A DNA stretch of 64,000 nucleotides from Abiotrophia defectiva ATCC 49176 (GTDB lineage: Bacteria; Bacillota; Bacilli; Lactobacillales; Aerococcaceae): positions 1,265,396 to 1,329,395 of the forward strand of contig NZ_KI535340.1 of the NCBI RefSeq assembly GCF_000160075.2. The letters are read 5' to 3'. Position 1 is the stretch's first letter. Each line of letters starts with the position of its first letter. A program made the translations under genes and the position numbers. The notes beneath the pieces are model-generated. The model worked only from the letters and a program-made list of their open reading frames with translations. It did no database searches and had not been told where the DNA came from. Positions 1 to 64,000 of the stretch are shown here, piece after piece.

Positions 1-3000
1 AGCACTAAGAAGGTACCGAATGTCGGGACCTATGTCATTGAATCAGATGGAACGATTACCTTCACACCAGAGAAACAATACGTTGGGACACCAGATCCTG
101 TAGTTGTAAAACGTGTTGACAAGAATGGGACTGAAGTGACGGCTACTTACACGCCAACCGTAACGAAAGTAACGCCAACTAGCACTGATGCCACATCGAA
201 TGGTGTTCAAGGCCAACCACAAACAGGGACACCAGTCTTCACACCAGGTGATGATGCTGTGCCAATCGACTTGGATAGTCCAATGACTTTCGAAGATGGG
301 CAGCCAACTAAGACGGTGCCAGGTGTCGGGGTCTACACCATCAACCCAGATGGTTCTGTCACCTTTACACCAGACAAACAATATGTTGGGACACCAGCAC
401 CAGTCACTGTTAAACGCGTGGACAAGAACGGTACTGAAGTCACCGCTAAGTACACCCCAACTGTGACCAAGGTAACGCCAACTAGTACTGATGCCACATC
501 GAACGGTGTTCAAGGCCAACCACAAAAGGGCACGCCAACTTTCACCGAAGGTGATCCATTGGTGCCACTTGATGATACCAAGCCAATGACCTTCGAGGAT
601 GGCTCAAGCACTAAGAAGGTGCCAAATGTCGGGACCTATGTCATTGAATCAGATGGTACGATTACTTTTACGCCAGACAAGCAATACGTTGGGACACCAG
701 CCCCTGTAGTCGTAAAACGTGTGGACAAGAATGGAACGGAAGTGACCGCTCAATACACGCCAACTGTGACCAAAGTGACTCCAACAAGCACTGACGCTAC
801 ATCGAACGGCGTTCAAGGCGTTCCACAAACAGGAACCCCAGTCTTCACACCAGGTGACTCAGCCGTGCCAATCGACTTGGATAGCCCAATGACCTTTGAA
901 GATGGGCAGCCAACTAAGACTGTGCCAGGTGTCGGTGTCTACACCATCAACCCAGATGGTTCCATCACTTTCACACCAGACAAGCAATACGTTGGGACAC
1001 CAGCCCCTGTAGTCGTAAAACGTGTGGACAAGAACGGGACTGAAGTGACCGCTCAATACACGCCAACTGTGACCAAAGTGACTCCAACAAGTACCAACGC
1101 AGAGTCAACTGGCGTTCAAGGCCAGCCACAAAAGGGCAAGCCAACATTCACCGAAGGTGATCCGTTGGTGCCGCTGGACGATACTAAACCGATGACTTTC
1201 GAAGACGGTTCAAGCACCAAGAAAGTGCCGAATGTCGGGACCTATGTCATTGAGTCTGATGGATCTATTACCTTCACGCCAGAGAAACAATATGTTGGAA
1301 CACCAGATCCTGTAGTTGTAAAACGTGTAGACAAGAACGGGACCGAAGTAACTGCTAAGTACACGCCAACCGTAACGAAAGTGACGCCAAGAAGTACTGA
1401 CGCTACATCAAACGGCGTTCAAGGTCAGCCACAAAAGGGCACACCAACTTTCACCGAGGGTGATCCATTGGTGCCACTTGATGATACCAAGCCAATGACC
1501 TTCGAGGATGGTTCAAGCACCAAGAAAGTCCCAAATGTCGGGACCTATGTCATTGAATCAGATGGTACGATTACCTATACGCCAGACAAGCAATACGTTG
1601 GGACGCCAGATCCTGTAGTTGTAAAACGCGTAGACAAGAACGGTACGGAAGTCACCGCTAAGTACACGCCAACTGTGACTAAGGTCACACCAACAAGTAC
1701 TGACGCCACATCGAACGGTGTTCAGGGTGTTCCACAAACCGGTACCCCAGTCTTCACGCCAGGTGACTCAGCCGTGCCAATTGATTTGGACAGCCCAATG
1801 ACCTTTGAAGACGGACAGCCAACCAAGGCGGTGCCAGGTGTCGGTGTTTACTCCATCAACCCAGATGGTTCCATCACTTTCACACCAGACAAGCAATATG
1901 TTGGGACGCCAGATCCAGTTGTGGTCAAACGTGTAGACAAGAACGGAACGGAAGTGACGGCTAAGTACACGCCAACTGTGACCAAAGTGACTCCAACAAG
2001 TACCAACGCAGAGTCAACTGGAGTTCAAGGCCAGCCACAAAAGGGTAAGCCAACATTCACCGAGGGTGATCCGTTGGTACCACTTGATGACGCTAAGCCA
2101 ATGACTTTCGAGGATGGCTCAAGCACCAAGAAAGTTCCAAATGTCGGGACCTATGTCATTGAGTCAGATGGCTCCATTACCTTTACTCCAGAGAAACAAT
2201 ATGTTGGAACACCAGACCCAGTTGTAGTCAAACGCGTTGACAAGAATGGAACGGAAGTGACTGCTCAATACACTCCAACTGTGACCAAAGTAACGCCAAC
2301 AAGTACTGATGCCACATCGAACGGTGTTCAGGGTGTTCCACAAACAGGGACCCCAGTCTTCACGCCAGGTGACTCAGCCGTGCCAATTGATTTGGACAGC
2401 CCAATGACCTTTGAAGACGGACAGCCAACTAAGACGTTGCCAGGTGTTGGTGTATACACCATCAACTCAGATGGCTCTGTCACCTTTACCCCAGACAAGC
2501 AATATGTGGGGACACCAGCCCCAGTCACTGTTAAGCGTGTAGACAAGAACGGAACGGAAGTGACGGCTAAGTACACTCCAACTGTGACCAAAGTGACGCC
2601 AACAAGCACTGACGCTACATCAAACGGCGTTCAGGGCATTCCACAAACCGGTACCCCAGTCTTTACACCAGGTGACTCAGCCGTGCCAATCGACTTGGAT
2701 AGCCCAATGACCTTCGAAGACGGTCAACCTACTAAGACTGTACCTGGTGTAGGTGAATACTCCATCAACCCAGATGGCTCTGTCACCTTTACCCCAGACA
2801 AGCAATATGTGGGGACACCGGATCCTGTAGTTGTAAAACGTGTTGACAAGAATGGTACAGAAGTAACTGCTAAGTACACGCCAACTGTGACAAGAGTAAC
2901 ACCAACTAGCACCAACGCGACCTCGGAAGGCCTACAAGGTCAGCCACAAAAGGGCACACCAACTTTCACCGAGGGCGATCCATTAGTGCCGCTTGATGAT

Positions 3001-6000
3001 ACCAAGCCAATGACCTTCGAGGATGGCTCAAGTACTAAGAAAGTGCCAAATGTCGGGACCTATGTCATTGAGTCAGATGGCTCTATTACCTTCACACCAG
3101 AGAAACAATATGTGGGAACACCAGATCCTGTAGTTGTAAAACGTGTGGACAAGAACGGTACTGAAGTGACTGCGAAGTACACGCCAACGGTAACGAAAGT
3201 GACGCCAACCAGCACTGATGCCACATCGAACGGTGTTCAGGGTGTTCCACAAACAGGGACCCCAGTCTTCACGCCAGGTGACTCAGCCGTGCCAATTGAT
3301 TTGGACAGCCCAATGACCTTTGAAGACGGACAGCCAACTAAGACTGTGCCAGGTGTTGGTGTATACACCATCAACTCAGATGGTTCGATTACCTTTACCC
3401 CAGACAAGCAGTATGTGGGGACACCGGCCCCAGTTACTGTTAAGCGTGTTGACAAGAACGGAACGGAAGTAACGGCGAAGTACACCCCAACTGTGACCAA
3501 AGTAACACCAACAAGTACTGACGCTACATCAAACGGCGTTCAGGGCACTCCACAAACAGGGACCCCAGTCTTTACACCTGGCGATCCAGCAGTACCAATC
3601 GACTTGGATAGCCCAATGACCTTCGAAGACGGTCAACCTACTAAGACTGTACCTGGTGTAGGTGAATACTCCATCAACCCAGATGGCTCTGTCACCTTTA
3701 CCCCAGACAAGCAGTATGTCGGGACACCAGCCCCAGTCACTGTTAAGCGTGTTGACAAGAACGGTACTGAAGTGACCGCTCAATACACGCCAACTGTGAC
3801 CAAGGTGACGCCAACAAGTACTGACGCTACATCGAACGGCGTTCAAGGCCAACCACAAAAGGGCACACCAACTTTCACCGAAGGTAATCCATTAGTACCA
3901 CTGGACGATGCTAAGCCAATGACCTTTGAGGATGGCTCAAGCAACAAGACTGTACCAAACGTTGGTGTCTACACCATCAACCCAGATGGTTCCATTACCT
4001 TTACCCCAGACAAGCAGTATGTTGGGACACCAGCCCCAGTCACCCTTAAACGTGTCGATAAGAACGGTACGGAAGTCACCGCAACATACACACCGACGGT
4101 GACGAAGGTAACGCCAACCAGCAGCCCGGCTACTTCAACTGGTCCACAAGGTCTTTCCCAAACTGGCAGCCCAGTCTTTACCCCAGGGGATCCGGCAGTG
4201 CCGATTGATCTGGATAGTCCAATGACCTTCGAAGATGGTCAACCTAAAAAGACAGTTCCAGGTGTAGGGGAATACTTTATCAATCCTGATGGCTCTATCA
4301 CTTTCACGCCGGACAAACAATATGTCGGAACTCCTGCGGCAGTAGTCGTCAAACGTGTCGATAAAAATGGTACGGAAGTGACCGCAACTTATACGCCGAC
4401 GGTGACCAAGGTAACGCCAACTTCTGAGGATGTCAGCTCAACTGGCCTTCAAGGTCAACCACAAACTGGTACGCCAACTTTCACCCCAGGTAACCCTGAG
4501 GTGCCAATGGATGACACGGTGCCAATGACCTTCGAAGATGGTTCAAGTACTAAGTCAGTTCCGGATGTGGGTGTTTACACCATCAACCCAGATGGATCCA
4601 TCACTTTCACACCAGACAAACAATTTGTAGGCAAACCAGATCCTGTAAGAGTCAAACGTGTCGATAAGAACGGCACCCCAGTGACCGCTGACTACCAAGT
4701 AGAAGTGACGCGCGTCACCCCAACCAGCACGCCTGCTACTTCGACCGGTCTACAAGGTCAACCACAAACTGGCAGCCCAGTCTTTAAAGAAGGGGCGCCA
4801 GAAGTTCCAATGGATGACAAGGTGCCAATGACCTTCGAAGATGGTTCAAGTACTAAGAAGGTGCCAAACGTGGGTGAATACACCATCAACCCAGATGGTT
4901 CCATTACTTTCACCCCAGACAAGCAATTTGTCGGGACACCAGATCCGGTAACAGTCAAGCGCGTGGACAAGAATGGTACGCCAGTGACTGCGACTTACAC
5001 GCCAACTGTGACCAAGGTAACGCCAACCAGCACGCCTGCTACTTCGACCGGTCTACAAGGTCAACCACAAACTGGCAGCCCAGTCTTCAAAGAAGGGGCG
5101 CCAGAAGTTCCAATGGATGACACGGTGCCAATGACCTTCGAAGATGGCTCAAGCACTAAGACGGTGCCAAACGTGGGTGAATACACCATCAACCCAGATG
5201 GCTCCATTACTTTCACCCCAGACAAGCAATTTGTCGGGACACCAGATCCGGTAACAGTCAAGCGCGTGGACAAGAATGGTACGCCAGTGACTGCGACTTA
5301 CACGCCAACTGTGACCAAGGTAACGCCAACCAGTACGCCAGCCACTTCAACTGGTCTGCAAGGTTTACCACAAACAGGTACCCCAAGCTTTAAAGAAGGG
5401 GCGCCAGAAGTTCCAATGGATGACAAGGTGCCAATGACCTTCGAAGATGGTTCAAGTACTAAGTCAGTACCAGGCGTAGGGGAATACACCATCAACCCAG
5501 ATGGTTCCATTACTTTCACCCCAGACAAGCAATTTGTCGGGACGCCAGATCAGGTAACAGCCAAGCGAGTGGATAAGAACGGCACCCCAGTGACGGCGAC
5601 TTACACGCCAACTGTGACCAAGGTAACGCCAACTAGCACGCCAGCGACTTCAACGGGAGCACAAGGCTTACCGCAAACAGCTAGCCCAAGCTTCACTCCA
5701 GGTGACCCAGCGGTGCCAATAGACGATACGATCCCAATGACCTTCGAAGACGGATCAAGCATTAAGTCCATTCCAGGAGTGGGTGAGTATGTCATCAACC
5801 CAGATGGCTCCATTACCTTCACGCCAGACAAGCAATTTGTCGGGACACCAGATCCAGTAACGGTTAAACGCGTTGATAAGAACGGCACGCCAGTGACCGC
5901 CACCTACCAAGCGACCGTTCTACCTGTGGCTCCAATTGCCAACGACGATTACTCTTCAGGTGTCGTTAACCAAGCCCAAACGGGTCAAGTTAAGTTTGTA

Positions 6001-6996
6001 CCAGGTTCTGCTAATGTTGACGGCACAGAACAATCCGTTGACTTAGTCCCAGGCAGCCTCAAGTTTGTGGTCAATGGCCAAGCCGTGGCTGACACCACTA
6101 TTCCAGCCCTAGACCAAGATGGCAAGCAAGTAGGGACCTACAGCTTAGCCCAAGACGGAACCGTGACCTTCACACCAAATCCAGGTTACGTGGGTCAACC
6201 AGTGTCAGCTCGTGTTCAAGCTACTGACGTCAACAGTACGACTGCGGAGGCAACTTACTCACCAGTGGTCAACGCTAGCGTAACTAGCGAAGGCATGAAG
6301 GGTCAAAGCCAAAGCAAGCTACCAGACTTCAAGGGCCAAGTGGATCCAAAAGTTCCAGCTTACCTTGAAGGTGGGGTCACTAGCGTGACCGTGCCAGGTC
6401 AAGGGACTTACACCGTCAACCCTGAGACAGGCCAAGTGACCTTCACGCCAGAACCAGACTTTATTGGCCAGGCAAGTCCAATTACGGTCATCCGTCGTGA
6501 TGTCAACGGGAAGGAACTGAAGATTCAGTACATCCCAACAGTATACGGACAAGTGAAGACACAAGATACGACTTCAACCGGCTACCCAGGCGAAAAACAA
6601 ACTGGGACGCCAGTCTTTGAAGGCGATGTGGATCTAACCATCCCAGCTACCTTCGAAAATGGTCAAACTGAATTAACCGTACCAGGGGAAGGGACTTATG
6701 TTCTTAACCCAGATGGTTCTGTGACCTTCACGCCAGAAGCAGGCTTCTTAGGCCAAGCAAGTGGTGTGACCGTAGTTCGGGTTGACCGCAACGGGCGCAA
6801 GGTGACCGCACAATATGTGCCAACCGTTGTGCCAGTGCCAGTCGCTCCAAGTGAGCCAGAGGTGCAAAGACAAGGGCTCTTACCAGCAACTGGTGAAGCC
6901 CCAGACTATAGCTTCTTCTCAGGTGTGGCCTTGACTATCTTAGCAAGTGTCGGCCTAGTTGCAACGCGCAAGCGCCAAGCGACAGATGAAGACTAA
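1..6996 (+). CDS. CshA-type fibril LPXTG surface protein (5' end outside window)
   Basis: This is the C-terminal 2,331 residues of a cell-wall-anchored fibrillar adhesin; the frame is open from base 1, so the N-terminal signal and binding region lie upstream. It holds 19 consecutive repeats of exactly 101 residues, each with the CshA fibril-repeat pattern (VTPTS, MTFEDG, NPDGSVTFTPDKQYVG, VKRVDKNGT). Three more divergent modules follow, then the sorting signal LPATG, a hydrophobic segment and a basic tail ending RKRQATDED. Known CshA repeats build peritrichous fibrils in oral streptococci that mediate adhesion and coaggregation. Two alternating repeat flavours occur (VFTPGD with DLDSP, and TFTEGD with LDDTK), grading into a third (VPMDD) near the wall. 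The gene ends at a strong hairpin terminator. The family call is firm; the ligand is unknown. Confidence 0.93.
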   Translation, partial: STKKVPNVGTYVIESDGTITFTPEKQYVGTPDPVVVKRVDKNGTEVTATYTPTVTKVTPTSTDATSNGVQGQPQTGTPVFTPGDDAVPIDLDSPMTFEDGQPTKTVPGVGVYTINPDGSVTFTPDKQYVGTPAPVTVKRVDKNGTEVTAKYTPTVTKVTPTSTDATSNGVQGQPQKGTPTFTEGDPLVPLDDTKPMTFEDGSSTKKVPNVGTYVIESDGTITFTPDKQYVGTPAPVVVKRVDKNGTEVTAQYTPTVTKVTPTSTDATSNGVQGVPQTGTPVFTPGDSAVPIDLDSPMTFEDGQPTKTVPGVGVYTINPDGSITFTPDKQYVGTPAPVVVKRVDKNGTEVTAQYTPTVTKVTPTSTNAESTGVQGQPQKGKPTFTEGDPLVPLDDTKPMTFEDGSSTKKVPNVGTYVIESDGSITFTPEKQYVGTPDPVVVKRVDKNGTEVTAKYTPTVTKVTPRSTDATSNGVQGQPQKGTPTFTEGDPLVPLDDTKPMTFEDGSSTKKVPNVGTYVIESDGTITYTPDKQYVGTPDPVVVKRVDKNGTEVTAKYTPTVTKVTPTSTDATSNGVQGVPQTGTPVFTPGDSAVPIDLDSPMTFEDGQPTKAVPGVGVYSINPDGSITFTPDKQYVGTPDPVVVKRVDKNGTEVTAKYTPTVTKVTPTSTNAESTGVQGQPQKGKPTFTEGDPLVPLDDAKPMTFEDGSSTKKVPNVGTYVIESDGSITFTPEKQYVGTPDPVVVKRVDKNGTEVTAQYTPTVTKVTPTSTDATSNGVQGVPQTGTPVFTPGDSAVPIDLDSPMTFEDGQPTKTLPGVGVYTINSDGSVTFTPDKQYVGTPAPVTVKRVDKNGTEVTAKYTPTVTKVTPTSTDATSNGVQGIPQTGTPVFTPGDSAVPIDLDSPMTFEDGQPTKTVPGVGEYSINPDGSVTFTPDKQYVGTPDPVVVKRVDKNGTEVTAKYTPTVTRVTPTSTNATSEGLQGQPQKGTPTFTEGDPLVPLDDTKPMTFEDGSSTKKVPNVGTYVIESDGSITFTPEKQYVGTPDPVVVKRVDKNGTEVTAKYTPTVTKVTPTSTDATSNGVQGVPQTGTPVFTPGDSAVPIDLDSPMTFEDGQPTKTVPGVGVYTINSDGSITFTPDKQYVGTPAPVTVKRVDKNGTEVTAKYTPTVTKVTPTSTDATSNGVQGTPQTGTPVFTPGDPAVPIDLDSPMTFEDGQPTKTVPGVGEYSINPDGSVTFTPDKQYVGTPAPVTVKRVDKNGTEVTAQYTPTVTKVTPTSTDATSNGVQGQPQKGTPTFTEGNPLVPLDDAKPMTFEDGSSNKTVPNVGVYTINPDGSITFTPDKQYVGTPAPVTLKRVDKNGTEVTATYTPTVTKVTPTSSPATSTGPQGLSQTGSPVFTPGDPAVPIDLDSPMTFEDGQPKKTVPGVGEYFINPDGSITFTPDKQYVGTPAAVVVKRVDKNGTEVTATYTPTVTKVTPTSEDVSSTGLQGQPQTGTPTFTPGNPEVPMDDTVPMTFEDGSSTKSVPDVGVYTINPDGSITFTPDKQFVGKPDPVRVKRVDKNGTPVTADYQVEVTRVTPTSTPATSTGLQGQPQTGSPVFKEGAPEVPMDDKVPMTFEDGSSTKKVPNVGEYTINPDGSITFTPDKQFVGTPDPVTVKRVDKNGTPVTATYTPTVTKVTPTSTPATSTGLQGQPQTGSPVFKEGAPEVPMDDTVPMTFEDGSSTKTVPNVGEYTINPDGSITFTPDKQFVGTPDPVTVKRVDKNGTPVTATYTPTVTKVTPTSTPATSTGLQGLPQTGTPSFKEGAPEVPMDDKVPMTFEDGSSTKSVPGVGEYTINPDGSITFTPDKQFVGTPDQVTAKRVDKNGTPVTATYTPTVTKVTPTSTPATSTGAQGLPQTASPSFTPGDPAVPIDDTIPMTFEDGSSIKSIPGVGEYVINPDGSITFTPDKQFVGTPDPVTVKRVDKNGTPVTATYQATVLPVAPIANDDYSSGVVNQAQTGQVKFVPGSANVDGTEQSVDLVPGSLKFVVNGQAVADTTIPALDQDGKQVGTYSLAQDGTVTFTPNPGYVGQPVSARVQATDVNSTTAEATYSPVVNASVTSEGMKGQSQSKLPDFKGQVDPKVPAYLEGGVTSVTVPGQGTYTVNPETGQVTFTPEPDFIGQASPITVIRRDVNGKELKIQYIPTVYGQVKTQDTTSTGYPGEKQTGTPVFEGDVDLTIPATFENGQTELTVPGEGTYVLNPDGSVTFTPEAGFLGQASGVTVVRVDRNGRKVTAQYVPTVVPVPVAPSEPEVQRQGLLPATGEAPDYSFFSGVALTILASVGLVATRKRQATDED
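148..5904 (+). repeat. 19 tandem 303-bp coding repeats
   Basis: Nineteen units of exactly 303 bp run from the first Tyr codon at 148 to 5904 with no indels (19 x 303 = 5,757 bp). A partial unit precedes them at the window edge. Upstream units are the most alike; those from about 4,100 onward diverge. The array makes long spurious antisense reading frames. Confidence 0.95.
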
Positions 6997-7015
6997 AATC
7001 TAGTCAGATAAGACC

Positions 7016-7050
7016 AGCCCCAGCTTTCATTCGAGAGCTGGGGCTTCTTA
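7016..7050 (+). terminator. Terminator of the fibril protein gene
   Basis: A perfect 10-bp stem (AGCCCCAGCT at 7016-7025 with AGCTGGGGCT at 7036-7045) is followed by a T-rich tail. Confidence 0.85.
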
Positions 7051-7065
7051 TTTTGAAAATTAGGC

Positions 7066-7093
7066 TTGCATTCTGAGAAAAAAGGTGTATAAT
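7066..7093 (+). promoter_or_regulatory. Promoter of the trp leader and trpB
   Basis: TTGCAT (7066-7071) and a perfect TATAAT (7088-7093) are separated by 16 bp, about 35 bp upstream of the leader-peptide start. Confidence 0.7.
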
Positions 7094-7127
7094 GAGAATC
7101 AAATGAGAGAGAAGGAGGGCATTCGCC

Positions 7128-7172
7128 ATGACATTTACAGCAACTCAAAGTTGGCAAAGCTGGCATAGATAA
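7128..7172 (+). CDS. trpL: trp leader peptide (14 aa, two Trp codons)
   Basis: A short reading frame, ATG at 7128 to TAA at 7170-7172, has a strong ribosome-binding site (AAGGAGG at 7112-7118, 9 bp away). It encodes MTFTATQSWQSWHR, with Trp codons at 7152-7154 and 7161-7163. It begins right after a good promoter and is followed by a set of competing hairpins ending in an intrinsic terminator before trpB. This is the architecture of a leader peptide for ribosome-mediated transcription attenuation, in which stalling at Trp codons reports low charged tRNA-Trp. Expression of the peptide is inferred, not shown. Confidence 0.8.
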   Translation: MTFTATQSWQSWHR

Positions 7173-7296
7173 GTTGTGTGTATGTTCTGGAACATAGATG
7201 CAACTTTTAGCGTAGTCTAAGATGCATCTATGTTGGCGAATTTGTTCCCGATCAGGAGATTAAGAGCCGCATAGTCGCTACTATGTGGCTCTTTTT
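7173..7296 (+). promoter_or_regulatory. trp attenuator: alternative hairpins and terminator
   Basis: Five segments can pair in exclusive ways. Segment 1 (7173-7186, GTTGTGTGTATGTT) pairs with segment 2 (7191-7204, AACATAGATGCAAC). Segment 2 also pairs perfectly over 12 bp with segment 3 (7223-7234, TGCATCTATGTT). Segment 3 and its flank (7228-7237) can pair with segment 4 (7266-7274, GCCGCATAG). Segments 4 and 5 (7263-7274 with 7281-7292) form a 12-bp terminator followed by five T. Inferred logic: a ribosome at the stop codon (7170-7172) covers segment 1, so 2:3 forms and the terminator forms. A ribosome stalled at the Trp codons leaves segment 1 free, so 1:2 forms, segment 3 pairs with 4, and transcription continues into trpB. 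There is no T-box motif here. Confidence 0.75.
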
Positions 7297-7358
7297 GTAT
7301 CTTAGCTAGCTTTGACTTTTGATCAGATAGACAAGCAAAATTAGAGGAGGAACCCCTT

Positions 7359-8570
7359 ATGACACAAGAATTAACACAAACACCAACAGGCTTTTTCGGA
7401 GAATTTGGCGGTAGCTATGTACCACCAGTTGTACAAGAAGCCTTGGACCAATTAGCGGAAGCCTATGACCGCTACAAGGATGATCCAGAATTTCTGGCTG
7501 AATACCACCATTATCTCAAGGACTACTCAGGTCGTGAGACCCCACTCTACTATGCGGAGAGTTTGACCCAACATTTGGGCGGGGCTAAGATTTACCTCAA
7601 GCGTGAAGACCTCAACCACTTGGGGGCCCACAAACTTAACAACGTCATCGGGCAAATCCTATTGGCTAAACGCATGGGTAAGAAGAAGGTCATTGCTGAA
7701 ACGGGGGCTGGCCAACACGGGGTGGCGACTGCTGCTGCGGCGGCCAAGTTCGGCATGTCTTGTGACATCTACATGGGGGCTCTAGACGTGGAACGTCAGC
7801 GTCTCAATGTCTTCCGTATGGAAATGCTGGGGGCCACCGTTCATGCTGTGCAAGAAGGGGAACGAACCCTCAAGGAAGCCGTTGACGCTGCCTTTGGCGC
7901 ATGGATTCAAGGCATTGAGGATACCTTCTATGTCCTAGGTTCTGCTGTGGGCCCTCATCCTTATCCTTCCATGGTCAAGGACTTCCAGAAGGTCATTAGC
8001 CAAGAAGCTCGTCGTCAGATTCTGGAAAAAGAAGGGCGCCTGCCTGACATGGTCATTGCCTGTGTGGGGGGCGGCTCCAATGCCATCGGGGCCTTTGCTG
8101 AATTCTTACCTGATAGCCAGGTAGCCCTAGTGGGGGTTGAAGCAGCTGGCCATGGTCTCCAGACCGACCGTCATGCCGCGACCTTGACCCTGGGGACTGT
8201 CGGGGTTGTGGATGGCATGAAGACCTATGCCCTTTTCAATGAAGATGGCTCAGTCATGCCAGTCTATTCCATCTCGCCAGGGCTGGACTATCCTGGGGTA
8301 GGGCCAGAACATGCCTATCTCAAAGATGCAGGCCGGGCTAAATATGTGCCAGCAACGGATGCCGAAGCTGTTCAGGCCCTCTTACTCTTAACCCGTCTGG
8401 AAGGCATTATTCCAGCTATTGAGAGCTCTCACGCCCTAGCGGAAGTCATTAAACGTGCCCCTCAGATGTCACCTGATCAAATCATTATCGTCAATGTCTC
8501 TGGTCGTGGGGACAAGGACGTGGCAGCCATTGCCGACTACCTGCAAGCTCACCCAGAACTCAAATTATAA
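7359..8570 (+). CDS. trpB: Tryptophan synthase beta chain
   Basis: TrpB condenses indole with L-serine to form L-tryptophan using pyridoxal phosphate, normally in an alpha2beta2 complex with TrpA. The 403-residue protein is full length. It shows the PLP lysine in HLGAHKLNN (Lys92), the catalytic Glu in ETGAGQH (114-120) and the phosphate-binding loop GGGSNA (237-242). The start has an AGAGGAGG ribosome-binding site. No other trp gene adjoins: a fibril gene lies upstream, and a strong terminator plus an opposing operon lie downstream. The gene is therefore monocistronic and could serve indole salvage, or pair with a TrpA encoded elsewhere. Expression is probably controlled by the attenuator just upstream. 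Confidence 0.97.
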
Positions 8571-8573
8571 GCT

Positions 8574-8612
8574 AAAAGAGACAGACCTTCTAAGAGGTCT
8601 GTCTCTTTTGCT
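8574..8612 (+). terminator. trpB terminator
   Basis: A 15-bp stem (AAAAGAGACAGACCT at 8574-8588 with AGGTCTGTCTCTTTT at 8595-8609) with flanking A and T tracts. It may act in both directions. Confidence 0.85.
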
Positions 8613-8621
8613 CTAGTGCTA

Positions 8622-8810
8622 TTAAGTTAAGAGGAGATGGGCTAGGCCAAGCGCTAAGATTCCAGCTGTCATCAGGGCCAATTTGCCTCCTAAGTGGGCC
8701 AGCCAGATGTGAAGGCTGAGCTTGACAAAGACTAGCAATCCTAAGACTAGTGAGAGGAGGCAGAGGGCTTGGAGCTTGATAGCGCGTGGAATTTGAAGTA
8801 AGCGGCTCAT
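8622..8810 (-). CDS. Small membrane protein of the Bce-type operon
   Basis: This 62-residue protein is almost entirely hydrophobic, with two predicted membrane helices (about residues 14-35 and 40-61). It is not a family I recognise. A clear AGGAGG ribosome-binding site precedes the ATG, and the gene begins 12 bp after the ABC permease stop, so it is translated as the last gene of the antimicrobial-peptide transporter operon. A role as an accessory or stabilising subunit is only a guess from position. Confidence 0.6.
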   Translation of the reverse strand: MSRLLQIPRAIKLQALCLLSLVLGLLVFVKLSLHIWLAHLGGKLALMTAGILALGLAHLLLT

Positions 8811-8822
8811 GGCTAGGACCTC

Positions 8823-10868
8823 CTAACTCTTGCTGGAGACAATCTTCTCGTAGCTGCGTGAAGTAATCAAGAAGACTAGGAAGTAGAAGAGGGTGATGGC
8901 CAGGGCGGTGCCAATAGTTGGCAGCAAGATATCTTCTAGGCGCATAGCGGAAATCAAACGCAGAATCAGACTCATCATGTGATAAGCGCCCGCCAGGTGG
9001 CAGAGGGCCAAGATAATTGGGGCGAAGAAGACCACAGTGATTTGCTTGCGGATGGTCTTGTGGATGGCTTGCTTGGTCAGACCAACCTTTTGAAGGATTT
9101 CAAAGCGATCTGCGTCTTCCAGGCCTTCAGAAATTTGCTTGTAGTAGATGGTCAAGGCTAGGCCCAGTAGGAAGATAGCTGCAAGGAAGATACCGATGAA
9201 GAAGATAGAACCAATCATCTGCATGTAGGAGTCGCGGATTTCCGCCTTAACCAGGAAGGAAGCATTAACGGGAATGCCTTCATCAACATGCACTGTCTTG
9301 AGCACGTCTTCAAGATGCTCGGCAGAAGCTAGTTGTTGGTCGTGACTGGCCTGGCTATTGGCATAGACCGTGTAACGACTAATGAAGTTGGTGCCTGCCA
9401 GCTTGTCTTGGATGGCGGACAAGTCGGAGACGACTAAGAGGGTCCGGTGATCCACAAAGTTCATCGTGAAGTCTGGTGCCTTAGTCTCCAAGAGGTTAGA
9501 GGTCAGGTGTTCTTGAATTTGGAAGTTTTGGCCTGCCACTTGGATCTCTTGATTCTTGCGATCGGCCGCGCTGGCTTGATTGTCGAACCAGAGCACTTGG
9601 TTGGCTGACAATTGATAGTTTTGGCCACTTAAGTGATTATAGTCTGCTAGGCTGATAATATTGAGGGTGGCACTTTCCTTGTCCGGATTATCATGTTTGA
9701 CCATGCCAGTCTCGCTATCGACATGGACTTCTTGGCCGGTAAAATCATGGCCATGGAATTTACCCATGACCTGGATGTAGTGGGTATGATCCATATCTAC
9801 TAGGTCCAGTTGATATTTCTGACCAAATTGACTTAATTGCTCTTCTAGCGTCTTGCTAGCATCCACACTAGGCACTTGATAGGAGTAGTTGAGGCTGAGA
9901 CTATAGTCAGTAGGATAGAAACGGTTAATGGCAGATTCGGTCCCTAGGAAGAGGGAAATCCCCGCTGATAAGGTCACCAGTGCCATGGTGGAGAGTAGGC
10001 AGATGGTTGCCAGTCCGACCCCATTTTTACGCATACGGAAGATCAGGTTAGAGGTGGAAATAAAGTTCTCAGGCTTATAGTAGTAGGACTTGCGGCCTTT
10101 GAGGAACTTGAGTAGGGTAATGGAGCCCGCCTGGAAGAGCAGGTAGGTCCCAGCTGTTACTAAGAGGACCGCCAGGAAGAAGACCATGATGGCAGCCAGG
10201 GCATTTTCAATGCTTAAGGCCAAGTAGTAGCCATAGCCCATTAATCCCAAGCCAACTAAGGCGCTAATCCAGGTAAAGCGGCCCTTCTTCTCACCACGTC
10301 GACTTTCACGAACTAACTGCAGGGGCTTGAGACGGAAAATCCGCCAGCTATTGATGACAATGAGGCTTAAGTAGAGTAAGAGGATTAAAGTCAGGCAGGT
10401 CCACAAGTATTGGGGCTGGAACTTGGTATCCAATTCCAGGCTCAAATCCATAATCCGTTGATAGAGGGCTAGAATCAGGCGGTTGACCAGGACACCAGTG
10501 GCAATCCCAACTAGGGCCGACAGGCCACTGAAGACGGTGATTTCAATCCACATGAGGGAGAGTAGGTGGCGACGCTCAAGGCCTAGGATGCCGTAGAGCC
10601 CGTATTCCTTGGTTCTTTGCTTGAAGACGAAGCCGTTAGCATACCAGATAATAGCGGCCCCGGTAATGGCTAGGATAATCATGCCCAGAGCCAGAACGGT
10701 CACGATGGAAGGACCTCCCCGCAGGCTAGACAGGCTAGGATTAAAGGCCAGGGTGATGAAGTTATAGAGGAGGGCTACCGAGGTCACGAAGGCCAAGGCG
10801 AAGGGCCCATAGAGACGGTAATTCTTGCGCAGGTTGGCCAGCGCTAAGGGAAAGAGTACTTTGCTCAT
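8823..10868 (-). CDS. Bce-type ABC transporter permease
   Basis: This 681-residue FtsX-family permease matches the size and layout of BceB/VraG proteins: about ten membrane helices with a large extracytoplasmic domain (roughly residues 310-560) between the seventh and eighth. Such permeases pair with a BceA-like ATPase. They both detoxify peptide antibiotics such as bacitracin and act as the sensor for the partner histidine kinase. The ATG at 10868 is preferred over an upstream in-frame GTG because GAGGTG lies at proper spacing. It starts one base after the ATPase stop codon. The substrate cannot be read from the sequence. Confidence 0.88.
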   Translation of the reverse strand: MSKVLFPLALANLRKNYRLYGPFALAFVTSVALLYNFITLAFNPSLSSLRGGPSIVTVLALGMIILAITGAAIIWYANGFVFKQRTKEYGLYGILGLERRHLLSLMWIEITVFSGLSALVGIATGVLVNRLILALYQRIMDLSLELDTKFQPQYLWTCLTLILLLYLSLIVINSWRIFRLKPLQLVRESRRGEKKGRFTWISALVGLGLMGYGYYLALSIENALAAIMVFFLAVLLVTAGTYLLFQAGSITLLKFLKGRKSYYYKPENFISTSNLIFRMRKNGVGLATICLLSTMALVTLSAGISLFLGTESAINRFYPTDYSLSLNYSYQVPSVDASKTLEEQLSQFGQKYQLDLVDMDHTHYIQVMGKFHGHDFTGQEVHVDSETGMVKHDNPDKESATLNIISLADYNHLSGQNYQLSANQVLWFDNQASAADRKNQEIQVAGQNFQIQEHLTSNLLETKAPDFTMNFVDHRTLLVVSDLSAIQDKLAGTNFISRYTVYANSQASHDQQLASAEHLEDVLKTVHVDEGIPVNASFLVKAEIRDSYMQMIGSIFFIGIFLAAIFLLGLALTIYYKQISEGLEDADRFEILQKVGLTKQAIHKTIRKQITVVFFAPIILALCHLAGAYHMMSLILRLISAMRLEDILLPTIGTALAITLFYFLVFLITSRSYEKIVSSKS

Positions 10869-10869
10869 C

Positions 10870-11628
10870 TTACTCACCTCGACTTGCCATGGCGGTCAGG
10901 GTGTCACTGATTTGTTGGAAGAAGGCGGTGTCGGTCTTGTCCCCGCGGAAGAGTTGGTGATAGAGAATGCCGTCGCGAATGAAGAGGACCCGCTTAGCCT
11001 TGCTGGCAGCCGTCGTTGAGTGGGTGACCATGAGGATGGTTTGGCCCTGGCGGTTAATGGCTTCGAACTGGTCCAGAATCATGGCCGAGGACTTGGAGTC
11101 TAAGGCCCCTGTTGGTTCGTCGGCTAATAAAAGGGAAGGTTGGGTAATAATGGCCCGACCAATGGCTACACGCTGTTGTTGCCCGCCTGATAATTCATAG
11201 GGGAACTTATCTAAGAGGTCGCCAATGCCTAGTAGGTTAGCGACCGGCTTAACCCGGCTATCCATTTGCTTGGCAGGTTGGTTGGAAAGAACCAGGGGCA
11301 GGATCATGTTGTCCTTAACGGATAGGGTATCTAAGAGGTTGAAGTCTTGGAAGACGAAGCCCAGCTCATTACGGCGGAAGGCAGCCACATCGGCTTGCTT
11401 AATGGTAGTGGTGTCTTGCCCGTTGAGATAGACCAGCCCCTTGGTTGGCTGATCTAAGAGGGCCAAGATATTGAGTAGGGTGGTCTTACCAGAACCTGAT
11501 TCCCCCATGATGGCTACATATTCACCTGCTTCGATCGAAAAGTGAATATCCTTGAGGGCTTGGACGGCTTGGCCGCCAAATCGAGTATGATAAGTTTTTT
11601 GTACGTGTTGAACATCTAGTAAAGTCAT
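10870..11628 (-). CDS. Bce-type ABC transporter ATP-binding protein
   Basis: This 252-residue ATPase has Walker A GESGSGKTT (42-50), the signature LSGGQ (145-149) and Walker B LLLADEP (165-171), in the MacB/BceA group. It powers the permease encoded directly downstream and is part of the sensing complex with the two-component system upstream. The start is placed at 11628 because AAGGAG stands 8 bp before that ATG; a GTG three codons earlier overlaps the ribosome-binding site. Its upstream gap of about 125 bp carries two inverted repeats, suggesting a separate regulated promoter. Confidence 0.92.
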   Translation of the reverse strand: MTLLDVQHVQKTYHTRFGGQAVQALKDIHFSIEAGEYVAIMGESGSGKTTLLNILALLDQPTKGLVYLNGQDTTTIKQADVAAFRRNELGFVFQDFNLLDTLSVKDNMILPLVLSNQPAKQMDSRVKPVANLLGIGDLLDKFPYELSGGQQQRVAIGRAIITQPSLLLADEPTGALDSKSSAMILDQFEAINRQGQTILMVTHSTTAASKAKRVLFIRDGILYHQLFRGDKTDTAFFQQISDTLTAMASRGE

Positions 11629-11661
11629 GTCAGTCACTCCTTCTTGAGTTATTTGATAGTT

Positions 11662-11749
11662 TCATTATATAAAACCGGAAATTGCCTTACCTTAGCTTTG
11701 GCTTGCAATTTCCGGTTTAATCTTACATTATTGTCACTTTGGCAGTGAC
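11662..11749 (-). promoter_or_regulatory. Control region between kinase and ABC genes
   Basis: Reading the minus strand after the kinase stop, there is a 17-bp palindrome (11733-11749, GTCACTTTGGCAGTGAC). Next is a perfect 14-bp inverted repeat with wide spacing (11705-11718 and 11672-11685, AAACCGGAAATTGC arm), then TTTTATATAATG with a TATAAT -10 and no good -35. The large hairpin could end the regulator transcript. The palindrome and the activator-type promoter fit response-regulator control of the transporter genes, as in known Bce systems; the assignment is inference. Confidence 0.55.
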
Positions 11750-11753
11750 TGAC

Positions 11754-12746
11754 TTAATCTTGGGCTAATTGGGCTTGATTCAAGTCCAATTGAACTTGCG
11801 TTCCTTGGCCCACTTGGGACTGAAGGTTTAGACCAATACCTAGATTGGCGGCGATGGCCTTGCAGAGGTAGAGGCCCAAGCCAGAGGATTGCTGGGAAAC
11901 CCGGCCGTTAAAGCCTGTAAAGCCACGCTCGAAGACCCGAGGAATGTCCTGGGCTTGGATACCAATGCCTGTGTCGGCAATAGTCAAGATACCCTCTTGG
12001 ATACTAATCTTAATAGTCCCTTGCGGGGTGTACTTGATAGCGTTAGACAGGAGTTGCTCCAGAATCAGTTCCAGCCACTTGCGGTCGGTCACATAAACAT
12101 AGTCTAGACCTTGCAATTCCAGGGTCAGGGGCTTATGGATAAAGAAACTCGCATATTTTTTGACCACTTGATTAACCAGGTCCTGAATCTTGACCGATTC
12201 TATCTGCAAATCTTGGTGGAAGGTATCCATACGCAGATAGTGTAAGACCAGGTCGACATATTGGCTAATCTTGAAGAGTTCCTGTTGCAGAAGGGGCCGG
12301 AGGGGACCTGTTGGATCCAGTTGCTCGACCAGGAGTTGAGCGGCCGACAGGGGTGTTTTAACCTGGTGGGCCCAGAGGGTGTAGTAATCTAACTGTTCAT
12401 GGTAGTTGGCTTGATAGGCCTGCTGGGCTTGGAGCAGTTGGTGGTGAGCTTCTTGCAGGCCCTGCCAGATAGTCTGCTCAGCCAAAGTAGAATTGGAGTC
12501 CTTAAGATGGTGCTGGTGATTGGTCAGCTGTAGTTCAACCCGTTGAGTGTGGCGCCATTCCTTCCAGGCATCTAGGCCTGCCAGGGTCACTTGTAAGACC
12601 AAGCTTAGGATCAAGATATAGAGGGCAAGGTCCTGGTATAGCGGAAAGGCAAAGGCCGAAACCAGCAGTAGGCCGTCTTGTAAGAGGCTGCTGACTAGTA
12701 GCCAGCGGCGGTTGCGTAGCCAGGATAAGAAAAAGTTAGGCTTCAT
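11754..12746 (-). CDS. Bce-type sensor histidine kinase
   Basis: This 330-residue kinase has two N-terminal membrane helices (about 15-35 and 39-58) with almost no extracellular loop, the hallmark of intramembrane-sensing BceS-like kinases that read the state of their ABC transporter. The phosphoacceptor is His127 in the motif WAHQVKTP. The ATPase core contains NAIKYTPQG, DTGIGI and a GLGLYL lid motif. It overlaps the response regulator gene by 11 bp, so the two are translationally coupled. Confidence 0.92.
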   Translation of the reverse strand: MKPNFFLSWLRNRRWLLVSSLLQDGLLLVSAFAFPLYQDLALYILILSLVLQVTLAGLDAWKEWRHTQRVELQLTNHQHHLKDSNSTLAEQTIWQGLQEAHHQLLQAQQAYQANYHEQLDYYTLWAHQVKTPLSAAQLLVEQLDPTGPLRPLLQQELFKISQYVDLVLHYLRMDTFHQDLQIESVKIQDLVNQVVKKYASFFIHKPLTLELQGLDYVYVTDRKWLELILEQLLSNAIKYTPQGTIKISIQEGILTIADTGIGIQAQDIPRVFERGFTGFNGRVSQQSSGLGLYLCKAIAANLGIGLNLQSQVGQGTQVQLDLNQAQLAQD

Positions 12747-13422
12747 GAGCAGTCACCAGGCCGTAGCCAATTCCTTTCTTAGTGTGGATGAAGTCCTCCA
12801 GGCCCACGCCTTCTAATTTCTTGCGGAGACGGGCCATGTTAACACTGAGGGTGTTGTCGTCGATGAAGACTTCACTAGACCAGAGTTCCTGCATGAGTTG
12901 GTCGCGGCTGACATAGTGGCCAGCTGAGGCGAAGAGGACCCGCAGAATCTGGAATTCGTTCTTAGTTAAATCCACCAAGTTCCCCTGGTAGTGGAGTTGG
13001 GTGGTCTTGAGATTGAGCATGGCCCCATGATACTCGGAAAACTCCGTCTCGGCTGTCAGTTCATATGCCCGACGCATGAGGCCTTGGATTTTGGCCACCA
13101 GAACCATGCTGTCAAAAGGCTTGGTAATGTAATCGTCAGCCCCCATATTGATGGACATGACGATTTCGGTTGCTTGGTCATGAGAGGACAGGAAGAGAAT
13201 GGGCACATTGGAGACCTTGCGGATTTCCTGGCACCAGTAGTAGCCGTTAAAAAGCGGCAGGGTGATGTCCAGAATGACTAACTGGGGTGAGGTTTGGAGA
13301 TAGAGATCTAAAACCTTATCAAATTCCTGGACTAGGATGACCTCGTAGTGCCAGGTGGCCAGGATATTTTGGATGGATTGGGCGATAATGGGGTCGTCTT
13401 CGACCAATAGAATCTTATACAT
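12736..13422 (-). CDS. Bce-type OmpR-family response regulator
   Basis: This 228-residue regulator has a receiver domain with the acidic pair Asp9/Asp10, phosphoacceptor Asp52 (VILDITLP) and the conserved Lys in ITKPFD. A winged-helix DNA-binding domain (about 130-225) follows, with RLRKKLE and GIGYG. It heads the operon. BceR-like regulators activate the promoter of the neighbouring transporter in response to peptide antibiotics. A TATAAT-like element (13443-13448, minus) lies about 20 bp upstream of the start. Confidence 0.93.
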   Translation of the reverse strand: MYKILLVEDDPIIAQSIQNILATWHYEVILVQEFDKVLDLYLQTSPQLVILDITLPLFNGYYWCQEIRKVSNVPILFLSSHDQATEIVMSINMGADDYITKPFDSMVLVAKIQGLMRRAYELTAETEFSEYHGAMLNLKTTQLHYQGNLVDLTKNEFQILRVLFASAGHYVSRDQLMQELWSSEVFIDDNTLSVNMARLRKKLEGVGLEDFIHTKKGIGYGLVTAHEA

Positions 13423-13544
13423 GAGAGCCCTCCTTTGCTTCTATTATAGTGTAGCATAGGACGCAATAAGCGCCAAGTCTCAAGGGGGACAAGGAGAAAT
13501 TTGCTAAAAAGTAGCTAAATCCTAAAATAAATAGGCAAAAAGAC

Positions 13545-13573
13545 TTTACTTTTGGAACTTGTTCCATTATAGT
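13545..13573 (+). promoter_or_regulatory. csp promoter with internal palindrome
   Basis: TTTACT (13545-13550) and TATAGT (13568-13573) have a 17-bp spacer almost filled by a perfect palindrome, TGGAACTTGTTCCA (13553-13566), a candidate operator. The transcript would carry a 5' leader of about 90 nt, as is usual for cold-shock genes. Confidence 0.6.
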
Positions 13574-13671
13574 ATCAGAGTGGTAGATTAATTAAGAAAA
13601 TGATTAAGATGCATTGCTTTCTTCTTGATTATTTGAATGATGTATTCCATAAAAAAATAAGGAGGAAAGTC

Positions 13672-13872
13672 ATGTTAAACGGTACAGTGAAATTCTTTAA
13701 CGTCGATAAGGGCTTTGGCTTCATCGCCGGTCAAGACGGAGTCGATGTTTTTGTACATTTCTCGAATATCCAAGCAGATGGTTTCAAGACCTTGAATGAA
13801 GGCCAAACGGTCTCCTATGACGTCCAAGAAACATCGCGCGGTTTGCAGGCCATTAATGTGGTTGCTATCTAA
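13672..13872 (+). CDS. Cold-shock protein
   Basis: This 66-residue single-OB-fold protein of the CspA family binds single-stranded RNA and DNA and melts mRNA structure. The RNA-binding motifs KGFGFI (13-18) and VFVHF (26-30) are intact. The start at 13672 follows AAGGAGG; a longer frame upstream lacks a ribosome-binding site and adds residues foreign to the family. It is monocistronic, with a long 5' leader and a strong bidirectional terminator. A second csp gene lies at 52710-52913 on the minus strand. Confidence 0.95.
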
Positions 13873-13882
13873 TTGATATAAA

Positions 13883-13916
13883 AAAAGGCTGGAAGCTAAT
13901 GAGCTTCCAGCCTTTT
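13883..13916 (+). terminator. Bidirectional terminator between csp and crcB
   Basis: A perfect 15-bp stem (13883-13897 with 13902-13916) has A and T runs on both sides, so it can end both convergent genes. Confidence 0.88.
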
Positions 13917-13922
13917 GGTATT

Positions 13923-14279
13923 TTATAGCTTTCCTAAGTAGCAGCCCAGAGCGACACAGGCTAAGCCTAGAACTAGGCTGCTAGCCATGTAGAGCAGGGC
14001 TTGGGAATAGTGGCCCGCCTGCAGGAGTTTGAGATTTTCCAAGCTGAAGGTGGAGAAGGTGGTAAAGCCACCGCAGAGACCGGTGATAAGCAACAACTGA
14101 TCGCCCGGGAACCAGGTTTGACGACCTAAGCGCGCGCTCAACCAACCAATCAAGAAACTCCCCACTAAGTTGATTGCCCAAGTCTTAAGTGGAAAGCTGC
14201 CCTGATAAGGCAATAGCCCTAGCAAATAGCGCAAAATAGCCCCCAAGGCGCCACCGACGCCGATTAATACAAATTCCAT
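13923..14279 (-). CDS. crcB: Fluoride channel FluC/CrcB
   Basis: This 118-residue protein with four membrane helices belongs to the CrcB/FluC family, which forms dual-topology dimers that leak fluoride out of the cell. Family motifs are GGALGAILRY near the N-terminus and GLCGGFTTFSTFSLE, which carries the Phe-box and polar track. Many Firmicutes carry two adjacent crcB genes; only one is present here. No fluoride riboswitch is visible in the roughly 60 bp between it and the upstream terminator. Confidence 0.93.
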   Translation of the reverse strand: MEFVLIGVGGALGAILRYLLGLLPYQGSFPLKTWAINLVGSFLIGWLSARLGRQTWFPGDQLLLITGLCGGFTTFSTFSLENLKLLQAGHYSQALLYMASSLVLGLACVALGCYLGKL

Positions 14280-14338
14280 GTCATCACCTCATGGCTAACA
14301 GTATAACAGACTGCCAGGCTTGAGGAAAGAGCAAAAAA

Positions 14339-14362
14339 GACTGGGAGCTAGTCCCAGTCTGT
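14339..14362 (-). terminator. Terminator of the secreted two-repeat protein gene
   Basis: A 9-bp stem (AGACTGGGA at 14339-14347 with TCCCAGTCT at 14352-14360) is followed on the minus strand by a run of T. Confidence 0.8.
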
Positions 14363-14369
14363 TAAACAT

Positions 14370-15299
14370 TTATGGATTGACAACATATTCTGTCATAACG
14401 TCTTCTTCACCTTGGCCGTAGTTGCCTGCGAAGTTTGGAGTTACCAAGGAGATGGTGCCATTCTTGTTGTGGAAGAGGTAGTAGGTATAACCGAATTGAC
14501 GCTCATTCCCATTGACAATGGCTTGTGGAATGAGGCGGGTGTTGACCTTGACCGTCCGGATACCAGAACCATCTGCTGAGTAGACCCGAATTTCTTTGGT
14601 TGGGCCGTCGACTACTTGGAAGCGATAGGTGTTTTGCTTACTATCGTTGAGGTAGTTGAAGGACATGGTGTAGTTGGTGAATTCTAGGCTGTAATCACTT
14701 GGCGCATTGACTGTGTTCATGTGATAAGCCAATGGGCTTAAGTTCTTGGTGTCTACTCGGTAAGGGGCTTGGTCAGCCGGTACGGCTTCAACTGCCTTGT
14801 AGTCAGGTTTTTTGGTGCCGGACTCTAGGTATTCAACATAAGGTGTTGCAGGATCTGGTTTTTGAAGGGTATTGGAAGCTAATTTAGGGAAAGCTAGGGA
14901 AATGGTCCCAAATTTGTTATAGAAGAGGTAGAACTGGTGACCACGAATGGCTAGGCCATTGCTTGGGTCGCTAGTTACCGTCACACGGGTGTTGACATAA
15001 ATGGTTCGGATTCCTTCTTCAGGGTAAGCCGATTGCAGTTGGATGGTTTGGGTTGGAATTTGTTCAAAATTGACAGAATAGGAAATTCCTTGGGTATAGA
15101 GGGTCTTGCTATCAGCGTCTAGCTGGAAGGAATCAGGGTTGTAACCTAAATCAACGGCTGGACGTCCATAGGTACGATTGCCTAAGTTCTCAACGGGCAC
15201 TCCATAGATGTAATCATCTTGGGCGGATACTTGGCTGAGCGGTAGGGCTAATCCCAGCACCAATCCTAATGCCAACATAAGCTTAATAAATCGTCGCAT
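14370..15299 (-). CDS. Secreted protein with two internal repeats, function unknown
   Basis: This 309-residue protein begins with a Sec signal peptide (about residues 1-26, cleavage near VSAQD) and has no membrane anchor or LPXTG. Two halves share a repeated motif: NTRVTV, then FYLFYNKFGTISLAFPKLASN in the first half, and NTRLIP, then YYLFHNKNGTISLVTPNFAGN in the second. I do not recognise the family. The start at 15299 is chosen for its 8-bp spacing from AGGAGG; two in-frame ATGs upstream are too close to or before the site. It is monocistronic with its own promoter and terminator and is divergent from ackA. Confidence 0.75.
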   Translation of the reverse strand: MRRFIKLMLALGLVLGLALPLSQVSAQDDYIYGVPVENLGNRTYGRPAVDLGYNPDSFQLDADSKTLYTQGISYSVNFEQIPTQTIQLQSAYPEEGIRTIYVNTRVTVTSDPSNGLAIRGHQFYLFYNKFGTISLAFPKLASNTLQKPDPATPYVEYLESGTKKPDYKAVEAVPADQAPYRVDTKNLSPLAYHMNTVNAPSDYSLEFTNYTMSFNYLNDSKQNTYRFQVVDGPTKEIRVYSADGSGIRTVKVNTRLIPQAIVNGNERQFGYTYYLFHNKNGTISLVTPNFAGNYGQGEEDVMTEYVVNP

Positions 15300-15348
15300 T
15301 ATCATAACCTCCTTGATGCGCACAGAAACATGTTTACTTTATGTTCTT

Positions 15349-15377
15349 ATTATAAATTTCTAGGCAAATAGATTCAA
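15349..15377 (-). promoter_or_regulatory. Promoter of the secreted two-repeat protein
   Basis: On the minus strand TTGAAT (15372-15377) and TATAAT (15349-15354) are 17 bp apart. Confidence 0.65.
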
Positions 15378-15440
15378 GGAAAAAAAGATGACTTTTTTGC
15401 GTTTTTCTAATGTCTTTTCTATGCAAAGGCTTGCTAAGGG

Positions 15441-15449
15441 TGCTATAAT
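15441..15449 (+). promoter_or_regulatory. ackA promoter (extended -10)
   Basis: TGCTATAAT is an extended -10 element, 45 bp upstream of the ackA start; no convincing -35 is seen. Confidence 0.6.
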
Positions 15450-15493
15450 AGGAGTATCGATTATTTAAAACTCAGAATGGAGCGATTAAGACC

Positions 15494-16687
15494 ATGTCAA
15501 AAACAATGGCGATTAACGCTGGTTCTTCAAGCTTGAAGTTCCAATTAATTGAAATGCCACAAGAAACGGTAGTTGCAAAAGGTTTGGTAGAACGGATTGG
15601 TTTGGACAACTCAATCTTCGCAATCGAATACGGCGACGACCAAAAATTTGAACTTGTAGAAGAGATTGCGACCCACGACCGGGCAGTTGAACTCTTATTC
15701 GAACACTTAACCGAATTAGGGATTGTCAAAGACTACCACGAAATCACCGGGGCTGGTCACCGTGTCGTAGCAGGGGGCGAACTCTTCAAGGAATCTGCCT
15801 TAATCAATGATGAGGTCATCCAACAAGTGGCCGACTTAGGCGAATTTGCACCGCTCCACAACCCAGCGGAAGCTGCCGTAATGCGCGCCTTCAAGGAACG
15901 TTTACCAGAAATCACCATGGCAGCTGTCTTCGATACTTCTTTCCATACAACTATGCCAGCGGTTAACTACCTCTACAGCTTACCATACGAGTACTATGAA
16001 AAATTCAAGGCTCGTAAATACGGGGCTCACGGGACTAGCCACCACTATGTAGCACGTCGTGCGGCAGAAATGATGGGCAAAGACGTCAAAGACCTCAAAA
16101 TCATTACCTGCCACTTAGGGAACGGGGCTTCGATTACTGCCGTAGACGGCGGGATTTCTGTTGATACTTCTATGGGCTTCACGCCATTAGCAGGTTTAAC
16201 CATGGGGACTCGTACAGGGGATATCGACGCATCTTTAGTAGCCTTCGTTATGCAAAAACTGGGTATTAGCGATGTTGCTGAAATGGTCAACATCCTTAAC
16301 AAGAAGTCAGGTCTTTTAGGGATTTCTGGCGTATCAAGCGATATGCGTGACATCTTATCAGCAGCTGCTGAAGGTAACGAACGTGCCCAATTGGCTCATG
16401 ATATCTTCGTCAACCGTATCCAAAAATACATTGGTCAATACATTGCGGTCATGAACGGGGTAGATGCTATTGTCTTCACTGCCGGGATTGGAGAGAACTC
16501 CATCCAAATCCGTGAGGAAGTCATCAAAGGCATTACCGTCTTCGGTTGTGACATTGACACTGAACGCAACAACACACGTAAAGAAGCCATCATCTCACCA
16601 GAAGGTGCCAAGGTTACCGTCCTTAACGTACCAACTAACGAAGAAATGGAAATCGCGCGCGAAGTTGAGCGCCTCAAACAAGCTTAA
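15494..16687 (+). CDS. ackA: Acetate kinase
   Basis: AckA interconverts acetyl phosphate and ADP with acetate and ATP, giving substrate-level ATP in mixed-acid or heterolactic fermentation. The 397-residue protein is full length and shows the ASKHA signatures: [12 protein letters not shown] at the N-terminus, the FDTSFH and [10 protein letters not shown] active-site segments, and TAGIGENS near the C-terminus. It is a single-gene transcript with an extended -10 promoter and a strong terminator. No phosphotransacetylase gene is nearby. Confidence 0.98.
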
Positions 16688-16699
16688 TAAGAGCATGAC

Positions 16700-16732
16700 A
16701 AGGACTGGGACAGGGTGCCCAGTCCTTTTTTT
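16700..16732 (+). terminator. ackA terminator
   Basis: A 10-bp stem (16700-16709 with 16718-16727) is followed by seven T. Confidence 0.87.
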
Positions 16733-16805
16733 GACGCCATATCAGCAGGCAATTTGTCAGTTTTTATGATACCGATATCAATCGTAAAACTTTCCCTTTA
16801 TGAGC

Positions 16806-16834
16806 TTTACTTTTAGACTTGTAAACGCTAATAT
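16806..16834 (+). promoter_or_regulatory. malT promoter with overlapping cre site
   Basis: TTTACT (16806-16811) and TAATAT (16829-16834) are 17 bp apart. TGTAAACGCTAATA (16820-16833) matches the CcpA cre consensus TGWAANCGNTNWCA at 13 of 14 positions and overlaps the -10, which predicts catabolite repression. The 5' leader of about 120 nt includes a 9-bp hairpin (16851-16859 with 16899-16907). Confidence 0.6.
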
Positions 16835-16960
16835 ATAAGTGTAAGTACGTGTTGGAATCTTCATGTCATTATTCTTGATTGTCACTCTGCCAACTTGGGA
16901 TTCCGACAACATGTGCGAAGGGTAGAGAGACAATTAGCACTTATAGAAAGGAGACACAAG

Positions 16961-18601
16961 ATGAAAAAATTCTTGAGTTTTGAGTTCTGGCAAAAGTTCG
17001 GTAAAGCCCTCATGGTCGTTATTGCCGTTATGCCAGCAGCTGGTCTGATGATCAGTATCGGGAAAACCTTAGCGATTAGCTTTGCGTCTATTCCATTTTT
17101 AGTTACTACCGGTGGTGTCTTAGAAAACATCGGTTGGGCAATCATTGTAAACTTGCACATTCTCTTCGCGCTTGCGATCGGGGGGAACTGGGCTAAGGAC
17201 CGTGCGGGCGGTGCCTTCGCAGCAGGTTTGGCCTTCATCCTCATTAACCGTATTACGGGTGCAGTCTTCAACGTGAGCGACAAGATGCTCTTAGATGAAG
17301 CTTCTACCACCCACACCTTGTTTGGTACGCCAATCATGGTTAAAGGTTTCTTCACCAGCGTGTTGGGTGCACCTGCACTTAACATGGGGGTATTCGTAGG
17401 GATTATCTCAGGTTTCTTAGGGGCTAACGCCTACAACAAGTACTACAACTTCCGTAAGTTGCCTGATGCCTTGGCCTTCTTCAACGGGAAACGTTTCGTA
17501 CCGTTTGTAATTATCTTATGGTCAGTGATTACTTCTTTAGTAATGGCAGTTGTATGGCCATTTATCCAAATCGGGATTAACAACTTTGGTCTCTGGATTG
17601 CGACTTCGCAAGACTCTGCACCAATTGTTTCACCATTTGTCTTCGGGACCTTGGAGCGTCTGCTCTTACCATTCGGTCTCCACCACATGTTAACAATCCC
17701 AATCAACTACACCGACTTAGGTGGGGTTTACCAAATCCTGTCTGGTGACAAGATTGGTGAAATCGTTCGCGGTCAAGACCCACTCTGGTTAGCATGGGCA
17801 TCTGACTTAGCTCACTTCCGCAACATTGGCGACATGTCTCAAGTCGACCACATCTTGAACAACTGGACTCCAGCTCGTTTCAAAGTAGGTCAAATGATTG
17901 GTTCTATGGGGACCCTCATGGGCTTGGCTTACGCTATGTACCGCAATGTGGACAAGGATAAAATGGCTGAATACCGCACCATGTTTATCTCTATCTGCTT
18001 GGCTGTCTTCTTAACAGGGGTAACCGAGCCAATCGAGTTCCTCTTCATGTTCGCCGCAATGCCATTATACTTGGTATATGCAGTGGTTCAAGGGGCATCC
18101 TTCGCTATGGCGGATATCTGGCCATTACGTGTTCACTCCTTCGGTTCTATCGAGCTCTTAACTCGTACACCGATGACCATTCAAGCAGGTTTGGCTATGG
18201 ACTTAGTTCGCTTTGTTGTAACAACTGTAGCCTTTGCAGTGATTATGTACTTCATCGCTGACTTCATGATTAAGAAGTTTAACTTTGCAACTCCAGGTCG
18301 TAACGGTAACTACGATTCCGGTACTACTGACAGTAAAGAAACTGGTGAAGCAAAACCAGCTGACGAACAAGTAAACACCATCATTGAACTCTTAGGTGGT
18401 CGCGAAAACATCGTGGATGTTGACGCCTGCATGACCCGTCTACGTGTCTCTGTTAAGGATCAAAGCAAGGTTGGTTCTGAAGAAGCTTGGAAGAAAGCCG
18501 GTGCTATGGGCTTAGTCCTCAAAGACACTGGGGTACAAGCTATCTACGGTCCTAAAGCCGATGTCCTCAAATCAGACATCCAAGACGCTTTAAGTCATTA
18601 A
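16961..18601 (+). CDS. malT: Maltose/glucose-family PTS transporter, EIICB
   Basis: This 546-residue membrane enzyme II imports and phosphorylates a sugar. The IIC domain (about 1-440) has the glucose-family loop LLLPFGLHHMLTIP and TEPIEFLF; the IIB domain (about 465-546) has the phosphocysteine in DACMTRLRVSV. No IIA domain is attached, so a shared IIA from elsewhere must donate phosphate. The next gene is a MapP-like phosphatase, the same pair known in Enterococcus faecalis, where MalT makes maltose 6'-phosphate. Maltose is therefore favoured over glucose. The start at 16961 follows AAAGGAG. Confidence 0.88.
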   Translation: MKKFLSFEFWQKFGKALMVVIAVMPAAGLMISIGKTLAISFASIPFLVTTGGVLENIGWAIIVNLHILFALAIGGNWAKDRAGGAFAAGLAFILINRITGAVFNVSDKMLLDEASTTHTLFGTPIMVKGFFTSVLGAPALNMGVFVGIISGFLGANAYNKYYNFRKLPDALAFFNGKRFVPFVIILWSVITSLVMAVVWPFIQIGINNFGLWIATSQDSAPIVSPFVFGTLERLLLPFGLHHMLTIPINYTDLGGVYQILSGDKIGEIVRGQDPLWLAWASDLAHFRNIGDMSQVDHILNNWTPARFKVGQMIGSMGTLMGLAYAMYRNVDKDKMAEYRTMFISICLAVFLTGVTEPIEFLFMFAAMPLYLVYAVVQGASFAMADIWPLRVHSFGSIELLTRTPMTIQAGLAMDLVRFVVTTVAFAVIMYFIADFMIKKFNFATPGRNGNYDSGTTDSKETGEAKPADEQVNTIIELLGGRENIVDVDACMTRLRVSVKDQSKVGSEEAWKKAGAMGLVLKDTGVQAIYGPKADVLKSDIQDALSH

Positions 18602-18608
18602 TCATTTC

Positions 18609-18652
18609 AAAAGGTTGAAAGAGTGGCTCGCACCACTCTTTGACCTTTTTTT
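18609..18652 (+). terminator. Hairpin between malT and mapP
   Basis: A long stem (18609-18615 plus 18618-18626 pairing with 18633-18641 plus 18643-18649) is followed by T residues. mapP starts 16 bp later, so read-through would be needed for co-transcription. Confidence 0.8.
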
Positions 18653-18667
18653 CATAGGAGGCAAATT

Positions 18668-19504
18668 ATGAAATTATTGGACCTCAATACCCATAGTTGG
18701 ATTGAAGTGGAGCAGGAGCGCAAGCTAGGGGAGTTGATTGACTTTATTCTGGCAGGCGACTATGACCTGATTACCCTTCAAGAAGTCAACCAAACCATGA
18801 CGGCGCCTCTCTGGGAGCCAGATGCTTACTTCTGTCCGGTGGCTAAGCAACGTTCCATTAAGCAAGATAACTTTGCCCGTCTCTTAGTAGAAGGCTTGCG
18901 CCAAGCTGGCAAGGCCTACTACTGGGCCTGGGCAGATGCTCACATTGGCTTTGATCGCTATGATGAGGGTGTGGCCATCTTGTCTAAGGAGCCAATGCAG
19001 CCAGAAGCTTATTGGGTGTCTGCCATCCAAGACCGGACTGACTATCACACCCGAGTCCTCTTGCGGGCACAGACTCATATTGGCGAGCGAGCTCTGCAAG
19101 TAGCCAGTGGCCATTTCTCCTGGTGGGATCCGGACAGTGATATTAGCTTTGGCTATGAATGGAAGAAGACGGAAACCATCCTGCGTGGCCATGCTGAGTT
19201 GCCACTGATTCTTATGGGCGACTTCAACAATCCGGCTGGCAAGCGCCAGGAAGGCTATGATTTGATTGCAGCGAGTGACCTTAAGCTCCAGGATGCTTTC
19301 CTAGTGGCTAAGGAAAAAGAGGGCGAGTTCACCGTCGAGAAAGCCATCGACGGCTGGGAAGGCAATGTGGATCAACTGCGAATTGACTTGGCCTTCTTGA
19401 GCCAAGACTTTGTGGTAGACAGCTACCGTGTCGTCTTAGACGGCCAGCGCGGTCCCGTCGTCAGCGACCACTTTGGTTTAGAAATCATTGCTCACTGGGC
19501 ATAA
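18668..19504 (+). CDS. mapP: Maltose 6'-phosphate phosphatase (EEP family)
   Basis: This 278-residue protein has the endonuclease/exonuclease/phosphatase fold: Asn7 in DLNTHS, the metal-binding Glu39 in LQEVNQ, a GDFNNP motif near residue 182, and the catalytic SDHFGL at the C-terminus. Proteins of this type beside malT hydrolyse maltose 6'-phosphate to maltose inside the cell, after which maltose phosphorylase acts. The adjacent PTS gene supports the assignment. A malt-phosphorylase gene is not in the window. Confidence 0.85.
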   Translation: MKLLDLNTHSWIEVEQERKLGELIDFILAGDYDLITLQEVNQTMTAPLWEPDAYFCPVAKQRSIKQDNFARLLVEGLRQAGKAYYWAWADAHIGFDRYDEGVAILSKEPMQPEAYWVSAIQDRTDYHTRVLLRAQTHIGERALQVASGHFSWWDPDSDISFGYEWKKTETILRGHAELPLILMGDFNNPAGKRQEGYDLIAASDLKLQDAFLVAKEKEGEFTVEKAIDGWEGNVDQLRIDLAFLSQDFVVDSYRVVLDGQRGPVVSDHFGLEIIAHWA

Positions 19505-19513
19505 AAATAAGCG

Positions 19514-19548
19514 AGAGGCTGAGATTCTGTGAATCCAGCCTCTTTTTT
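19514..19548 (+). terminator. mapP terminator
   Basis: AGAGGCTG and CAGCCTCT arms (19514-19521 and 19536-19543), extended by an inner GATTC/GAATC pairing, precede six T. Confidence 0.85.
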
Positions 19549-19576
19549 GTTCTGTTACTGAGGAAAAGCCATGCCC

Positions 19577-20040
19577 CAGGTCAGAAAACGTGGAAAAGGC
19601 CCGAAAACCGGGAGAAATCCAAGAGCCAGTGGCCCACTTTGAAGAGTGGACCACTAGCACGGCTGGAAATGGGGAAAAGGGCCGAAAACCGTGGAAAAGC
19701 CAGGAGCTAGTGGCCCACTTTAAAGAGTGGACCACTAGCACGGCTGGAAATGGGGAAAAGGGCCGAAAACTAAGGAAAAGTCGGGAGCCAGTGGTCCACT
19801 TTGGAGAGTGGACCACTGGCTGGGTCAGAAGCCGGGGAAAAGGCCCGAAAACTGGGGAGAAGCCGCGAGCCAGTGGCCCACTCTGGAGAGTGGACCACTA
19901 GCTCGGCCAGAAACCGTGGAAAAGGCCCGAAAACCGGGAAAAAGCCAAGAGCCAGTGGACCAATTTGAAGAGTAGACCACTAGCTCGGCCAGAAACCGGG
20001 AAAAAGGCCCGAAAACTAGAGAAAAGCCAGAAACTCCACT
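19577..20040. repeat. Five tandem 81-82 bp units with paired palindromes
   Basis: Five near-identical units begin at 19624, 19705, 19786, 19868 and 19950 (spacing 81, 81, 82, 82), with partial sequence on both sides. Each has two 11-bp palindromes of form AGTGGNCCACT placed 17 bp apart (first pair at 19628-19638 and 19645-19655), which together form a 28-nt inverted repeat. A purine-rich spacer follows containing GGAAAAGGCCCGAAAAC. The array fills the gap between two convergent terminators. Open frames on both strands are by-products of the period being near 27 codons. Function unknown. Confidence 0.9.
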
Positions 20041-20044
20041 CAAC

Positions 20045-20075
20045 AAAAAAGCGGCCGGCATTGCCGGTCGCTTTT
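20045..20075 (-). terminator. Terminator of the four-paralogue operon
   Basis: A stem of AAAAGCGGCCGGCA with TGCCGGTCGCTTTT (about 20046-20074) has T and A runs at both ends. Confidence 0.82.
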
Positions 20076-20078
20076 GAC

Positions 20079-20741
20079 TTATTTTCTAGGTGACCAGGTC
20101 TTGATGACTGGCTCTGCTTGGTTCTTGATGAAGGCGTCATCTGTGATATAAGATACGACTGATACCACATAATATTGATCTTTTTGGTCATTTGGTGCGA
20201 AGACATAGTAGACAATTTGGCTAGATAAGTCGGGATTGTCGTTTGGCCCATATTTTGCCTGAATCCTGATGGCTTCATCAGCAAAAGGCAACTTAGTCTT
20301 AGTGATCTCGATAAAGTAAGGGGTCAAGGTAGAGTTGACATGGAATACCTTATCCTTTGCGTGTAGTTCAAGATCAGTAGCCTTTTTCATGAATTCGGCC
20401 ACTTTTTCGCGCGGATAGGCATCTAGTTTCTCAAGGGTGACCACGACATCTTCGTTATTGCGGTCGTATTGAAGCAGTCTACCCTCATTTTCCTCCTTGT
20501 ATTTAGTGAACTCTTTAAAATCTTCTGGGACATTGACCCAACCTGTTAGATCGCTCCCAACACGTTGGGACTTGCCTTCATTGTAAACTTCTTTCTTGGC
20601 TTCTTCGCGTAGCTTAGAGATAGACTCAACGGAAGAAGTGTTGTCCTGCTGACTTTGTTCTTCGGCTAAGATAGCAGTTGGCGCTAAGCTAGTAGCCAAA
20701 GCCAAACTTAAGAGGACGCTTTTCAATAATTTTTTAGTCAT
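20079..20741 (-). CDS. Exported protein, paralogue 1 of 4
   Basis: This 220-residue protein has a signal peptide (about 1-26, cleavage near ILAEE) and no lipobox. It carries the family motif RVGSDLTGWVNVPEDF (60-75) and ends KTWSPRK. It is the last of four related genes read in the same direction, 17 bp after the previous one. The pattern G-x-G-[YW]-x-x-x-P-x-x-F followed by a mixed alpha/beta domain is loosely reminiscent of PsbP/Mog1-like folds, but I do not recognise the family. The start is set at the second ATG because the first overlaps the AAAGGA site. Confidence 0.72.
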   Translation of the reverse strand: MTKKLLKSVLLSLALATSLAPTAILAEEQSQQDNTSSVESISKLREEAKKEVYNEGKSQRVGSDLTGWVNVPEDFKEFTKYKEENEGRLLQYDRNNEDVVVTLEKLDAYPREKVAEFMKKATDLELHAKDKVFHVNSTLTPYFIEITKTKLPFADEAIRIQAKYGPNDNPDLSSQIVYYVFAPNDQKDQYYVVSVVSYITDDAFIKNQAEPVIKTWSPRK

Positions 20742-20758
20742 GTGATTCATCCTTTCTA

Positions 20759-21397
20759 CTAGTTGGCTGGCTTAGCTTGCCATTTTTCTAAGTGCTTAAC
20801 TAAGTTTTTAAGGGATTCTTCATTAGAGCTGAAGAAGGTCAAGCGCACGATACGGTTGGCATCATCAGGATGGGCGAAGACAATGATGACGGACCGGCTA
20901 TCATCTGATTTGGTCACATCAATTTGATAAACATAACCCAAAGGCTTGCCTAGGTCAACAGGGACAGTCGTCACCTTTTTGCTATGGGCTTTGAAGGCGT
21001 AGACGGACATGTCATTGTGGGCCATATAGTCCAGTGGTTTGAGTTTTTTGAATGCTTCAGGCAGGTCGCCTTCCTTGACGTCTTGGATATCGATGTAGAG
21101 TTCTTCTTGATTTTCTTTATCCAGATAGTGAATGGTGGTATCCTTGGTATCGCCTTTTTGTTCTTGGAAATTACCAGGAAGGTTGAAGTAGCCGGCATTA
21201 GGAAGCCCTACTTGGACTGATTTAGCTTGGGATTCGTTAGATTTTTTGAAAAATGAGTTTTTGCTTGATTCCTTGGCAGATTCTTGGCTGGTGCTACTTG
21301 CAGCACTTGATTCAGTGGCTTGAGCTACTGTAGTTAAGGCTAAATGACCGGCCAAGGCTAAGCTAGCCAAAGCTAATAGAGGGATAGATCGTTTCAT
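20759..21397 (-). CDS. Exported protein, paralogue 2 of 4
   Basis: This 212-residue protein has a signal peptide (about 1-27, cleavage near AQATE), then a Ser/Lys-rich linker (28-58), then the family motif QVGLPNAGYFNLPGNF (62-77). The C-terminus EKWQAKPAN is a diverged form of the TWSPxK ending of its siblings. It also holds the pattern VIIVFAHPDDANRIVRLTFFS, equivalent to strands seen in the others. It is the most divergent of the four, with a strong GAAAGGAG ribosome-binding site. Function unknown. Confidence 0.72.
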   Translation of the reverse strand: MKRSIPLLALASLALAGHLALTTVAQATESSAASSTSQESAKESSKNSFFKKSNESQAKSVQVGLPNAGYFNLPGNFQEQKGDTKDTTIHYLDKENQEELYIDIQDVKEGDLPEAFKKLKPLDYMAHNDMSVYAFKAHSKKVTTVPVDLGKPLGYVYQIDVTKSDDSRSVIIVFAHPDDANRIVRLTFFSSNEESLKNLVKHLEKWQAKPAN

Positions 21398-21417
21398 TGG
21401 AAACTCCTTTCGTTGAC

Positions 21418-22020
21418 TTACTTGGTATCAGACCAAGTTTTGGTGAGGGTTGGTAGTAACTTGTCGATGCTGTCGTTATTAAAGTTGTAGACGCGAATCA
21501 AAAGCAATTTGGCGCCTGTGCTAGCAGGGGCTAGATTGTAATTCATCAGCGTAGGGACTTTTTTGCCCTCCATTTCAAGTAGGATGGTCGCCGTGAGCGT
21601 CATACCTGCCTTAGGATCATCGGCCTTGAGTCGGTCGACAGCGACATAGCCGGCATTGCGCTTGCCCATTTCCTCACCCAGATAGCCCATGGTATAGAGG
21701 TAGACATCTGAGTTGTCAGGGGCATCTGCCACTGGCTGATGGGGATCCAGGGAACGCAAGATGACCGTAATACTGCCGTCGGCATTGGCCCATTCCTTGT
21801 ATTTTTCCTCGTCCTTGGTCTGGCTAAAGTCGGCCGGAATGGTGACATAGCCCATGGTGTCCGTCCCCACGCGTTGGGTTTGGTCCATGTTGAGGGTTGG
21901 AGCCGCAGGCGCTTTATTATCTTGGGCGTCTACACTGCTTGGCGTCAGGCCAGCCAATCCCATTAAGACCAAGGTCAGACTAATCAGGAGGCCACGCCAG
22001 AATTTTTTTCTAAGTTTCAT
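21418..22020 (-). CDS. Exported protein, paralogue 3 of 4
   Basis: This 200-residue protein has a signal peptide (about 1-32, cleavage near VDAQD), a Pro/Ala linker, the family motif RVGTDTMGYVTIPADF (50-65) and the terminal KTWSDTK. The motif is closest to paralogue 1. It is translated from a good AAAGGAG site, 14 bp after the upstream sibling. No catalytic motif or anchor is visible. Function unknown; secretion is a firm inference from the signal peptide. Confidence 0.72.
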   Translation of the reverse strand: MKLRKKFWRGLLISLTLVLMGLAGLTPSSVDAQDNKAPAAPTLNMDQTQRVGTDTMGYVTIPADFSQTKDEEKYKEWANADGSITVILRSLDPHQPVADAPDNSDVYLYTMGYLGEEMGKRNAGYVAVDRLKADDPKAGMTLTATILLEMEGKKVPTLMNYNLAPASTGAKLLLIRVYNFNNDSIDKLLPTLTKTWSDTK

Positions 22021-22034
22021 GGTCAGGCTCCTTT

Positions 22035-22640
22035 CTATTCATACTTGGTTGGGGACCAGGTAAACATAATAGGGGCTAATTTATCTATGGCAGCCCGGTC
22101 AGGTCCGGTGATGGTCAGTAGAATGACATCTTCCTTATTGTTAAGGCGGAGATAGTAGAAGGTAGATTCAGCCCGGTCAGGTAGGGTAGTCGCGACATGG
22201 TAGAAGGTCAAATTATTGACGGTCGCAAATTCTCCCATATTGTTGGTGCCACCTTCACCAATCCGCTCGCGCAAATTGAGGAAGCCAATCCAATAGACAG
22301 GCGACAGGTCTTTGAAGTCTTGAGGAATTTTGTCGTCGGTTGGCGACTTGACATCGCGAATGCCCCAGACGATTTCTTGGCCACTGGCCTCATCGCGGAA
22401 GCGGTAGGCTTGTTCGTCCTTGCTTTGGCCTTCGACAGGCACGAAGCGAAGAGGGATTTGCAGATAGCCGGCATCTTCATTACCGTAAACCGCTGTTTTT
22501 TCACCGAAAACATTTTTGTCTTCGGCAGTTGGTGGGGGTGAATTGCTCTCTTGGGCATGAGCTGTCCCTGGGAGACCAGCTGTTAGGAGGCAGAGACTAA
22601 GTCCGGATAGCAGAAGTTTCCGGAGCCATTTATGACTCAT
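22035..22640 (-). CDS. Exported protein, paralogue 4 of 4 (first in operon)
   Basis: This 201-residue protein has a signal peptide (about 1-30, cleavage near AHAQE), a Pro-rich linker, the family motif VYGNEDAGYLQIPLRF (51-66) and the terminal FTWSPTKYE. It is the promoter-proximal member of the operon. The start at 22640 is chosen for its distance from AAAGGAAG; the ATG two codons earlier is too close. No recognised domain or lipobox. Confidence 0.72.
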   Translation of the reverse strand: MSHKWLRKLLLSGLSLCLLTAGLPGTAHAQESNSPPPTAEDKNVFGEKTAVYGNEDAGYLQIPLRFVPVEGQSKDEQAYRFRDEASGQEIVWGIRDVKSPTDDKIPQDFKDLSPVYWIGFLNLRERIGEGGTNNMGEFATVNNLTFYHVATTLPDRAESTFYYLRLNNKEDVILLTITGPDRAAIDKLAPIMFTWSPTKYE

Positions 22641-22702
22641 AATCATCTTCCTTTCTCTAGCAAGTGCAAATCATTCTGAAAATGACACTTGACTATGCAA
22701 CT

Positions 22703-22731
22703 ATTATACCACTCTTTGAAAAGGGCTTCAA
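22703..22731 (-). promoter_or_regulatory. Promoter of the four-paralogue operon
   Basis: On the minus strand TTGAAG (22726-22731) and a perfect TATAAT (22703-22708) are 17 bp apart, about 60 bp upstream of the first start codon. Confidence 0.75.
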
Positions 22732-22761
22732 ATCATGTCCTGTTAGAGGGCCGGAACACAA

Positions 22762-22803
22762 AAAATAGCCCACCAGTTTTGGGACTCTGGTGGGCTATTT
22801 TTA
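22762..22803 (-). terminator. Terminator of the membrane-protein pair
   Basis: A 15-bp stem (22762-22776 with 22787-22801) carries T and A runs on both sides and ends the pair at 22810-23643. Confidence 0.86.
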
Positions 22804-22809
22804 TAGCAA

Positions 22810-23073
22810 CTATTTCATAAAACGAGTCAGAACCAAGCTTAAGATGGCACTGAGCACAGAGACTAGGATGAGGAGACCCAGCAACCATTCAAATTGCTTG
22901 AGCACTACTAAGACTAGCCCCAAGAGAGCCAGACTGGCATAGGCCACGCTCAGGACGACAATTTCCCGATGGGAACTTAATTCTAAGAGTGTGACAATAT
23001 GGTCGCGGAACCAGTAGAGATAGCCAGCGAAAATCAGCAGACAGATGGGAATAAGGCTGAATAGGGCAGACAT
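22810..23073 (-). CDS. Small membrane protein, unknown function
   Basis: This 87-residue protein has three predicted membrane helices (about 4-24, 40-60 and 63-84). It is not a family I recognise. Its AGGTGA ribosome-binding site overlaps the stop codon of the upstream membrane-protein gene, so the two are probably translated together. The ATG at 23073 is preferred to a GTG three codons earlier that lies inside the ribosome-binding site. Confidence 0.6.
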   Translation of the reverse strand: MSALFSLIPICLLIFAGYLYWFRDHIVTLLELSSHREIVVLSVAYASLALLGLVLVVLKQFEWLLGLLILVSVLSAILSLVLTRFMK

Positions 23074-23082
23074 GAGAATCAC

Positions 23083-23643
23083 CTACTTTTTCTTTTTCTT
23101 GAGCACTTGACTTTTGAGTCTTGGACTGACTTGCTTGCTTGAAATTGGGGGCAGGGGATTTTGGCGGAGGGCCAGGAAGATTAGAATCTGACGTAGGGCT
23201 TCATAGGCGATAGCCAGCGCTAGCAGAATTTCTAAGACTAGGGATTGGCTGACCCGCTGGCTAATGCCAATCAAGACCGCCAATAAGACCAAGACAAAGA
23301 GACTAATGTTGAGCTTGAGCTTGGATAAGTCAAAACGCTTGTAGAAGGTCGGATAGACCGCTAGGTCAGCCGTCAGACTTTGCCAGTCAGCCTTAGGTGT
23401 CAACTTGGTCAGGTAGTACCAGGTCATGAGGCCATAGAGGGTGGCGCAAATGGCTAAATTCAGCCAGATGGAGCTAGCAGGTGCTAGCGAAATCATGGCG
23501 AAGACGACCAGAATTAAGAAGTTACGATGATGGCAGGCTAGATAGATGGGGCGCTTTTGCTCCGGAATTAAGGCAAAGGCCTGACGCTGGGCGTCGAATA
23601 AATAGAGGGCTTGTTGCTTGTCATTAAATAATTCATTAAACAT
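23083..23643 (-). CDS. Membrane protein with Lys-rich tail, unknown function
   Basis: This 186-residue protein has four predicted membrane helices in two pairs (about 42-78 and 112-157). A cytoplasmic N-terminus begins MFNELFNDKQ, and the tail ends in a run of lysines. I do not recognise the family. A GAAAGGA ribosome-binding site precedes the ATG. It has its own promoter and shares a transcript with the 87-residue gene downstream. Confidence 0.65.
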   Translation of the reverse strand: MFNELFNDKQQALYLFDAQRQAFALIPEQKRPIYLACHHRNFLILVVFAMISLAPASSIWLNLAICATLYGLMTWYYLTKLTPKADWQSLTADLAVYPTFYKRFDLSKLKLNISLFVLVLLAVLIGISQRVSQSLVLEILLALAIAYEALRQILIFLALRQNPLPPISSKQVSPRLKSQVLKKKKK

Positions 23644-23674
23644 ATAGCGAGTCCTTTCCTCTCTCTCTACTTCT

Positions 23675-23703
23675 ATTATAAGACCCTTTTCAATTTCTTA
23701 CAA
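23675..23703 (-). promoter_or_regulatory. Promoter of the membrane-protein pair
   Basis: On the minus strand TTGTAA (23698-23703) and TATAAT (23675-23680) are 17 bp apart. Confidence 0.65.
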
Positions 23704-23718
23704 GAGGGCAGGGAATAG

Positions 23719-23748
23719 AAAAAGGACAGGAAGTTGACTTCCTGTCCG
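23719..23748 (-). terminator. telA terminator
   Basis: A perfect 10-bp stem (GGACAGGAAG at 23724-23733 with CTTCCTGTCC at 23738-23747) is followed on the minus strand by TTTTT. Confidence 0.86.
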
Positions 23749-23760
23749 GGGGGAATCTAT

Positions 23761-24999
23761 TTATTCTTCTAGGTAGGCTTGTTGTTCGTTGGAGATCGCC
23801 ATGAGCTTATCACGCAATTGACCTTCCATGAGCTGGAGTTCCTGTTCGGCGATTTGACGTTGACGGCGTCCTTCGCGTTGGATTTCCAGGGTTTGTTCGA
23901 TGGTTTCAATCAAGCTGTTTTGCGTATGTTGTAAGGTCTCAATGTCGATAACACCTCGTTCGGATTCGCGGGCTGTGTCGATCGCCGATTGTTTGAGCAT
24001 GTCGGCATTACGCTTGAGCAAGTCGTTGGTAGTTTGGGAGACTTGGCGTTGGCTAACCGCGGCATTTTGCTGACGGAGTAGGGTCAAGGCAATCATGACC
24101 TGGTTCTCCCAGAGCGGAATGGCCGTGTGGACGGAGACTTGAATCTTCTCAGCTAAGGCCTGGTTGGTATTTTGAATCATACGGATTTGTGGCGCTTGTT
24201 GGACCGTCATTTGGCGGGTTAAGCGCAGGTCGTGGGTCCGTTTGTCCAAGCGGTCTAAGAATTGATTGAGGTCGTTGACGGTTTGGACATCCATTTGGTC
24301 ACCGGAAGTCTTGGCCTTTTCGATGGCAGCAGGGATAATCTCTTCCTGCAATTCCTGCATCTTAAGCTCGCCGGCTGCGATGTAGATGTTGAGGGCTTCG
24401 AAGTAGTCCTTGTTTTTCTGATAGAGTTGCTCCAACATGAGGTTGTCGTTAAGTAACTCATTCTTCTCGCGTTCTAGGCGGATGGCCACGCGGTCAATGG
24501 AAGTACCAATCTTCTGATAGCGGGCTTGGGTTTCGGCAATGGAAGCCTTAATCTTACCAAAGAATTTTTGGAAGATATTAGGAGAGGCCGTTAAGTCACG
24601 CGGGTTAGAAGATTCCAGTTGGTGCATGAGGTCGGTTAGGACGTCGGCAATTTCACCTGTATCCTTGAGTTGGACCTTATTGAGCATGCCATGGGAGAAC
24701 TCGCTCAGTTTCTTCTGAGCATTGGAGCCGTAGGCGATGACGGCACTCATATTCTGCTCGTCAATCTGCTTAGCCAAATCATAGGCCTGTTGTTGGCGAT
24801 GTTCTGGCAGGCGGTCAATCAGCTTTTCAGTGGTAACGGCCCGCTTAGCCATCATTTCGGCATCCACTAGGTCATTGTGTGGGGAGGCAGGGCTAGGCGC
24901 CTCTTCTAGGTCGAAGGGATTACCCAGCAAGTCTTCTACCGTACTAGTTTTAGGTGTTTGGTCTTGCATTTCTTCAAATAAATCGGGACGTTGTGACAT
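23761..24999 (-). CDS. telA: TelA-family toxic anion/stress protein
   Basis: This 412-residue, largely alpha-helical cytoplasmic protein belongs to the TelA/KlaA family, named for tellurite resistance. In Firmicutes it is linked to cell-envelope stress tolerance. It is highly charged with long predicted coiled coils (about 170-260 and 330-405) and the family segment IPLWENQVMIAL. It overlaps the xpaC stop codon by one base (TAATG), so the pair is coupled as in Bacillus and Listeria. The biochemical role is not settled in the family. Confidence 0.9.
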   Translation of the reverse strand: MSQRPDLFEEMQDQTPKTSTVEDLLGNPFDLEEAPSPASPHNDLVDAEMMAKRAVTTEKLIDRLPEHRQQQAYDLAKQIDEQNMSAVIAYGSNAQKKLSEFSHGMLNKVQLKDTGEIADVLTDLMHQLESSNPRDLTASPNIFQKFFGKIKASIAETQARYQKIGTSIDRVAIRLEREKNELLNDNLMLEQLYQKNKDYFEALNIYIAAGELKMQELQEEIIPAAIEKAKTSGDQMDVQTVNDLNQFLDRLDKRTHDLRLTRQMTVQQAPQIRMIQNTNQALAEKIQVSVHTAIPLWENQVMIALTLLRQQNAAVSQRQVSQTTNDLLKRNADMLKQSAIDTARESERGVIDIETLQHTQNSLIETIEQTLEIQREGRRQRQIAEQELQLMEGQLRDKLMAISNEQQAYLEE

Positions 25000-26054
25000 T
25001 AGGCTTCATCCTTTCCAAGGTTAATGAGATCTTCAACACTTTCATCTGATTGGAGCGCTTCTTGGCTCTTAAGGGTGCGATTGGCTACGTAGAGTTCATC
25101 TTCCATGGCCTTGAGATCTTCCTGGTGGAAGTGGACATAGGCATCGTTAATGGATTGACAGAGCTTCTCAATAGTGGCCGCTGATTTTTCTAAAATCATG
25201 TAGGTTTGCTTGTTCTTGGCAACGTGGCCGTTAATTTCATTATACTTCTTAAGAATATCTTCTAGGGAAGGCAAGTACTTATAGAGGAAGTCGCTGGCTT
25301 CGACCAGGCGTTTAGGCTGATTGACGATGTCCTTGAAGTAGTTTTGGCAGACCTTAACGGTATTGTAGCGAACTTCCAAGGTACGGAGCTTAGCGTTTTG
25401 GTTGAACTCCTGCTCGATGCTTTGGATTTGAGGTTTGGCCGTAGCCAGTTGTTCGCGTAAGAATTGAATTTCTTGATCCGACAAGCCTGCTTGGCGGTAG
25501 TGTTGGACCTTGTTGCTGCTTGTGCGTGTGACAGAAGTCTTATAGGGGGCTTCCTCGCTAGGTCCGGCAAACTTGGCTAGAACCACCAAGCCGGTCACGC
25601 AGGCCAAGCCGAATAGCTCTAGGAAGATGAGACCGATGATCCATTCAAAGTCCATGTGTTGGCCTGAGACAATGGCATTGACAGCCAGGATGGTGCAGGC
25701 AATACCAATATAGAAGAAGTAACGGACCCAGTCAGCAGGTTTGAGCTTATTAATCAGCTGGAAGCCAGTGGTTAGGATTAGAAGGCCCAGTCCATAGAGG
25801 AAGAAAGCCCAGACTAAGCGTGAGGCCAAGCCATAGCCTCCGCCAAATAAGTCTTTGAATAGGAAATTCAAGACGAAGAGTAGGCCGATGCCAAGACCGG
25901 CACGACGTTGAATACTTTTTTTATATGCTGCCAAACGGCTGGAGAAATCTAAGTTTCGATAGGCTAGGTGGAGTACAAGGGAAGTGACAATCAAAGGACT
26001 GACAATCGTTAATTGACCTAGTAACCGCATATGTAACCACATATGTAACCACAT
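24999..26054 (-). CDS. xpaC: XpaC-family membrane protein
   Basis: This 351-residue protein has several N-terminal membrane helices (about 9-160) and a C-terminal helical domain (about 190-345) of the XpaC family. XpaC was named for hydrolysis of a chromogenic phosphate substrate, but its true role is uncertain. It nearly always pairs with TelA, as here. The ATG at 26054 is 8 bp after AGGAGG; the first 24 bases are two copies of a 12-mer (ATGTGGTTACAT), so the protein starts MWLHMWLHM. Confidence 0.87.
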   Translation of the reverse strand: MWLHMWLHMRLLGQLTIVSPLIVTSLVLHLAYRNLDFSSRLAAYKKSIQRRAGLGIGLLFVLNFLFKDLFGGGYGLASRLVWAFFLYGLGLLILTTGFQLINKLKPADWVRYFFYIGIACTILAVNAIVSGQHMDFEWIIGLIFLELFGLACVTGLVVLAKFAGPSEEAPYKTSVTRTSSNKVQHYRQAGLSDQEIQFLREQLATAKPQIQSIEQEFNQNAKLRTLEVRYNTVKVCQNYFKDIVNQPKRLVEASDFLYKYLPSLEDILKKYNEINGHVAKNKQTYMILEKSAATIEKLCQSINDAYVHFHQEDLKAMEDELYVANRTLKSQEALQSDESVEDLINLGKDEA

Positions 26055-26164
26055 ATTCAAAACCTCCTTATTTGTTTTACTGTCTCTATTGTAGCACAGA
26101 ACTTGAACTTGTATATCGGACTTGAGGCCTATTTTTAAGTAAGACTTAAGCCGTGGCCTTTTTC

Positions 26165-26193
26165 TTGCTTTATGGCAGGGGAGAGGCTATGCT
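26165..26193 (+). promoter_or_regulatory. nudF promoter
   Basis: TTGCTT (26165-26170) and TATGCT (26188-26193) are 17 bp apart, about 30 bp upstream of nudF. Confidence 0.55.
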
Positions 26194-26223
26194 AGAGTCA
26201 AGTAGTAAAAGGAGGTCTGCTCT

Positions 26224-26805
26224 ATGAAAATTGCAGCCAATGAAGTCAGCTTTAATCAATCATCCCGCATGGTGTCGACCCAGTTAATCTTTGATGGCGT
26301 CATTCTGCAAACCTACCTTAATCAGGTAAGATTGGACCAGGGCCAGGTGGTTGAGCGTGAGCTTATCCATAAGAAACCGGCGGTGGCCATTCTAGCCGTC
26401 ACGCCAGAAGACAAGGTCCTCTTGGTCAAGCAGTACCGGGCAGCCATCGACGCTGACACCTATGAAATTCCAGCTGGTATTCTAGATAAGGGCGACCAAG
26501 ATACGCCCCTAGAAGGTGCCAAGCGTGAGTTAGAAGAAGAAACCACCTATCAGGCAGCCCACTGGCAGAATCTGGGCGACTTCTATGCCTCACCAGGCTT
26601 CTTAGACGAGAAGTTAACCCTCTATTATGCCCATGGTCTGGTTTCAGTCGAGAATCCGCTGCCTCAAGACGATGATGAGGGCATTGAACTCTTTGAAATG
26701 ACGCGTCAGCAAGTCCAAGACTTACTAGATCAAGGCCAAGTGATTGACCTCAAGACCCTCTACGCCCTCCAACTCTGGTTAGGAGGAGGTGGCTTGCATG
26801 CCTGA
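26224..26805 (+). CDS. nudF: ADP-ribose pyrophosphatase (Nudix)
   Basis: This 193-residue Nudix hydrolase cleaves ADP-ribose to AMP and ribose 5-phosphate. The flanking motif YRAAIDADTYEIPAG and the core RELEEE (101-106) fit the NudF subfamily. The box is slightly atypical: Asp91 stands where Glu is usual, two extra residues precede RELEEE, and Thr replaces Gly after it. A GGAGG site precedes the ATG. The gene heads a nudF / membrane protein / mtnN cluster whose order matches streptococci; it overlaps the next gene by 8 bp. Confidence 0.9.
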   Translation: MKIAANEVSFNQSSRMVSTQLIFDGVILQTYLNQVRLDQGQVVERELIHKKPAVAILAVTPEDKVLLVKQYRAAIDADTYEIPAGILDKGDQDTPLEGAKRELEEETTYQAAHWQNLGDFYASPGFLDEKLTLYYAHGLVSVENPLPQDDDEGIELFEMTRQQVQDLLDQGQVIDLKTLYALQLWLGGGGLHA

Positions 26806-27292
26806 GACCGAAACGCGCATGTCACGCTACCACGGCAAGGACAAGCATCGACGGGAATATGAAGACTATGTCAAGGGGGGCGCCAGCCAAGAAAGCAAGC
26901 AAGCGGATTGGCCATCTCTAGAAGACCAAGACCAGGACTTGGGCCAAACTCAGGTCTATTCTAGTAAGAATTGGCAAGAAGATCCCTATGCCTATCATGA
27001 AGTTGAGGAAATTCCGGATGAGCTTTCATCTTATTACCAAGACTATTCAGCTTATGAAGACTCGTCTTATGGGAGTGAGGCCTATTATGATGATGACCAT
27101 CAGGCCTATGTGGCTTATGACGAGTACGATGAGGGATACGACCAATATGAAGAAGAGCCCGCACCGGCTCCTAGCAAGCCCCCTAAAGTCAAGGGACCTT
27201 ATAGCCTGCGACTGGATCGTTTCCTTAATAATGCCCTGATACTGGTAGCTGTCTTGCTACTCATTGTCATGGTCATCATGTTTGTATTTTAA
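26798..27292 (+). CDS. Acidic Tyr-rich protein with C-terminal membrane helix (MacP-like position)
   Basis: This 164-residue protein has a charged N-terminus (MPETETRMSRYHGKDKHRREYE), a long acidic Tyr/Asp/Glu-rich middle (about 40-130) and one membrane helix at the extreme C-terminus (about 144-163). In Streptococcus pneumoniae the gene between nudF and mtnN encodes MacP, a small single-helix cofactor of the penicillin-binding protein PBP2a. Position and topology agree, but the middle is longer than in MacP and sequence similarity is not evident by eye. Translation starts within nudF, preceded by a double AGGAGG. Confidence 0.6.
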   Translation: MPETETRMSRYHGKDKHRREYEDYVKGGASQESKQADWPSLEDQDQDLGQTQVYSSKNWQEDPYAYHEVEEIPDELSSYYQDYSAYEDSSYGSEAYYDDDHQAYVAYDEYDEGYDQYEEEPAPAPSKPPKVKGPYSLRLDRFLNNALILVAVLLLIVMVIMFVF

Positions 27293-27312
27293 TCAGAAAA
27301 AGGAGTTAATCT

Positions 27313-28014
27313 ATGAAAATCGGACTTATTGGCGCCATGGAAGAAGAAATCCGCCTGCTCAAGCAAGCTCTCCAGCAGGAATCGGAGCAAGTTGTGGCCG
27401 GCTACACCTTCTACCAAGGTCAACTTTCTGGCCAGGACGTGGTCTTGGTCCAATCTGGGATTGGTAAGGTCAATGCTGCTATGACGGTGACCTTGCTCAA
27501 GCAGCTTTTTGATGTGGACCTGGTCATCAACACCGGGAGCGCCGGCGCCCTGGGCCATGGCCTCAAGGTAGGGGATGTGGTGGTAGCAGATCAATTGCGC
27601 CATCATGATGCGGATGTGACAGCCTTTGGCTATCAAATTGGCCAAATGGCCGGTATGCCTGCTGCCTATGAGACCCACTCAGCCTTGTCAGACCTAGCAG
27701 CTCAACTCTACCAAGCCAAGGGCAAGCAGGTCTATCGGGGTCTGATTGTGTCAGGTGATGCCTTCGTAGCGGGACCAAGTCAACAGGCTCCAATTAAGGC
27801 CAATTTCCCAACTGCCTTAGCCTGTGAAATGGAGTCGGCCGCTATCGCCCAAGCGGCCTATGTGCTCAAGACGCCTTGTGTAGTCATTCGGGCCATCTCG
27901 GACTCTGCCGATGACCAGGCTAACATCACTTTCGATGAGTTTATTCTCTTAGCTGGTAAGGAATCTGCTAGCTTGGTTATGGAACTCTTAGAGCGTATGG
28001 GGGAGGCTATCTAA
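27313..28014 (+). CDS. mtnN: 5'-methylthioadenosine/S-adenosylhomocysteine nucleosidase
   Basis: MtnN removes adenine from methylthioadenosine and S-adenosylhomocysteine, recycling the waste of methylation and polyamine synthesis and supplying the precursor of autoinducer-2. The 233-residue protein begins IGLIGAMEEEI with the conserved Glu. It contains NTGSAGAL, the substrate-binding CEMESAAIAQ and the catalytic Asp in RAISDSAD. It is the third gene of the nudF cluster, and its stop codon overlaps the tag start by one base. Confidence 0.97.
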   Translation: MKIGLIGAMEEEIRLLKQALQQESEQVVAGYTFYQGQLSGQDVVLVQSGIGKVNAAMTVTLLKQLFDVDLVINTGSAGALGHGLKVGDVVVADQLRHHDADVTAFGYQIGQMAGMPAAYETHSALSDLAAQLYQAKGKQVYRGLIVSGDAFVAGPSQQAPIKANFPTALACEMESAAIAQAAYVLKTPCVVIRAISDSADDQANITFDEFILLAGKESASLVMELLERMGEAI

Positions 28015-28562
28015 TGAAACGATGTGATTGGGCCACCAAGCATGCTTTAGAGACTCACTATCATGACACCGAATGGGGCGTGCCCTCTTATGACGACCAT
28101 TATCTCTTTAAGATGTTGGTGTTGGAAGGCATGCAAGCTGGACTCAGCTGGTTGACCATTTTGTCTAAGATGGAGACTCTCTGCCAAGCCTATGATGATT
28201 TTGTGCCTCAAGTAGTGGCCGAGTATGATGAAGCCAAGTGGGAGGCCTTGTTAGCCGATCCTGGTGTGGTACGTAATCGCCTGAAGATTAAGGCTGTCAC
28301 CACTAATGCCCAAGCCTATTTGGCGGTCTCTAAGGAGTTTGGTTCTTTTTCCAACTATATTTGGAGCTTTGTGCAGGGTCAGCCCCTTATCAATCACTGG
28401 ACTTCAATCGACCAGGTGCCAGCCAAGTCAGACTTATCGGATAAGCTAAGTAAAGACCTGCAGAAACGGGGCTTCAAGTTCGTGGGTTCAACTACTGTTT
28501 ATGCCTTTATGCAGGCAGTGGGAATCGTAAATGACCACCTAGAGTCCTGTGACTTTAAGTAG
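28014..28562 (+). CDS. tag: DNA-3-methyladenine glycosylase I
   Basis: Tag excises 3-methyladenine from alkylated DNA. The 182-residue protein carries the N-terminal RCDWA with the zinc-ligand Cys, HDTEWGVP with the catalytic-site Glu, FKMLVLEGMQAGLSW, and a C-terminal NDH with the second zinc ligands near LESCDF. It is translationally coupled to mtnN through a one-base overlap. Tag is commonly found near unrelated housekeeping genes, so the linkage carries no clear functional message. Confidence 0.95.
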   Translation: MKRCDWATKHALETHYHDTEWGVPSYDDHYLFKMLVLEGMQAGLSWLTILSKMETLCQAYDDFVPQVVAEYDEAKWEALLADPGVVRNRLKIKAVTTNAQAYLAVSKEFGSFSNYIWSFVQGQPLINHWTSIDQVPAKSDLSDKLSKDLQKRGFKFVGSTTVYAFMQAVGIVNDHLESCDFK

Positions 28563-28596
28563 GAGTGACTAGGCTAAAATATTTGCGCGACAAGAC

Positions 28597-28625
28597 TTGT
28601 CAGGGCCAAAAGAATTTGCTATAAT
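28597..28625 (+). promoter_or_regulatory. rpsD promoter
   Basis: TTGTCA (28597-28602) and a perfect TATAAT (28620-28625) are 17 bp apart, a near-consensus strong promoter. Confidence 0.8.
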
Positions 28626-28635
28626 CGTAAGAGTG

Positions 28636-28800
28636 TAAAATAATGCAGCATGAAAAAGGAAAGCGCGTCAACAGTTGATTGCCCCTTGGGGTAGGTTAGT
28701 AACTGCGGCTGCAGAAAAGCGAACGCCTCACATCACCTGCACGCATTCGGTTTTTTAGGATTATTTTACTCCAAACAAAAATCTATTTTATTGGAGGAAT
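28636..28800 (+). promoter_or_regulatory. rpsD 5' leader, probable S4 autoregulatory RNA
   Basis: About 170 nt of structured leader separate the promoter from rpsD. It is GC-rich and contains hairpin-forming segments (for example GAACGC and GCATTC arms near 28720-28755) followed by six T, resembling an attenuator. In Bacillaceae and relatives, ribosomal protein S4 binds such a leader to repress its own synthesis; the assignment here is by position and structure. Confidence 0.5.
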
Positions 28801-28806
28801 TCAAGA

Positions 28807-29415
28807 ATGTCTCGTTACACAGGTCCATCTTGGAAATTATCTCGCCGCTTAGGCATCTCATTATCTGAAACTGGTAAAGAGTTAGCACGCCGTAACTACG
28901 CACCAGGTCAACACGGCAACCAACGTAAGAAAATCTCTGAGTATGGTTTGCAATTACAAGAAAAACAAAAATTACGCCACACTTACGGCATGAACGAGCG
29001 TCAATTCGCGACCTTGTTCCGCAAAGCTGGTAAGATCAAAACCGGTAAACACGGTGAAAACTTCATGGCTTTATTGGAAACTCGTTTGGACAACTTGGTA
29101 TACCGTTTAGGTTTTGCTACCACTCGTCGTCAAGCTCGTCAATTAGTAAACCACGGTCACGTGACTGTTGACGGCAAGCGTGTGGACATTCCTTCTTACT
29201 TGGTAACACCAGGTCAAGTGATTGGTTTGCGTGAATCTTCTCGCGACTTAGCAATCATCAAGGAAGCTTTGGAAAACACTGTTTCTCGTTTAGACTTCGT
29301 TTCTTACGATGCAGCTGCTTTCGAAGGGACTTTGACTCGCTTACCAGAACGTAGCGAACTCAACGCTGAAATCGACGAAGCCCTCGTCGTTGAATACTAC
29401 AACAAATTAGGCTAA
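28807..29415 (+). CDS. rpsD: 30S ribosomal protein S4
   Basis: S4 is a primary 16S rRNA-binding protein that starts 30S assembly and represses its own synthesis. The 202-residue protein lacks the N-terminal zinc cysteines (Firmicutes zinc-free type, start [20 protein letters not shown]). It contains the S4 RNA-binding domain with [15 protein letters not shown] and [17 protein letters not shown]. It is a monocistronic gene with a strong promoter, long leader and tight terminator, as is typical of rpsD in low-GC Gram-positives. Confidence 0.99.
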
Positions 29416-29430
29416 GCCTAGAAATTAAGA

Positions 29431-29458
29431 AAACACGCCGGTTGACGGCGTGTTTTTT
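29431..29458 (+). terminator. rpsD terminator
   Basis: A 10-bp stem (29431-29440 with 29446-29455) is followed by T residues. Confidence 0.88.
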
Positions 29459-29508
29459 GCTAGGTAAAATACTAGAAGAGATTACCCAATATAGAAAGGA
29501 GCCTGCCC

Positions 29509-30468
29509 ATGGCCTCAGTCACTCTCCAACTGGACGCAGCCACTCGCGCCCAAATGAAAGCAACTTATGCCGACTACCTGCTAGAGCCGGTGCCTCATAG
29601 TGAATTCCGCGCTCAAGTCGACGGCGTCACCATTACAGCCTATGCCAGTGGTAAGGTCCTCTTCCAGGGCAAGGATGTGGAAGCCCAGGTAGCTCGCTGG
29701 CAGGGCCAGGCGACTTCGGCGCCAAGCACCAAGGCGGGCGTCACTTCAACTAAGGCTAAGCCAGCCAATCACAGCCACTTACCTCAGGATTTCGCTAACT
29801 GGACCATTATTGGTAGCGACGAGGTGGGCAATGGCTCCTACTTTGGGGCATTGACGGTTTGCGCCGTCTACTTAGATGCCGGTGACCGGGCTAAAATTGA
29901 AGGCCTGGGTGTCAAGGATTCCAAGCTTCTGACGGATGCCCAGATTCTGGATCTAGCTCCTAAGTTGCGCCAAGTTCTAACACATGAGCTGACTATTTGT
30001 TCGCCAGCCAAGTATAATGAGGCCAACAAGACCCGCAATGCCAATGCCATTAAGGTTAGCCTCCATAACTTTACCATTCAGAAGCTGCTGGCCAAGCTGT
30101 CTGCCCGCCAGAAGTTGGCCCTGCAAGGGATTCTGATTGATGAGTTTACCAGCCCTCAGAACTATTTTAACTACCTGAAGAAGGAAGCACATCCCCTGAC
30201 CAAGGGACTTTATTTCGCTGAGAAAGGGGAGAGTGCCCACTTGGCGGTGGCCTGCGCCTCTATCATAGCCCGGGCCTGGTTCCTGGAGTCCCTAACTACC
30301 TTTGGGGCGCCTTATGATGTGGTCCTGCCGTCAGGAGCAGGTGCCAATGTGGATGCTTTTGCAGCCAAGCTCATTAAAAAGTTCGGCCCTGATGTCTTGA
30401 GAGAAACGGCCAAGCTCCACTTCAAAAATACGGAAAAAGCCCTGGCCCTAGCGCGCAAGCTTAAGTAG
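29509..30468 (+). CDS. rnhC: Ribonuclease HIII
   Basis: RNase HIII cleaves the RNA strand of RNA-DNA hybrids. The 319-residue enzyme has the N-terminal TBP-like substrate-binding domain (about 1-67, with HSEFRAQVDGVTITAYASG) and the catalytic domain. That domain carries the Asp-Glu-Gly-type motif SDEVGNGSYFG (103-113), KDSKLL, and the C-terminal KLHFKNTEKA. It ends in a terminator. Its last 135 coding bases and the terminator are duplicated about 0.98 kb downstream, flanking an AT-rich insertion. Confidence 0.96.
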   Translation: MASVTLQLDAATRAQMKATYADYLLEPVPHSEFRAQVDGVTITAYASGKVLFQGKDVEAQVARWQGQATSAPSTKAGVTSTKAKPANHSHLPQDFANWTIIGSDEVGNGSYFGALTVCAVYLDAGDRAKIEGLGVKDSKLLTDAQILDLAPKLRQVLTHELTICSPAKYNEANKTRNANAIKVSLHNFTIQKLLAKLSARQKLALQGILIDEFTSPQNYFNYLKKEAHPLTKGLYFAEKGESAHLAVACASIIARAWFLESLTTFGAPYDVVLPSGAGANVDAFAAKLIKKFGPDVLRETAKLHFKNTEKALALARKLK

Positions 30469-30585
30469 GCCAGAGGCAAAAGAATAGCGATCTGTTTGCG
30501 AGTGAGTAAGCAGGTCGCTTTTTTGCTTTTTTAGGTACGTGCCTATCAAGAAGCTTGTATTATAGCGCTTATGCGAGCGATTTAC
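30334..30585 (+). repeat. Direct repeat copy A (rnhC 3' end plus terminator)
   Basis: About 250 bp covering the last codons of rnhC, its terminator and downstream DNA. It reappears at 31318-31580 with only scattered substitutions and small indels in the non-coding part. Confidence 0.93.
30485..30524 (+). terminator. rnhC terminator
   Basis: AGCGATCTG and CAGGTCGCT arms with a TT/AA extension are followed by six T. The second copy at 31470-31508 has a perfectly paired stem. Confidence 0.82.
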
Positions 30586-30683
30586 GAAGGAAGTGAGTTA
30601 GCATCATGTAATTGTTGTAATAACTCAGGAATCATAAAACAGCTCTTTAGTAATTCAGAATGATCAATTCATTAAGCGAATGA

Positions 30684-30712
30684 TTTACTTATGCTTTGGA
30701 ATACCGTATAAT
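30684..30712 (+). promoter_or_regulatory. Promoter of the inserted membrane gene
   Basis: TTTACT (30684-30689) and a perfect TATAAT (30707-30712) are 17 bp apart in the AT-rich insert. The 220 bp before the gene holds no other recognised feature. Confidence 0.65.
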
Positions 30713-30805
30713 ACCATAATAAGATTAAATAAGAATAATTCAATAGTGTAAAAATGAGAAAGTGCATTTTCTTTAACAGCTGAGTATGGTGAGGTGAAGA
30801 ATTAA

Positions 30806-31237
30806 ATGGCAGAAAAGAGTATCACATTAAAATTGGAAGAAATCCAAGGAATGAAAAAATATTATGAACAATATTTACAAGATCCAGTTGAACATTCTGT
30901 ATTTTTTGCTAAAGTGAATGGTGTTACTATCACAGCGTTTCAGAGTGGGACAGTTAGATTCCAGGGGGCTAGCCAGGATAATGTAGATAAATTAGTAGAA
31001 AAGTGGAAAGAAAAAAATGAGCAGAGTCAAAATGCTAGAAAGAGCTCCAAAAAGTTTATTTACTTGATTGTAGCTCTTATTATCTTTTTTGTCTCCACGA
31101 AAGCTATAGGGTATTTTTGGGGTGCGCTAAATAAAAAAGGAATTCCTTCAAATTTCGTAATTTTTATGACTATAATTTTAGGATCCATTATCTCTTCTTC
31201 GGTTACTTTGTATTTATACTTTAGAGAAAAGAAATAA
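30806..31237 (+). CDS. RNase HIII N-terminal domain fused to membrane helices
   Basis: Residues 1-67 match the TBP-like N-terminal domain of the RNase HIII encoded upstream: in VEHSVFFAKVNGVTITAFQSGTVRFQG-type alignment 18 of 27 positions agree. Instead of a nuclease domain, a charged linker (68-83) and two membrane helices (about 84-106 and 116-139) follow. No catalytic motif remains, so it is not a nuclease; it may tether a nucleic-acid-binding domain to the membrane. The gene is clearly AT-richer than its neighbours, has its own promoter, and sits between two copies of the rnhC 3' end. Function unknown. Confidence 0.75.
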   Translation: MAEKSITLKLEEIQGMKKYYEQYLQDPVEHSVFFAKVNGVTITAFQSGTVRFQGASQDNVDKLVEKWKEKNEQSQNARKSSKKFIYLIVALIIFFVSTKAIGYFWGALNKKGIPSNFVIFMTIILGSIISSSVTLYLYFREKK

Positions 31238-31317
31238 TGCATCCTAAAGAATCAAAGTGATAGATGCTTTGACTCTATTTTTATGAATAGGGTAAGTCGG
31301 TATTATTTTTGTGTTGT

Positions 31318-31580
31318 GGGGCAGGCGCCAATGTGGATGCTTTTGCAGCCAAGCTCATTAAAAAGTTCGGCCCTGATGTCTTAAGAGAAACGGCCAAGCT
31401 CCACTTCAAGAATACGGAAAAAGCCCTGGCTCTAGCTCGCAAGCTTAAGTAGGCCATAGGCAAAAGAATAGCGACCTGTTTACTAGTCAAGTAAGCAGGT
31501 CGCTTTTTGCTTTTATGGTGTTTTTTTAGGTAGGTGCCTATTAAGAAGCTTGTATTATAGCGCTTATGCAAGCGATTTAC
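31318..31580 (+). repeat. Direct repeat copy B (rnhC 3' end plus terminator)
   Basis: Partner of 30334-30585. The two copies frame 732 bp of AT-rich DNA (30586-31317). Confidence 0.93.
31321..31452 (+). pseudogene. rnhC 3'-end remnant (43 codons)
   Basis: This in-frame fragment repeats the last 43 residues of RNase HIII, from AGANVDAFAAKL to LARKLK and the same stop, with an unchanged protein sequence and a few synonymous differences. It lacks a start codon and catalytic residues. It is followed by a copy of the rnhC terminator. Confidence 0.92.
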
Positions 31581-31733
31581 TAATGGTTCTAGAATACACA
31601 AAATTTATATACAAATCTTGACGGTTTTGGTAGAATGAGGTTGGTAGATACTACCATCAAACATTCCAAAAGACACTGACTCGCTAGAAAACCGCCGCTA
31701 GAGAGTGTGTAATATGGGGATAGGAGTGATTAT
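31581..31733 (+). promoter_or_regulatory. Leader of the pilin-like gene
   Basis: The gap holds TTGACG near 31617, a TAGAAT element (31631-31636), a 13-bp palindrome (31643-31655, GGTAGATACTACC) and an imperfect hairpin around 31672-31713. Promoter spacing is poor, so control may need an activator; the palindrome is a candidate operator. Ribosome-binding site AGGAG precedes the TTG start. Confidence 0.4.
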
Positions 31734-34358
31734 TTGAAAAAACATAAGTTGCACAGTCTTCTGATTGTTTTGCTGATGGTTCTGCAAGTCTTCGCTAGCT
31801 CTCTTGTGGCCTTAGCGCAAGAAGCAGCGACCCCGGCATCACCAGCAACAGAAGCAGTTCAGCCAGCTACTGAGAATGCTGCAAACGGTGAGGAAGGCAA
31901 GGAAGATACTGCTCAAGAGGGAGATGCAGAAGCAGACGCACAAGCTGGGCATTTTCCGCAAGCGCAGGTTCAGCCATCTCAATATGAGATGACAACCAAC
32001 TTCACCATCAATACACATCCGGTACAAAAAAATGGGAAATACGGGGAAGGGAAATTCTACATTACCCCAACCTACAAGATTCCTAACAAGGTGACCTTGA
32101 AAAATGGGGATACCCTTACCTATACAGTACCTAATGTATTCCAAGTTGAGGCAACCGGCCTAACAGAAGTTTCGGCTGGTGGCGAAGTTGTTGGGAATGT
32201 GGTGGTAGATCCAGCAACCAATACAGCGACCTTAACCATTACCAACGAAGCCTATTTTGCTAAACTCAATGAAGAGAAGACACTCACCATGTCCTTTACG
32301 GCGGTTTGGGCAGATAGTGTGCCTAAGAATGTCGTTCAAAACTTTACCATGCCAGGTGCTGGTGATTACGCTCTGACGCGTATTGTGGTTGATGAAGACC
32401 CAACTGGTTATACCAAGTGGGGCGTACAAAACAAAGACAACCCAGAGTTAATCGACTGGCGAATTCGCGTTAACCGCTATGCCAAGGCAGGTGTGACCAA
32501 TGTTGTAATTAAAGACGCCATCCCTGAAGGCCAAGAATTTGTTGGTGAGATGACAGGGTATTATTTCACCGACTGGGAAAATGGGACTCGGGTAGACTCC
32601 TTTGCGGGTACAACGATCACCAATGAAGATGACAATAACTTCACAGTGATTCCTAACAAGGGTGGTAGCTTAGACGGACGTGGTCTCTACCTAATCTACC
32701 AAACTCGTATTACTGAACCGGTTGATCCTGTCACCAAACGAGCTATCAACCACGTAAGTTTCACTTCTGACACAGATAAGCAAGAATTTGATGGCTTTGC
32801 GCCATTAAAAACGACGGATGGTGTCGGGACGGGTGCTCGTTCAGACGTGGTGGTCTTCCAAGTGAATAAGAAGTTGGAAGGTCGCCAATTAAAGGCCCAA
32901 GAATTCGACTTCCAATTAGTGAACGCAGCAGACAATTCTGTCGTGGCGACTGCCAAGAACGACGATAACGGTCTTGTTAAATTCAAGAAAGTTAAGTTCA
33001 AGACAGAAGGGGAATTTACCTACAAGATTCGCGAATTCAAAGGCGACTTGCCAGGTGTGACTTATGACGAAAATGAGATCACAGCAACTGTTAAAGTAAC
33101 CGACAAGGCGGGTGCTAAGACGGCTCAAGTGACATACGACCGCGAAGCCTTCACTAACACTTATAAGGCAGCAGCAACCAGCCTAGTTGTCAAAGCAAGC
33201 AAGAAATTAGCGGGTGCTACTTTAGCAGCAGACCAATTTACTTTCGAGTTAGTGGACAAAGCGACTGGCCAAGTAGTTGGCACCGCTAAGAACAAGGCAG
33301 ACGGCTCTGTAGAGTTCCCAGCCTTAAACTACGATGCGGCAGGTAACCACACTTACACAATTCGTGAAGTGAACGATCAAAAACCTGGTTACTCCTACGA
33401 TGACAAGACGCTTGAAGTGACGGTAGCCATTACTGACAACGGTCAAGGTCAATTAGAAGCGAAAGCCACTTACGCATCAGAAGAAGGTTTTGCTAACACT
33501 TATAAAGCAGCAGCTACTAGCCTAGTAGTTAAAGCAAGTAAGAAATTAGCAGGCGCCACTTTAGTCGCTGACCAATTCACTTTTGAATTAGTAGACAAAG
33601 ACGGTAAAGTAGTTGGCACCGCTAAGAACAAGGCAGATGGTTCTGTTGAGTTCCCAGCTCTCAGCTTCGATGCAGCAGGCGACTATAGCTTCAAGATTCG
33701 TGAGAAGAATGAAGGGGCCGCAGGCTACACTTATGACGCAAGCGAATTCGATCTAACAGTAGCTGTAACTGACAATGGGCAAGGGCAATTAGAAGCCAAG
33801 GCTAGCAATGCTAAGCCGGCAGAATTCTCTAACAGCTACAAGGCTGGAGCAGCTAGCTTAGTAGTGGATGCTAAGACAGTCATCAAAAAAGGCCCTAAAG
33901 AAGAAGACGTACCAGTCAAGAAGGACCAATTCACTCTTGAATTAGTGGATAAAGACGGCAAGGTGCTTCACGCGCTTAAGAATGATGAAAATGGTAAAGT
34001 CGTCTTCCCGGCCTTAACATTTGATGCAGCGGGCGAATACACTTATACGCTTCGTCAAGTAAAAGGTTCTGAACCAGGCATGACTTATGATGACAAGATT
34101 TACACAGTTAAAGTCACCGTGTCTGATAACGGTCAAGGTCAATTGCTAGTCCAAGCAGAAAATGCAACCGGCGTGGTCTTCGTTAACCGACTTGCAGAGA
34201 CAAGTCAGACTGAAGATCCAGGCAAAGACCCAGGCAAGAAGGAAGAGAAGCAATTACCAAAAACAGGTGAAGCTAGCTCAATCCTCTTAATTGGCTTAGG
34301 CTTTGTATTAGTGATTGTGGCAGGATTCGTCGTTAGACGTGAGCAAGTTAAAAACTAA
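31734..34358 (+). CDS. LPXTG surface protein with four pilin-type isopeptide domains
   Basis: This 874-residue cell-wall protein has a signal peptide (about 1-29, ending ALAQ), an acidic Ala/Glu linker, an adhesin-type N-terminal region (about 80-365) and four repeats of about 105-115 residues (365-830). The repeats are of the Spy0128/FctA pilin type, each with xFxFELVDK, Y[TK]IRE and a closing N[TS]YKA. It ends with LPKTG (841-845), a hydrophobic stretch and a basic tail. Lys-Asn isopeptide bonds are expected within the repeats. The only start near the AGGAG site is TTG. No sortase gene is adjacent, so the housekeeping sortase probably anchors it. Pilus or monomeric adhesin cannot be told apart here. 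Confidence 0.92.
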   Translation: MKKHKLHSLLIVLLMVLQVFASSLVALAQEAATPASPATEAVQPATENAANGEEGKEDTAQEGDAEADAQAGHFPQAQVQPSQYEMTTNFTINTHPVQKNGKYGEGKFYITPTYKIPNKVTLKNGDTLTYTVPNVFQVEATGLTEVSAGGEVVGNVVVDPATNTATLTITNEAYFAKLNEEKTLTMSFTAVWADSVPKNVVQNFTMPGAGDYALTRIVVDEDPTGYTKWGVQNKDNPELIDWRIRVNRYAKAGVTNVVIKDAIPEGQEFVGEMTGYYFTDWENGTRVDSFAGTTITNEDDNNFTVIPNKGGSLDGRGLYLIYQTRITEPVDPVTKRAINHVSFTSDTDKQEFDGFAPLKTTDGVGTGARSDVVVFQVNKKLEGRQLKAQEFDFQLVNAADNSVVATAKNDDNGLVKFKKVKFKTEGEFTYKIREFKGDLPGVTYDENEITATVKVTDKAGAKTAQVTYDREAFTNTYKAAATSLVVKASKKLAGATLAADQFTFELVDKATGQVVGTAKNKADGSVEFPALNYDAAGNHTYTIREVNDQKPGYSYDDKTLEVTVAITDNGQGQLEAKATYASEEGFANTYKAAATSLVVKASKKLAGATLVADQFTFELVDKDGKVVGTAKNKADGSVEFPALSFDAAGDYSFKIREKNEGAAGYTYDASEFDLTVAVTDNGQGQLEAKASNAKPAEFSNSYKAGAASLVVDAKTVIKKGPKEEDVPVKKDQFTLELVDKDGKVLHALKNDENGKVVFPALTFDAAGEYTYTLRQVKGSEPGMTYDDKIYTVKVTVSDNGQGQLLVQAENATGVVFVNRLAETSQTEDPGKDPGKKEEKQLPKTGEASSILLIGLGFVLVIVAGFVVRREQVKN

Positions 34359-34383
34359 TGACGTCAAATCAGGCTCAAAGGCC

Positions 34384-34419
34384 AAAAAGGAACTAGGTTA
34401 TATCCTAGTTCCTTTTTTC
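34384..34419 (+). terminator. Terminator of the pilin-like gene
   Basis: A 14-bp stem (AAAAAGGAACTAGG with CCTAGTTCCTTTTT, 34384-34417) ends in T residues. Confidence 0.88.
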
Positions 34420-34423
34420 TTGC

Positions 34424-34458
34424 TTAAAAAGAGGAGAGAAAGTCTTTCTCTCCTCTTT
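34424..34458 (-). terminator. Terminator of the DMT transporter gene
   Basis: A 15-bp stem (34428-34442 with 34444-34458) is followed on the minus strand by T residues. Confidence 0.78.
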
Positions 34459-34467
34459 AGATGTTTG

Positions 34468-35379
34468 CTAGTCATTAACGGGATGGGGCGCCGCCTTAGG
34501 ATGCAGGGAGACCCAGACAACGGCCGCGATAATTAGGACCATGCCCAATAAATCAATCAGGTAGAAATGCTCGCTCATCAATAAGAAGGCGAAGAATACG
34601 GCTGAGATGGGCTCTGAAGCCCCTAGGAGAGAGGCTTCCATAGGCCCCACCAAGGCGACCCCCTTAAGGAAGAGGGTGTAGGCCAAGAGGGTGCCGACCA
34701 CCACTAAGCCCGCCATAGCAAGAATAGTCAGTGGCTGCCAGTCAATTGGATAGGTCCAGGTCTGGTTAGCCAGGAAGAGGCTAGCGCCGCCCAGTAGTAA
34801 GCCTAAGCCAGTCACCAAGGTGGCGTTGTGGCGCTGTAAGAGGTCAGCTGGCAAAACCGTGTAGAGGGCGTAGCCGACAGCCGCAACTAAGCCCCAGCTT
34901 AGGCCAGCCGGTGTTAGGCTCAGGCTGGTGATGTCGCCATGAGTGGCAATCAGGGCCGTGCCCAGAATGGCCAAAGCAATAGCAGCTAGCAGTTGGCCAG
35001 TTGGGGCCTGGCGGGTCTTGAGGCTGACATAGGCAATGACCAGAATAGGGCTGGTATATTGAAGGACGGTGGCAGTCCCGGCATTAGAGGCCCCAATGGC
35101 TTCCAGATAGGTCAGCTGACAGAGCACAATCCCGAAGAGAGCGAAGATGACTAGCTGGACTAGGCTGCGCTTATCTTGGCTTAGGGCTTTGAGCTGGGGC
35201 CGCTGACAGGCCAAGAGATAGGTCGTCATAATGAGACCTGCTAGTAGCATGCGAATCGAGACGACAATCCGAGCTGGAATTTGGGCTGTCTGCATCAAGT
35301 ACTGACCGCAGACTCCCGATAGGCCCCAAGAGGCTGCCCCCAAAATCGTATAAAGTCGTCCTTTCCATAATGCCGTCAT
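34468..35379 (-). CDS. EamA-family (DMT) transporter
   Basis: This 303-residue protein has ten predicted membrane helices in two EamA halves, the layout of drug/metabolite exporters such as RhaT/YdcZ-like permeases. Family features include the early LGAASWGLSGV and GTATVLQYTSPI segments. Substrates cannot be deduced; relatives export amino acids or metabolites. The start at 35379 follows AAGGAGG; a longer frame upstream reads through the promoter region and lacks a ribosome-binding site. Monocistronic and divergent from zapA. Confidence 0.88.
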   Translation of the reverse strand: MTALWKGRLYTILGAASWGLSGVCGQYLMQTAQIPARIVVSIRMLLAGLIMTTYLLACQRPQLKALSQDKRSLVQLVIFALFGIVLCQLTYLEAIGASNAGTATVLQYTSPILVIAYVSLKTRQAPTGQLLAAIALAILGTALIATHGDITSLSLTPAGLSWGLVAAVGYALYTVLPADLLQRHNATLVTGLGLLLGGASLFLANQTWTYPIDWQPLTILAMAGLVVVGTLLAYTLFLKGVALVGPMEASLLGASEPISAVFFAFLLMSEHFYLIDLLGMVLIIAAVVWVSLHPKAAPHPVND

Positions 35380-35545
35380 GGTCTCTTCCTCCTTGTTTTC
35401 AACGCTTATCAGTATACACAATTTCTCAGTCCTTGTCATGACCCTTTTGCCCACCAAGCGAGAGGCCTTGGCAAAATTGCTTTTAGTTTCTTTTGTACTT
35501 ATTTTTTGATACACTAAGGTTAATCAAGCTAAGGAGTGACTGTTC

Positions 35546-35884
35546 ATGGAAAATAAACGACGTTTTCGCGCCGTAATTGAAGGTACCGAATATACGATTG
35601 TGGGAAATCGCTCAGCGACTCACCTCAATCAGGTGGTAGAATTAGTTAACAGCCAATTGGCTCAGTTAGCCGAGTTAGCCCCTGACATGTCGGCACGTGA
35701 TCGGGCCATCCTCATGTCGGTCAACGCCTTATCTGATCAACTAGTTAAGGAACAGCGCATTGCAGAATTGGAAGCTCAGCTCCAAAGCCTGCAAGCCAAG
35801 GGCAGCGCTCAAGCTCAGGCCCCTAAATCTCCAGTAGCCGAGCCTAAGAAGGCCAGCCCTCAGGTTCCCTTTACCAGAAAGTAA
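35546..35884 (+). CDS. zapA: Cell division protein ZapA
   Basis: ZapA bundles FtsZ filaments at the division ring. The 112-residue protein has the N-terminal ZapA domain (KRRFRAVIEGTEYTIVGN), a central MSARDRAILMSVNALSDQL and a coiled coil (about 70-92). A Pro/Lys-rich tail is longer than in the shortest homologues. It precedes a CvpA-family gene and mutS2, the order found throughout Firmicutes, and is probably co-transcribed with them. Confidence 0.93.
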   Translation: MENKRRFRAVIEGTEYTIVGNRSATHLNQVVELVNSQLAQLAELAPDMSARDRAILMSVNALSDQLVKEQRIAELEAQLQSLQAKGSAQAQAPKSPVAEPKKASPQVPFTRK

Positions 35885-35914
35885 TACATAATGTAATTAA
35901 GGAGGAATTCCTTC

Positions 35915-36481
35915 ATGTTAACCTTACTCATGCTTTTGATTCTCTTGTATGCCTTCTACCGCGGTTATCGCCGTGGCTTGGTCATGCAAGTGGTACGTCT
36001 GATTGGTTTTGTCATCGCCATGACCATTGCCAATCGCCACTATCAACCATTGGCACGTTTTATCTCTAACTTTATTCCTTTCCCATCAGTTCAACAGAAT
36101 ACCCAGATGACCTTCTATGACCAAGCCACTAGCTTCGTCATCGACCAGGCCTTCTATCGGGTCGTGGCCTATATTGCCATTGTAGTAGCAGGTTGGTTAG
36201 TGACTGAGTTTATTAGTCTCTTCTTCCGTAAGCTAGCCTTCTATGAAGTTTTCAAATGGGCTAACCACATCGGGGGCGGGCTGATTAGTGTCCTTATCGC
36301 CTATATCTGGATTTTCTTCTCGCTCTTTACCTTATCCTTGGTACCGCTAGAAGGCATCCAACAACAATTTGTTAATAACCCGATTGCTTATCGGGTCGTG
36401 TCGCAAACACCTGTCTTATCTGATATGGCCAACCGTCTCTGGCTCCAGGCCAATCCCAACAATAACAACAACAATCGTTAA
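35915..36481 (+). CDS. CvpA-family membrane protein
   Basis: This 188-residue protein has four predicted membrane helices and the CvpA signature near the N-terminus (LYAFYRGYRRGLVMQVVRLIGF). The family was named for colicin V production in Escherichia coli; its role in Gram-positives is not established but it is envelope-related. The tail is Asn-rich (NPNNNNNNR). AAGGAGG precedes the ATG, and mutS2 follows 20 bp downstream. Confidence 0.9.
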   Translation: MLTLLMLLILLYAFYRGYRRGLVMQVVRLIGFVIAMTIANRHYQPLARFISNFIPFPSVQQNTQMTFYDQATSFVIDQAFYRVVAYIAIVVAGWLVTEFISLFFRKLAFYEVFKWANHIGGGLISVLIAYIWIFFSLFTLSLVPLEGIQQQFVNNPIAYRVVSQTPVLSDMANRLWLQANPNNNNNNR

Positions 36482-36501
36482 TATCAAAGGAGGAATTCAA
36501 G

Positions 36502-38856
36502 GTGACTGATCAGAAGATTTTTAGCACCTTGGAATTCGGTAAAATCAAACAAGCCGTGCAACATTATCTCCAGACAGAGTCGGCTGAGCGCCTGGTTCAA
36601 GCCATGGCGCCTAGCGACCAGCTGGACATTATTCAAACATGGCAGTCAGAAACCGAGCAAGCGCTCGGTATTTTGATGCAAGGAAAAGTATTACCGATTC
36701 CACGCCTAGTAAATATCGACATGGCACTTAAACGCTTGGAACTAGGCGCTAGCCTTAATGGTCAGGAACTGGCCGGCATTGCCAAGCTCCTATCGACCAT
36801 CCATCAACTCATGAAGTTCTTCGACCAGTTGGCAGCCGAAGAGAAGACCTATCCGGCTCTTACGGCCTGGGTCTACCAAGTGGTGACCTTACCAGAAATT
36901 GAAGCGGAACTGGCCCAAGCCATTGACGAAGATGGCTCGGTCCTCTCGTCGGCTTCGGTTCTGTTGGCTAGCATCCGTCGCCAACAAGGCCAGATGGAGC
37001 AGCAAATCCGCCTGCAACTCAACCAACTGCTTAAGTCCAAGGCCAGCCAGCTATCTGATGCCTTAGTCACCATGCGGAATGACCGCTATGTCTTGCCGGT
37101 CAAGGCAGAGTACAAGCATCAATTTGGCGGGACGGTCCACGACCAGTCTTCAACGGGGCAGACTCTCTATATTGAGCCCCAGGCGGTTATGGAACTCAAC
37201 AACAAGCGGGCTGAATTGCAGCGGGCTGAACGCCAAGAAATTGAACGGATTTTAATGGCCCTGTCTGAAGCCCTCATGCCTTATCAAGAAGAACTCAAGC
37301 GCAACGAGTGGGTTGTGGCCCATTTGGACTATATCCAAGCCCGCGCCCACTATGCCAAGTCGCTAGAGGCCACTCGACCTAAATTATCGGATCAGCAAAT
37401 CGTGGCCATCTACCAAGCCCGTCATCCCCTGATTGCGGCTGACAAGATTGTGCCTAACGACATTATTCTGGGTGAGCATTATCAAGCCCTGATTATTACC
37501 GGGCCTAACACAGGTGGGAAGACCATTTTGCTTAAGACCCTAGGTCTCTTGCAGTTGATGGGGCAGTCTGGTCTCCATATCCCGGCTGAGGCGGAGAGTC
37601 GTCTGGGCATTTTCGATGCCGTCTATGCCGACATCGGAGATGAGCAGTCCATTGAGCAGAACCTGTCCACCTTTAGTTCCCATATGACCAATATTGTCAG
37701 CATCTTGAATCAGGTGACCGACCGGTCCTTGGTCCTCTTTGACGAATTGGGTTCGGGGACGGACCCTCAAGAAGGGGCCCTCCTGGCTATGGCCATCCTC
37801 AACCATTTGCGTAAAATAGGGACCCTGGTCATGGCGACCACTCACTATCCTGAGCTCAAGCTCTATGCCCATGAGACAGCCAATACTCTCAATGCCAGCA
37901 TGGAATTCGATGCCCAGACCCTGTCGCCAACCTATCGCCTCTTGCTAGGGGTGCCGGGCCGGTCCAACGCCTTTGATATTTCAGGGCGTCTGGGCTTGGA
38001 TCCAAGTATCTTAGCAGAAGCCCGTCAAGGGATTAAGGAAGACAGTCAGGCCCTCAATGACATGGTGGCCAAGCTGGAAGAAGAGCGGCGTCAGGCTGAG
38101 TTAGACCATGAAGCAGCCCAAGAATTGCTGGAGCAGGCCCAACAACTGCATGCCGATTTGCGACATGAATACAATCGCTGGCTAGAAGCCAAGGAACGCC
38201 TGCAAGACAAGGCCAAACAAGAAGCAAATGCTAAGGTGGCCCAGGCTCAGGCTCAGGCCGAAGCCCTGATTCAGGAAATTCGTGACCTGCAGTTAGAACA
38301 AGGCCAGAATCAGACCATCAAGGAACATGTCTTAATTGAAAAACGAGCTGGCTTTGAGCAACTCAAACAACCCGAAAATCTCAAGAAGAATAAGGTCCTT
38401 AAGAAGGCTAAGAACAACCGTCAACTCAAGGTAGGGGACGATGTGGAAGTCTTAAGCTATGGCCAACGCGGGACCATTATCGAAGTCAAGGGCAAGGAAT
38501 ACATTGTCCAAATGGGCATTCTTAAAATGAAGTTTGAGCAGGAAGAACTAGAACCGCTCAATCAAGTGGAGACCAAGACCAAGGTCAATGTTCACCGCCA
38601 AGCAGGACCTAAGGTGCAGACTAGCATAGACTTGCGGGGCGAGCGCTATGAGCAAGCCCTCTATCGTCTGCGCCAGTACTTGGATGCAGCACTGCTGTCC
38701 AACCATCCTATGGTTACTATTATTCATGGTAAGGGGACCGGGGCACTGAGACAGGGGGTTAAGGAAGTTCTAGCCAAACACCCTCAGGTTGACCGCTTCG
38801 AATATTCGCCAGCCAATGCCGGTGGTAATGGTTCGACCATTGTTTATTTCAAGTAG
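36502..38856 (+). CDS. mutS2: Endonuclease MutS2 / ribosome-rescue ATPase
   Basis: This 784-residue MutS2 has the clamp and core domains, Walker A GPNTGGKT (334-341), Walker B LVLFDELGSGTD, a long coiled coil (about 515-625) and a C-terminal Smr endonuclease domain (about 708-784, DLRGERYEQAL and HGKGTGALR). MutS2 suppresses homologous recombination. In Bacillus it also splits collided ribosomes. The start codon is GTG after AAGGAGG. It is the third gene of the zapA operon; trxA follows with its own extended -10. Confidence 0.96.
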   Translation: MTDQKIFSTLEFGKIKQAVQHYLQTESAERLVQAMAPSDQLDIIQTWQSETEQALGILMQGKVLPIPRLVNIDMALKRLELGASLNGQELAGIAKLLSTIHQLMKFFDQLAAEEKTYPALTAWVYQVVTLPEIEAELAQAIDEDGSVLSSASVLLASIRRQQGQMEQQIRLQLNQLLKSKASQLSDALVTMRNDRYVLPVKAEYKHQFGGTVHDQSSTGQTLYIEPQAVMELNNKRAELQRAERQEIERILMALSEALMPYQEELKRNEWVVAHLDYIQARAHYAKSLEATRPKLSDQQIVAIYQARHPLIAADKIVPNDIILGEHYQALIITGPNTGGKTILLKTLGLLQLMGQSGLHIPAEAESRLGIFDAVYADIGDEQSIEQNLSTFSSHMTNIVSILNQVTDRSLVLFDELGSGTDPQEGALLAMAILNHLRKIGTLVMATTHYPELKLYAHETANTLNASMEFDAQTLSPTYRLLLGVPGRSNAFDISGRLGLDPSILAEARQGIKEDSQALNDMVAKLEEERRQAELDHEAAQELLEQAQQLHADLRHEYNRWLEAKERLQDKAKQEANAKVAQAQAQAEALIQEIRDLQLEQGQNQTIKEHVLIEKRAGFEQLKQPENLKKNKVLKKAKNNRQLKVGDDVEVLSYGQRGTIIEVKGKEYIVQMGILKMKFEQEELEPLNQVETKTKVNVHRQAGPKVQTSIDLRGERYEQALYRLRQYLDAALLSNHPMVTIIHGKGTGALRQGVKEVLAKHPQVDRFEYSPANAGGNGSTIVYFK

Positions 38857-38888
38857 TGAGCAAAAAAATAGGCGTCCTCACAGTCCAG

Positions 38889-38897
38889 TGATACAAT
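38889..38897 (+). promoter_or_regulatory. trxA promoter (extended -10)
   Basis: TGATACAAT is an extended -10 about 33 bp upstream of trxA, just after mutS2. Confidence 0.5.
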
Positions 38898-38930
38898 AGG
38901 AGTATCACAAGCAAAAGGGGAGTCTGTATT

Positions 38931-39242
38931 ATGGCAAAACATTTAACAGATGCTGAATTTTTAACTTCAACTGCAGAAGGCGTAACCGTTGTTGACTTTT
39001 GGGCACCATGGTGTGGGCCTTGTCGTATGCAAGGGCCAGTTATCGATGCGCTCAGCGAAAAATATGACGGTCAAGTAGAATTCTTCAAGATGAACGTAGA
39101 TGAAGAACAAAAAGTAGCCCAAGAGTTTGGCATTATGTCTATTCCAACACTCTTGGTTAAGAAAGATGGTCAGCCCGTTGAAAAACTCATCGGCTACCAT
39201 GACCAAGCTAAGTTAGAAGCCATTCTAGCACAATACCTATAG
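38931..39242 (+). CDS. trxA: Thioredoxin
   Basis: This 103-residue thioredoxin reduces protein disulfides, including those of ribonucleotide reductase and peroxiredoxins. The redox centre is WCGPC (Cys28 and Cys31), and the cis-proline loop is MSIPTLL. It follows mutS2, the same order as in Bacillus and many Lactobacillales, and has a promoter and terminator of its own. Confidence 0.98.
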   Translation: MAKHLTDAEFLTSTAEGVTVVDFWAPWCGPCRMQGPVIDALSEKYDGQVEFFKMNVDEEQKVAQEFGIMSIPTLLVKKDGQPVEKLIGYHDQAKLEAILAQYL

Positions 39243-39282
39243 GTCGATTAGCGCTTGAGCTAGGCGGCTTAGAAGCCAAGAG

Positions 39283-39311
39283 GGCGACTCCCTGGTGAGT
39301 TCGCCTTTTTT
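39283..39311 (+). terminator. trxA terminator
   Basis: GGCGACTC (39283-39290) pairs with GAGTTCGCC (39297-39305, one bulge) before six T. Confidence 0.78.
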
Positions 39312-40358
<1,047 letters not shown>

Positions 40359-40380
40359 ACTGACTATATTTATTGATTAA

Positions 40381-40608
<228 letters not shown>

Positions 40609-40647
40609 GCCAGCTGACACTTGAAGGTCAAATTCGGGAGGCTATAT

Positions 40648-41160
40648 ATGAACACGCTGTTATTAAATACAAGTATCAATACCTCGTTGGGCCATACCAT
40701 TGTTACCTTGGTGGCCTTCGTGATTTTGCTTCTCATCGTGAAACACTTTGCCTGGGGCCCACTGACTAAGATTTTGTCAGAGCGCAAACAGGTCATTGAC
40801 CACGACATTCAGACAGCTGCTTCTGAGAAGGCAGCTGCCCAAGACGCCAACCGTGACGCGCAATTAGCCTTGCGTGACGCACGGGCGGAAGCAACTCAAA
40901 TTATCTTGCAAGCCAAGAAACAAAGCCTGCAAGTTCAAGACACCATGCTCAAGGAAGCCAAAGAAGAGGTTATCCGCATGAAGGAGACTGCTCAGAAGGA
41001 TATTGCCTTGGAACGTCGCCGTATGTTAAGTGACTTACGGGCAGAATTGACTGACATCTCCATTGAGATTGCTGAGAAGATTATCCAACGGGAAATCAAA
41101 CCAGAAGACTATCACCGTTTAGTGGACGACTTTATTGAAGGAATGGATGATTTATCATGA
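40648..41160 (+). CDS. atpF: F-ATPase subunit b
   Basis: This 170-residue peripheral-stalk subunit has one N-terminal membrane helix (about 13-33) and a long charged coiled coil ending near LVDDFIEGMDD. The start at 40648 follows GGGAGG. Its stop overlaps the next gene's start (ATGA). The C-terminal end normally holds the delta subunit, whose structure is unusual here. Confidence 0.95.
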   Translation: MNTLLLNTSINTSLGHTIVTLVAFVILLLIVKHFAWGPLTKILSERKQVIDHDIQTAASEKAAAQDANRDAQLALRDARAEATQIILQAKKQSLQVQDTMLKEAKEEVIRMKETAQKDIALERRRMLSDLRAELTDISIEIAEKIIQREIKPEDYHRLVDDFIEGMDDLS

Positions 41161-41714
41161 CAGAAGAAGTAAAGCAAGCCTCTGTCTCTCTCAAGCGTCC
41201 TCAAATTGCTGATATGGAAGAGGCTAAGAAGAAGCGGGAGAAAACCTTCGAAGATAAATTGTTGCGCAAGATGCAACAAGAATACCTAGAAACCTATCAT
41301 GGTGAGGTCGCCCAGGCTGCGGCTAGTAATCAAGCAGGGGAATCTTCTGATGCGGATCAGGTTCGGGACGAGAACCGAACCCAGTATGAGGACCGTCTCT
41401 TAGACAAGCTCATGGCACAAATTTCAAGTGGTTATGAGAACCATGATGAACGTCGTCGCCAAGTCCGTTCTGAGACCTTGATGATTACCAGTGCCGTGCC
41501 TTTGACTGAAGATGAGAAGGAAAAGATGACCCGCAAATTCATGGAAATTACCAAGAAGCCTCTGCGTCGTATTACGACAGTGGTCGATCCTAGCTTGATT
41601 ACTGGGGTCCGCCTGCAGTCAGAGACCTTCTACTATGAAGTGACAGGGCAGAAGAAATTAAGAGAAATACGTGCCTTCTTAGAAAAAGGCTGGTTACAAG
41701 GAGATGAATCGTAG
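41157..41714 (+). CDS. atpH: F-ATPase delta subunit with replaced N-terminal half
   Basis: Position between atpF and atpA and the C-terminal 65-70 residues (SAVPLTEDEKEKM, then VVDPSLITGVRL) identify the delta (OSCP) subunit, which joins the peripheral stalk to F1. The usual N-terminal six-helix domain, with motifs such as YAxALFELA, is missing. Residues 1-110 are instead highly charged and contain two related segments, TFEDKLLRKMQQEY and QYEDRLLDKLMAQI. These resemble the AtpA N-terminal helix [15 protein letters not shown]. Total length (185) is close to normal. Function in F1 attachment must differ in detail. Confidence 0.82.
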   Translation: MTEEVKQASVSLKRPQIADMEEAKKKREKTFEDKLLRKMQQEYLETYHGEVAQAAASNQAGESSDADQVRDENRTQYEDRLLDKLMAQISSGYENHDERRRQVRSETLMITSAVPLTEDEKEKMTRKFMEITKKPLRRITTVVDPSLITGVRLQSETFYYEVTGQKKLREIRAFLEKGWLQGDES

Positions 41715-43235
41715 ATGACAGAGCGTTTAGAAGATCGTTTACGTCAACAGATCCGCCGCTTTAGATCGCAAGACAATTTAGAAGAGATCGGGACGGTCAC
41801 CTTTATCGGTGACGGGATTGCCCGTGTTATTGGGTTAGAGAATGTCATGTCGGGTGAGATGGTCGAGTTTGCCAACGGCTCTATCGGCATGGTGCAAAAC
41901 CTAGAATCCAATGATGTGGGGATTATTATTTTCGGTAAGTATGAGAATATCCACGAGGGTGACTTAGTCCGCCGTCTGGGTAAAATCATGGAAGTCCCAG
42001 TAGGTCCTGGTCTATTGGGTCGTGTTGTGGACCCTTTAGGTCGTCCATTGGATGGCTTAGGCCGGATTGACAGCAACCGCACCCGTCCAGTTGAAACACC
42101 TGCGCCTGGTATCATGGACCGTCAGAGTGTGAATGAGCCAATGCAAACAGGGATTAAGGCCGTTGACGCCTTGGTACCAATTGGTCGTGGTCAACGGGAA
42201 CTGATTATCGGGGACCGTAAGACTGGTAAGACTTCCTTAGCGGTTGATGCCATTATTAACCAAAAGGGTAAGGATGTTATCTGTATCTATGTGGCCATTG
42301 GTCAGAAGGAATCCACGGTTAAGAACCTGGTCAACACCTTAGAACAGTATGGCGCCATGGACTATACCGTCGTCGTGACGGCTTCTGCCTCACAACCTGC
42401 GCCTTTACTTTACCTAGCGCCTTATTCAGGGACCGCTATCGGGGAAGAATTTATGTATAATGGTCAGCACGTCTTGGTGGTCTACGATGACCTATCCAAA
42501 CAAGCGGCGGCCTATCGTGAAATGTCCCTCCTGCTCAAACGACCACCAGGTCGTGAAGCTTATCCAGGGGACGTCTTCTACTTGCACTCACGCCTCTTAG
42601 AGCGCAGTGCCAAACTTAGTGACGCCTTAGGTGGTGGGTCCTTGACCTCACTGCCAATCGTGGAAACCCAGGCTGGTGACATCTCCGCCTACATTCCAAC
42701 CAACGTCATTTCCATTACCGACGGTCAAATCTTCTTGGAAAGTGATCTCTTCTTCTCGGGCATTCGACCAGCTATTAATGCCGGTCTGTCAGTTTCCCGG
42801 GTAGGGGGGGCAGCCCAACTTAAGCCAATGAAACAGGTCTCTGGGACCTTGCGGATTGACTTGGCTAGCTACCGTGAATTAGAAGCCTTCACTCAGTTCG
42901 GTTCAGACCTAGATGCGGCAACCCAACACAAGCTCAACCGTGGGAAACGGACCGTAGCGGTGCTCAAGCAGAAGCTGCACAAGACCTTGCCAGTTGAAGA
43001 ACAAGTGGTCATCCTCTATGCCTTGATTCATGGCTATATGGATTCTGTACCACTGGAAATGATTGAAGACTATCAAGACCAACTTATGACCTTCTTCCGA
43101 GATAACTACGATGTCATCTTGCATGAGATTGTGACCAAGAAGGTTCTACCTGATCAACAGCTCATGGATAGCATCTTGGCTGAATTCGGCCAACGCTTTC
43201 AACCATTGAGTGCGCGGCCTTTGGTCGCTGACTAA
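41715..43235 (+). CDS. atpA: F-ATPase subunit alpha
   Basis: This 506-residue non-catalytic nucleotide-binding subunit has the P-loop GDRKTGKTS (166-174), the arginine finger region in [17 protein letters not shown], and a full C-terminal helical domain. The N-terminal helix, which normally binds delta, reads [15 protein letters not shown] and looks like segments inside the odd delta subunit. It starts immediately after the atpH stop. Confidence 0.98.
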
Positions 43236-43257
43236 GCCTGAGGAGGGGCGGACATAA

Positions 43258-44199
43258 ATGGCTTTAAATGAAATTAAAAAGCGGATTGAGTCCACTAAAA
43301 AGACTGCCCAAATCACCAATGCCATGCGGATGGTGTCGGCTGCCAAGTATAACAAGATGGCCCAAGACGCCAAGGATTACTTCCTCTATGCTGAGAAAGT
43401 GCGCAAGATGGTCTCCCATGTGGCGAAGTCCCAGTTGGAGCTCTTAGATGATGGGGTGCCCATTCGTCAAGACGGGCTCAACTATATCGACTTTCACGAT
43501 ATGCTCTTAGAGCGTCCCGTTAAGAAGACCGGCTATCTGATTATTTCCTCAGACCGTGGTTTGGCGGGGAGCTACAACTCCTCCATAATCAAGGCGGTCC
43601 AACAGATGTTTGAAGAAGACCATGCTGACAAGAGTGAGATTGTGGTCTTAGCCATTGGGGAGCCGATTGCCAAGTTTTGTCGGGAGAACGGCTACTATGT
43701 AGCCAAGGAAATGCACGACATTTCTGACCGACCAACCTTCGGTGAGGTACAAGCCATCGTCAAACGGGCGGTCAAGCTCTTCAAGGAGCAGGCCTTTGAT
43801 GCCCTCTATGTCTGCTACAATCACCATATTAACGCGGTTAGTTCCCAATTCCGGGCTGACCAGGTCTTGCCTTTGACTGATTTAGATGTCTTAGATGAGG
43901 ACGAGGATGATATGGCCAATGTTGACTATCTAGTAGAGCCCTCTCAAGGGGCCTTGCTGGACGTACTCCTGCCACAGTTTGCAGAGAGTCAGATTTATGG
44001 GGCCATTGTCGATGCCAAGACGGCTGAACACGGCAGTCGTATGAACGCTATGCGCAGTGCGACGGACGCAGCCAATGAGATGATTGACGCCTTGAAACAA
44101 CAATTTAACCAAGAACGTCAATTACGAGTAACCAATGAAATTTTAGAGATTATCAATGGGGCCAATGCCCTGAATGATAATAAGAAGAAGGAGGATTAG
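43258..44199 (+). CDS. atpG: F-ATPase subunit gamma
   Basis: This 313-residue central rotor shaft has the N-terminal helix IKKRIESTKKTAQITNAMRMVSAAKYNK and the C-terminal MNAMRSATDAANEMI, which form the coiled coil inside alpha3beta3. It is slightly longer than most homologues because of acidic insertions (for example DEDEDDMANVDY near residues 206-217), as often seen in Lactobacillales. Confidence 0.97.
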   Translation: MALNEIKKRIESTKKTAQITNAMRMVSAAKYNKMAQDAKDYFLYAEKVRKMVSHVAKSQLELLDDGVPIRQDGLNYIDFHDMLLERPVKKTGYLIISSDRGLAGSYNSSIIKAVQQMFEEDHADKSEIVVLAIGEPIAKFCRENGYYVAKEMHDISDRPTFGEVQAIVKRAVKLFKEQAFDALYVCYNHHINAVSSQFRADQVLPLTDLDVLDEDEDDMANVDYLVEPSQGALLDVLLPQFAESQIYGAIVDAKTAEHGSRMNAMRSATDAANEMIDALKQQFNQERQLRVTNEILEIINGANALNDNKKKED

Positions 44200-45660
<1,461 letters not shown>

Positions 45661-45673
45661 GAAGGTGACCACT

Positions 45674-46120
45674 ATGGCCAATCCAAAGGACCAGCATACC
45701 ATGCGGGTACGCATTTACTCGCCTCAAGGGGTTATCTATGATCACCAAGCCCTGTCCTGCAGTGTTCGGGCAGTAGATGGTGGCCTAACCGTTCTACCTA
45801 ACCATACGCCAATTTTGGCACCGCTAGAACTTAGCGTTGTCAAGGTGGTTCGGGTACATGAAGGCTTTACTGATGACTTTATCGCTATTAATGGTGGCGT
45901 CTTGGAAATGCGCAACAATGAAGTAGAGATTATCTCTAACTACGCTATCCGAGGCAAAGACATCGATGAAGCCCAAGTCAGCGTGGAACAACAAGAAGCC
46001 GAGATTAATATGCAAGAAGCTATTGCTAACAAGGATAACAAGGCCTTTGTCAAGGCTAAGATTGAATTGGACCGGGCAATGAACAAGATTACGGCCTTCC
46101 GCCGCAAGCGGGGCCTCTAG
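45674..46120 (+). CDS. atpC: F-ATPase subunit epsilon
   Basis: This 148-residue subunit has an N-terminal beta-sandwich (RIYSPQGVIYDHQ, GGLTVLPNHTPILAPLE) and a C-terminal helical hairpin (about 95-145) that inhibits hydrolysis. The start at 45674 is set by AAGGTG; a GTG three codons earlier overlaps that site. Last gene of the operon, followed by a strong terminator. Confidence 0.95.
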   Translation: MANPKDQHTMRVRIYSPQGVIYDHQALSCSVRAVDGGLTVLPNHTPILAPLELSVVKVVRVHEGFTDDFIAINGGVLEMRNNEVEIISNYAIRGKDIDEAQVSVEQQEAEINMQEAIANKDNKAFVKAKIELDRAMNKITAFRRKRGL

Positions 46121-46121
46121 G

Positions 46122-46150
46122 AAAAGGGCTGAATATCAGCCCTTTTTTCA
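46122..46150 (+). terminator. F-ATPase operon terminator
   Basis: An 11-bp stem (46122-46132 with 46136-46146) ends in T residues. Confidence 0.88.
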
Positions 46151-46231
46151 TGCCTGAGAGGGCAATTAGCTCGCATTTTTAAGTGGGATGGGCTATAATG
46201 AACTGTTATTAAAGTGAGAAAGGAAGAGCTC

Positions 46232-46909
46232 ATGTCAGCTTATGTTATTTTAGTCAGACTCTGTCTGGCCATCCTCTTCGCTGGGGTTATCGGTTATGAC
46301 CGCCAACGTAAGAATCGACCGGCCGGTCTGCGCACCCATATTTTAGTCTGTATCGGAGCTACCGCTATCTCCATGATTCAAGCGGCGGTATTCTATCAAA
46401 AAATAAATGAATACCCTCAAATTTCGGTAGACCAAGTGCGTTTATTAGCTCCTATCGTCAGCGGGATTGGTTTCTTAGGTGCTGGGACCATCGTGGTTAC
46501 CAAGCAAAGGGTTGCTGGCCTGACTACGGCTGCTTCCCTCTGGACAACAGCGGCGCTGGGGATAGCCCTCGGTATGGGTTATTATGAAATTGCTGGTTTG
46601 ACCTTCTTAGGGGTTATTTTCTCCCTAACGGTCATTCGCTTTATTGTCCGTATCCCGGATGTTAAGCGTCTCGAAATCCATTATGTCCATCGCGTAGCAA
46701 CCAAGGAATTCTTTGCCGACTTCTTCAAGACTCATCACATTGAACTGACCGATGTTCAATTCGATGTGACCAATGTAGACGGTAAGAAGATTTATCGCAA
46801 TACCTTCACCATTCATTTGCCTAAGGACCTTACCCATGTGCAATTAATTGAAGAATTATCCACTAATCCGGATATTATGAAAGTTCGACTAGTCTCTATT
46901 AATGAATAG
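46232..46909 (+). CDS. MgtC/SapB-family membrane protein
   Basis: This 225-residue protein has four to five N-terminal membrane helices with the family motifs GYDRQRKNRPAGLRTHILVCIGA and GIGFLGAGTIVV. A cytoplasmic C-terminal domain (about 140-225) follows. MgtC relatives act in magnesium-limited survival and, in some bacteria, modulate F-ATPase activity, so its place right after the atp operon is suggestive but not proof. TATAAT at 46194-46199 may be its -10; GAAAGGAAG precedes the ATG. Confidence 0.9.
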   Translation: MSAYVILVRLCLAILFAGVIGYDRQRKNRPAGLRTHILVCIGATAISMIQAAVFYQKINEYPQISVDQVRLLAPIVSGIGFLGAGTIVVTKQRVAGLTTAASLWTTAALGIALGMGYYEIAGLTFLGVIFSLTVIRFIVRIPDVKRLEIHYVHRVATKEFFADFFKTHHIELTDVQFDVTNVDGKKIYRNTFTIHLPKDLTHVQLIEELSTNPDIMKVRLVSINE

Positions 46910-46910
46910 C

Positions 46911-46939
46911 TTGTCATGATCCAACTTTTCTGCTACACT
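46911..46939 (+). promoter_or_regulatory. Promoter of T-box leader 1
   Basis: TTGTCA (46911-46916) and TACACT (46934-46939) are 17 bp apart. The -10 region CTTTTCTGCTACACT is shared with the promoter of T-box leader 2. Confidence 0.7.
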
Positions 46940-46949
46940 TAGTGTATTC

Positions 46950-47184
46950 ACATAAGAGACGATGAAGAGAAGGGGTTCAACCGACTAATCCAGAGAGGAA
47001 GCCTCAGGCTGAAAGCTTCCACAGGATGAACCAAGTAGCTCAGAGTATCAGGTGCCAACGACAGCCCACTGTCCAGTAGTCACTGACGGAGGAGACACTC
47101 CGATAGCAACAGACGAGTGATAAACTTAGGTGGTACCGCAACTTAGCTCGCCCTAGGCAGCCTTGTGCTGACTAGGGCGAGTTT
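46950..47184 (+). promoter_or_regulatory. T-box leader 1 (valine type), upstream of the ATPase gene
   Basis: A complete T-box architecture is visible: GATGAAGAG kink-turn region, AGAGAGGAAGC distal stem, the probable specifier GTA (47035-47037) below the GGTTCA/TGAACC helix, AGGTGGTACCGC T-box bulge (about 47129-47140), and competing terminator CTCGCCCTA/TAGGGCGAG (47147-47155 with 47173-47181). GTA specifies valine. The terminator is followed by only three T, and a TATAAT stands at 47202-47207, so the switch may be leaky or decayed. Confidence 0.85.
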
Positions 47185-47264
47185 GACTTACCCATATATG
47201 ATATAATCGTCTGGATCCAGCCCATTGTTAAGTAAAGAAAGGGGTATTTAAAGGGGGATTAATA

Positions 47265-47984
47265 GTGTTTGTTAGAGCGATTAGACCGTTGTTTTTTTCG
47301 TGTGAATGTAGGAATATCCAGCTATACGATAGGTTGAAGTTTTTAAATAATATGGATGATAAGGGACTGCACTTTGGTAAGATTACACTTTTTACCGGGT
47401 TAAATGGATCAGGAAAGACGACTATTCTAAACATTATCGCCAATAAATTAGGCATTCGCGAAAGTGGAGGGTCCAGAAACTTCATAGGCAATCGTCAGAC
47501 AGAGCCGGAACAATACGCTGATTTATTCAGATTAGTAAGAGTAGCGTCCCAAAGAGAGAAAGATGCCTTTTATTTTCGGGCGGATACGTTTTATCAAACG
47601 AAGCGGTTTGTCGATGACTATCAGTTGAATGACTACTATGGCGTTAAATCAATGAATAATTTTTCGAACGGAGAGAGTTTCATGCGTTTTGTCCAATTTC
47701 GCTTGAAGGATAGTGGGGTTTATTTGTTCGACGAGCCTGAAGCTGCACTTTCACCTAGTATGCAGATGACATTATTAGTAGAGTTTAAGCGTATGTTAGA
47801 CCATGGATGCCAGCTCATTATAGCTACTCACTCTCCGATATTGCTTGCATATCCTGGTGCTGTAATTTACGAGATTAATGATAGTGAAATTACTCAGAAA
47901 TCATATGAAGAGACGGAAGTGTTTAATACCTATTCCTTATTCATTAATAATCACCATCGCATGATTGATCAACTACTCGATTGA
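47265..47984 (+). CDS. ABC/AAA-type predicted ATPase
   Basis: This 239-residue soluble ATPase has Walker A GLNGSGKT (45-52), an ABC-like signature FSNGES (133-138), Walker B VYLFDEPEA (152-160) and the H-loop IIATHSP (185-191). It belongs with stand-alone predicted ATPases of the Rad50/SMC-like ABC group (COG3910-type) whose role is unknown; some relatives act in phage defence or DNA repair. It starts with GTG after AAAGGGGG. Base composition is visibly lower in GC than valS or atpD. It lies alone between two copies of a valine T-box leader, suggesting insertion. Confidence 0.82.
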   Translation: MFVRAIRPLFFSCECRNIQLYDRLKFLNNMDDKGLHFGKITLFTGLNGSGKTTILNIIANKLGIRESGGSRNFIGNRQTEPEQYADLFRLVRVASQREKDAFYFRADTFYQTKRFVDDYQLNDYYGVKSMNNFSNGESFMRFVQFRLKDSGVYLFDEPEAALSPSMQMTLLVEFKRMLDHGCQLIIATHSPILLAYPGAVIYEINDSEITQKSYEETEVFNTYSLFINNHHRMIDQLLD

Positions 47985-47995
47985 TGTAAAGTCAC

Positions 47996-48024
47996 TTGCC
48001 TTAATGCCTCTTTTCTGCTACACT
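47996..48024 (+). promoter_or_regulatory. valS promoter
   Basis: TTGCCT (47996-48001) and TACACT (48019-48024) are 17 bp apart. Confidence 0.68.
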
Positions 48025-48039
48025 AACTATATCACATAA

Positions 48040-48268
48040 CTAACGATGAAGAGAGTCGGTTCACCGCCCACCCCAGAGAGGAAGCCATCGGCTGCAAGCT
48101 TCCATAGGATGAACCCAGTAGCTCAGAGTATCAGGTGCCAACGGCCCCAGGCCCAGTAGTCCCTGACGGAGGAGGCACTCCGATAGCAACAGATGAGTAA
48201 CAAAACTTAGGTGGTACCGCGAGACCCTCGCCCTAGGCAGCAACAGGCTGACTAGGGCGAGTTTTTTC
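48040..48268 (+). promoter_or_regulatory. T-box leader 2 (valine) of valS
   Basis: It has the same architecture as leader 1 and high similarity throughout: GATGAAGAG, AGAGAGGAAGC, probable specifier GTA (48118-48120), AGGTGGTACCGCG (48209-48221) and terminator CTCGCCCTA/TAGGGCGAG (48227-48235 with 48253-48261) with six T. Uncharged tRNA-Val should stabilise the antiterminator and switch on valS. The TGGT bulge fits the ACCA end of tRNA-Val. Confidence 0.92.
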
Positions 48269-48300
48269 GTAGTAGGAAGACAATACTATTTCGTTCTTGT

Positions 48301-48515
48301 CCGTGTACCTCAAGTGAAAATCTGGAGTCGTGTCCGAACTGACAGCCTTAGGGCGCTAAGGATGTCAAGCGTATGAGCAGTCGTAGGAGCCTTTGGCGAC
48401 GTACGAATGCCATAGCTGGGCAAGCTGGAAGACTCCGCAGGAGGCTGGAGGCGGTCCCGCTCTTAGGGCTGTCAGTTCGGCTCGAGTGACGGAAGATTTT
48501 CACGTTTTTAGGCAC
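48301..48515. repeat. Long inverted-repeat element in the valS leader
   Basis: Outer arms GTGAAAATCT (48314-48323) and AGATTTTCAC (48494-48503), and inner arms CCGAACTGACAGCC (48334-48347) and its exact complement (48467-48480), fold about 190 bp into one long hairpin. Weak pairing extends outward (GTGTACCT with AGGCAC). The interior contains further small hairpins (for example CTCC/GGAG near 48433-48443). No open frame spans it. It may be a miniature inverted-repeat element or a structured RNA; it lies in the transcribed leader between the T-box terminator and valS. Confidence 0.75.
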
Positions 48516-48567
48516 AAGACGGCGCATTTCTCCACCCACCCATCGTTAATTTTATAAGGAGGACATT

Positions 48568-51210
48568 ATGACCAAAGAACTATCAACCAAATATAATCCC
48601 CAGGCCATTGAAGCCGGGAAATACGAAGAGTGGTTAGAACGTGGCGTCTTTAAGCCATCGGAAGACCCAGAAGCAGAGCCTTATTCCATTGTCATTCCAC
48701 CACCAAACGTAACCGGTAAACTCCATCTGGGCCATGCCTGGGACGTTACCTTGCAAGATATGATTATCCGTCAGAAACGGATGCAAGGCTTTGACACCCT
48801 CTGGTTACCTGGTATGGACCATGCCGGCATTGCCACCCAAGCCAAGGTCGAAGAAAAATTACGTGGCCAAGGCCTGTCTCGCTATGACCTGGGCCGGGAG
48901 AAATTCCTGGAACAAACCTGGGCTTGGAAGGAAGAATATGCTGGCCATATTCGCCAACAATGGGCTAAGATGGGGATTTCTGTCGACTACAGCCGCGAAC
49001 GCTTTACCTTGGATGAGGGCTTGTCAGAAGCTGTTAAGAAGGTTTTCGTAACCCTCTATGAAAAGGACTTGCTCTATCGTGGCGAATACATCATCAACTG
49101 GGACCCAGCAGCTAAGACTTCCTTATCTGATATCGAAGTCATCCATAAGGATGTAGAGGGTGCTTTCTACCATATGAAGTATCCTTTGGCAGACGGTTCA
49201 GGTTACTTAGAAGTGGCGACTACCCGTCCTGAAACCCTCTTAGGGGATACGGCCGTGGCAGTTCACCCGGACGATGAACGCTATCAAGCCTTGATTGGCA
49301 AGAAGGTTATCTTGCCATTAGTTAACCGCGAAATTCCAGTGATTGCTGATGAATATGTGGAGCAAGACTTTGGGACTGGGGTAGTTAAAATTACGCCAGC
49401 TCACGACCCTAACGACTTTGAAGTGGGGAACCGTCATGACTTGCCACGTATCAATGTCATGAACGATGATGCCACCATGAACGAATTAGCAGGCAAGTAC
49501 CAAGGTATGGATCGCTTTGCTGCACGTAAGGCGGTGGTAGCGGACTTAGACGCTGCTGGCCTCTTAATCAAGATTGAACAACACTTGCACTCTGTGGGTC
49601 ACTCTGAACGGACTGGTGTCGTGGTAGAACCTCGTCTGTCGACTCAATGGTTTGTCCGCATGGGACCTTTGGCTGAGCAAGCCATTGCCGCTCAGAAGGC
49701 TCAAGGGGAGAATACCGTTAACTTCTACCCACCGCGCTTTAACGATGCCTACATTCGTTGGATGGAAAACATTCACGACTGGGTAGTATCCCGTCAACTC
49801 TGGTGGGGGCACCAAATCCCAGCCTGGTACCACAATGAGACAGGTGAGGTTTATGTAGGCATGGAAGCTCCTGCAGATAGCCAAAACTGGACCCAAGACC
49901 CAGACGTCTTAGATACCTGGTTCTCAAGTGCCCTCTGGCCATTCTCTACCATGGGTTGGCCTGATGAGGAGTCAGCTGACTTCAAACGCTACTTCCCTAA
50001 CAACACCTTGGTAACGGGTTATGACATCCTGACCTTCTGGGTCAGCCGCATGATGTTCCAAAGTTTGGAATTCACCGGTCGTCGTCCTTTCCAAAATGTC
50101 CTCATCCATGGTTTGATTCGAGACGCGGAAGGTCGCAAGATGTCCAAATCCCTGGGTAACGGGGTGGATCCAATGGATATCATCGAGCAGTATGGGGTAG
50201 ACTCCCTGCGTTGGTTCCTGGCCAATGGTTCAGCACCTGGCCAAGATGTCCGCTTCTCGACTGATAAGATGGATGCAGCTTGGAACTTCATCAACAAGAT
50301 TTGGAATGCCAGCCGTTATGTGCTCATGAACGTGGGCGACTTGACCTTGGATAACTTGTCCATTGGCCAAGACTTGACCCTAGCGGATCGTTGGATTCTA
50401 GCCCGTCTCCAAACCACCATTGCAGATGTGACCCGTCTCTTCGAACGCTTCGAGTTCGGAGAAGCTGGCCGTATCCTCTATAGCTTCATCTGGGACGACT
50501 ACTGTGACTGGTACATTGAAATGACCAAGGAGCAACTCCAAGACAAGGAAGCCGCTAATACAACCACCAAATCTATTTTGGTCTTTGTCTTAGATCAATT
50601 CCTCCGTCTGCTCCACCCAATCATGCCATTTGTAACGGAAGAAATCTGGCAACAAATTGGTGGCCAAGACAAGTCCATCGTAGTGGCGGACTATCCACGT
50701 ATAATGGAGGCTTACCAAGATAGCCAAGTGGAGGCCCAAATGGCTCAATTAATGGAATTGATTCGTGCCGTGCGGACCATCCGTAACGAGATGAATACGC
50801 CATTATCTAAGCCGGTAGATCTCTTCATTAAGGTCCAAGATGTAGCAGGCCAAGCCCTCTTGGAGGCTAACCAAGCCTACATCAAGCGCTTCTGTAACCC
50901 AGCGCAGCTGCTAATCAGCCAAGCACCCGAGCATCCAGAAGAAGTGGTAACTCAGGTCTTGAACTTCGCTGAGATTTTAATGCCACTTAAGGGCTTGATT
51001 AAGCTAGAAGATGAGTTAGCCCGTCTGGAAGGCGAACAAGCTAAGTTGGAAAAAGAAGTGGCACGTATTGATGGCAAATTGTCTAACGAGAAATTCGTTT
51101 CACGCGCGCCTGAGCAAGTGGTGGCGGAAGAGCGCAACAAGCGTCAAGGCTACCTTAGCCAATTAGAGACTGTCAAGGAACGGATTCAACAAGTCAAAGA
51201 CTTAATGTAA
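48568..51210 (+). CDS. valS: Valyl-tRNA synthetase
   Basis: ValS charges tRNA-Val with valine. The 880-residue class I enzyme has the HIGH-type motif HLGH (53-56) in [15 protein letters not shown], the editing domain with [18 protein letters not shown] (524-528), and a C-terminal coiled coil (about 815-880) that grips the tRNA. TAAGGAGG precedes the ATG. It is controlled by the valine T-box upstream and is followed by folC, a linkage common in Firmicutes. Confidence 0.99.
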
Positions 51211-51225
51211 GCAGTAAGATAGTAG

Positions 51226-51251
51226 AAGGCTAGGACGTGCGTCCTAGCCTT
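51226..51251 (+). terminator. Hairpin after valS
   Basis: A perfect 11-bp stem (51226-51236 with 51241-51251) has no T run after it, so termination would be weak or factor-dependent and folC may be co-transcribed. Confidence 0.55.
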
Positions 51252-51293
51252 CGGTCTATGCCTTGAATTAAGTTACTGATTAAGGAGGATGTC

Positions 51294-52613
51294 ATGGGAC
51301 AAGAAATGACATGTATTGAAGACGCTCATGACTGGCTCAGTCGCCAGACCAGTCACCAGCTAAGACCAGGTTTTGACCGTATGCGCCAGGCCTTAAGCCT
51401 ATTAGGCCAGCCACAAGTATCGCTGCCAAGTATTATTCAACTAGCCGGTACCAATGGCAAGGGCTCGACCTTGGCCTACTTACAGGGTTTGTTTATCAGC
51501 CAAGGACTGAGAGTGGGGGCCTTTTCCTCGCCCCATATCCTGGCCTTCAACGAGCGACTCATGTTCAACGGTCAGCCCATTGAGGATGAGAAACTTCTGG
51601 AATTGGTCCGCAGCATGGTGGAGCTTAATGAAGAATTGATAGCTCAAGATTGGGGTCCGCTCTCTGGCTTTGAACTCTATACGGTTATGATGCTAGTCTA
51701 TTTCAGCCAGTGTCAGCTTGATGTCTGCCTGATTGAAGCAGGGGTAGGGGGACTCTGGGATTGCACCAATGTGTTAGAGGCTGATATGGCCTTAATTACC
51801 ACTATTGGCTTTGACCACCAGGACCGACTAGGCCATAGTCTGGCGGAGATTGCCCAGCAAAAATTTGGCATTATTAAGCCAAGCACTAAGATAGTGGGGC
51901 TGGGGCGCCTGCCACAAGAAGCCTTGGCAGTCTTACCTGAAATGCTGGTTAATCTCAACTTCCAGGGAGAGGTCATGCAACTAGGCTGGGATTTCAATGC
52001 CACTCCGGCCAAAGAAGGCAAAGGGCTGGCTAAGCGCAGTTGGCAAGTAGAATTGCCGTCTGGGCGACGCTATGACCAGGTGACCATTGCCATGTTGGGC
52101 CAGCACCAGGGAGATAATCTAGCCCTAGCCTTAGCTGCATTTGAAGCTTGGATGAATCAAAAGCAAGGTGAGATTGACTGGGATCAGGCCCTAGCAGCTC
52201 TAGAAGGGGTAAACTGGCAGGGGCGCCTAGAGTGCTTAAGTCAGGCACCGCTTATCTTGGTTGATGGCGCCCATAATAGTCAAGGGCTCCAAGCCTTGGA
52301 TGACTTCCTGACGCATGATTTGGCAGACTACCAGGTGACGGTAATTTTTGCTGGCCTCAAACGCAAGGACCAGGCTAGCCACCTAACTTATCTGCATAAG
52401 TGGGCGGAAGAGGGGATGGCAGTCTATCTGTCGACTTTTGACTATCCTGGGGCCATGACACAAGTTGATTGGCAGGCGCAAACAGCTTTGCCTTTCCTAG
52501 ACTGGCAGCCTAAGCTAACCGACTATCAAGCTGGACAACAGGAGGCAAAAAAAGCCTTGATTTTGACTGGTTCTCTCTATTTTATTAGTCAGGTTAAGGA
52601 ATTTTTGAAATAA
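51294..52613 (+). CDS. folC: Folylpolyglutamate/dihydrofolate synthase
   Basis: FolC adds glutamate to dihydropteroate and to folates. The 439-residue Mur-ligase-family protein has the P-loop GTNGKGSTLAYL near residue 51, the central VGLGRLPQ region, and the C-terminal VDGAHNSQGLQALDDFL. TAAGGAGG precedes the ATG. The position after valS is conserved in Lactobacillales. A neighbouring terminator is shared with the opposing csp gene. Confidence 0.96.
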   Translation: MGQEMTCIEDAHDWLSRQTSHQLRPGFDRMRQALSLLGQPQVSLPSIIQLAGTNGKGSTLAYLQGLFISQGLRVGAFSSPHILAFNERLMFNGQPIEDEKLLELVRSMVELNEELIAQDWGPLSGFELYTVMMLVYFSQCQLDVCLIEAGVGGLWDCTNVLEADMALITTIGFDHQDRLGHSLAEIAQQKFGIIKPSTKIVGLGRLPQEALAVLPEMLVNLNFQGEVMQLGWDFNATPAKEGKGLAKRSWQVELPSGRRYDQVTIAMLGQHQGDNLALALAAFEAWMNQKQGEIDWDQALAALEGVNWQGRLECLSQAPLILVDGAHNSQGLQALDDFLTHDLADYQVTVIFAGLKRKDQASHLTYLHKWAEEGMAVYLSTFDYPGAMTQVDWQAQTALPFLDWQPKLTDYQAGQQEAKKALILTGSLYFISQVKEFLK

Positions 52614-52667
52614 ATTATATATAAAATTAAATTACAAAAACCGGTACCGAAATTTGTCGAAAAAAAT

Positions 52668-52697
52668 AAAGCGATGGAAGCTCCATCGCTTTTTGTG
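52668..52697. terminator. Bidirectional terminator between folC and csp
   Basis: A 10-bp stem (AAAGCGATGG at 52668-52677 with CCATCGCTTT at 52683-52692) with A and T tracts on both sides. Confidence 0.83.
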
Positions 52698-52709
52698 TGT
52701 TAATTGGCA

Positions 52710-52913
52710 TTAAGCTAATTTTTCAACATTTGCTGCTTGAGGACCACGAGCGCCTTCTTCAACTTCGAAGTTAACAACTTGGCCTTCTTCTAAGGTCTTA
52801 TAGCCCTCACCCAAAATAGCAGAAAAGTGAACGAATACATCGTTGCCGTTTTCGCGTTCGATAAAACCGAAGCCTTTTTCTGAGTTAAACCATTTTACCT
52901 TACCTTGCTCCAT
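52710..52913 (-). CDS. Cold-shock protein (second copy)
   Basis: This 67-residue CspA-family protein has KGFGFI and VFVHF intact. It starts [10 protein letters not shown], the more typical form of the two csp genes in the window. AAGGAGG precedes the ATG. A promoter with a 16-bp spacer (TTGCAA at 53040-53045, TATAAT at 53018-53023, minus strand) gives a 5' leader of about 100 nt, as expected for cold-inducible genes. Confidence 0.97.
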
Positions 52914-53017
52914 TATGCAATTCCTCCTTGTGCTGTCGCACAGTCTATATTATATTCTAGCCGTCGTTAGAAGGTGATAGGGACATCGCGATCTTACTAA
53001 ACATAAAATATAACTTT

Positions 53018-53045
53018 ATTATAGCACTCACTATACAAATTGCAA
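53018..53045 (-). promoter_or_regulatory. Promoter of the second csp gene
   Basis: TTGCAA and extended TGCTATAAT with a 16-bp spacer on the minus strand. Confidence 0.65.
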
Positions 53046-53124
53046 GCGTTATACTAAAAATAATTGGAAATACTATGCATATCTATTAAAGATACTGACG
53101 CAACTTATTGGTTGTACGGACAAT

Positions 53125-53820
53125 TTAGTGGAAGAGCTTAGTTGTTTCCCGCAAGCTAACATAGTCATCATGCCCAATAATAAAGTGGTCTAGCAGTTCA
53201 ATACCCATCAAATCACCACATTGAATCATGCGCTGGGTAAAGTGCAGGTCGGCCTGAGAAGGTTCAGGATCCCCAGAGGGATGGTTGTGGGCGATGATGA
53301 GGCGAGCAGTCGGATACTTGACGGCTTCCTTGAAGATTTCGCGGGGATGGGCCACACTGGCATTGACCGAGCCAATAAAGATAATCTGTTGGCGAATGAC
53401 CTGATTCTTGCTGTTAAGGAAGAGGGCCATGAGGTGCTCCTGCTGCATATCACAGAGGGCGTCATGTAACCACTGACCGGCCGCCTTGGTGGAGGTGAGA
53501 GTGCCCAGCTTAGGTGGTCGCTTCTGGGCAATGCGTTGGCCAAGTTCGATGCAGGCTTGAAGTTGGATGGCCTTGACGGGCCCGATGCCTTTAATGGCTT
53601 CAAACTGATCGAGACTGGCAGACTTGAGCTCGCTCAAGTCCCGAAAATGGGTCAGGACAGCCAGGGATAAGTCTAGGACCCTTAAGTCTTGACTGCCGGT
53701 CCCTAATAGGATGGCCAGCAATTCTTGGTTAGAGAGGGCCTTGGCGCCGAAGTTGACCAGCCGTTCCCTGGGTAGGCTATCGGGAGGTAGCTCCCTTAGG
53801 TAGCTGACGGTTTTTCTCAT
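53125..53820 (-). CDS. radC: RadC/YeeS JAB-domain protein
   Basis: This 231-residue protein has an N-terminal helix-hairpin-helix region (about 1-85) and a C-terminal JAB/MPN domain with the metal motif HNHPSGDPEPSQAD. Despite the name its role in DNA repair is doubtful. The gene is usually next to mreB in Firmicutes, often on the same strand; here it and the csp gene point the other way. The ATG at 53820 is preferred because GAGGAG spacing is right; a GTG three codons upstream lies within that site. Confidence 0.93.
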   Translation of the reverse strand: MRKTVSYLRELPPDSLPRERLVNFGAKALSNQELLAILLGTGSQDLRVLDLSLAVLTHFRDLSELKSASLDQFEAIKGIGPVKAIQLQACIELGQRIAQKRPPKLGTLTSTKAAGQWLHDALCDMQQEHLMALFLNSKNQVIRQQIIFIGSVNASVAHPREIFKEAVKYPTARLIIAHNHPSGDPEPSQADLHFTQRMIQCGDLMGIELLDHFIIGHDDYVSLRETTKLFH

Positions 53821-53956
53821 AAAAATCACTCCTCATATATATATAGACCAAAGGGGTGGCTTTCGCATTTTTTAGGGCCAAGATTTTTAAGGCGGAGGCG
53901 TGTCAGGCAAATTTCAAATATTTCAACGGTCAAGAGTAGAATGAAGGGGGCTTTTT

Positions 53957-53965
53957 TGCTATAAT
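53957..53965 (+). promoter_or_regulatory. mreBCD promoter (extended -10)
   Basis: TGCTATAAT lies about 40 bp upstream of mreB; the -35 is poor. Confidence 0.6.
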
Positions 53966-54003
53966 GGATTGTAGCTATCATTTTAGTGAAGGAGGACATC
54001 TTA

Positions 54004-55026
54004 ATGGCTTTATTCGGCAAGCAACGCTTAGGGATTGACCTAGGAACCGCTAATACCATCATTTACATTGAGAATAAGGGCATTGCGTTAAGAGAACCTT
54101 CTATTATCGCAATCAATTCAGAAACTAAAGAAGTCGTGGCTTATGGCAAGGAAGCAGCGGCTTTAGTTGGGCGTACGTCCGACAAATATGAAACCATTCA
54201 TCCCATCCAAGATGGGGTCATCGCAGACTTTTCCTTGACCAAACAACTCTTGGCTTTCTTCATCAAGAAGGCCCTCCACCGCAGTCTGTCTAAGCCTGAA
54301 GTGGTCATTTCAGTGCCTAGTAATATTTCCAAGGTTGAGCGCCGTGCCGTTGTGGACGCCCTCAAGGACCTAGGGATTGGCCGGGCCATGATTATTGATG
54401 AATCTTTCTCGGCAGCTGTAGGGGCAAATTTGCCAATCTATGAACCACGTGGCCATCTCCTAGTCGATATTGGCGCGGGGACTACCAATATTGCCCTTAT
54501 TTCCTATGGTGAAGTGGTCAAATCCTTGACCTCGCGAGCGGCAGGCAATGCTATGAACCAAGCCATCAAGGAATTAGTGCGGACCCATTACCACTTGGTG
54601 ATTGGGGACCAGGCAGCCGAAGACTTGAAGCTGTCCATTGGCAATGCCGCCTATGCAGATTATGACAAAGAAGATACCCTGGTCGTCAAAGGCCGTAATT
54701 CGGGCACAGGTTTGCCTGATAGCAAGGAAGTAACCGCAGCTGTTGTGGCCCAAGGCCTTGACGAAGTCATCCGCCAAATAGCGACCGGCATCCGCCAGGT
54801 TCTAGAAGTGACGCCGCCTGAATTGGCTGCGGACATTAGCGAGAACGGTATCGTCTTGACCGGGGGCGCGGCCCTCTTGAAACGCCTGCCTGAACGCTTG
54901 CATGATAGCGTGGGCGTACCCGTTCACTTGAGTCAACAGCCCATTGATGCTGTAGCCATTGGTGCTGGCAAGATGCTTAAGACCATGACCGACCAAGCCA
55001 AAGAAAAAGAACGGAACGCGCGTTAG
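54004..55026 (+). CDS. mreB: Rod-shape-determining protein MreB
   Basis: This 340-residue actin-like ATPase forms membrane-associated filaments that guide lateral wall synthesis. Phosphate-binding loops GIDLGTANT (about 10-18) and LVDIGAGTTNIAL, and the C-terminal GIVLTGGAALL, are intact. The start at 54004 follows GAAGGAGG. Full mreBCD genes imply some elongation or a modified role, of interest if the host is coccoid or pleomorphic as in Abiotrophia. Confidence 0.97.
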   Translation: MALFGKQRLGIDLGTANTIIYIENKGIALREPSIIAINSETKEVVAYGKEAAALVGRTSDKYETIHPIQDGVIADFSLTKQLLAFFIKKALHRSLSKPEVVISVPSNISKVERRAVVDALKDLGIGRAMIIDESFSAAVGANLPIYEPRGHLLVDIGAGTTNIALISYGEVVKSLTSRAAGNAMNQAIKELVRTHYHLVIGDQAAEDLKLSIGNAAYADYDKEDTLVVKGRNSGTGLPDSKEVTAAVVAQGLDEVIRQIATGIRQVLEVTPPELAADISENGIVLTGGAALLKRLPERLHDSVGVPVHLSQQPIDAVAIGAGKMLKTMTDQAKEKERNAR

Positions 55027-55048
55027 GCAGAAAAGGAGATATACTTGA

Positions 55049-55885
55049 ATGTTAAATAATAAGAAATTAATCTGGATACTCCTGTCTGCCATTGCAGTAG
55101 TGTCCGTGGTCGCCTATACCATGATTAATGGGGCCAACAATGCGGTAACCAGTGCTATTAATGATGCGACCGCCTGGGGTGGCCGTCTCTTTTCTGAGCC
55201 GGTTTCCATGGTTGTGCGCTTCGTGGACTCAGTTGATAACTTGATTAACACCCATGAAGAAAACCAACACTTAAAAGAAAAAATCGACAAGATTTACGAA
55301 CTCCAAGTACGGGTAGCCGATTTGGAAGCGGAGAACGGCAAGATGAAGCAAGAACTTAACTTGACCGAGTCCCTATCCGAATATACCACTGTTCATGCGA
55401 CCGTTATTGCTCGTAACCCAGATCAATGGATGGAGAGCCTGGTCATCAACGTAGGGGCTAACGAGGGCATCCAGAAGAATATGTCCGTTATGTCAGGTAA
55501 CGGCTTGATTGGCCGCATTATCGAAGTCAACCCAACCAGCTCCAAGGTCCTGCTCCTTTCTAATGAGCAATCGAATGACGGTAAGGTAGCGGCTAGCATC
55601 CAAATTAAGTCAGGTTCAGCCAACGGCATTATCTCGGGCTATGACCGCAAGACCAAGGAATACTTGATGACTCAAGTGGATCCAACGGTTTCAGTAGCTG
55701 CAGGGGACTTGGTTCAAACCTCTGGCCTAGGGGGCGTGACGCCATCTTCACTCTTAATCGGGGAAGTGACCGAAGCCAAGATGGATGACTACGGTCTTTT
55801 CCAAACAGTTCGGATCAAGCCAGCCGGTGAAATGACAGATATCCGCTTTGTGACGGTGATTAAGCGTCAAGGACGGAGTGAGTAA
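55049..55885 (+). CDS. mreC: Rod-shape-determining protein MreC
   Basis: This 278-residue protein has one N-terminal membrane helix (about 8-25), a coiled coil (about 70-105) and the extracellular beta-domain with LVINVGANEGIQKNM and GLIGRIIEV. MreC scaffolds the elongation machinery outside the membrane. It is the second gene of the operon, with a GGAG site ahead of the start. Confidence 0.96.
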   Translation: MLNNKKLIWILLSAIAVVSVVAYTMINGANNAVTSAINDATAWGGRLFSEPVSMVVRFVDSVDNLINTHEENQHLKEKIDKIYELQVRVADLEAENGKMKQELNLTESLSEYTTVHATVIARNPDQWMESLVINVGANEGIQKNMSVMSGNGLIGRIIEVNPTSSKVLLLSNEQSNDGKVAASIQIKSGSANGIISGYDRKTKEYLMTQVDPTVSVAAGDLVQTSGLGGVTPSSLLIGEVTEAKMDDYGLFQTVRIKPAGEMTDIRFVTVIKRQGRSE

Positions 55886-55887
55886 GT

Positions 55888-56430
55888 ATGAAGGTAACTA
55901 GAGAACGCAAATTACGTTGGTTTATCCCACTAGTCTTCTTCTTCTCCATTATCATCGATTCTGCCTTGCCAGCAATCTTCCCAGCGGAGTTCTTAGCTGA
56001 GAGTCAGCATATTGTCAGTCACCTCATGCTGTACTGGGTCATTACCTTTGCCTTTTACTTCCGTGAACGAGAAGTCTTACTTTACAGTCTCTTGTTTGGG
56101 GTGGTGGCAGATAGTTATAACACGACCATTATTGGGGTTTTCGCCTTTGGTTATTGGTTCATTGCCTATTGTGTGACCCGGATTAAACGTTATTTGCCTA
56201 AGCGTGGCTTGGTGCATTTTATGCTCTTTATTGTCTTAATCAGTCTCTTGGACTTTGCCATCTTTGTCTTCTATCGGGAGACAGGCTATACCCAGGTGAC
56301 CTTGAGTCGCTTCATTATGGAGAACTTGGTACCGACTTTGATTTTCAATACGGTCCTATCCTTTGTCCTCTATTTCCCAACCCGGTCCATTCTGACCTGG
56401 TTAGGTTACGAGAATTACTATATCGTTTAG
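55888..56430 (+). CDS. mreD: Rod-shape-determining protein MreD
   Basis: This 180-residue integral membrane protein has five to six helices and the family segment LLFGVVADSYNTTIIGVFAFGYW. It begins two bases after mreC and ends before a short terminator (ACTCCG with CGGAGT, 56436-56456, followed by seven T). Confidence 0.92.
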   Translation: MKVTRERKLRWFIPLVFFFSIIIDSALPAIFPAEFLAESQHIVSHLMLYWVITFAFYFREREVLLYSLLFGVVADSYNTTIIGVFAFGYWFIAYCVTRIKRYLPKRGLVHFMLFIVLISLLDFAIFVFYRETGYTQVTLSRFIMENLVPTLIFNTVLSFVLYFPTRSILTWLGYENYYIV

Positions 56431-56435
56431 AAATG

Positions 56436-56463
56436 ACTCCGTGCCTAGCGCGGAGTTTTTTTA
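56436..56463 (+). terminator. mreBCD terminator
   Basis: A short GC-rich stem (ACTCCG/CGGAGT, with GCGC extension) precedes seven T. Confidence 0.75.
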
Positions 56464-56473
56464 CGGAGCATAG

Positions 56474-56515
56474 TAGTCAAATATTTTGACTAACTTTGGA
56501 ATTATATGCTAAGCT
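56474..56515 (+). promoter_or_regulatory. MarR-type operator and promoter
   Basis: A perfect 19-bp palindrome, TAGTCAAATATTTTGACTA (56474-56492), overlaps a TTGACT -35 (56486-56491). A weak -10 (TAAGCT, 56510-56515) follows at 18 bp. The palindrome resembles MarR-family operators, and a marR gene starts 57 bp downstream, which predicts autorepression of the operon. Confidence 0.65.
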
Positions 56516-56548
56516 AGTCATAAGGTAAATTGAAGGAGGAAGGTGACC

Positions 56549-56992
56549 ATGACACAATCACCAATTGATCGCCGCTATATACGGCTCTGGGACCAACAAG
56601 TGTGTCTCTTTGAATGCTATGCCCGCCGTGTGGGTCTCCAAGGTAAGAGTTTAGTTATCTTGCTCTGGCTCTATCACTCGCCAAATGGCTGCTTACAAGG
56701 GTATCTGGCCGAGAAGACCCAGTCCACCAAGCAGGTAGTCCACGCTACTATTAAGAGCTGGCTCGCCAAGGGCTATGTCAGCCTATGTTCAAACACGCAA
56801 GACAAGCGGCAGAAGAAGGTGTGCCTGACGCCAGAGGGTTTGGCCTTTGCTGAGCCTATTATCAGCCGCCTACATGCCATGGAGCAAGCGGCTCTGGCTG
56901 ATTTTTCGGAGCAAGAATTGGACCAGCTAGTCGCCTTAAGCGCACGCTATGTGACCGCCTTAGAGGCTCAAATGAAGGAGATGACCTTATGA
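56549..56992 (+). CDS. MarR-family transcriptional regulator
   Basis: This 147-residue winged-helix regulator has the MarR pattern: a dimerisation helix, a DNA-binding core with LAEKTQSTKQVVHATIKSWLAKGYV, and the wing residues DKRQKKVCLTPEG. It is the first gene of an operon with an ABC importer; its stop overlaps the ATPase start (ATGA). It probably represses the operon through the palindrome in its promoter. The inducer is unknown; a solute or redox signal is possible. The start at 56549 follows GGAGGA. Confidence 0.88.
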   Translation: MTQSPIDRRYIRLWDQQVCLFECYARRVGLQGKSLVILLWLYHSPNGCLQGYLAEKTQSTKQVVHATIKSWLAKGYVSLCSNTQDKRQKKVCLTPEGLAFAEPIISRLHAMEQAALADFSEQELDQLVALSARYVTALEAQMKEMTL

Positions 56993-57720
56993 TAAAATTT
57001 GAAGCAGTAAGTAAAGAATTTGACGGGGCAAGAGCCCTAGATAATTTGACTTTTGAAATTGAAGCAGGGGAGTTTTTTATCCTAGTTGGTAAAAGTGGGA
57101 GTGGCAAGACCACCACGCTTAAGATGATTAACCGCCTGATTGAGCCGAGTCAGGGCAAGATTTACCGGAATAATCAAGCCATTCAAGACCTTGACCTTAG
57201 AAACTTGCGCTTGGATACAGGCTATGTCCTCCAGCAAGGGGCGCTCTTTCCCAATTTGACGGTGGAAGAGAATATCGAACTCATTCCTGAAATGAAAAAA
57301 TGGCCTAAGATCAAGCGCCAGCAAGCCGCCCAGGACTTAATGACCAAGGTGGGCTTGGCACCAGAAAAATATAAGGACCGTTATCCAAGTCAGTTGTCAG
57401 GTGGGGAACAGCAACGGGTAGGAATCCTGCGAGCTATCATCTCTCAGCCTCAATTATTGTTAATGGATGAACCTTTTAGTGCCTTAGACCCCGTTTCTAA
57501 GACCCAGCTCCAGGATTTAATCAAGCAATTGCACCAAGAATTAGGCCTGACTATCGTTTTCGTCACCCATGATATGCAGGAAGCTCTTAAATTAGGGGAC
57601 CGGATTTGCGTCATGCACGAAGGGCAGATTCTGCAAATGGCGGATCCTGCCACTATCCTAGCAGAACCAGCTAATGAGACAGTCGCCCAATTCTTTAAGG
57701 GAGGTGAGCAGTATGCATAA
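56989..57720 (+). CDS. ABC transporter ATPase, OpuC/EgtV type
   Basis: This 243-residue ATPase has Walker [10 protein letters not shown] (34-42), the signature LSGGEQQR, and Walker B LLLMDEP. It lacks the C-terminal CBS domains that sense osmotic state in OpuCA, so regulation differs from classical glycine-betaine systems. It overlaps the permease gene by 8 bp. Together they form an importer of the quaternary-amine or ergothioneine group. Confidence 0.9.
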
Positions 57721-59230
57721 CTTAGTTGAGGTCTTTATTAATCGTTTTGGTGATTGGCAGACGGCTATCTGGCAACATCTGCAAATATCCTTAGCGGCTC
57801 TCTTGCTAGCCATTTTGATTGCCGTGCCACTCTCTATTTTTCTGGCCAACTATCGCCGTCTAGCGGCTTGGGTCTTGCAGTTAACGGGGATTGTGCAGAC
57901 CATTCCCTCACTGGCTATTTTGGGTTTGTTGATTCCCTTTATTGGGATTGGAACCCTGCCAGCCATTGTGACCTTGGTCGTCTACGGGCTCTTTCCCATT
58001 GTGCAAAATACCATTACTGCCTTCTGGGAGCTAGACCCTCAATTGGAAGAGGCAGCAACAGCCTTTGGTATGACGCGCTGGGAAAAACTACGTAAGTATC
58101 AGCTTGCCTTGGCTATGCCGGTCATGATGTCTGGCATTCGGACGGCTGCCGTCATGATTATCGGGACCGCCACCTTGGCCGCCTTGATAGGGGCAGGGGG
58201 CTTGGGTAGCCTGATTCTGCTAGGGATTGACCGTAATGATTCAGCCTTAATCTTGATTGGGGCCATTAGCTCGGCCTTCTTAGCAGTCGTTATCAGCTTA
58301 ATTCTGGGCGCTCTGACAAAGCGTCGTCCTAAAACCTTGCTCTTAAGCTTCTTAACTACCGCAGTTTTAGTGGTGTCAAGCTTTGCCCAACCTTATTTCC
58401 TACCAATGGGTAACAACAAGCTAATTATTGCAGGTAAATTAGGGGCTGAACCGGATATCTTGATTCATCTCTATAAGGAATTAATTGAACAGGATAGCCA
58501 CCTGCAAGTCGAAGTTAAGCCAAACTTTGGTAAGACTTCCTTCCTCTATGAGGCCCTCAAGGCTGGTAGTATCGATATCTATCCGGAATTCTCGGGCACC
58601 ATTACAGCTTCGCTTCTAACTAATCCACCTCAGCTAGCCAATGACCAAGAGGCAGTTTATGAGGCGGCGCGGGATGGTATTTACCAACAAGATAAGTTAA
58701 TTTACCTCAAGCCTATGGCCTACCAAAATACCTATGCCATCGCGGTCAAAGAAGCCTATGCTATGGAGCATGGCTTAGAAACCATTTCGGACTTGAAGAA
58801 GGTAGAATCGACAGCTCGTACTGGTTTTTCCTTAGAGTTTAATGACCGGCCTGATGGCAAAAAAGGGTTAGAGTCCCTCTACGGCCTGAAGCTTAACATT
58901 CAAACCATGGAACCTGCCTTGCGTTATCAAGCGCTAGAGCAAGATAAACTAGATGTCATCGAAGTATATTCGACGGATAGTCAGATTATCAAGTATGGCC
59001 TCAAACTCCTACAAGACGATAAACACCTCTTCCCACCTTACCAGGGGGCACCACTGCTCAGGGAGGAGACCCTCAAGCAACATCCTGAGTTAGAAGGCAT
59101 TCTCAACAAGCTCCATAAGAAGATTACGGCTACCGAGATGGCTACCATGAACTATCAAGTTGACGTGGAAGGCAAATCAGCCAAGGAAGTGGCCCATGAC
59201 TTCTTGTTACGCCAAGGCCTACTTAAATAG
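57713..59230 (+). CDS. ABC permease fused to substrate-binding domain, OpuC/EgtU type
   Basis: This 505-residue protein joins a permease (about 1-215, with the EAA-like loop [22 protein letters not shown]) to an extracytoplasmic binding domain (about 230-505). The binding domain carries [21 protein letters not shown], as in choline/betaine-binding proteins. The single-chain layout and length match EgtUBC, the ergothioneine importer of Streptococcus pneumoniae, as well as some ProWX proteins. Substrate choice between ergothioneine and quaternary amines needs the pocket residues compared. The start at 57713 follows GGAGGTGAG. Confidence 0.88.
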
Positions 59231-59282
59231 TTGGTAAAGCAATCTAAGAAAATAAGAGTTAGATGATAGAAAGGATGTCACC

Positions 59283-60047
59283 ATGTCTCAGCAAATGCAA
59301 AACGCCCGAAAGCTCTATATGCGTGGGATTCAGGACGGCCAAATTGATGAGGTTCACCGTCACTATATGGGGGCTAGCTATACCCAGCACAGTACTGGTG
59401 TACCAGATGGTAAGGAAGGCTTCAAGGCCTTCTTTCAGGATTTCTTCCAACGCAATCCTGAGCGGCAAATTAAGATTATCCGCTATATAGAGGATGACAA
59501 TTTCGTCTTCTTACATGTCCACCAATACCTTAACCAAGGTCAAACCCAATGGGTCACTGCCGACATCTTCCGCGCCGATGAATCTGGGCGTATTGTCGAG
59601 CATTGGGATGTCATTGAAGCATACCAAGAGCCAGCAGATGGACAAGTGGATCCTATTTTGGGAGATTTTGCCTTAGACCAGGCTGAGGATGCGGCAGAGA
59701 ATAAAAAGCAAGTTCGTCGATTCTTAACTGAAGTGTTGCAGAATCAGGAGTTCCAAAGCTTCGACCGCTATGTTAGTCCAGACTTAGTCCAACATAACCT
59801 GGCCATGGGACAAGGGGGTCAAGCCTATCGCAACTATCTCCAGGACCACCAAGTCAACTATGATTTCGTCTTCAAGCTTCTAGCTCAGGGAGACTTTGTC
59901 GTGGCCTACTCTATGGTCTGGCAAGATGGTCAGGATTATGCCTGGATGGATATTTTCCGTCTTAAAGATGGCTTGATTGTCGAGCATTGGGATACCAAGG
60001 AAGTCATGCCGGCTAAGGAAGACTTAACCAACCTAGGGAAATTCTAG
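59283..60047 (+). CDS. Tandem NTF2/SnoaL-like domain protein
   Basis: This 254-residue cytoplasmic protein has two NTF2-like (SnoaL) domains in tandem (about 1-120 and 135-250). Each has the pattern Y-x-QH or VQHN near the start and an IVEHWD ending (about 109-114 and 232-237). Such folds bind small hydrophobic ligands or act as isomerases or hydrolases, but no specific activity can be assigned. A GAAAGGATG site precedes the ATG. It follows the ABC operon by 52 bp and may be co-transcribed with it. Confidence 0.8.
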   Translation: MSQQMQNARKLYMRGIQDGQIDEVHRHYMGASYTQHSTGVPDGKEGFKAFFQDFFQRNPERQIKIIRYIEDDNFVFLHVHQYLNQGQTQWVTADIFRADESGRIVEHWDVIEAYQEPADGQVDPILGDFALDQAEDAAENKKQVRRFLTEVLQNQEFQSFDRYVSPDLVQHNLAMGQGGQAYRNYLQDHQVNYDFVFKLLAQGDFVVAYSMVWQDGQDYAWMDIFRLKDGLIVEHWDTKEVMPAKEDLTNLGKF

Positions 60048-60064
60048 AGATTGCCTGCTAGCAG

Positions 60065-60093
60065 TTGACTTTGCTAGCGGGATGGTCTATAAT
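60065..60093 (+). promoter_or_regulatory. rplU operon promoter
   Basis: TTGACT (60065-60070) and a perfect TATAAT (60088-60093) are 17 bp apart, a near-consensus promoter. Confidence 0.85.
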
Positions 60094-60101
60094 ATGACTG
60101 T

Positions 60102-60220
60102 TGTTTATGTGTAGCACCACATCTGCAACCGCGCAAGTTGAGTCTAAGCGCCAGTTCTGGCCACTTAACATGGCGAGTCTAAGTGCAGGGGATCAACCCC
60201 GAAAGAAAAATAAAGGAGGT
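60102..60220 (+). promoter_or_regulatory. L21 leader RNA
   Basis: A structured leader of about 120 nt lies between promoter and rplU, with paired segments such as GTCTAAGCGCC near 60142-60152 and GGCGAGTCTAAG near 60173-60184. Its position matches the conserved L21 leader of Firmicutes, thought to mediate autoregulation. Confidence 0.6.
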
Positions 60221-60226
60221 GCTTGA

Positions 60227-60535
60227 ATGTACGCAATTATCAAAACAGGCGGAAAGCAAGTAAAAGTAGAAGTAGGTCAAACAATCTTCGTTGAAAAACT
60301 CAACGCAGAAGCAGGCGAAACTGTTACCTTTGACCAAGTAGTCTTAGTAGGTGGCGAATCAACTAAAGTTGGGACTCCATTAGTAGAAGGCGCTTCTGTA
60401 GTGGCTAAAGTTGAAAAACAAGGCCGTGCTAAGAAAGTCGTGACTTTCAAATACAAACGTCGTAAAGACACTCACCGCAAACAAGGTCACCGTCAACCTT
60501 ACACTAAATTAGTTGTTGAAGCGATCAACGCTTAA
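60227..60535 (+). CDS. rplU: 50S ribosomal protein L21
   Basis: This 102-residue L21 binds 23S rRNA. It is full length with the signature [21 protein letters not shown] near the C-terminus. AAAGGAGG precedes the ATG. It is the first gene of the rplU-prp-rpmA operon, an order conserved in Firmicutes. Confidence 0.99.
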
Positions 60536-60540
60536 TTCTT

Positions 60541-60885
60541 ATGATTAAGATCAAAGGCCAAGTGGATACCAAAGGTGCTATCCGTCAACTGGAACTGTCC
60601 GGTCATGCCGGTGCAGGGGAGTATGGCGAGGATATTGTCTGTGCGGCAGTATCAAGCCAGGTTATCTCAGTAGAGAATTCACTTGAACGATTAGTCGGGC
60701 TGCCCTACGATGTCCAAGTCGATGAGGTAGCAGGTGGCTACTTGAAGCTGACGGTTCCGGCTTGTTCTAACAAGCAGCAGGAGCATGATGCGCAAGTCTT
60801 ATTGCGTCATTTAGTGTATGCTTTGGAGGTCCTGGCTGACAATTATCCAGAGTTTATACACTTGAAGATTAACCAAGCAAAATAG
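60541..60885 (+). CDS. prp: Ribosomal-processing cysteine protease Prp
   Basis: This 114-residue protease removes the N-terminal extension of ribosomal protein L27. The catalytic pair is His22 ([10 protein letters not shown]) and Cys34 (DIVCAAVSS). It sits between rplU and rpmA, the standard place, and its substrate is the next gene. Prp is essential in Staphylococcus aureus and found only where L27 carries the extension. Confidence 0.96.
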
Positions 60886-60898
60886 GAGGTGCTCGAGA

Positions 60899-61189
60899 AT
60901 GTTGAAATTAAACTTACAATTATTCGCCCACAAAAAAGGGGGGGGTTCGACTTCTAACGGTCGTGACTCTCGTGCAAAACGTTTAGGTGCTAAGGCAGCT
61001 GACGGCCAAACCATCACTGGTGGTTCTATCTTATACCGTCAACGCGGTACTAAAATCCACCCAGGGCTAAACGTTGGTAAAGGTGGCGACGACACATTGT
61101 TCGCATTAGTGGACGGCGTGGTACGTTTCGAACGTAAAGGTCGCGACAAGAAACAAGTTTCTGTCTACCCAGTAGCAGTTGAAGCTTAA
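60899..61189 (+). CDS. rpmA: 50S ribosomal protein L27 with Prp-cleaved extension
   Basis: This 96-residue L27 reaches the peptidyl-transferase centre with its N-terminus. The leader [10 protein letters not shown] is the extension cut by Prp (after about residue 9) to expose the mature HKKGGGST end; the more usual Phe-Phe is Leu-Phe here. TAGGAGG precedes the ATG. The operon ends with a terminator. Confidence 0.98.
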
Positions 61190-61196
61190 TAATGAG

Positions 61197-61228
61197 AGAG
61201 GTTAGGACTGAGTCCTAGCCTCTTTTTG
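61197..61228 (+). terminator. rplU-prp-rpmA terminator
   Basis: A 12-bp stem (61197-61208 with 61212-61223) is followed by five T. Confidence 0.85.
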
Positions 61229-61310
61229 TTTCTTAGCATGGGTAAAATCTGGCTCTATGCCCATTTACCGGGCTTTTGAGTAGCTATGGGTTTCTTCATG
61301 CTCAGTCCTA

Positions 61311-61319
61311 TGGTATAAT
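61311..61319 (+). promoter_or_regulatory. ftsW promoter (extended -10)
   Basis: TGGTATAAT is an extended -10 about 32 bp upstream of ftsW. Confidence 0.6.
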
Positions 61320-61350
61320 ATGTGTACTATGTAGGGAGGCCTATCACAGC

Positions 61351-62622
61351 ATGCAAAAAGCAAAGCAACCGAATCATGCCAAGCAGTCAAGACAGCACTT
61401 CTTGGACCAGATTCGCTATAACTTCAGCCGTATGGATTGGTGGATACTCTTGATTGTCGGTCTATTGAGTGTCTATAGCCTGATTATGGTCTATAGTTCA
61501 ACACAATATTTATTGGAGAATGGGGCAACAGTGCCCACGCCACTACACTATCTAAGCCGGCAAATGTTTGGGATTGGCTTAGGTTTGGCCGTATCGGCAG
61601 TGGCCATTTGCCTGCCTTATCGTCTCTATATTGAGCCTTTCTGGCTCTTTGTCGCCAATGGCCTGATTGCCTTTTTAATCTTACTAACGCGTTTTATCGG
61701 GGTCTCAGGTGGTGGGGCCAGAAGTTGGCTCAGCTTTATGGGTCTCAACTTCCAACCAGGTGAGTTGGCCAAGATTGGTTTGATTCTCTTGATGGGTATT
61801 CTCTGTGTCAAGTCAAGACGTGAAGTGTTACTAACTAAAGAACGTTGGTTTGCCAATATGGACTATGAATCCGTCATTTCCATCGGTTTGATGCTCTTAG
61901 ATTTAGTCCTCATTTTCGCCCAGCCTGATATGGGGATGTTTATGATTATTTCTGCCACTTTATTGCTGGTGGCCTTAGCCTTAATCATGAATAGCAAAAC
62001 CCAAAAAGGCGTCTTATTAGCACTTGCATTAGTAGGTGTCGGGCTTATCACCTGGATTTATACCAATGCGGATAAGCTGGCGACCAGTGACCATTATCAA
62101 TTACGGCGTTTTGGTTCCTTTGTTAACCCCTTTAAGTATGCCAAGGCAGCGGGTTACCAATTAGTCAACGCCTATATCGCCATTAGCCGTGGTGGCCTCT
62201 TTGGCCGGGGAATAGGTCATTCTTTGACCAAACAAGAGGGTTTGCCAGCGGGGCATACGGACTATATCCTAGCGGTAATTGGGGAAGAGTCAGGCCTAGT
62301 GGGCCTGGTCGTGGTAGTCTTACTACTATCGGCCTTGATTTTCCTCTGCTTCCGTTGGGCGGCCAAGAGTCAAGATACCTTCCGACGCGCCGTCTTCACC
62401 GGGGTTGGCTGTCTGCTCTTAGTTCAATCAAGCCTCAATATCGGTGGGGTATCCGGCTTGGTGCCTCTGACCGGGGTTACCTTACCTTTTGTCTCCTATG
62501 GGGGGACCAGTATGGTCTTGACCATGATGTTGGTCGGGGTCTTACAAGTCATGATTATTGAAGAAAAGCGGGTCTTAGAAGCGCAAGTCTCGCCAGTAAA
62601 GGAGGACTATCATGGAATTTAA
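61351..62622 (+). CDS. ftsW: Peptidoglycan polymerase FtsW
   Basis: This 423-residue SEDS-family glycosyltransferase polymerises lipid II at the septum. It has about ten membrane helices, a GARSWLSFMGLNFQPGELAK loop and the C-terminal signature PLTGVTLPFVSYGGTS typical of FtsW. The start at 61351 follows GGGAGG; a longer upstream frame reads through the promoter. It overlaps ylbG by 11 bp in the conserved ftsW-ylbG-rsmD-coaD cluster, which supports FtsW over RodA. Confidence 0.94.
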   Translation: MQKAKQPNHAKQSRQHFLDQIRYNFSRMDWWILLIVGLLSVYSLIMVYSSTQYLLENGATVPTPLHYLSRQMFGIGLGLAVSAVAICLPYRLYIEPFWLFVANGLIAFLILLTRFIGVSGGGARSWLSFMGLNFQPGELAKIGLILLMGILCVKSRREVLLTKERWFANMDYESVISIGLMLLDLVLIFAQPDMGMFMIISATLLLVALALIMNSKTQKGVLLALALVGVGLITWIYTNADKLATSDHYQLRRFGSFVNPFKYAKAAGYQLVNAYIAISRGGLFGRGIGHSLTKQEGLPAGHTDYILAVIGEESGLVGLVVVVLLLSALIFLCFRWAAKSQDTFRRAVFTGVGCLLLVQSSLNIGGVSGLVPLTGVTLPFVSYGGTSMVLTMMLVGVLQVMIIEEKRVLEAQVSPVKEDYHGI

Positions 62623-62995
62623 GATGGTCAAGCGTAAAGAGCTCATTGTTTGGCTCTATTCCTTGAAACAAGTCAAGAATATTCGAAAATACGGCCATGT
62701 CCACTATATTAGTGATCGGCTACGTTATGTGGTGCTCTACGTCAATGCCAACCAAGTTGACCAAGTGACCCAACAACTCAATCGCCTGCACTTCGTGCGT
62801 AAGGTGGAAGGTTCCATGCGCGATGACATTGACATGACCTTCAAGGACGCCATTCCTAACCGTAAGGATCCAGACCTTAAGCCAGAGAGCGAGAAGGGCA
62901 ACTTGGCCGGCCAACACAAGGATAATTTCTTATCTGATTTGGCCTCTTCTCTCGATAAGAACGAGGCGGCCGCTGAGAGTGGGGCGCCAGCATGA
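62612..62995 (+). CDS. ylbG: YlbG-family protein
   Basis: This 127-residue protein has the YlbG (DUF2129) domain at residues 1-80 (LIVWLYSLKQVKNIRKYGHVHYIS) and a charged tail longer than in Bacillus. The function of the family is not established. GGAGG lies before the ATG inside the end of ftsW. Its stop overlaps the rsmD start (ATGA). Confidence 0.9.
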   Translation: MEFKMVKRKELIVWLYSLKQVKNIRKYGHVHYISDRLRYVVLYVNANQVDQVTQQLNRLHFVRKVEGSMRDDIDMTFKDAIPNRKDPDLKPESEKGNLAGQHKDNFLSDLASSLDKNEAAAESGAPA

Positions 62996-63558
62996 GAGTA
63001 GTCGCAGGACGTTATGGCAGCCGGCCACTTAAGCCTGTTCCAGGGCTCAACACGCGGCCGACTACCGACAAAATTAAGGAAGCCATCTTCTCATCTTTGG
63101 GTGGCTTTTTTGATGGCGGCCTCTGCCTGGATTTCTATGGTGGCAGCGGGGCTCTGGCCATTGAAGCTGTTTCTCGCGGCATGGACCGCGCGGTCATGAC
63201 GGAAAAGTACCGTCCGGCCTTACAGACCATTAAGCAAAATGTCGCCATGACCAAGGAAGAAGACCGCTTCACAGTTTTGGCAGGGGACAATCGCAAGAGC
63301 CTTCAAAGCCTAAAAGTCTCAGAAGCAGACTTGGTCTTCGACCTGGTCTTATTGGATCCACCCTATGCCAAGCAGAAATTAGTAGAGGATATGGAATGGT
63401 TGCAAGCCCAAGGCTTAATCGACCCTGAAACGACCCTGGTCTGCGAGACCGATGATGTGACGGACTTGCCAGAGGTCATTGCCGGCTATCAACGCTATCA
63501 ACACAAACGCTATGGCCAAACCCAGATTCATTTCTACGGGATGTCAGAAGCGGATTAA
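62992..63558 (+). CDS. rsmD: 16S rRNA (guanine966-N2)-methyltransferase
   Basis: This 188-residue methyltransferase modifies G966 of 16S rRNA. The N-terminus MRVVAGRYGSRPL, the SAM-binding LDFYGGSGALAIEA and the catalytic DPPY in LLDPPYAK are all present. It is coupled to ylbG by an ATGA overlap and precedes coaD, the usual order. Confidence 0.97.
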   Translation: MRVVAGRYGSRPLKPVPGLNTRPTTDKIKEAIFSSLGGFFDGGLCLDFYGGSGALAIEAVSRGMDRAVMTEKYRPALQTIKQNVAMTKEEDRFTVLAGDNRKSLQSLKVSEADLVFDLVLLDPPYAKQKLVEDMEWLQAQGLIDPETTLVCETDDVTDLPEVIAGYQRYQHKRYGQTQIHFYGMSEAD

Positions 63559-63570
63559 GGAGGAAGGCTT

Positions 63571-64000
63571 ATGGCCGACAGACAAGAAACCGTGGCTCTC
63601 TTTGCTGGGAGTTTTGATCCCATTACCTTGGGACATGTGGATTTGATTGAACGGGCCAGTCGCCTTTTCAATCGTCTCTATGTAGTGGTGGGAGTTAATG
63701 CCCTCAAACAGCCACTCTTCAGCTTAGAAGAGCGCTTAGGCCATTTGCAGGCTTGCTTGGGTCATTTACCTAATGTGTCAATCCAGGTGCTAGAAGGCCA
63801 ACTCATGGCCGACTTGGCCAAAGAACTTGGGGCCACTTGCCTGGTTCGCGGTCTGCGCCATTCAGGGGATTATGTCTATGAATTACCTATTGCTCAAGCC
63901 AATCGGGGCCTCAATCCTGACTTGGAGACCATTTTCCTGCAAGCTCAGCCGGCCTATCAGCACATTAGCTCTAGCCTGGTCAAGGAGATTGCCAGCTATG
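63571..64000 (+). CDS. coaD: Phosphopantetheine adenylyltransferase (3' end outside window)
   Basis: CoaD converts 4'-phosphopantetheine and ATP to dephospho-CoA. The first 143 residues are visible, out of a usual 160 or so. They carry the nucleotidyltransferase motif GSFDPITLGHVD near residue 13 and the substrate loop RGLRHSGDYVYE. AAGGAGG precedes the ATG at 63571. The frame is open to the window edge. Confidence 0.96.
   Translation, partial: MADRQETVALFAGSFDPITLGHVDLIERASRLFNRLYVVVGVNALKQPLFSLEERLGHLQACLGHLPNVSIQVLEGQLMADLAKELGATCLVRGLRHSGDYVYELPIAQANRGLNPDLETIFLQAQPAYQHISSSLVKEIASY

Follow-up and report, generated by a model that had tools for sequence, protein, structure and literature searches.

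A Putative Ribosome-Mediated Tryptophan Attenuator with Six Pairing Segments Upstream of trpB in Abiotrophia defectiva

The analyzed window, a stretch of 64,000 nucleotides of contig NZ_KI535340.1 from Abiotrophia defectiva ATCC 49176, carries on its plus strand the gene trpB for the tryptophan synthase beta subunit (7359–8570; TIGR00263, 617 bits). The gene forms a single-gene unit, as the next gene is located on the other strand. Between trpB and the end of a giant surface-protein gene at position 6996 lies a leader of approximately 200 nt. The surface-protein frame (window 1–6996) is repetitive, comprises more than 2300 residues, is open at its start and ends with an LPATG-type anchor and a membrane tail. 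The leader region, also on the plus strand, has a promoter-like sequence (7066–7093) consisting of TTGCAT (7066–7071), a spacer of 16 nt and a perfect −10 element TATAAT (7088–7093). A simple consensus promoter scan did not list this promoter because its −35 element is weak. The Shine-Dalgarno sequence AAGGAGG (7112–7118) is strong, as in the relatives, and serves a leader peptide frame of 14 codons, MTFTATQSWQSWHR (7128–7172), which is conserved in relatives. Trp codons are found at 7152–7154 and 7161–7163, and the stop codon TAA (7170–7172) directly abuts the first of a series of pairing segments.

These segments, all on the plus strand, are segment 1 (7173–7186), segment 2 (7191–7204), segment 3 (7223–7237), segment 4 (7262–7275, of which 7266–7274 pairs with segment 3) and segment 5 (7280–7293). 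The last merges into a U-tract (7292–7296), and 4:5 forms the intrinsic terminator (7262–7296). Each segment is supported by pairing in the window and by the swap test described below, and segment 2 additionally by Rfam. Computed energies in the window were −19.3 kcal/mol for 1:2 (7173–7186/7191–7204, 13 of 14 pairs), −18.9 kcal/mol for 2:3 (7191–7202/7223–7234, 12 pairs), −11.4 kcal/mol for 3:4 (7228–7237/7266–7274) and −22.8 kcal/mol for 4:5 (7262–7275/7280–7293, 14 pairs, then TTTTT). A preliminary description of this DNA had proposed a promoter, a ribosome-binding site, a frame with Trp codons, a stop codon just before segment 1, five segments and an intrinsic terminator. Direct reading of the sequence recovered all of these elements. 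The five segments are real, but the switch has six, since segment 0 (GCTGGCATAGAT, 7159–7170) had been overlooked. It is the 3' terminal part of the leader frame, in which the second Trp codon lies, and pairs with segment 3 (7226–7237) through 12 contiguous pairs at a computed −15.9 kcal/mol. Segment 2 can therefore pair with 1 or 3, and segment 3 with 0, 2 or 4. Seven terminator-like sites were counted in 6800–7600, where 0.6 are expected. The fold of the whole leader was 5.35 standard deviations below dinucleotide shuffles, and none of 200 shuffles was as stable. Judged against 175 relatives, all of these elements go beyond what chance would give.

Positions 7191–7301 of the plus strand are a member of the Rfam family RF04312, 'trpB ncRNA motif', with 65.9 bits over the full model length (1–107) and above the gathering cut-off of 59. 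This was the only match at the leader among 4227 Rfam families; RF02863 was not detected, and an Escherichia-type leader was rejected as there was no match to Trp_leader. Elsewhere in the window a cspA thermoregulator (52663–53022, minus strand) and an L21 leader (60117–60190, plus strand) matched above the Rfam cut-off. RF04312 corresponds to SRC-39-1, the trpB motif, which was presented by Narunsky et al. in 2024 among strong riboswitch candidates (PMC11109978). More than 900 members were reported from Firmicutes and Fusobacteria, mostly upstream of an amino-acid ABC transporter; the ligand was unknown as published, and a classic attenuator was remarked as not ruled out (PMC11109978). The window locus shares with the published motif the two hairpins and the presence of trpB or an amino-acid transporter downstream. 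In contrast, the published description, which classifies the motif as a riboswitch candidate, covers neither segments 0 and 1 nor the leader frame. The RF04312 model begins at segment 2 and does not include these parts. The RNA core was known beforehand as RF04312, minus its leader frame. A literature search, beyond whose reach lay most subscription papers and bioRxiv, found no paper that connects a leader peptide with the trpB motif. As the frame upstream is not used in finding relatives, its conservation constitutes independent evidence.

Of 76 genomes from the family to which the window belongs, 46 had RF04312 matches, as did 210 of the 395 genomes sampled from the order. From the Lactobacillales 177 loci were retrieved, of which 175 were genuine; L272 and L290 were rejected as false model matches, namely tandem terminators without a leader. 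The leader start codon was chosen by Shine-Dalgarno strength, and Trp content was not used. Nevertheless, 170 of the 175 genuine loci showed Trp codons in a leader frame preceded by a Shine-Dalgarno sequence. Phe/Tyr codons (FYFSYFR) replaced Trp in 4 of the 175, upstream of a TrpX paralogue, and at L251 the frame WQSW was intact with ATT replacing the ATG start. The conserved TGG was in frame with the ATG of the best Shine-Dalgarno sequence in 142 of 148 loci, compared with an expected one third. Leaders were 11–29 residues long, and Trp accounted for 8.8% of residues in 99 non-redundant leaders. In 77 of 89 leaders the first Trp codon was located 20–21 nt upstream of segment 1, although the position of the stop codon varied by 25 nt (between −30 and −5, counted from the motif). 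The residues between the Trp codons were variable (WQSW, WQNW, WRNW, WHSW, WNSW, WQFW). Streptococcus minor, S. phocae and S. pseudoporcinus carry WQNWHR or WQSWHR leaders; the scan of named genomes used a 15-base pattern, which is too short, and its matches were mostly due to chance. The genes downstream of the RF04312 loci are for the most part trpX, which stands for a tryptophan transporter, or trpB: we found one TrpX-like substrate-binding cluster (162 loci), trpB (6 loci) and a few other genes. The TrpX-like protein of locus L036 scored 477 bits against the TrpX model with its cut-off of 390. At L287 and L293 a leader ending in SFWWSTTPSV precedes an OppA-like peptide-binding protein, and the region of segment 2 looks rearranged. 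In two genomes (L031, L361) a group II intron-type reverse transcriptase frame is located just 3' of the attenuator.

The pairings were analyzed by a swap test, in which the duplex energy of a leader's own segment pair was compared with that of the same segment and the partners from other leaders. A duplex test was chosen because the register shift between one-Trp and two-Trp leaders blurs column pair counts for 0:3. The sample comprised 99 non-redundant leaders with less than 80% identity. The strongest signal was obtained for 4:5 (own −18.7 versus swapped −12.1 kcal/mol, t −21.1, own better in 98 of 99), followed by 1:2 (−11.8 versus −9.0 kcal/mol, t −13.0, 89 of 99) and 0:3 (−13.7 versus −10.9 kcal/mol, t −11.4, 85 of 99). 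For 2:3 the values were −14.7 versus −12.3 kcal/mol (t −8.0, 99 leaders) and for 3:4 −13.3 versus −11.7 kcal/mol (t −7.1, 74 of 99). These t values are descriptive, related sequences not being independent, and the flat controls are the safeguard: the pairs 0:1, 0:2, 0:4, 1:3, 1:4, 2:4 and 3:5 gave no swap signal in the 99 leaders (t −1.2 to 1.7). In the same sample 1:5 and 2:5 yielded t near −2, and 0:5 showed a slight signal (t −4.0), which results from the resemblance of segment 0 to segment 4. A common ancestry of segments 0, 2 and 4 may account for part of the 0:3 signal. Double changes that preserve pairing were found in 0:3, 1:2, 2:3 and 4:5. By partner swaps and pair counts, the mutually exclusive antiterminator and intrinsic terminator are kept in relatives. 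The preliminary description had suggested an alignment of relatives as a check for conserved Trp codons and the pairings 1:2, 2:3, 3:4 and 4:5; the counts of 170 of 175 loci and the partner swaps bear out both.

The genome contains only one PF04392 (TrpX-type) gene, a trpX homologue on the minus strand (L375, C1:1555049–1555909). It is preceded by a second Trp leader, MFQSQTQATKYWQFWHR followed by a stop codon (ATG at C1:1556268), with the same segment order. Rfam did not detect this second leader at E values up to 1. The two tryptophan-acquisition genes found in this genome, trpB and trpX, seem to share one regulatory design. Genes for trpA, IGPS/trpC and TRAP were not found in the 99% complete genome.

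Leaders with Phe/Tyr codons were sought by a DNA pattern of these codons in 395 genomes of the order. The pattern was found in 77 of the 395 genomes and its backward control in 2; a leader was present in 38 of 40 inspected loci. The TrpX paralogue behind these leaders makes up a single clade with 18 members (100/99 support), separate from all Trp-leader TrpX proteins; the single exception is the mislabelled L251 with its frame WQSW. At L326, L341 and L344 the Phe/Tyr leader is followed by aroE. Phe/Tyr leaders match RF02863, 'Enterococcus sRNA 2410', with up to 145 bits. The family is known from an RNA of 195 nt that was confirmed in E. faecium by Northern blot (PMC5593968), and this size would fit a terminated leader. 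Segments 0 and 3 of the two codon classes gave −13.7 kcal/mol (Trp) and −15.8 kcal/mol (Phe/Tyr) when combined within their class; the crossed combinations gave −9.9 kcal/mol (Trp segment 0, Phe/Tyr segment 3) and −7.6 kcal/mol (Phe/Tyr segment 0, Trp segment 3). Judging by these energies, segment 3 changes in step with the codon run, so that 0:3 survives. In the Phe/Tyr leaders (L309–L348) the 4:5 hairpin lacks a U-tract. Behind it comes an extra alternative pairing 5:6 (t −3.9, 19 of 25), after which a U-tract terminator was found in 25 of 25. The additional pairing and terminator would keep the sense of the switch.

A sample from a clostridial family contributed 38 weaker RF04312 matches, which lie below the Rfam cut-off, and their kinship therefore rests on the shared segment plan. 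Runs of three or four His codons occurred in seven of these leaders (L298, L363, L367, L368, L370–L372), and hisS/hisZ was located downstream in 7 of 7. Leu runs were found in seven others (L302, L349, L351, L352, L355, L357, L358), all seven upstream of one sodium-symporter transporter subtype. Clostridial Phe/Tyr runs stand upstream of other transporters. Leaders with VVFSSQFR-like ends were observed upstream of an ABC permease (PF02653) at L354, L362, L369 and L374. Throughout the sequences compared, the codons track the gene: Trp with trpB or trpX, Phe/Tyr with the TrpX paralogue or aroE, His with hisS/hisZ and Leu with the transporter.

These results bear on the proposal of the discoverers of the trpB motif that the RNA binds an amino-acid related ligand and thereby switches the terminator. 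The motif was published as a strong riboswitch candidate on the basis of a conserved hairpin and terminator (PMC11109978), and segments 2 and 3 do have conserved letters. However, what is conserved is a series of hairpins that exclude one another and leave no obvious space for a binding pocket. Nearly everywhere tested, a translated frame whose codons match the gene is located upstream, and segment 3 and the codon run change together. We consequently regard a metabolite riboswitch as highly improbable. The evidence argues for reclassifying the trpB motif, an orphan riboswitch candidate as published, as putative leader-peptide attenuation.

The preliminary description had proposed a peptide attenuator in place of the usual T-box or TRAP, and the two systems were tested and found not to be involved. 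In a T-box, uncharged tRNA-Trp would bind the leader RNA directly. Such control of trpX has been described in Streptococcus suis (PMC9382623), and the A. defectiva genome has 16 T-box matches. None of these 16 RF00230 sites is at the trpB leader (C1:1272586), where the Rfam search yielded RF04312 and no T-box, and the leader, about 200 nt long and with an open frame, shows no match to stem I. T-box control of this leader was accordingly rejected, its probability being close to nil. Two T-box-like matches below the Rfam cut-off are located further downstream in the window on the plus strand (46953–47158, E 1e-9; 48037–48238, E 1e-12, both when the A. defectiva genome was searched). TRAP control was likewise rejected. 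No PF02081 match to TRAP (mtrB) was obtained in the 99% complete genome, while the B. subtilis control was detected. The leader contains eleven [GT]AG triplets, which are scattered unevenly over 7105–7272, whereas TRAP expects about eleven evenly spaced G/UAG triplets.

The trpB leader is thus very probably a ribosome-mediated transcription attenuator that would turn trpB on when charged tRNA-Trp is scarce. The conserved Trp frame and the pairings support this class of mechanism, which had already been put forward in the preliminary description. Anatomy, conservation, pairings and the codon-gene match are observed; how the steps follow one another and how the leader would respond to tryptophan we infer as follows. 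With no ribosome on the leader, 2:3, or 0:3 around 1:2, would form together with the terminator 4:5. A ribosome stalled on the first Trp codon, 20–21 nt before segment 1, would cover segment 0 and leave segment 1 free. Formation of 1:2 would then leave segment 3 for segment 4, and the polymerase would pass before 4:5 pairs, resulting in read-through. A ribosome reaching the stop codon would cover segments 0 and 1, allowing 2:3 to form and 4:5 to terminate.

This order agrees with a folding sweep, in which a ribosome was set at each codon and the RNA was truncated behind segment 4, the point at which the outcome is decided. Pairing of 3:4 peaked with the A site 3 to 6 codons before the stop, which corresponds to the Trp codons, and 2:3 dominated at the stop. 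At least four predicted 3:4 pairs were obtained in 92 of 99 leaders with the ribosome at Trp, in 34–45 at the stop and in 37 without ribosome. About one third of the leaders keep 3:4 pairs at the stop or without ribosome, which counts against the model. In the window, 2:3 is favored as soon as the ribosome stands at the second Trp codon, and the first Trp codon alone lies clearly within the zone of antitermination; therefore, only the first Trp may count. The equilibrium fold of the full window leader always prefers the terminator, and hence antitermination must be kinetic. The least certain part of this model is what 0:3 specifically does. In a variant of the attenuator, which does not exclude the reading given here, the five segments of the preliminary description suffice and 0:3 has no role. 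The window fold without ribosome agrees with it, as it uses 2:3 and not 0:3, yet terminates. Against this, the swap test gives 0:3 a signal of its own (85 of 99, t −11.4), and the pairing survives the change of codon class. We consider the five-segment variant rather unlikely and an active role of segment 0 in pairing with segment 3 fairly likely.

The sequence evidence offers an answer to what the trpB motif senses, which is directly testable by codon swaps. It would add ribosome-mediated Trp attenuation to the lactic acid bacteria, where T-boxes or TRAP are expected. Furthermore, leader codons allow substrates to be predicted for transporters whose annotation is poor, such as Phe/Tyr in the case of the TrpX paralogue behind the Phe/Tyr leaders.

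Compared with known systems, the locus appears to be a well-conserved variant of leader-peptide attenuation. The attenuator of the Escherichia coli trp operon, trpL, has four segments with the Trp codons inside segment 1. In both, a short leader contains two Trp codons and is combined with hairpins that exclude one another and an intrinsic terminator, with read-through on Trp starvation as proposed for the window. In contrast to trpL, the window switch has six segments, and its codons are located upstream of and inside segment 0, which pairs with segment 3. Among Firmicutes, His leader attenuators have been predicted in Peptostreptococcaceae, Erysipelotrichales and the B. cereus group (PMC9413887), and hisS/hisZ His attenuators in bacilli (PMC2965389). 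These resemble the present leaders in that a His-codon run in the leader is combined with a terminator/antiterminator; the accessible part of the former paper makes no link to the trpB motif or to Trp and Phe/Tyr leaders (PMC9413887). RF02863, Enterococcus sRNA 2410, has the same scaffold with Phe/Tyr codons. It differs in its U-less 4:5 hairpin with a further terminator and was described as an sRNA of unknown role (PMC5593968). RF04312 and RF02863 probably constitute one Bacillota superfamily of leader-peptide attenuators, a hairpin chain of six and in some cases eight segments in which the codons that act as sensor (Trp, Phe/Tyr, His, Leu) switch together with the gene, segment 3 changing in step, and which would be the translated counterpart of the T-box specifier.
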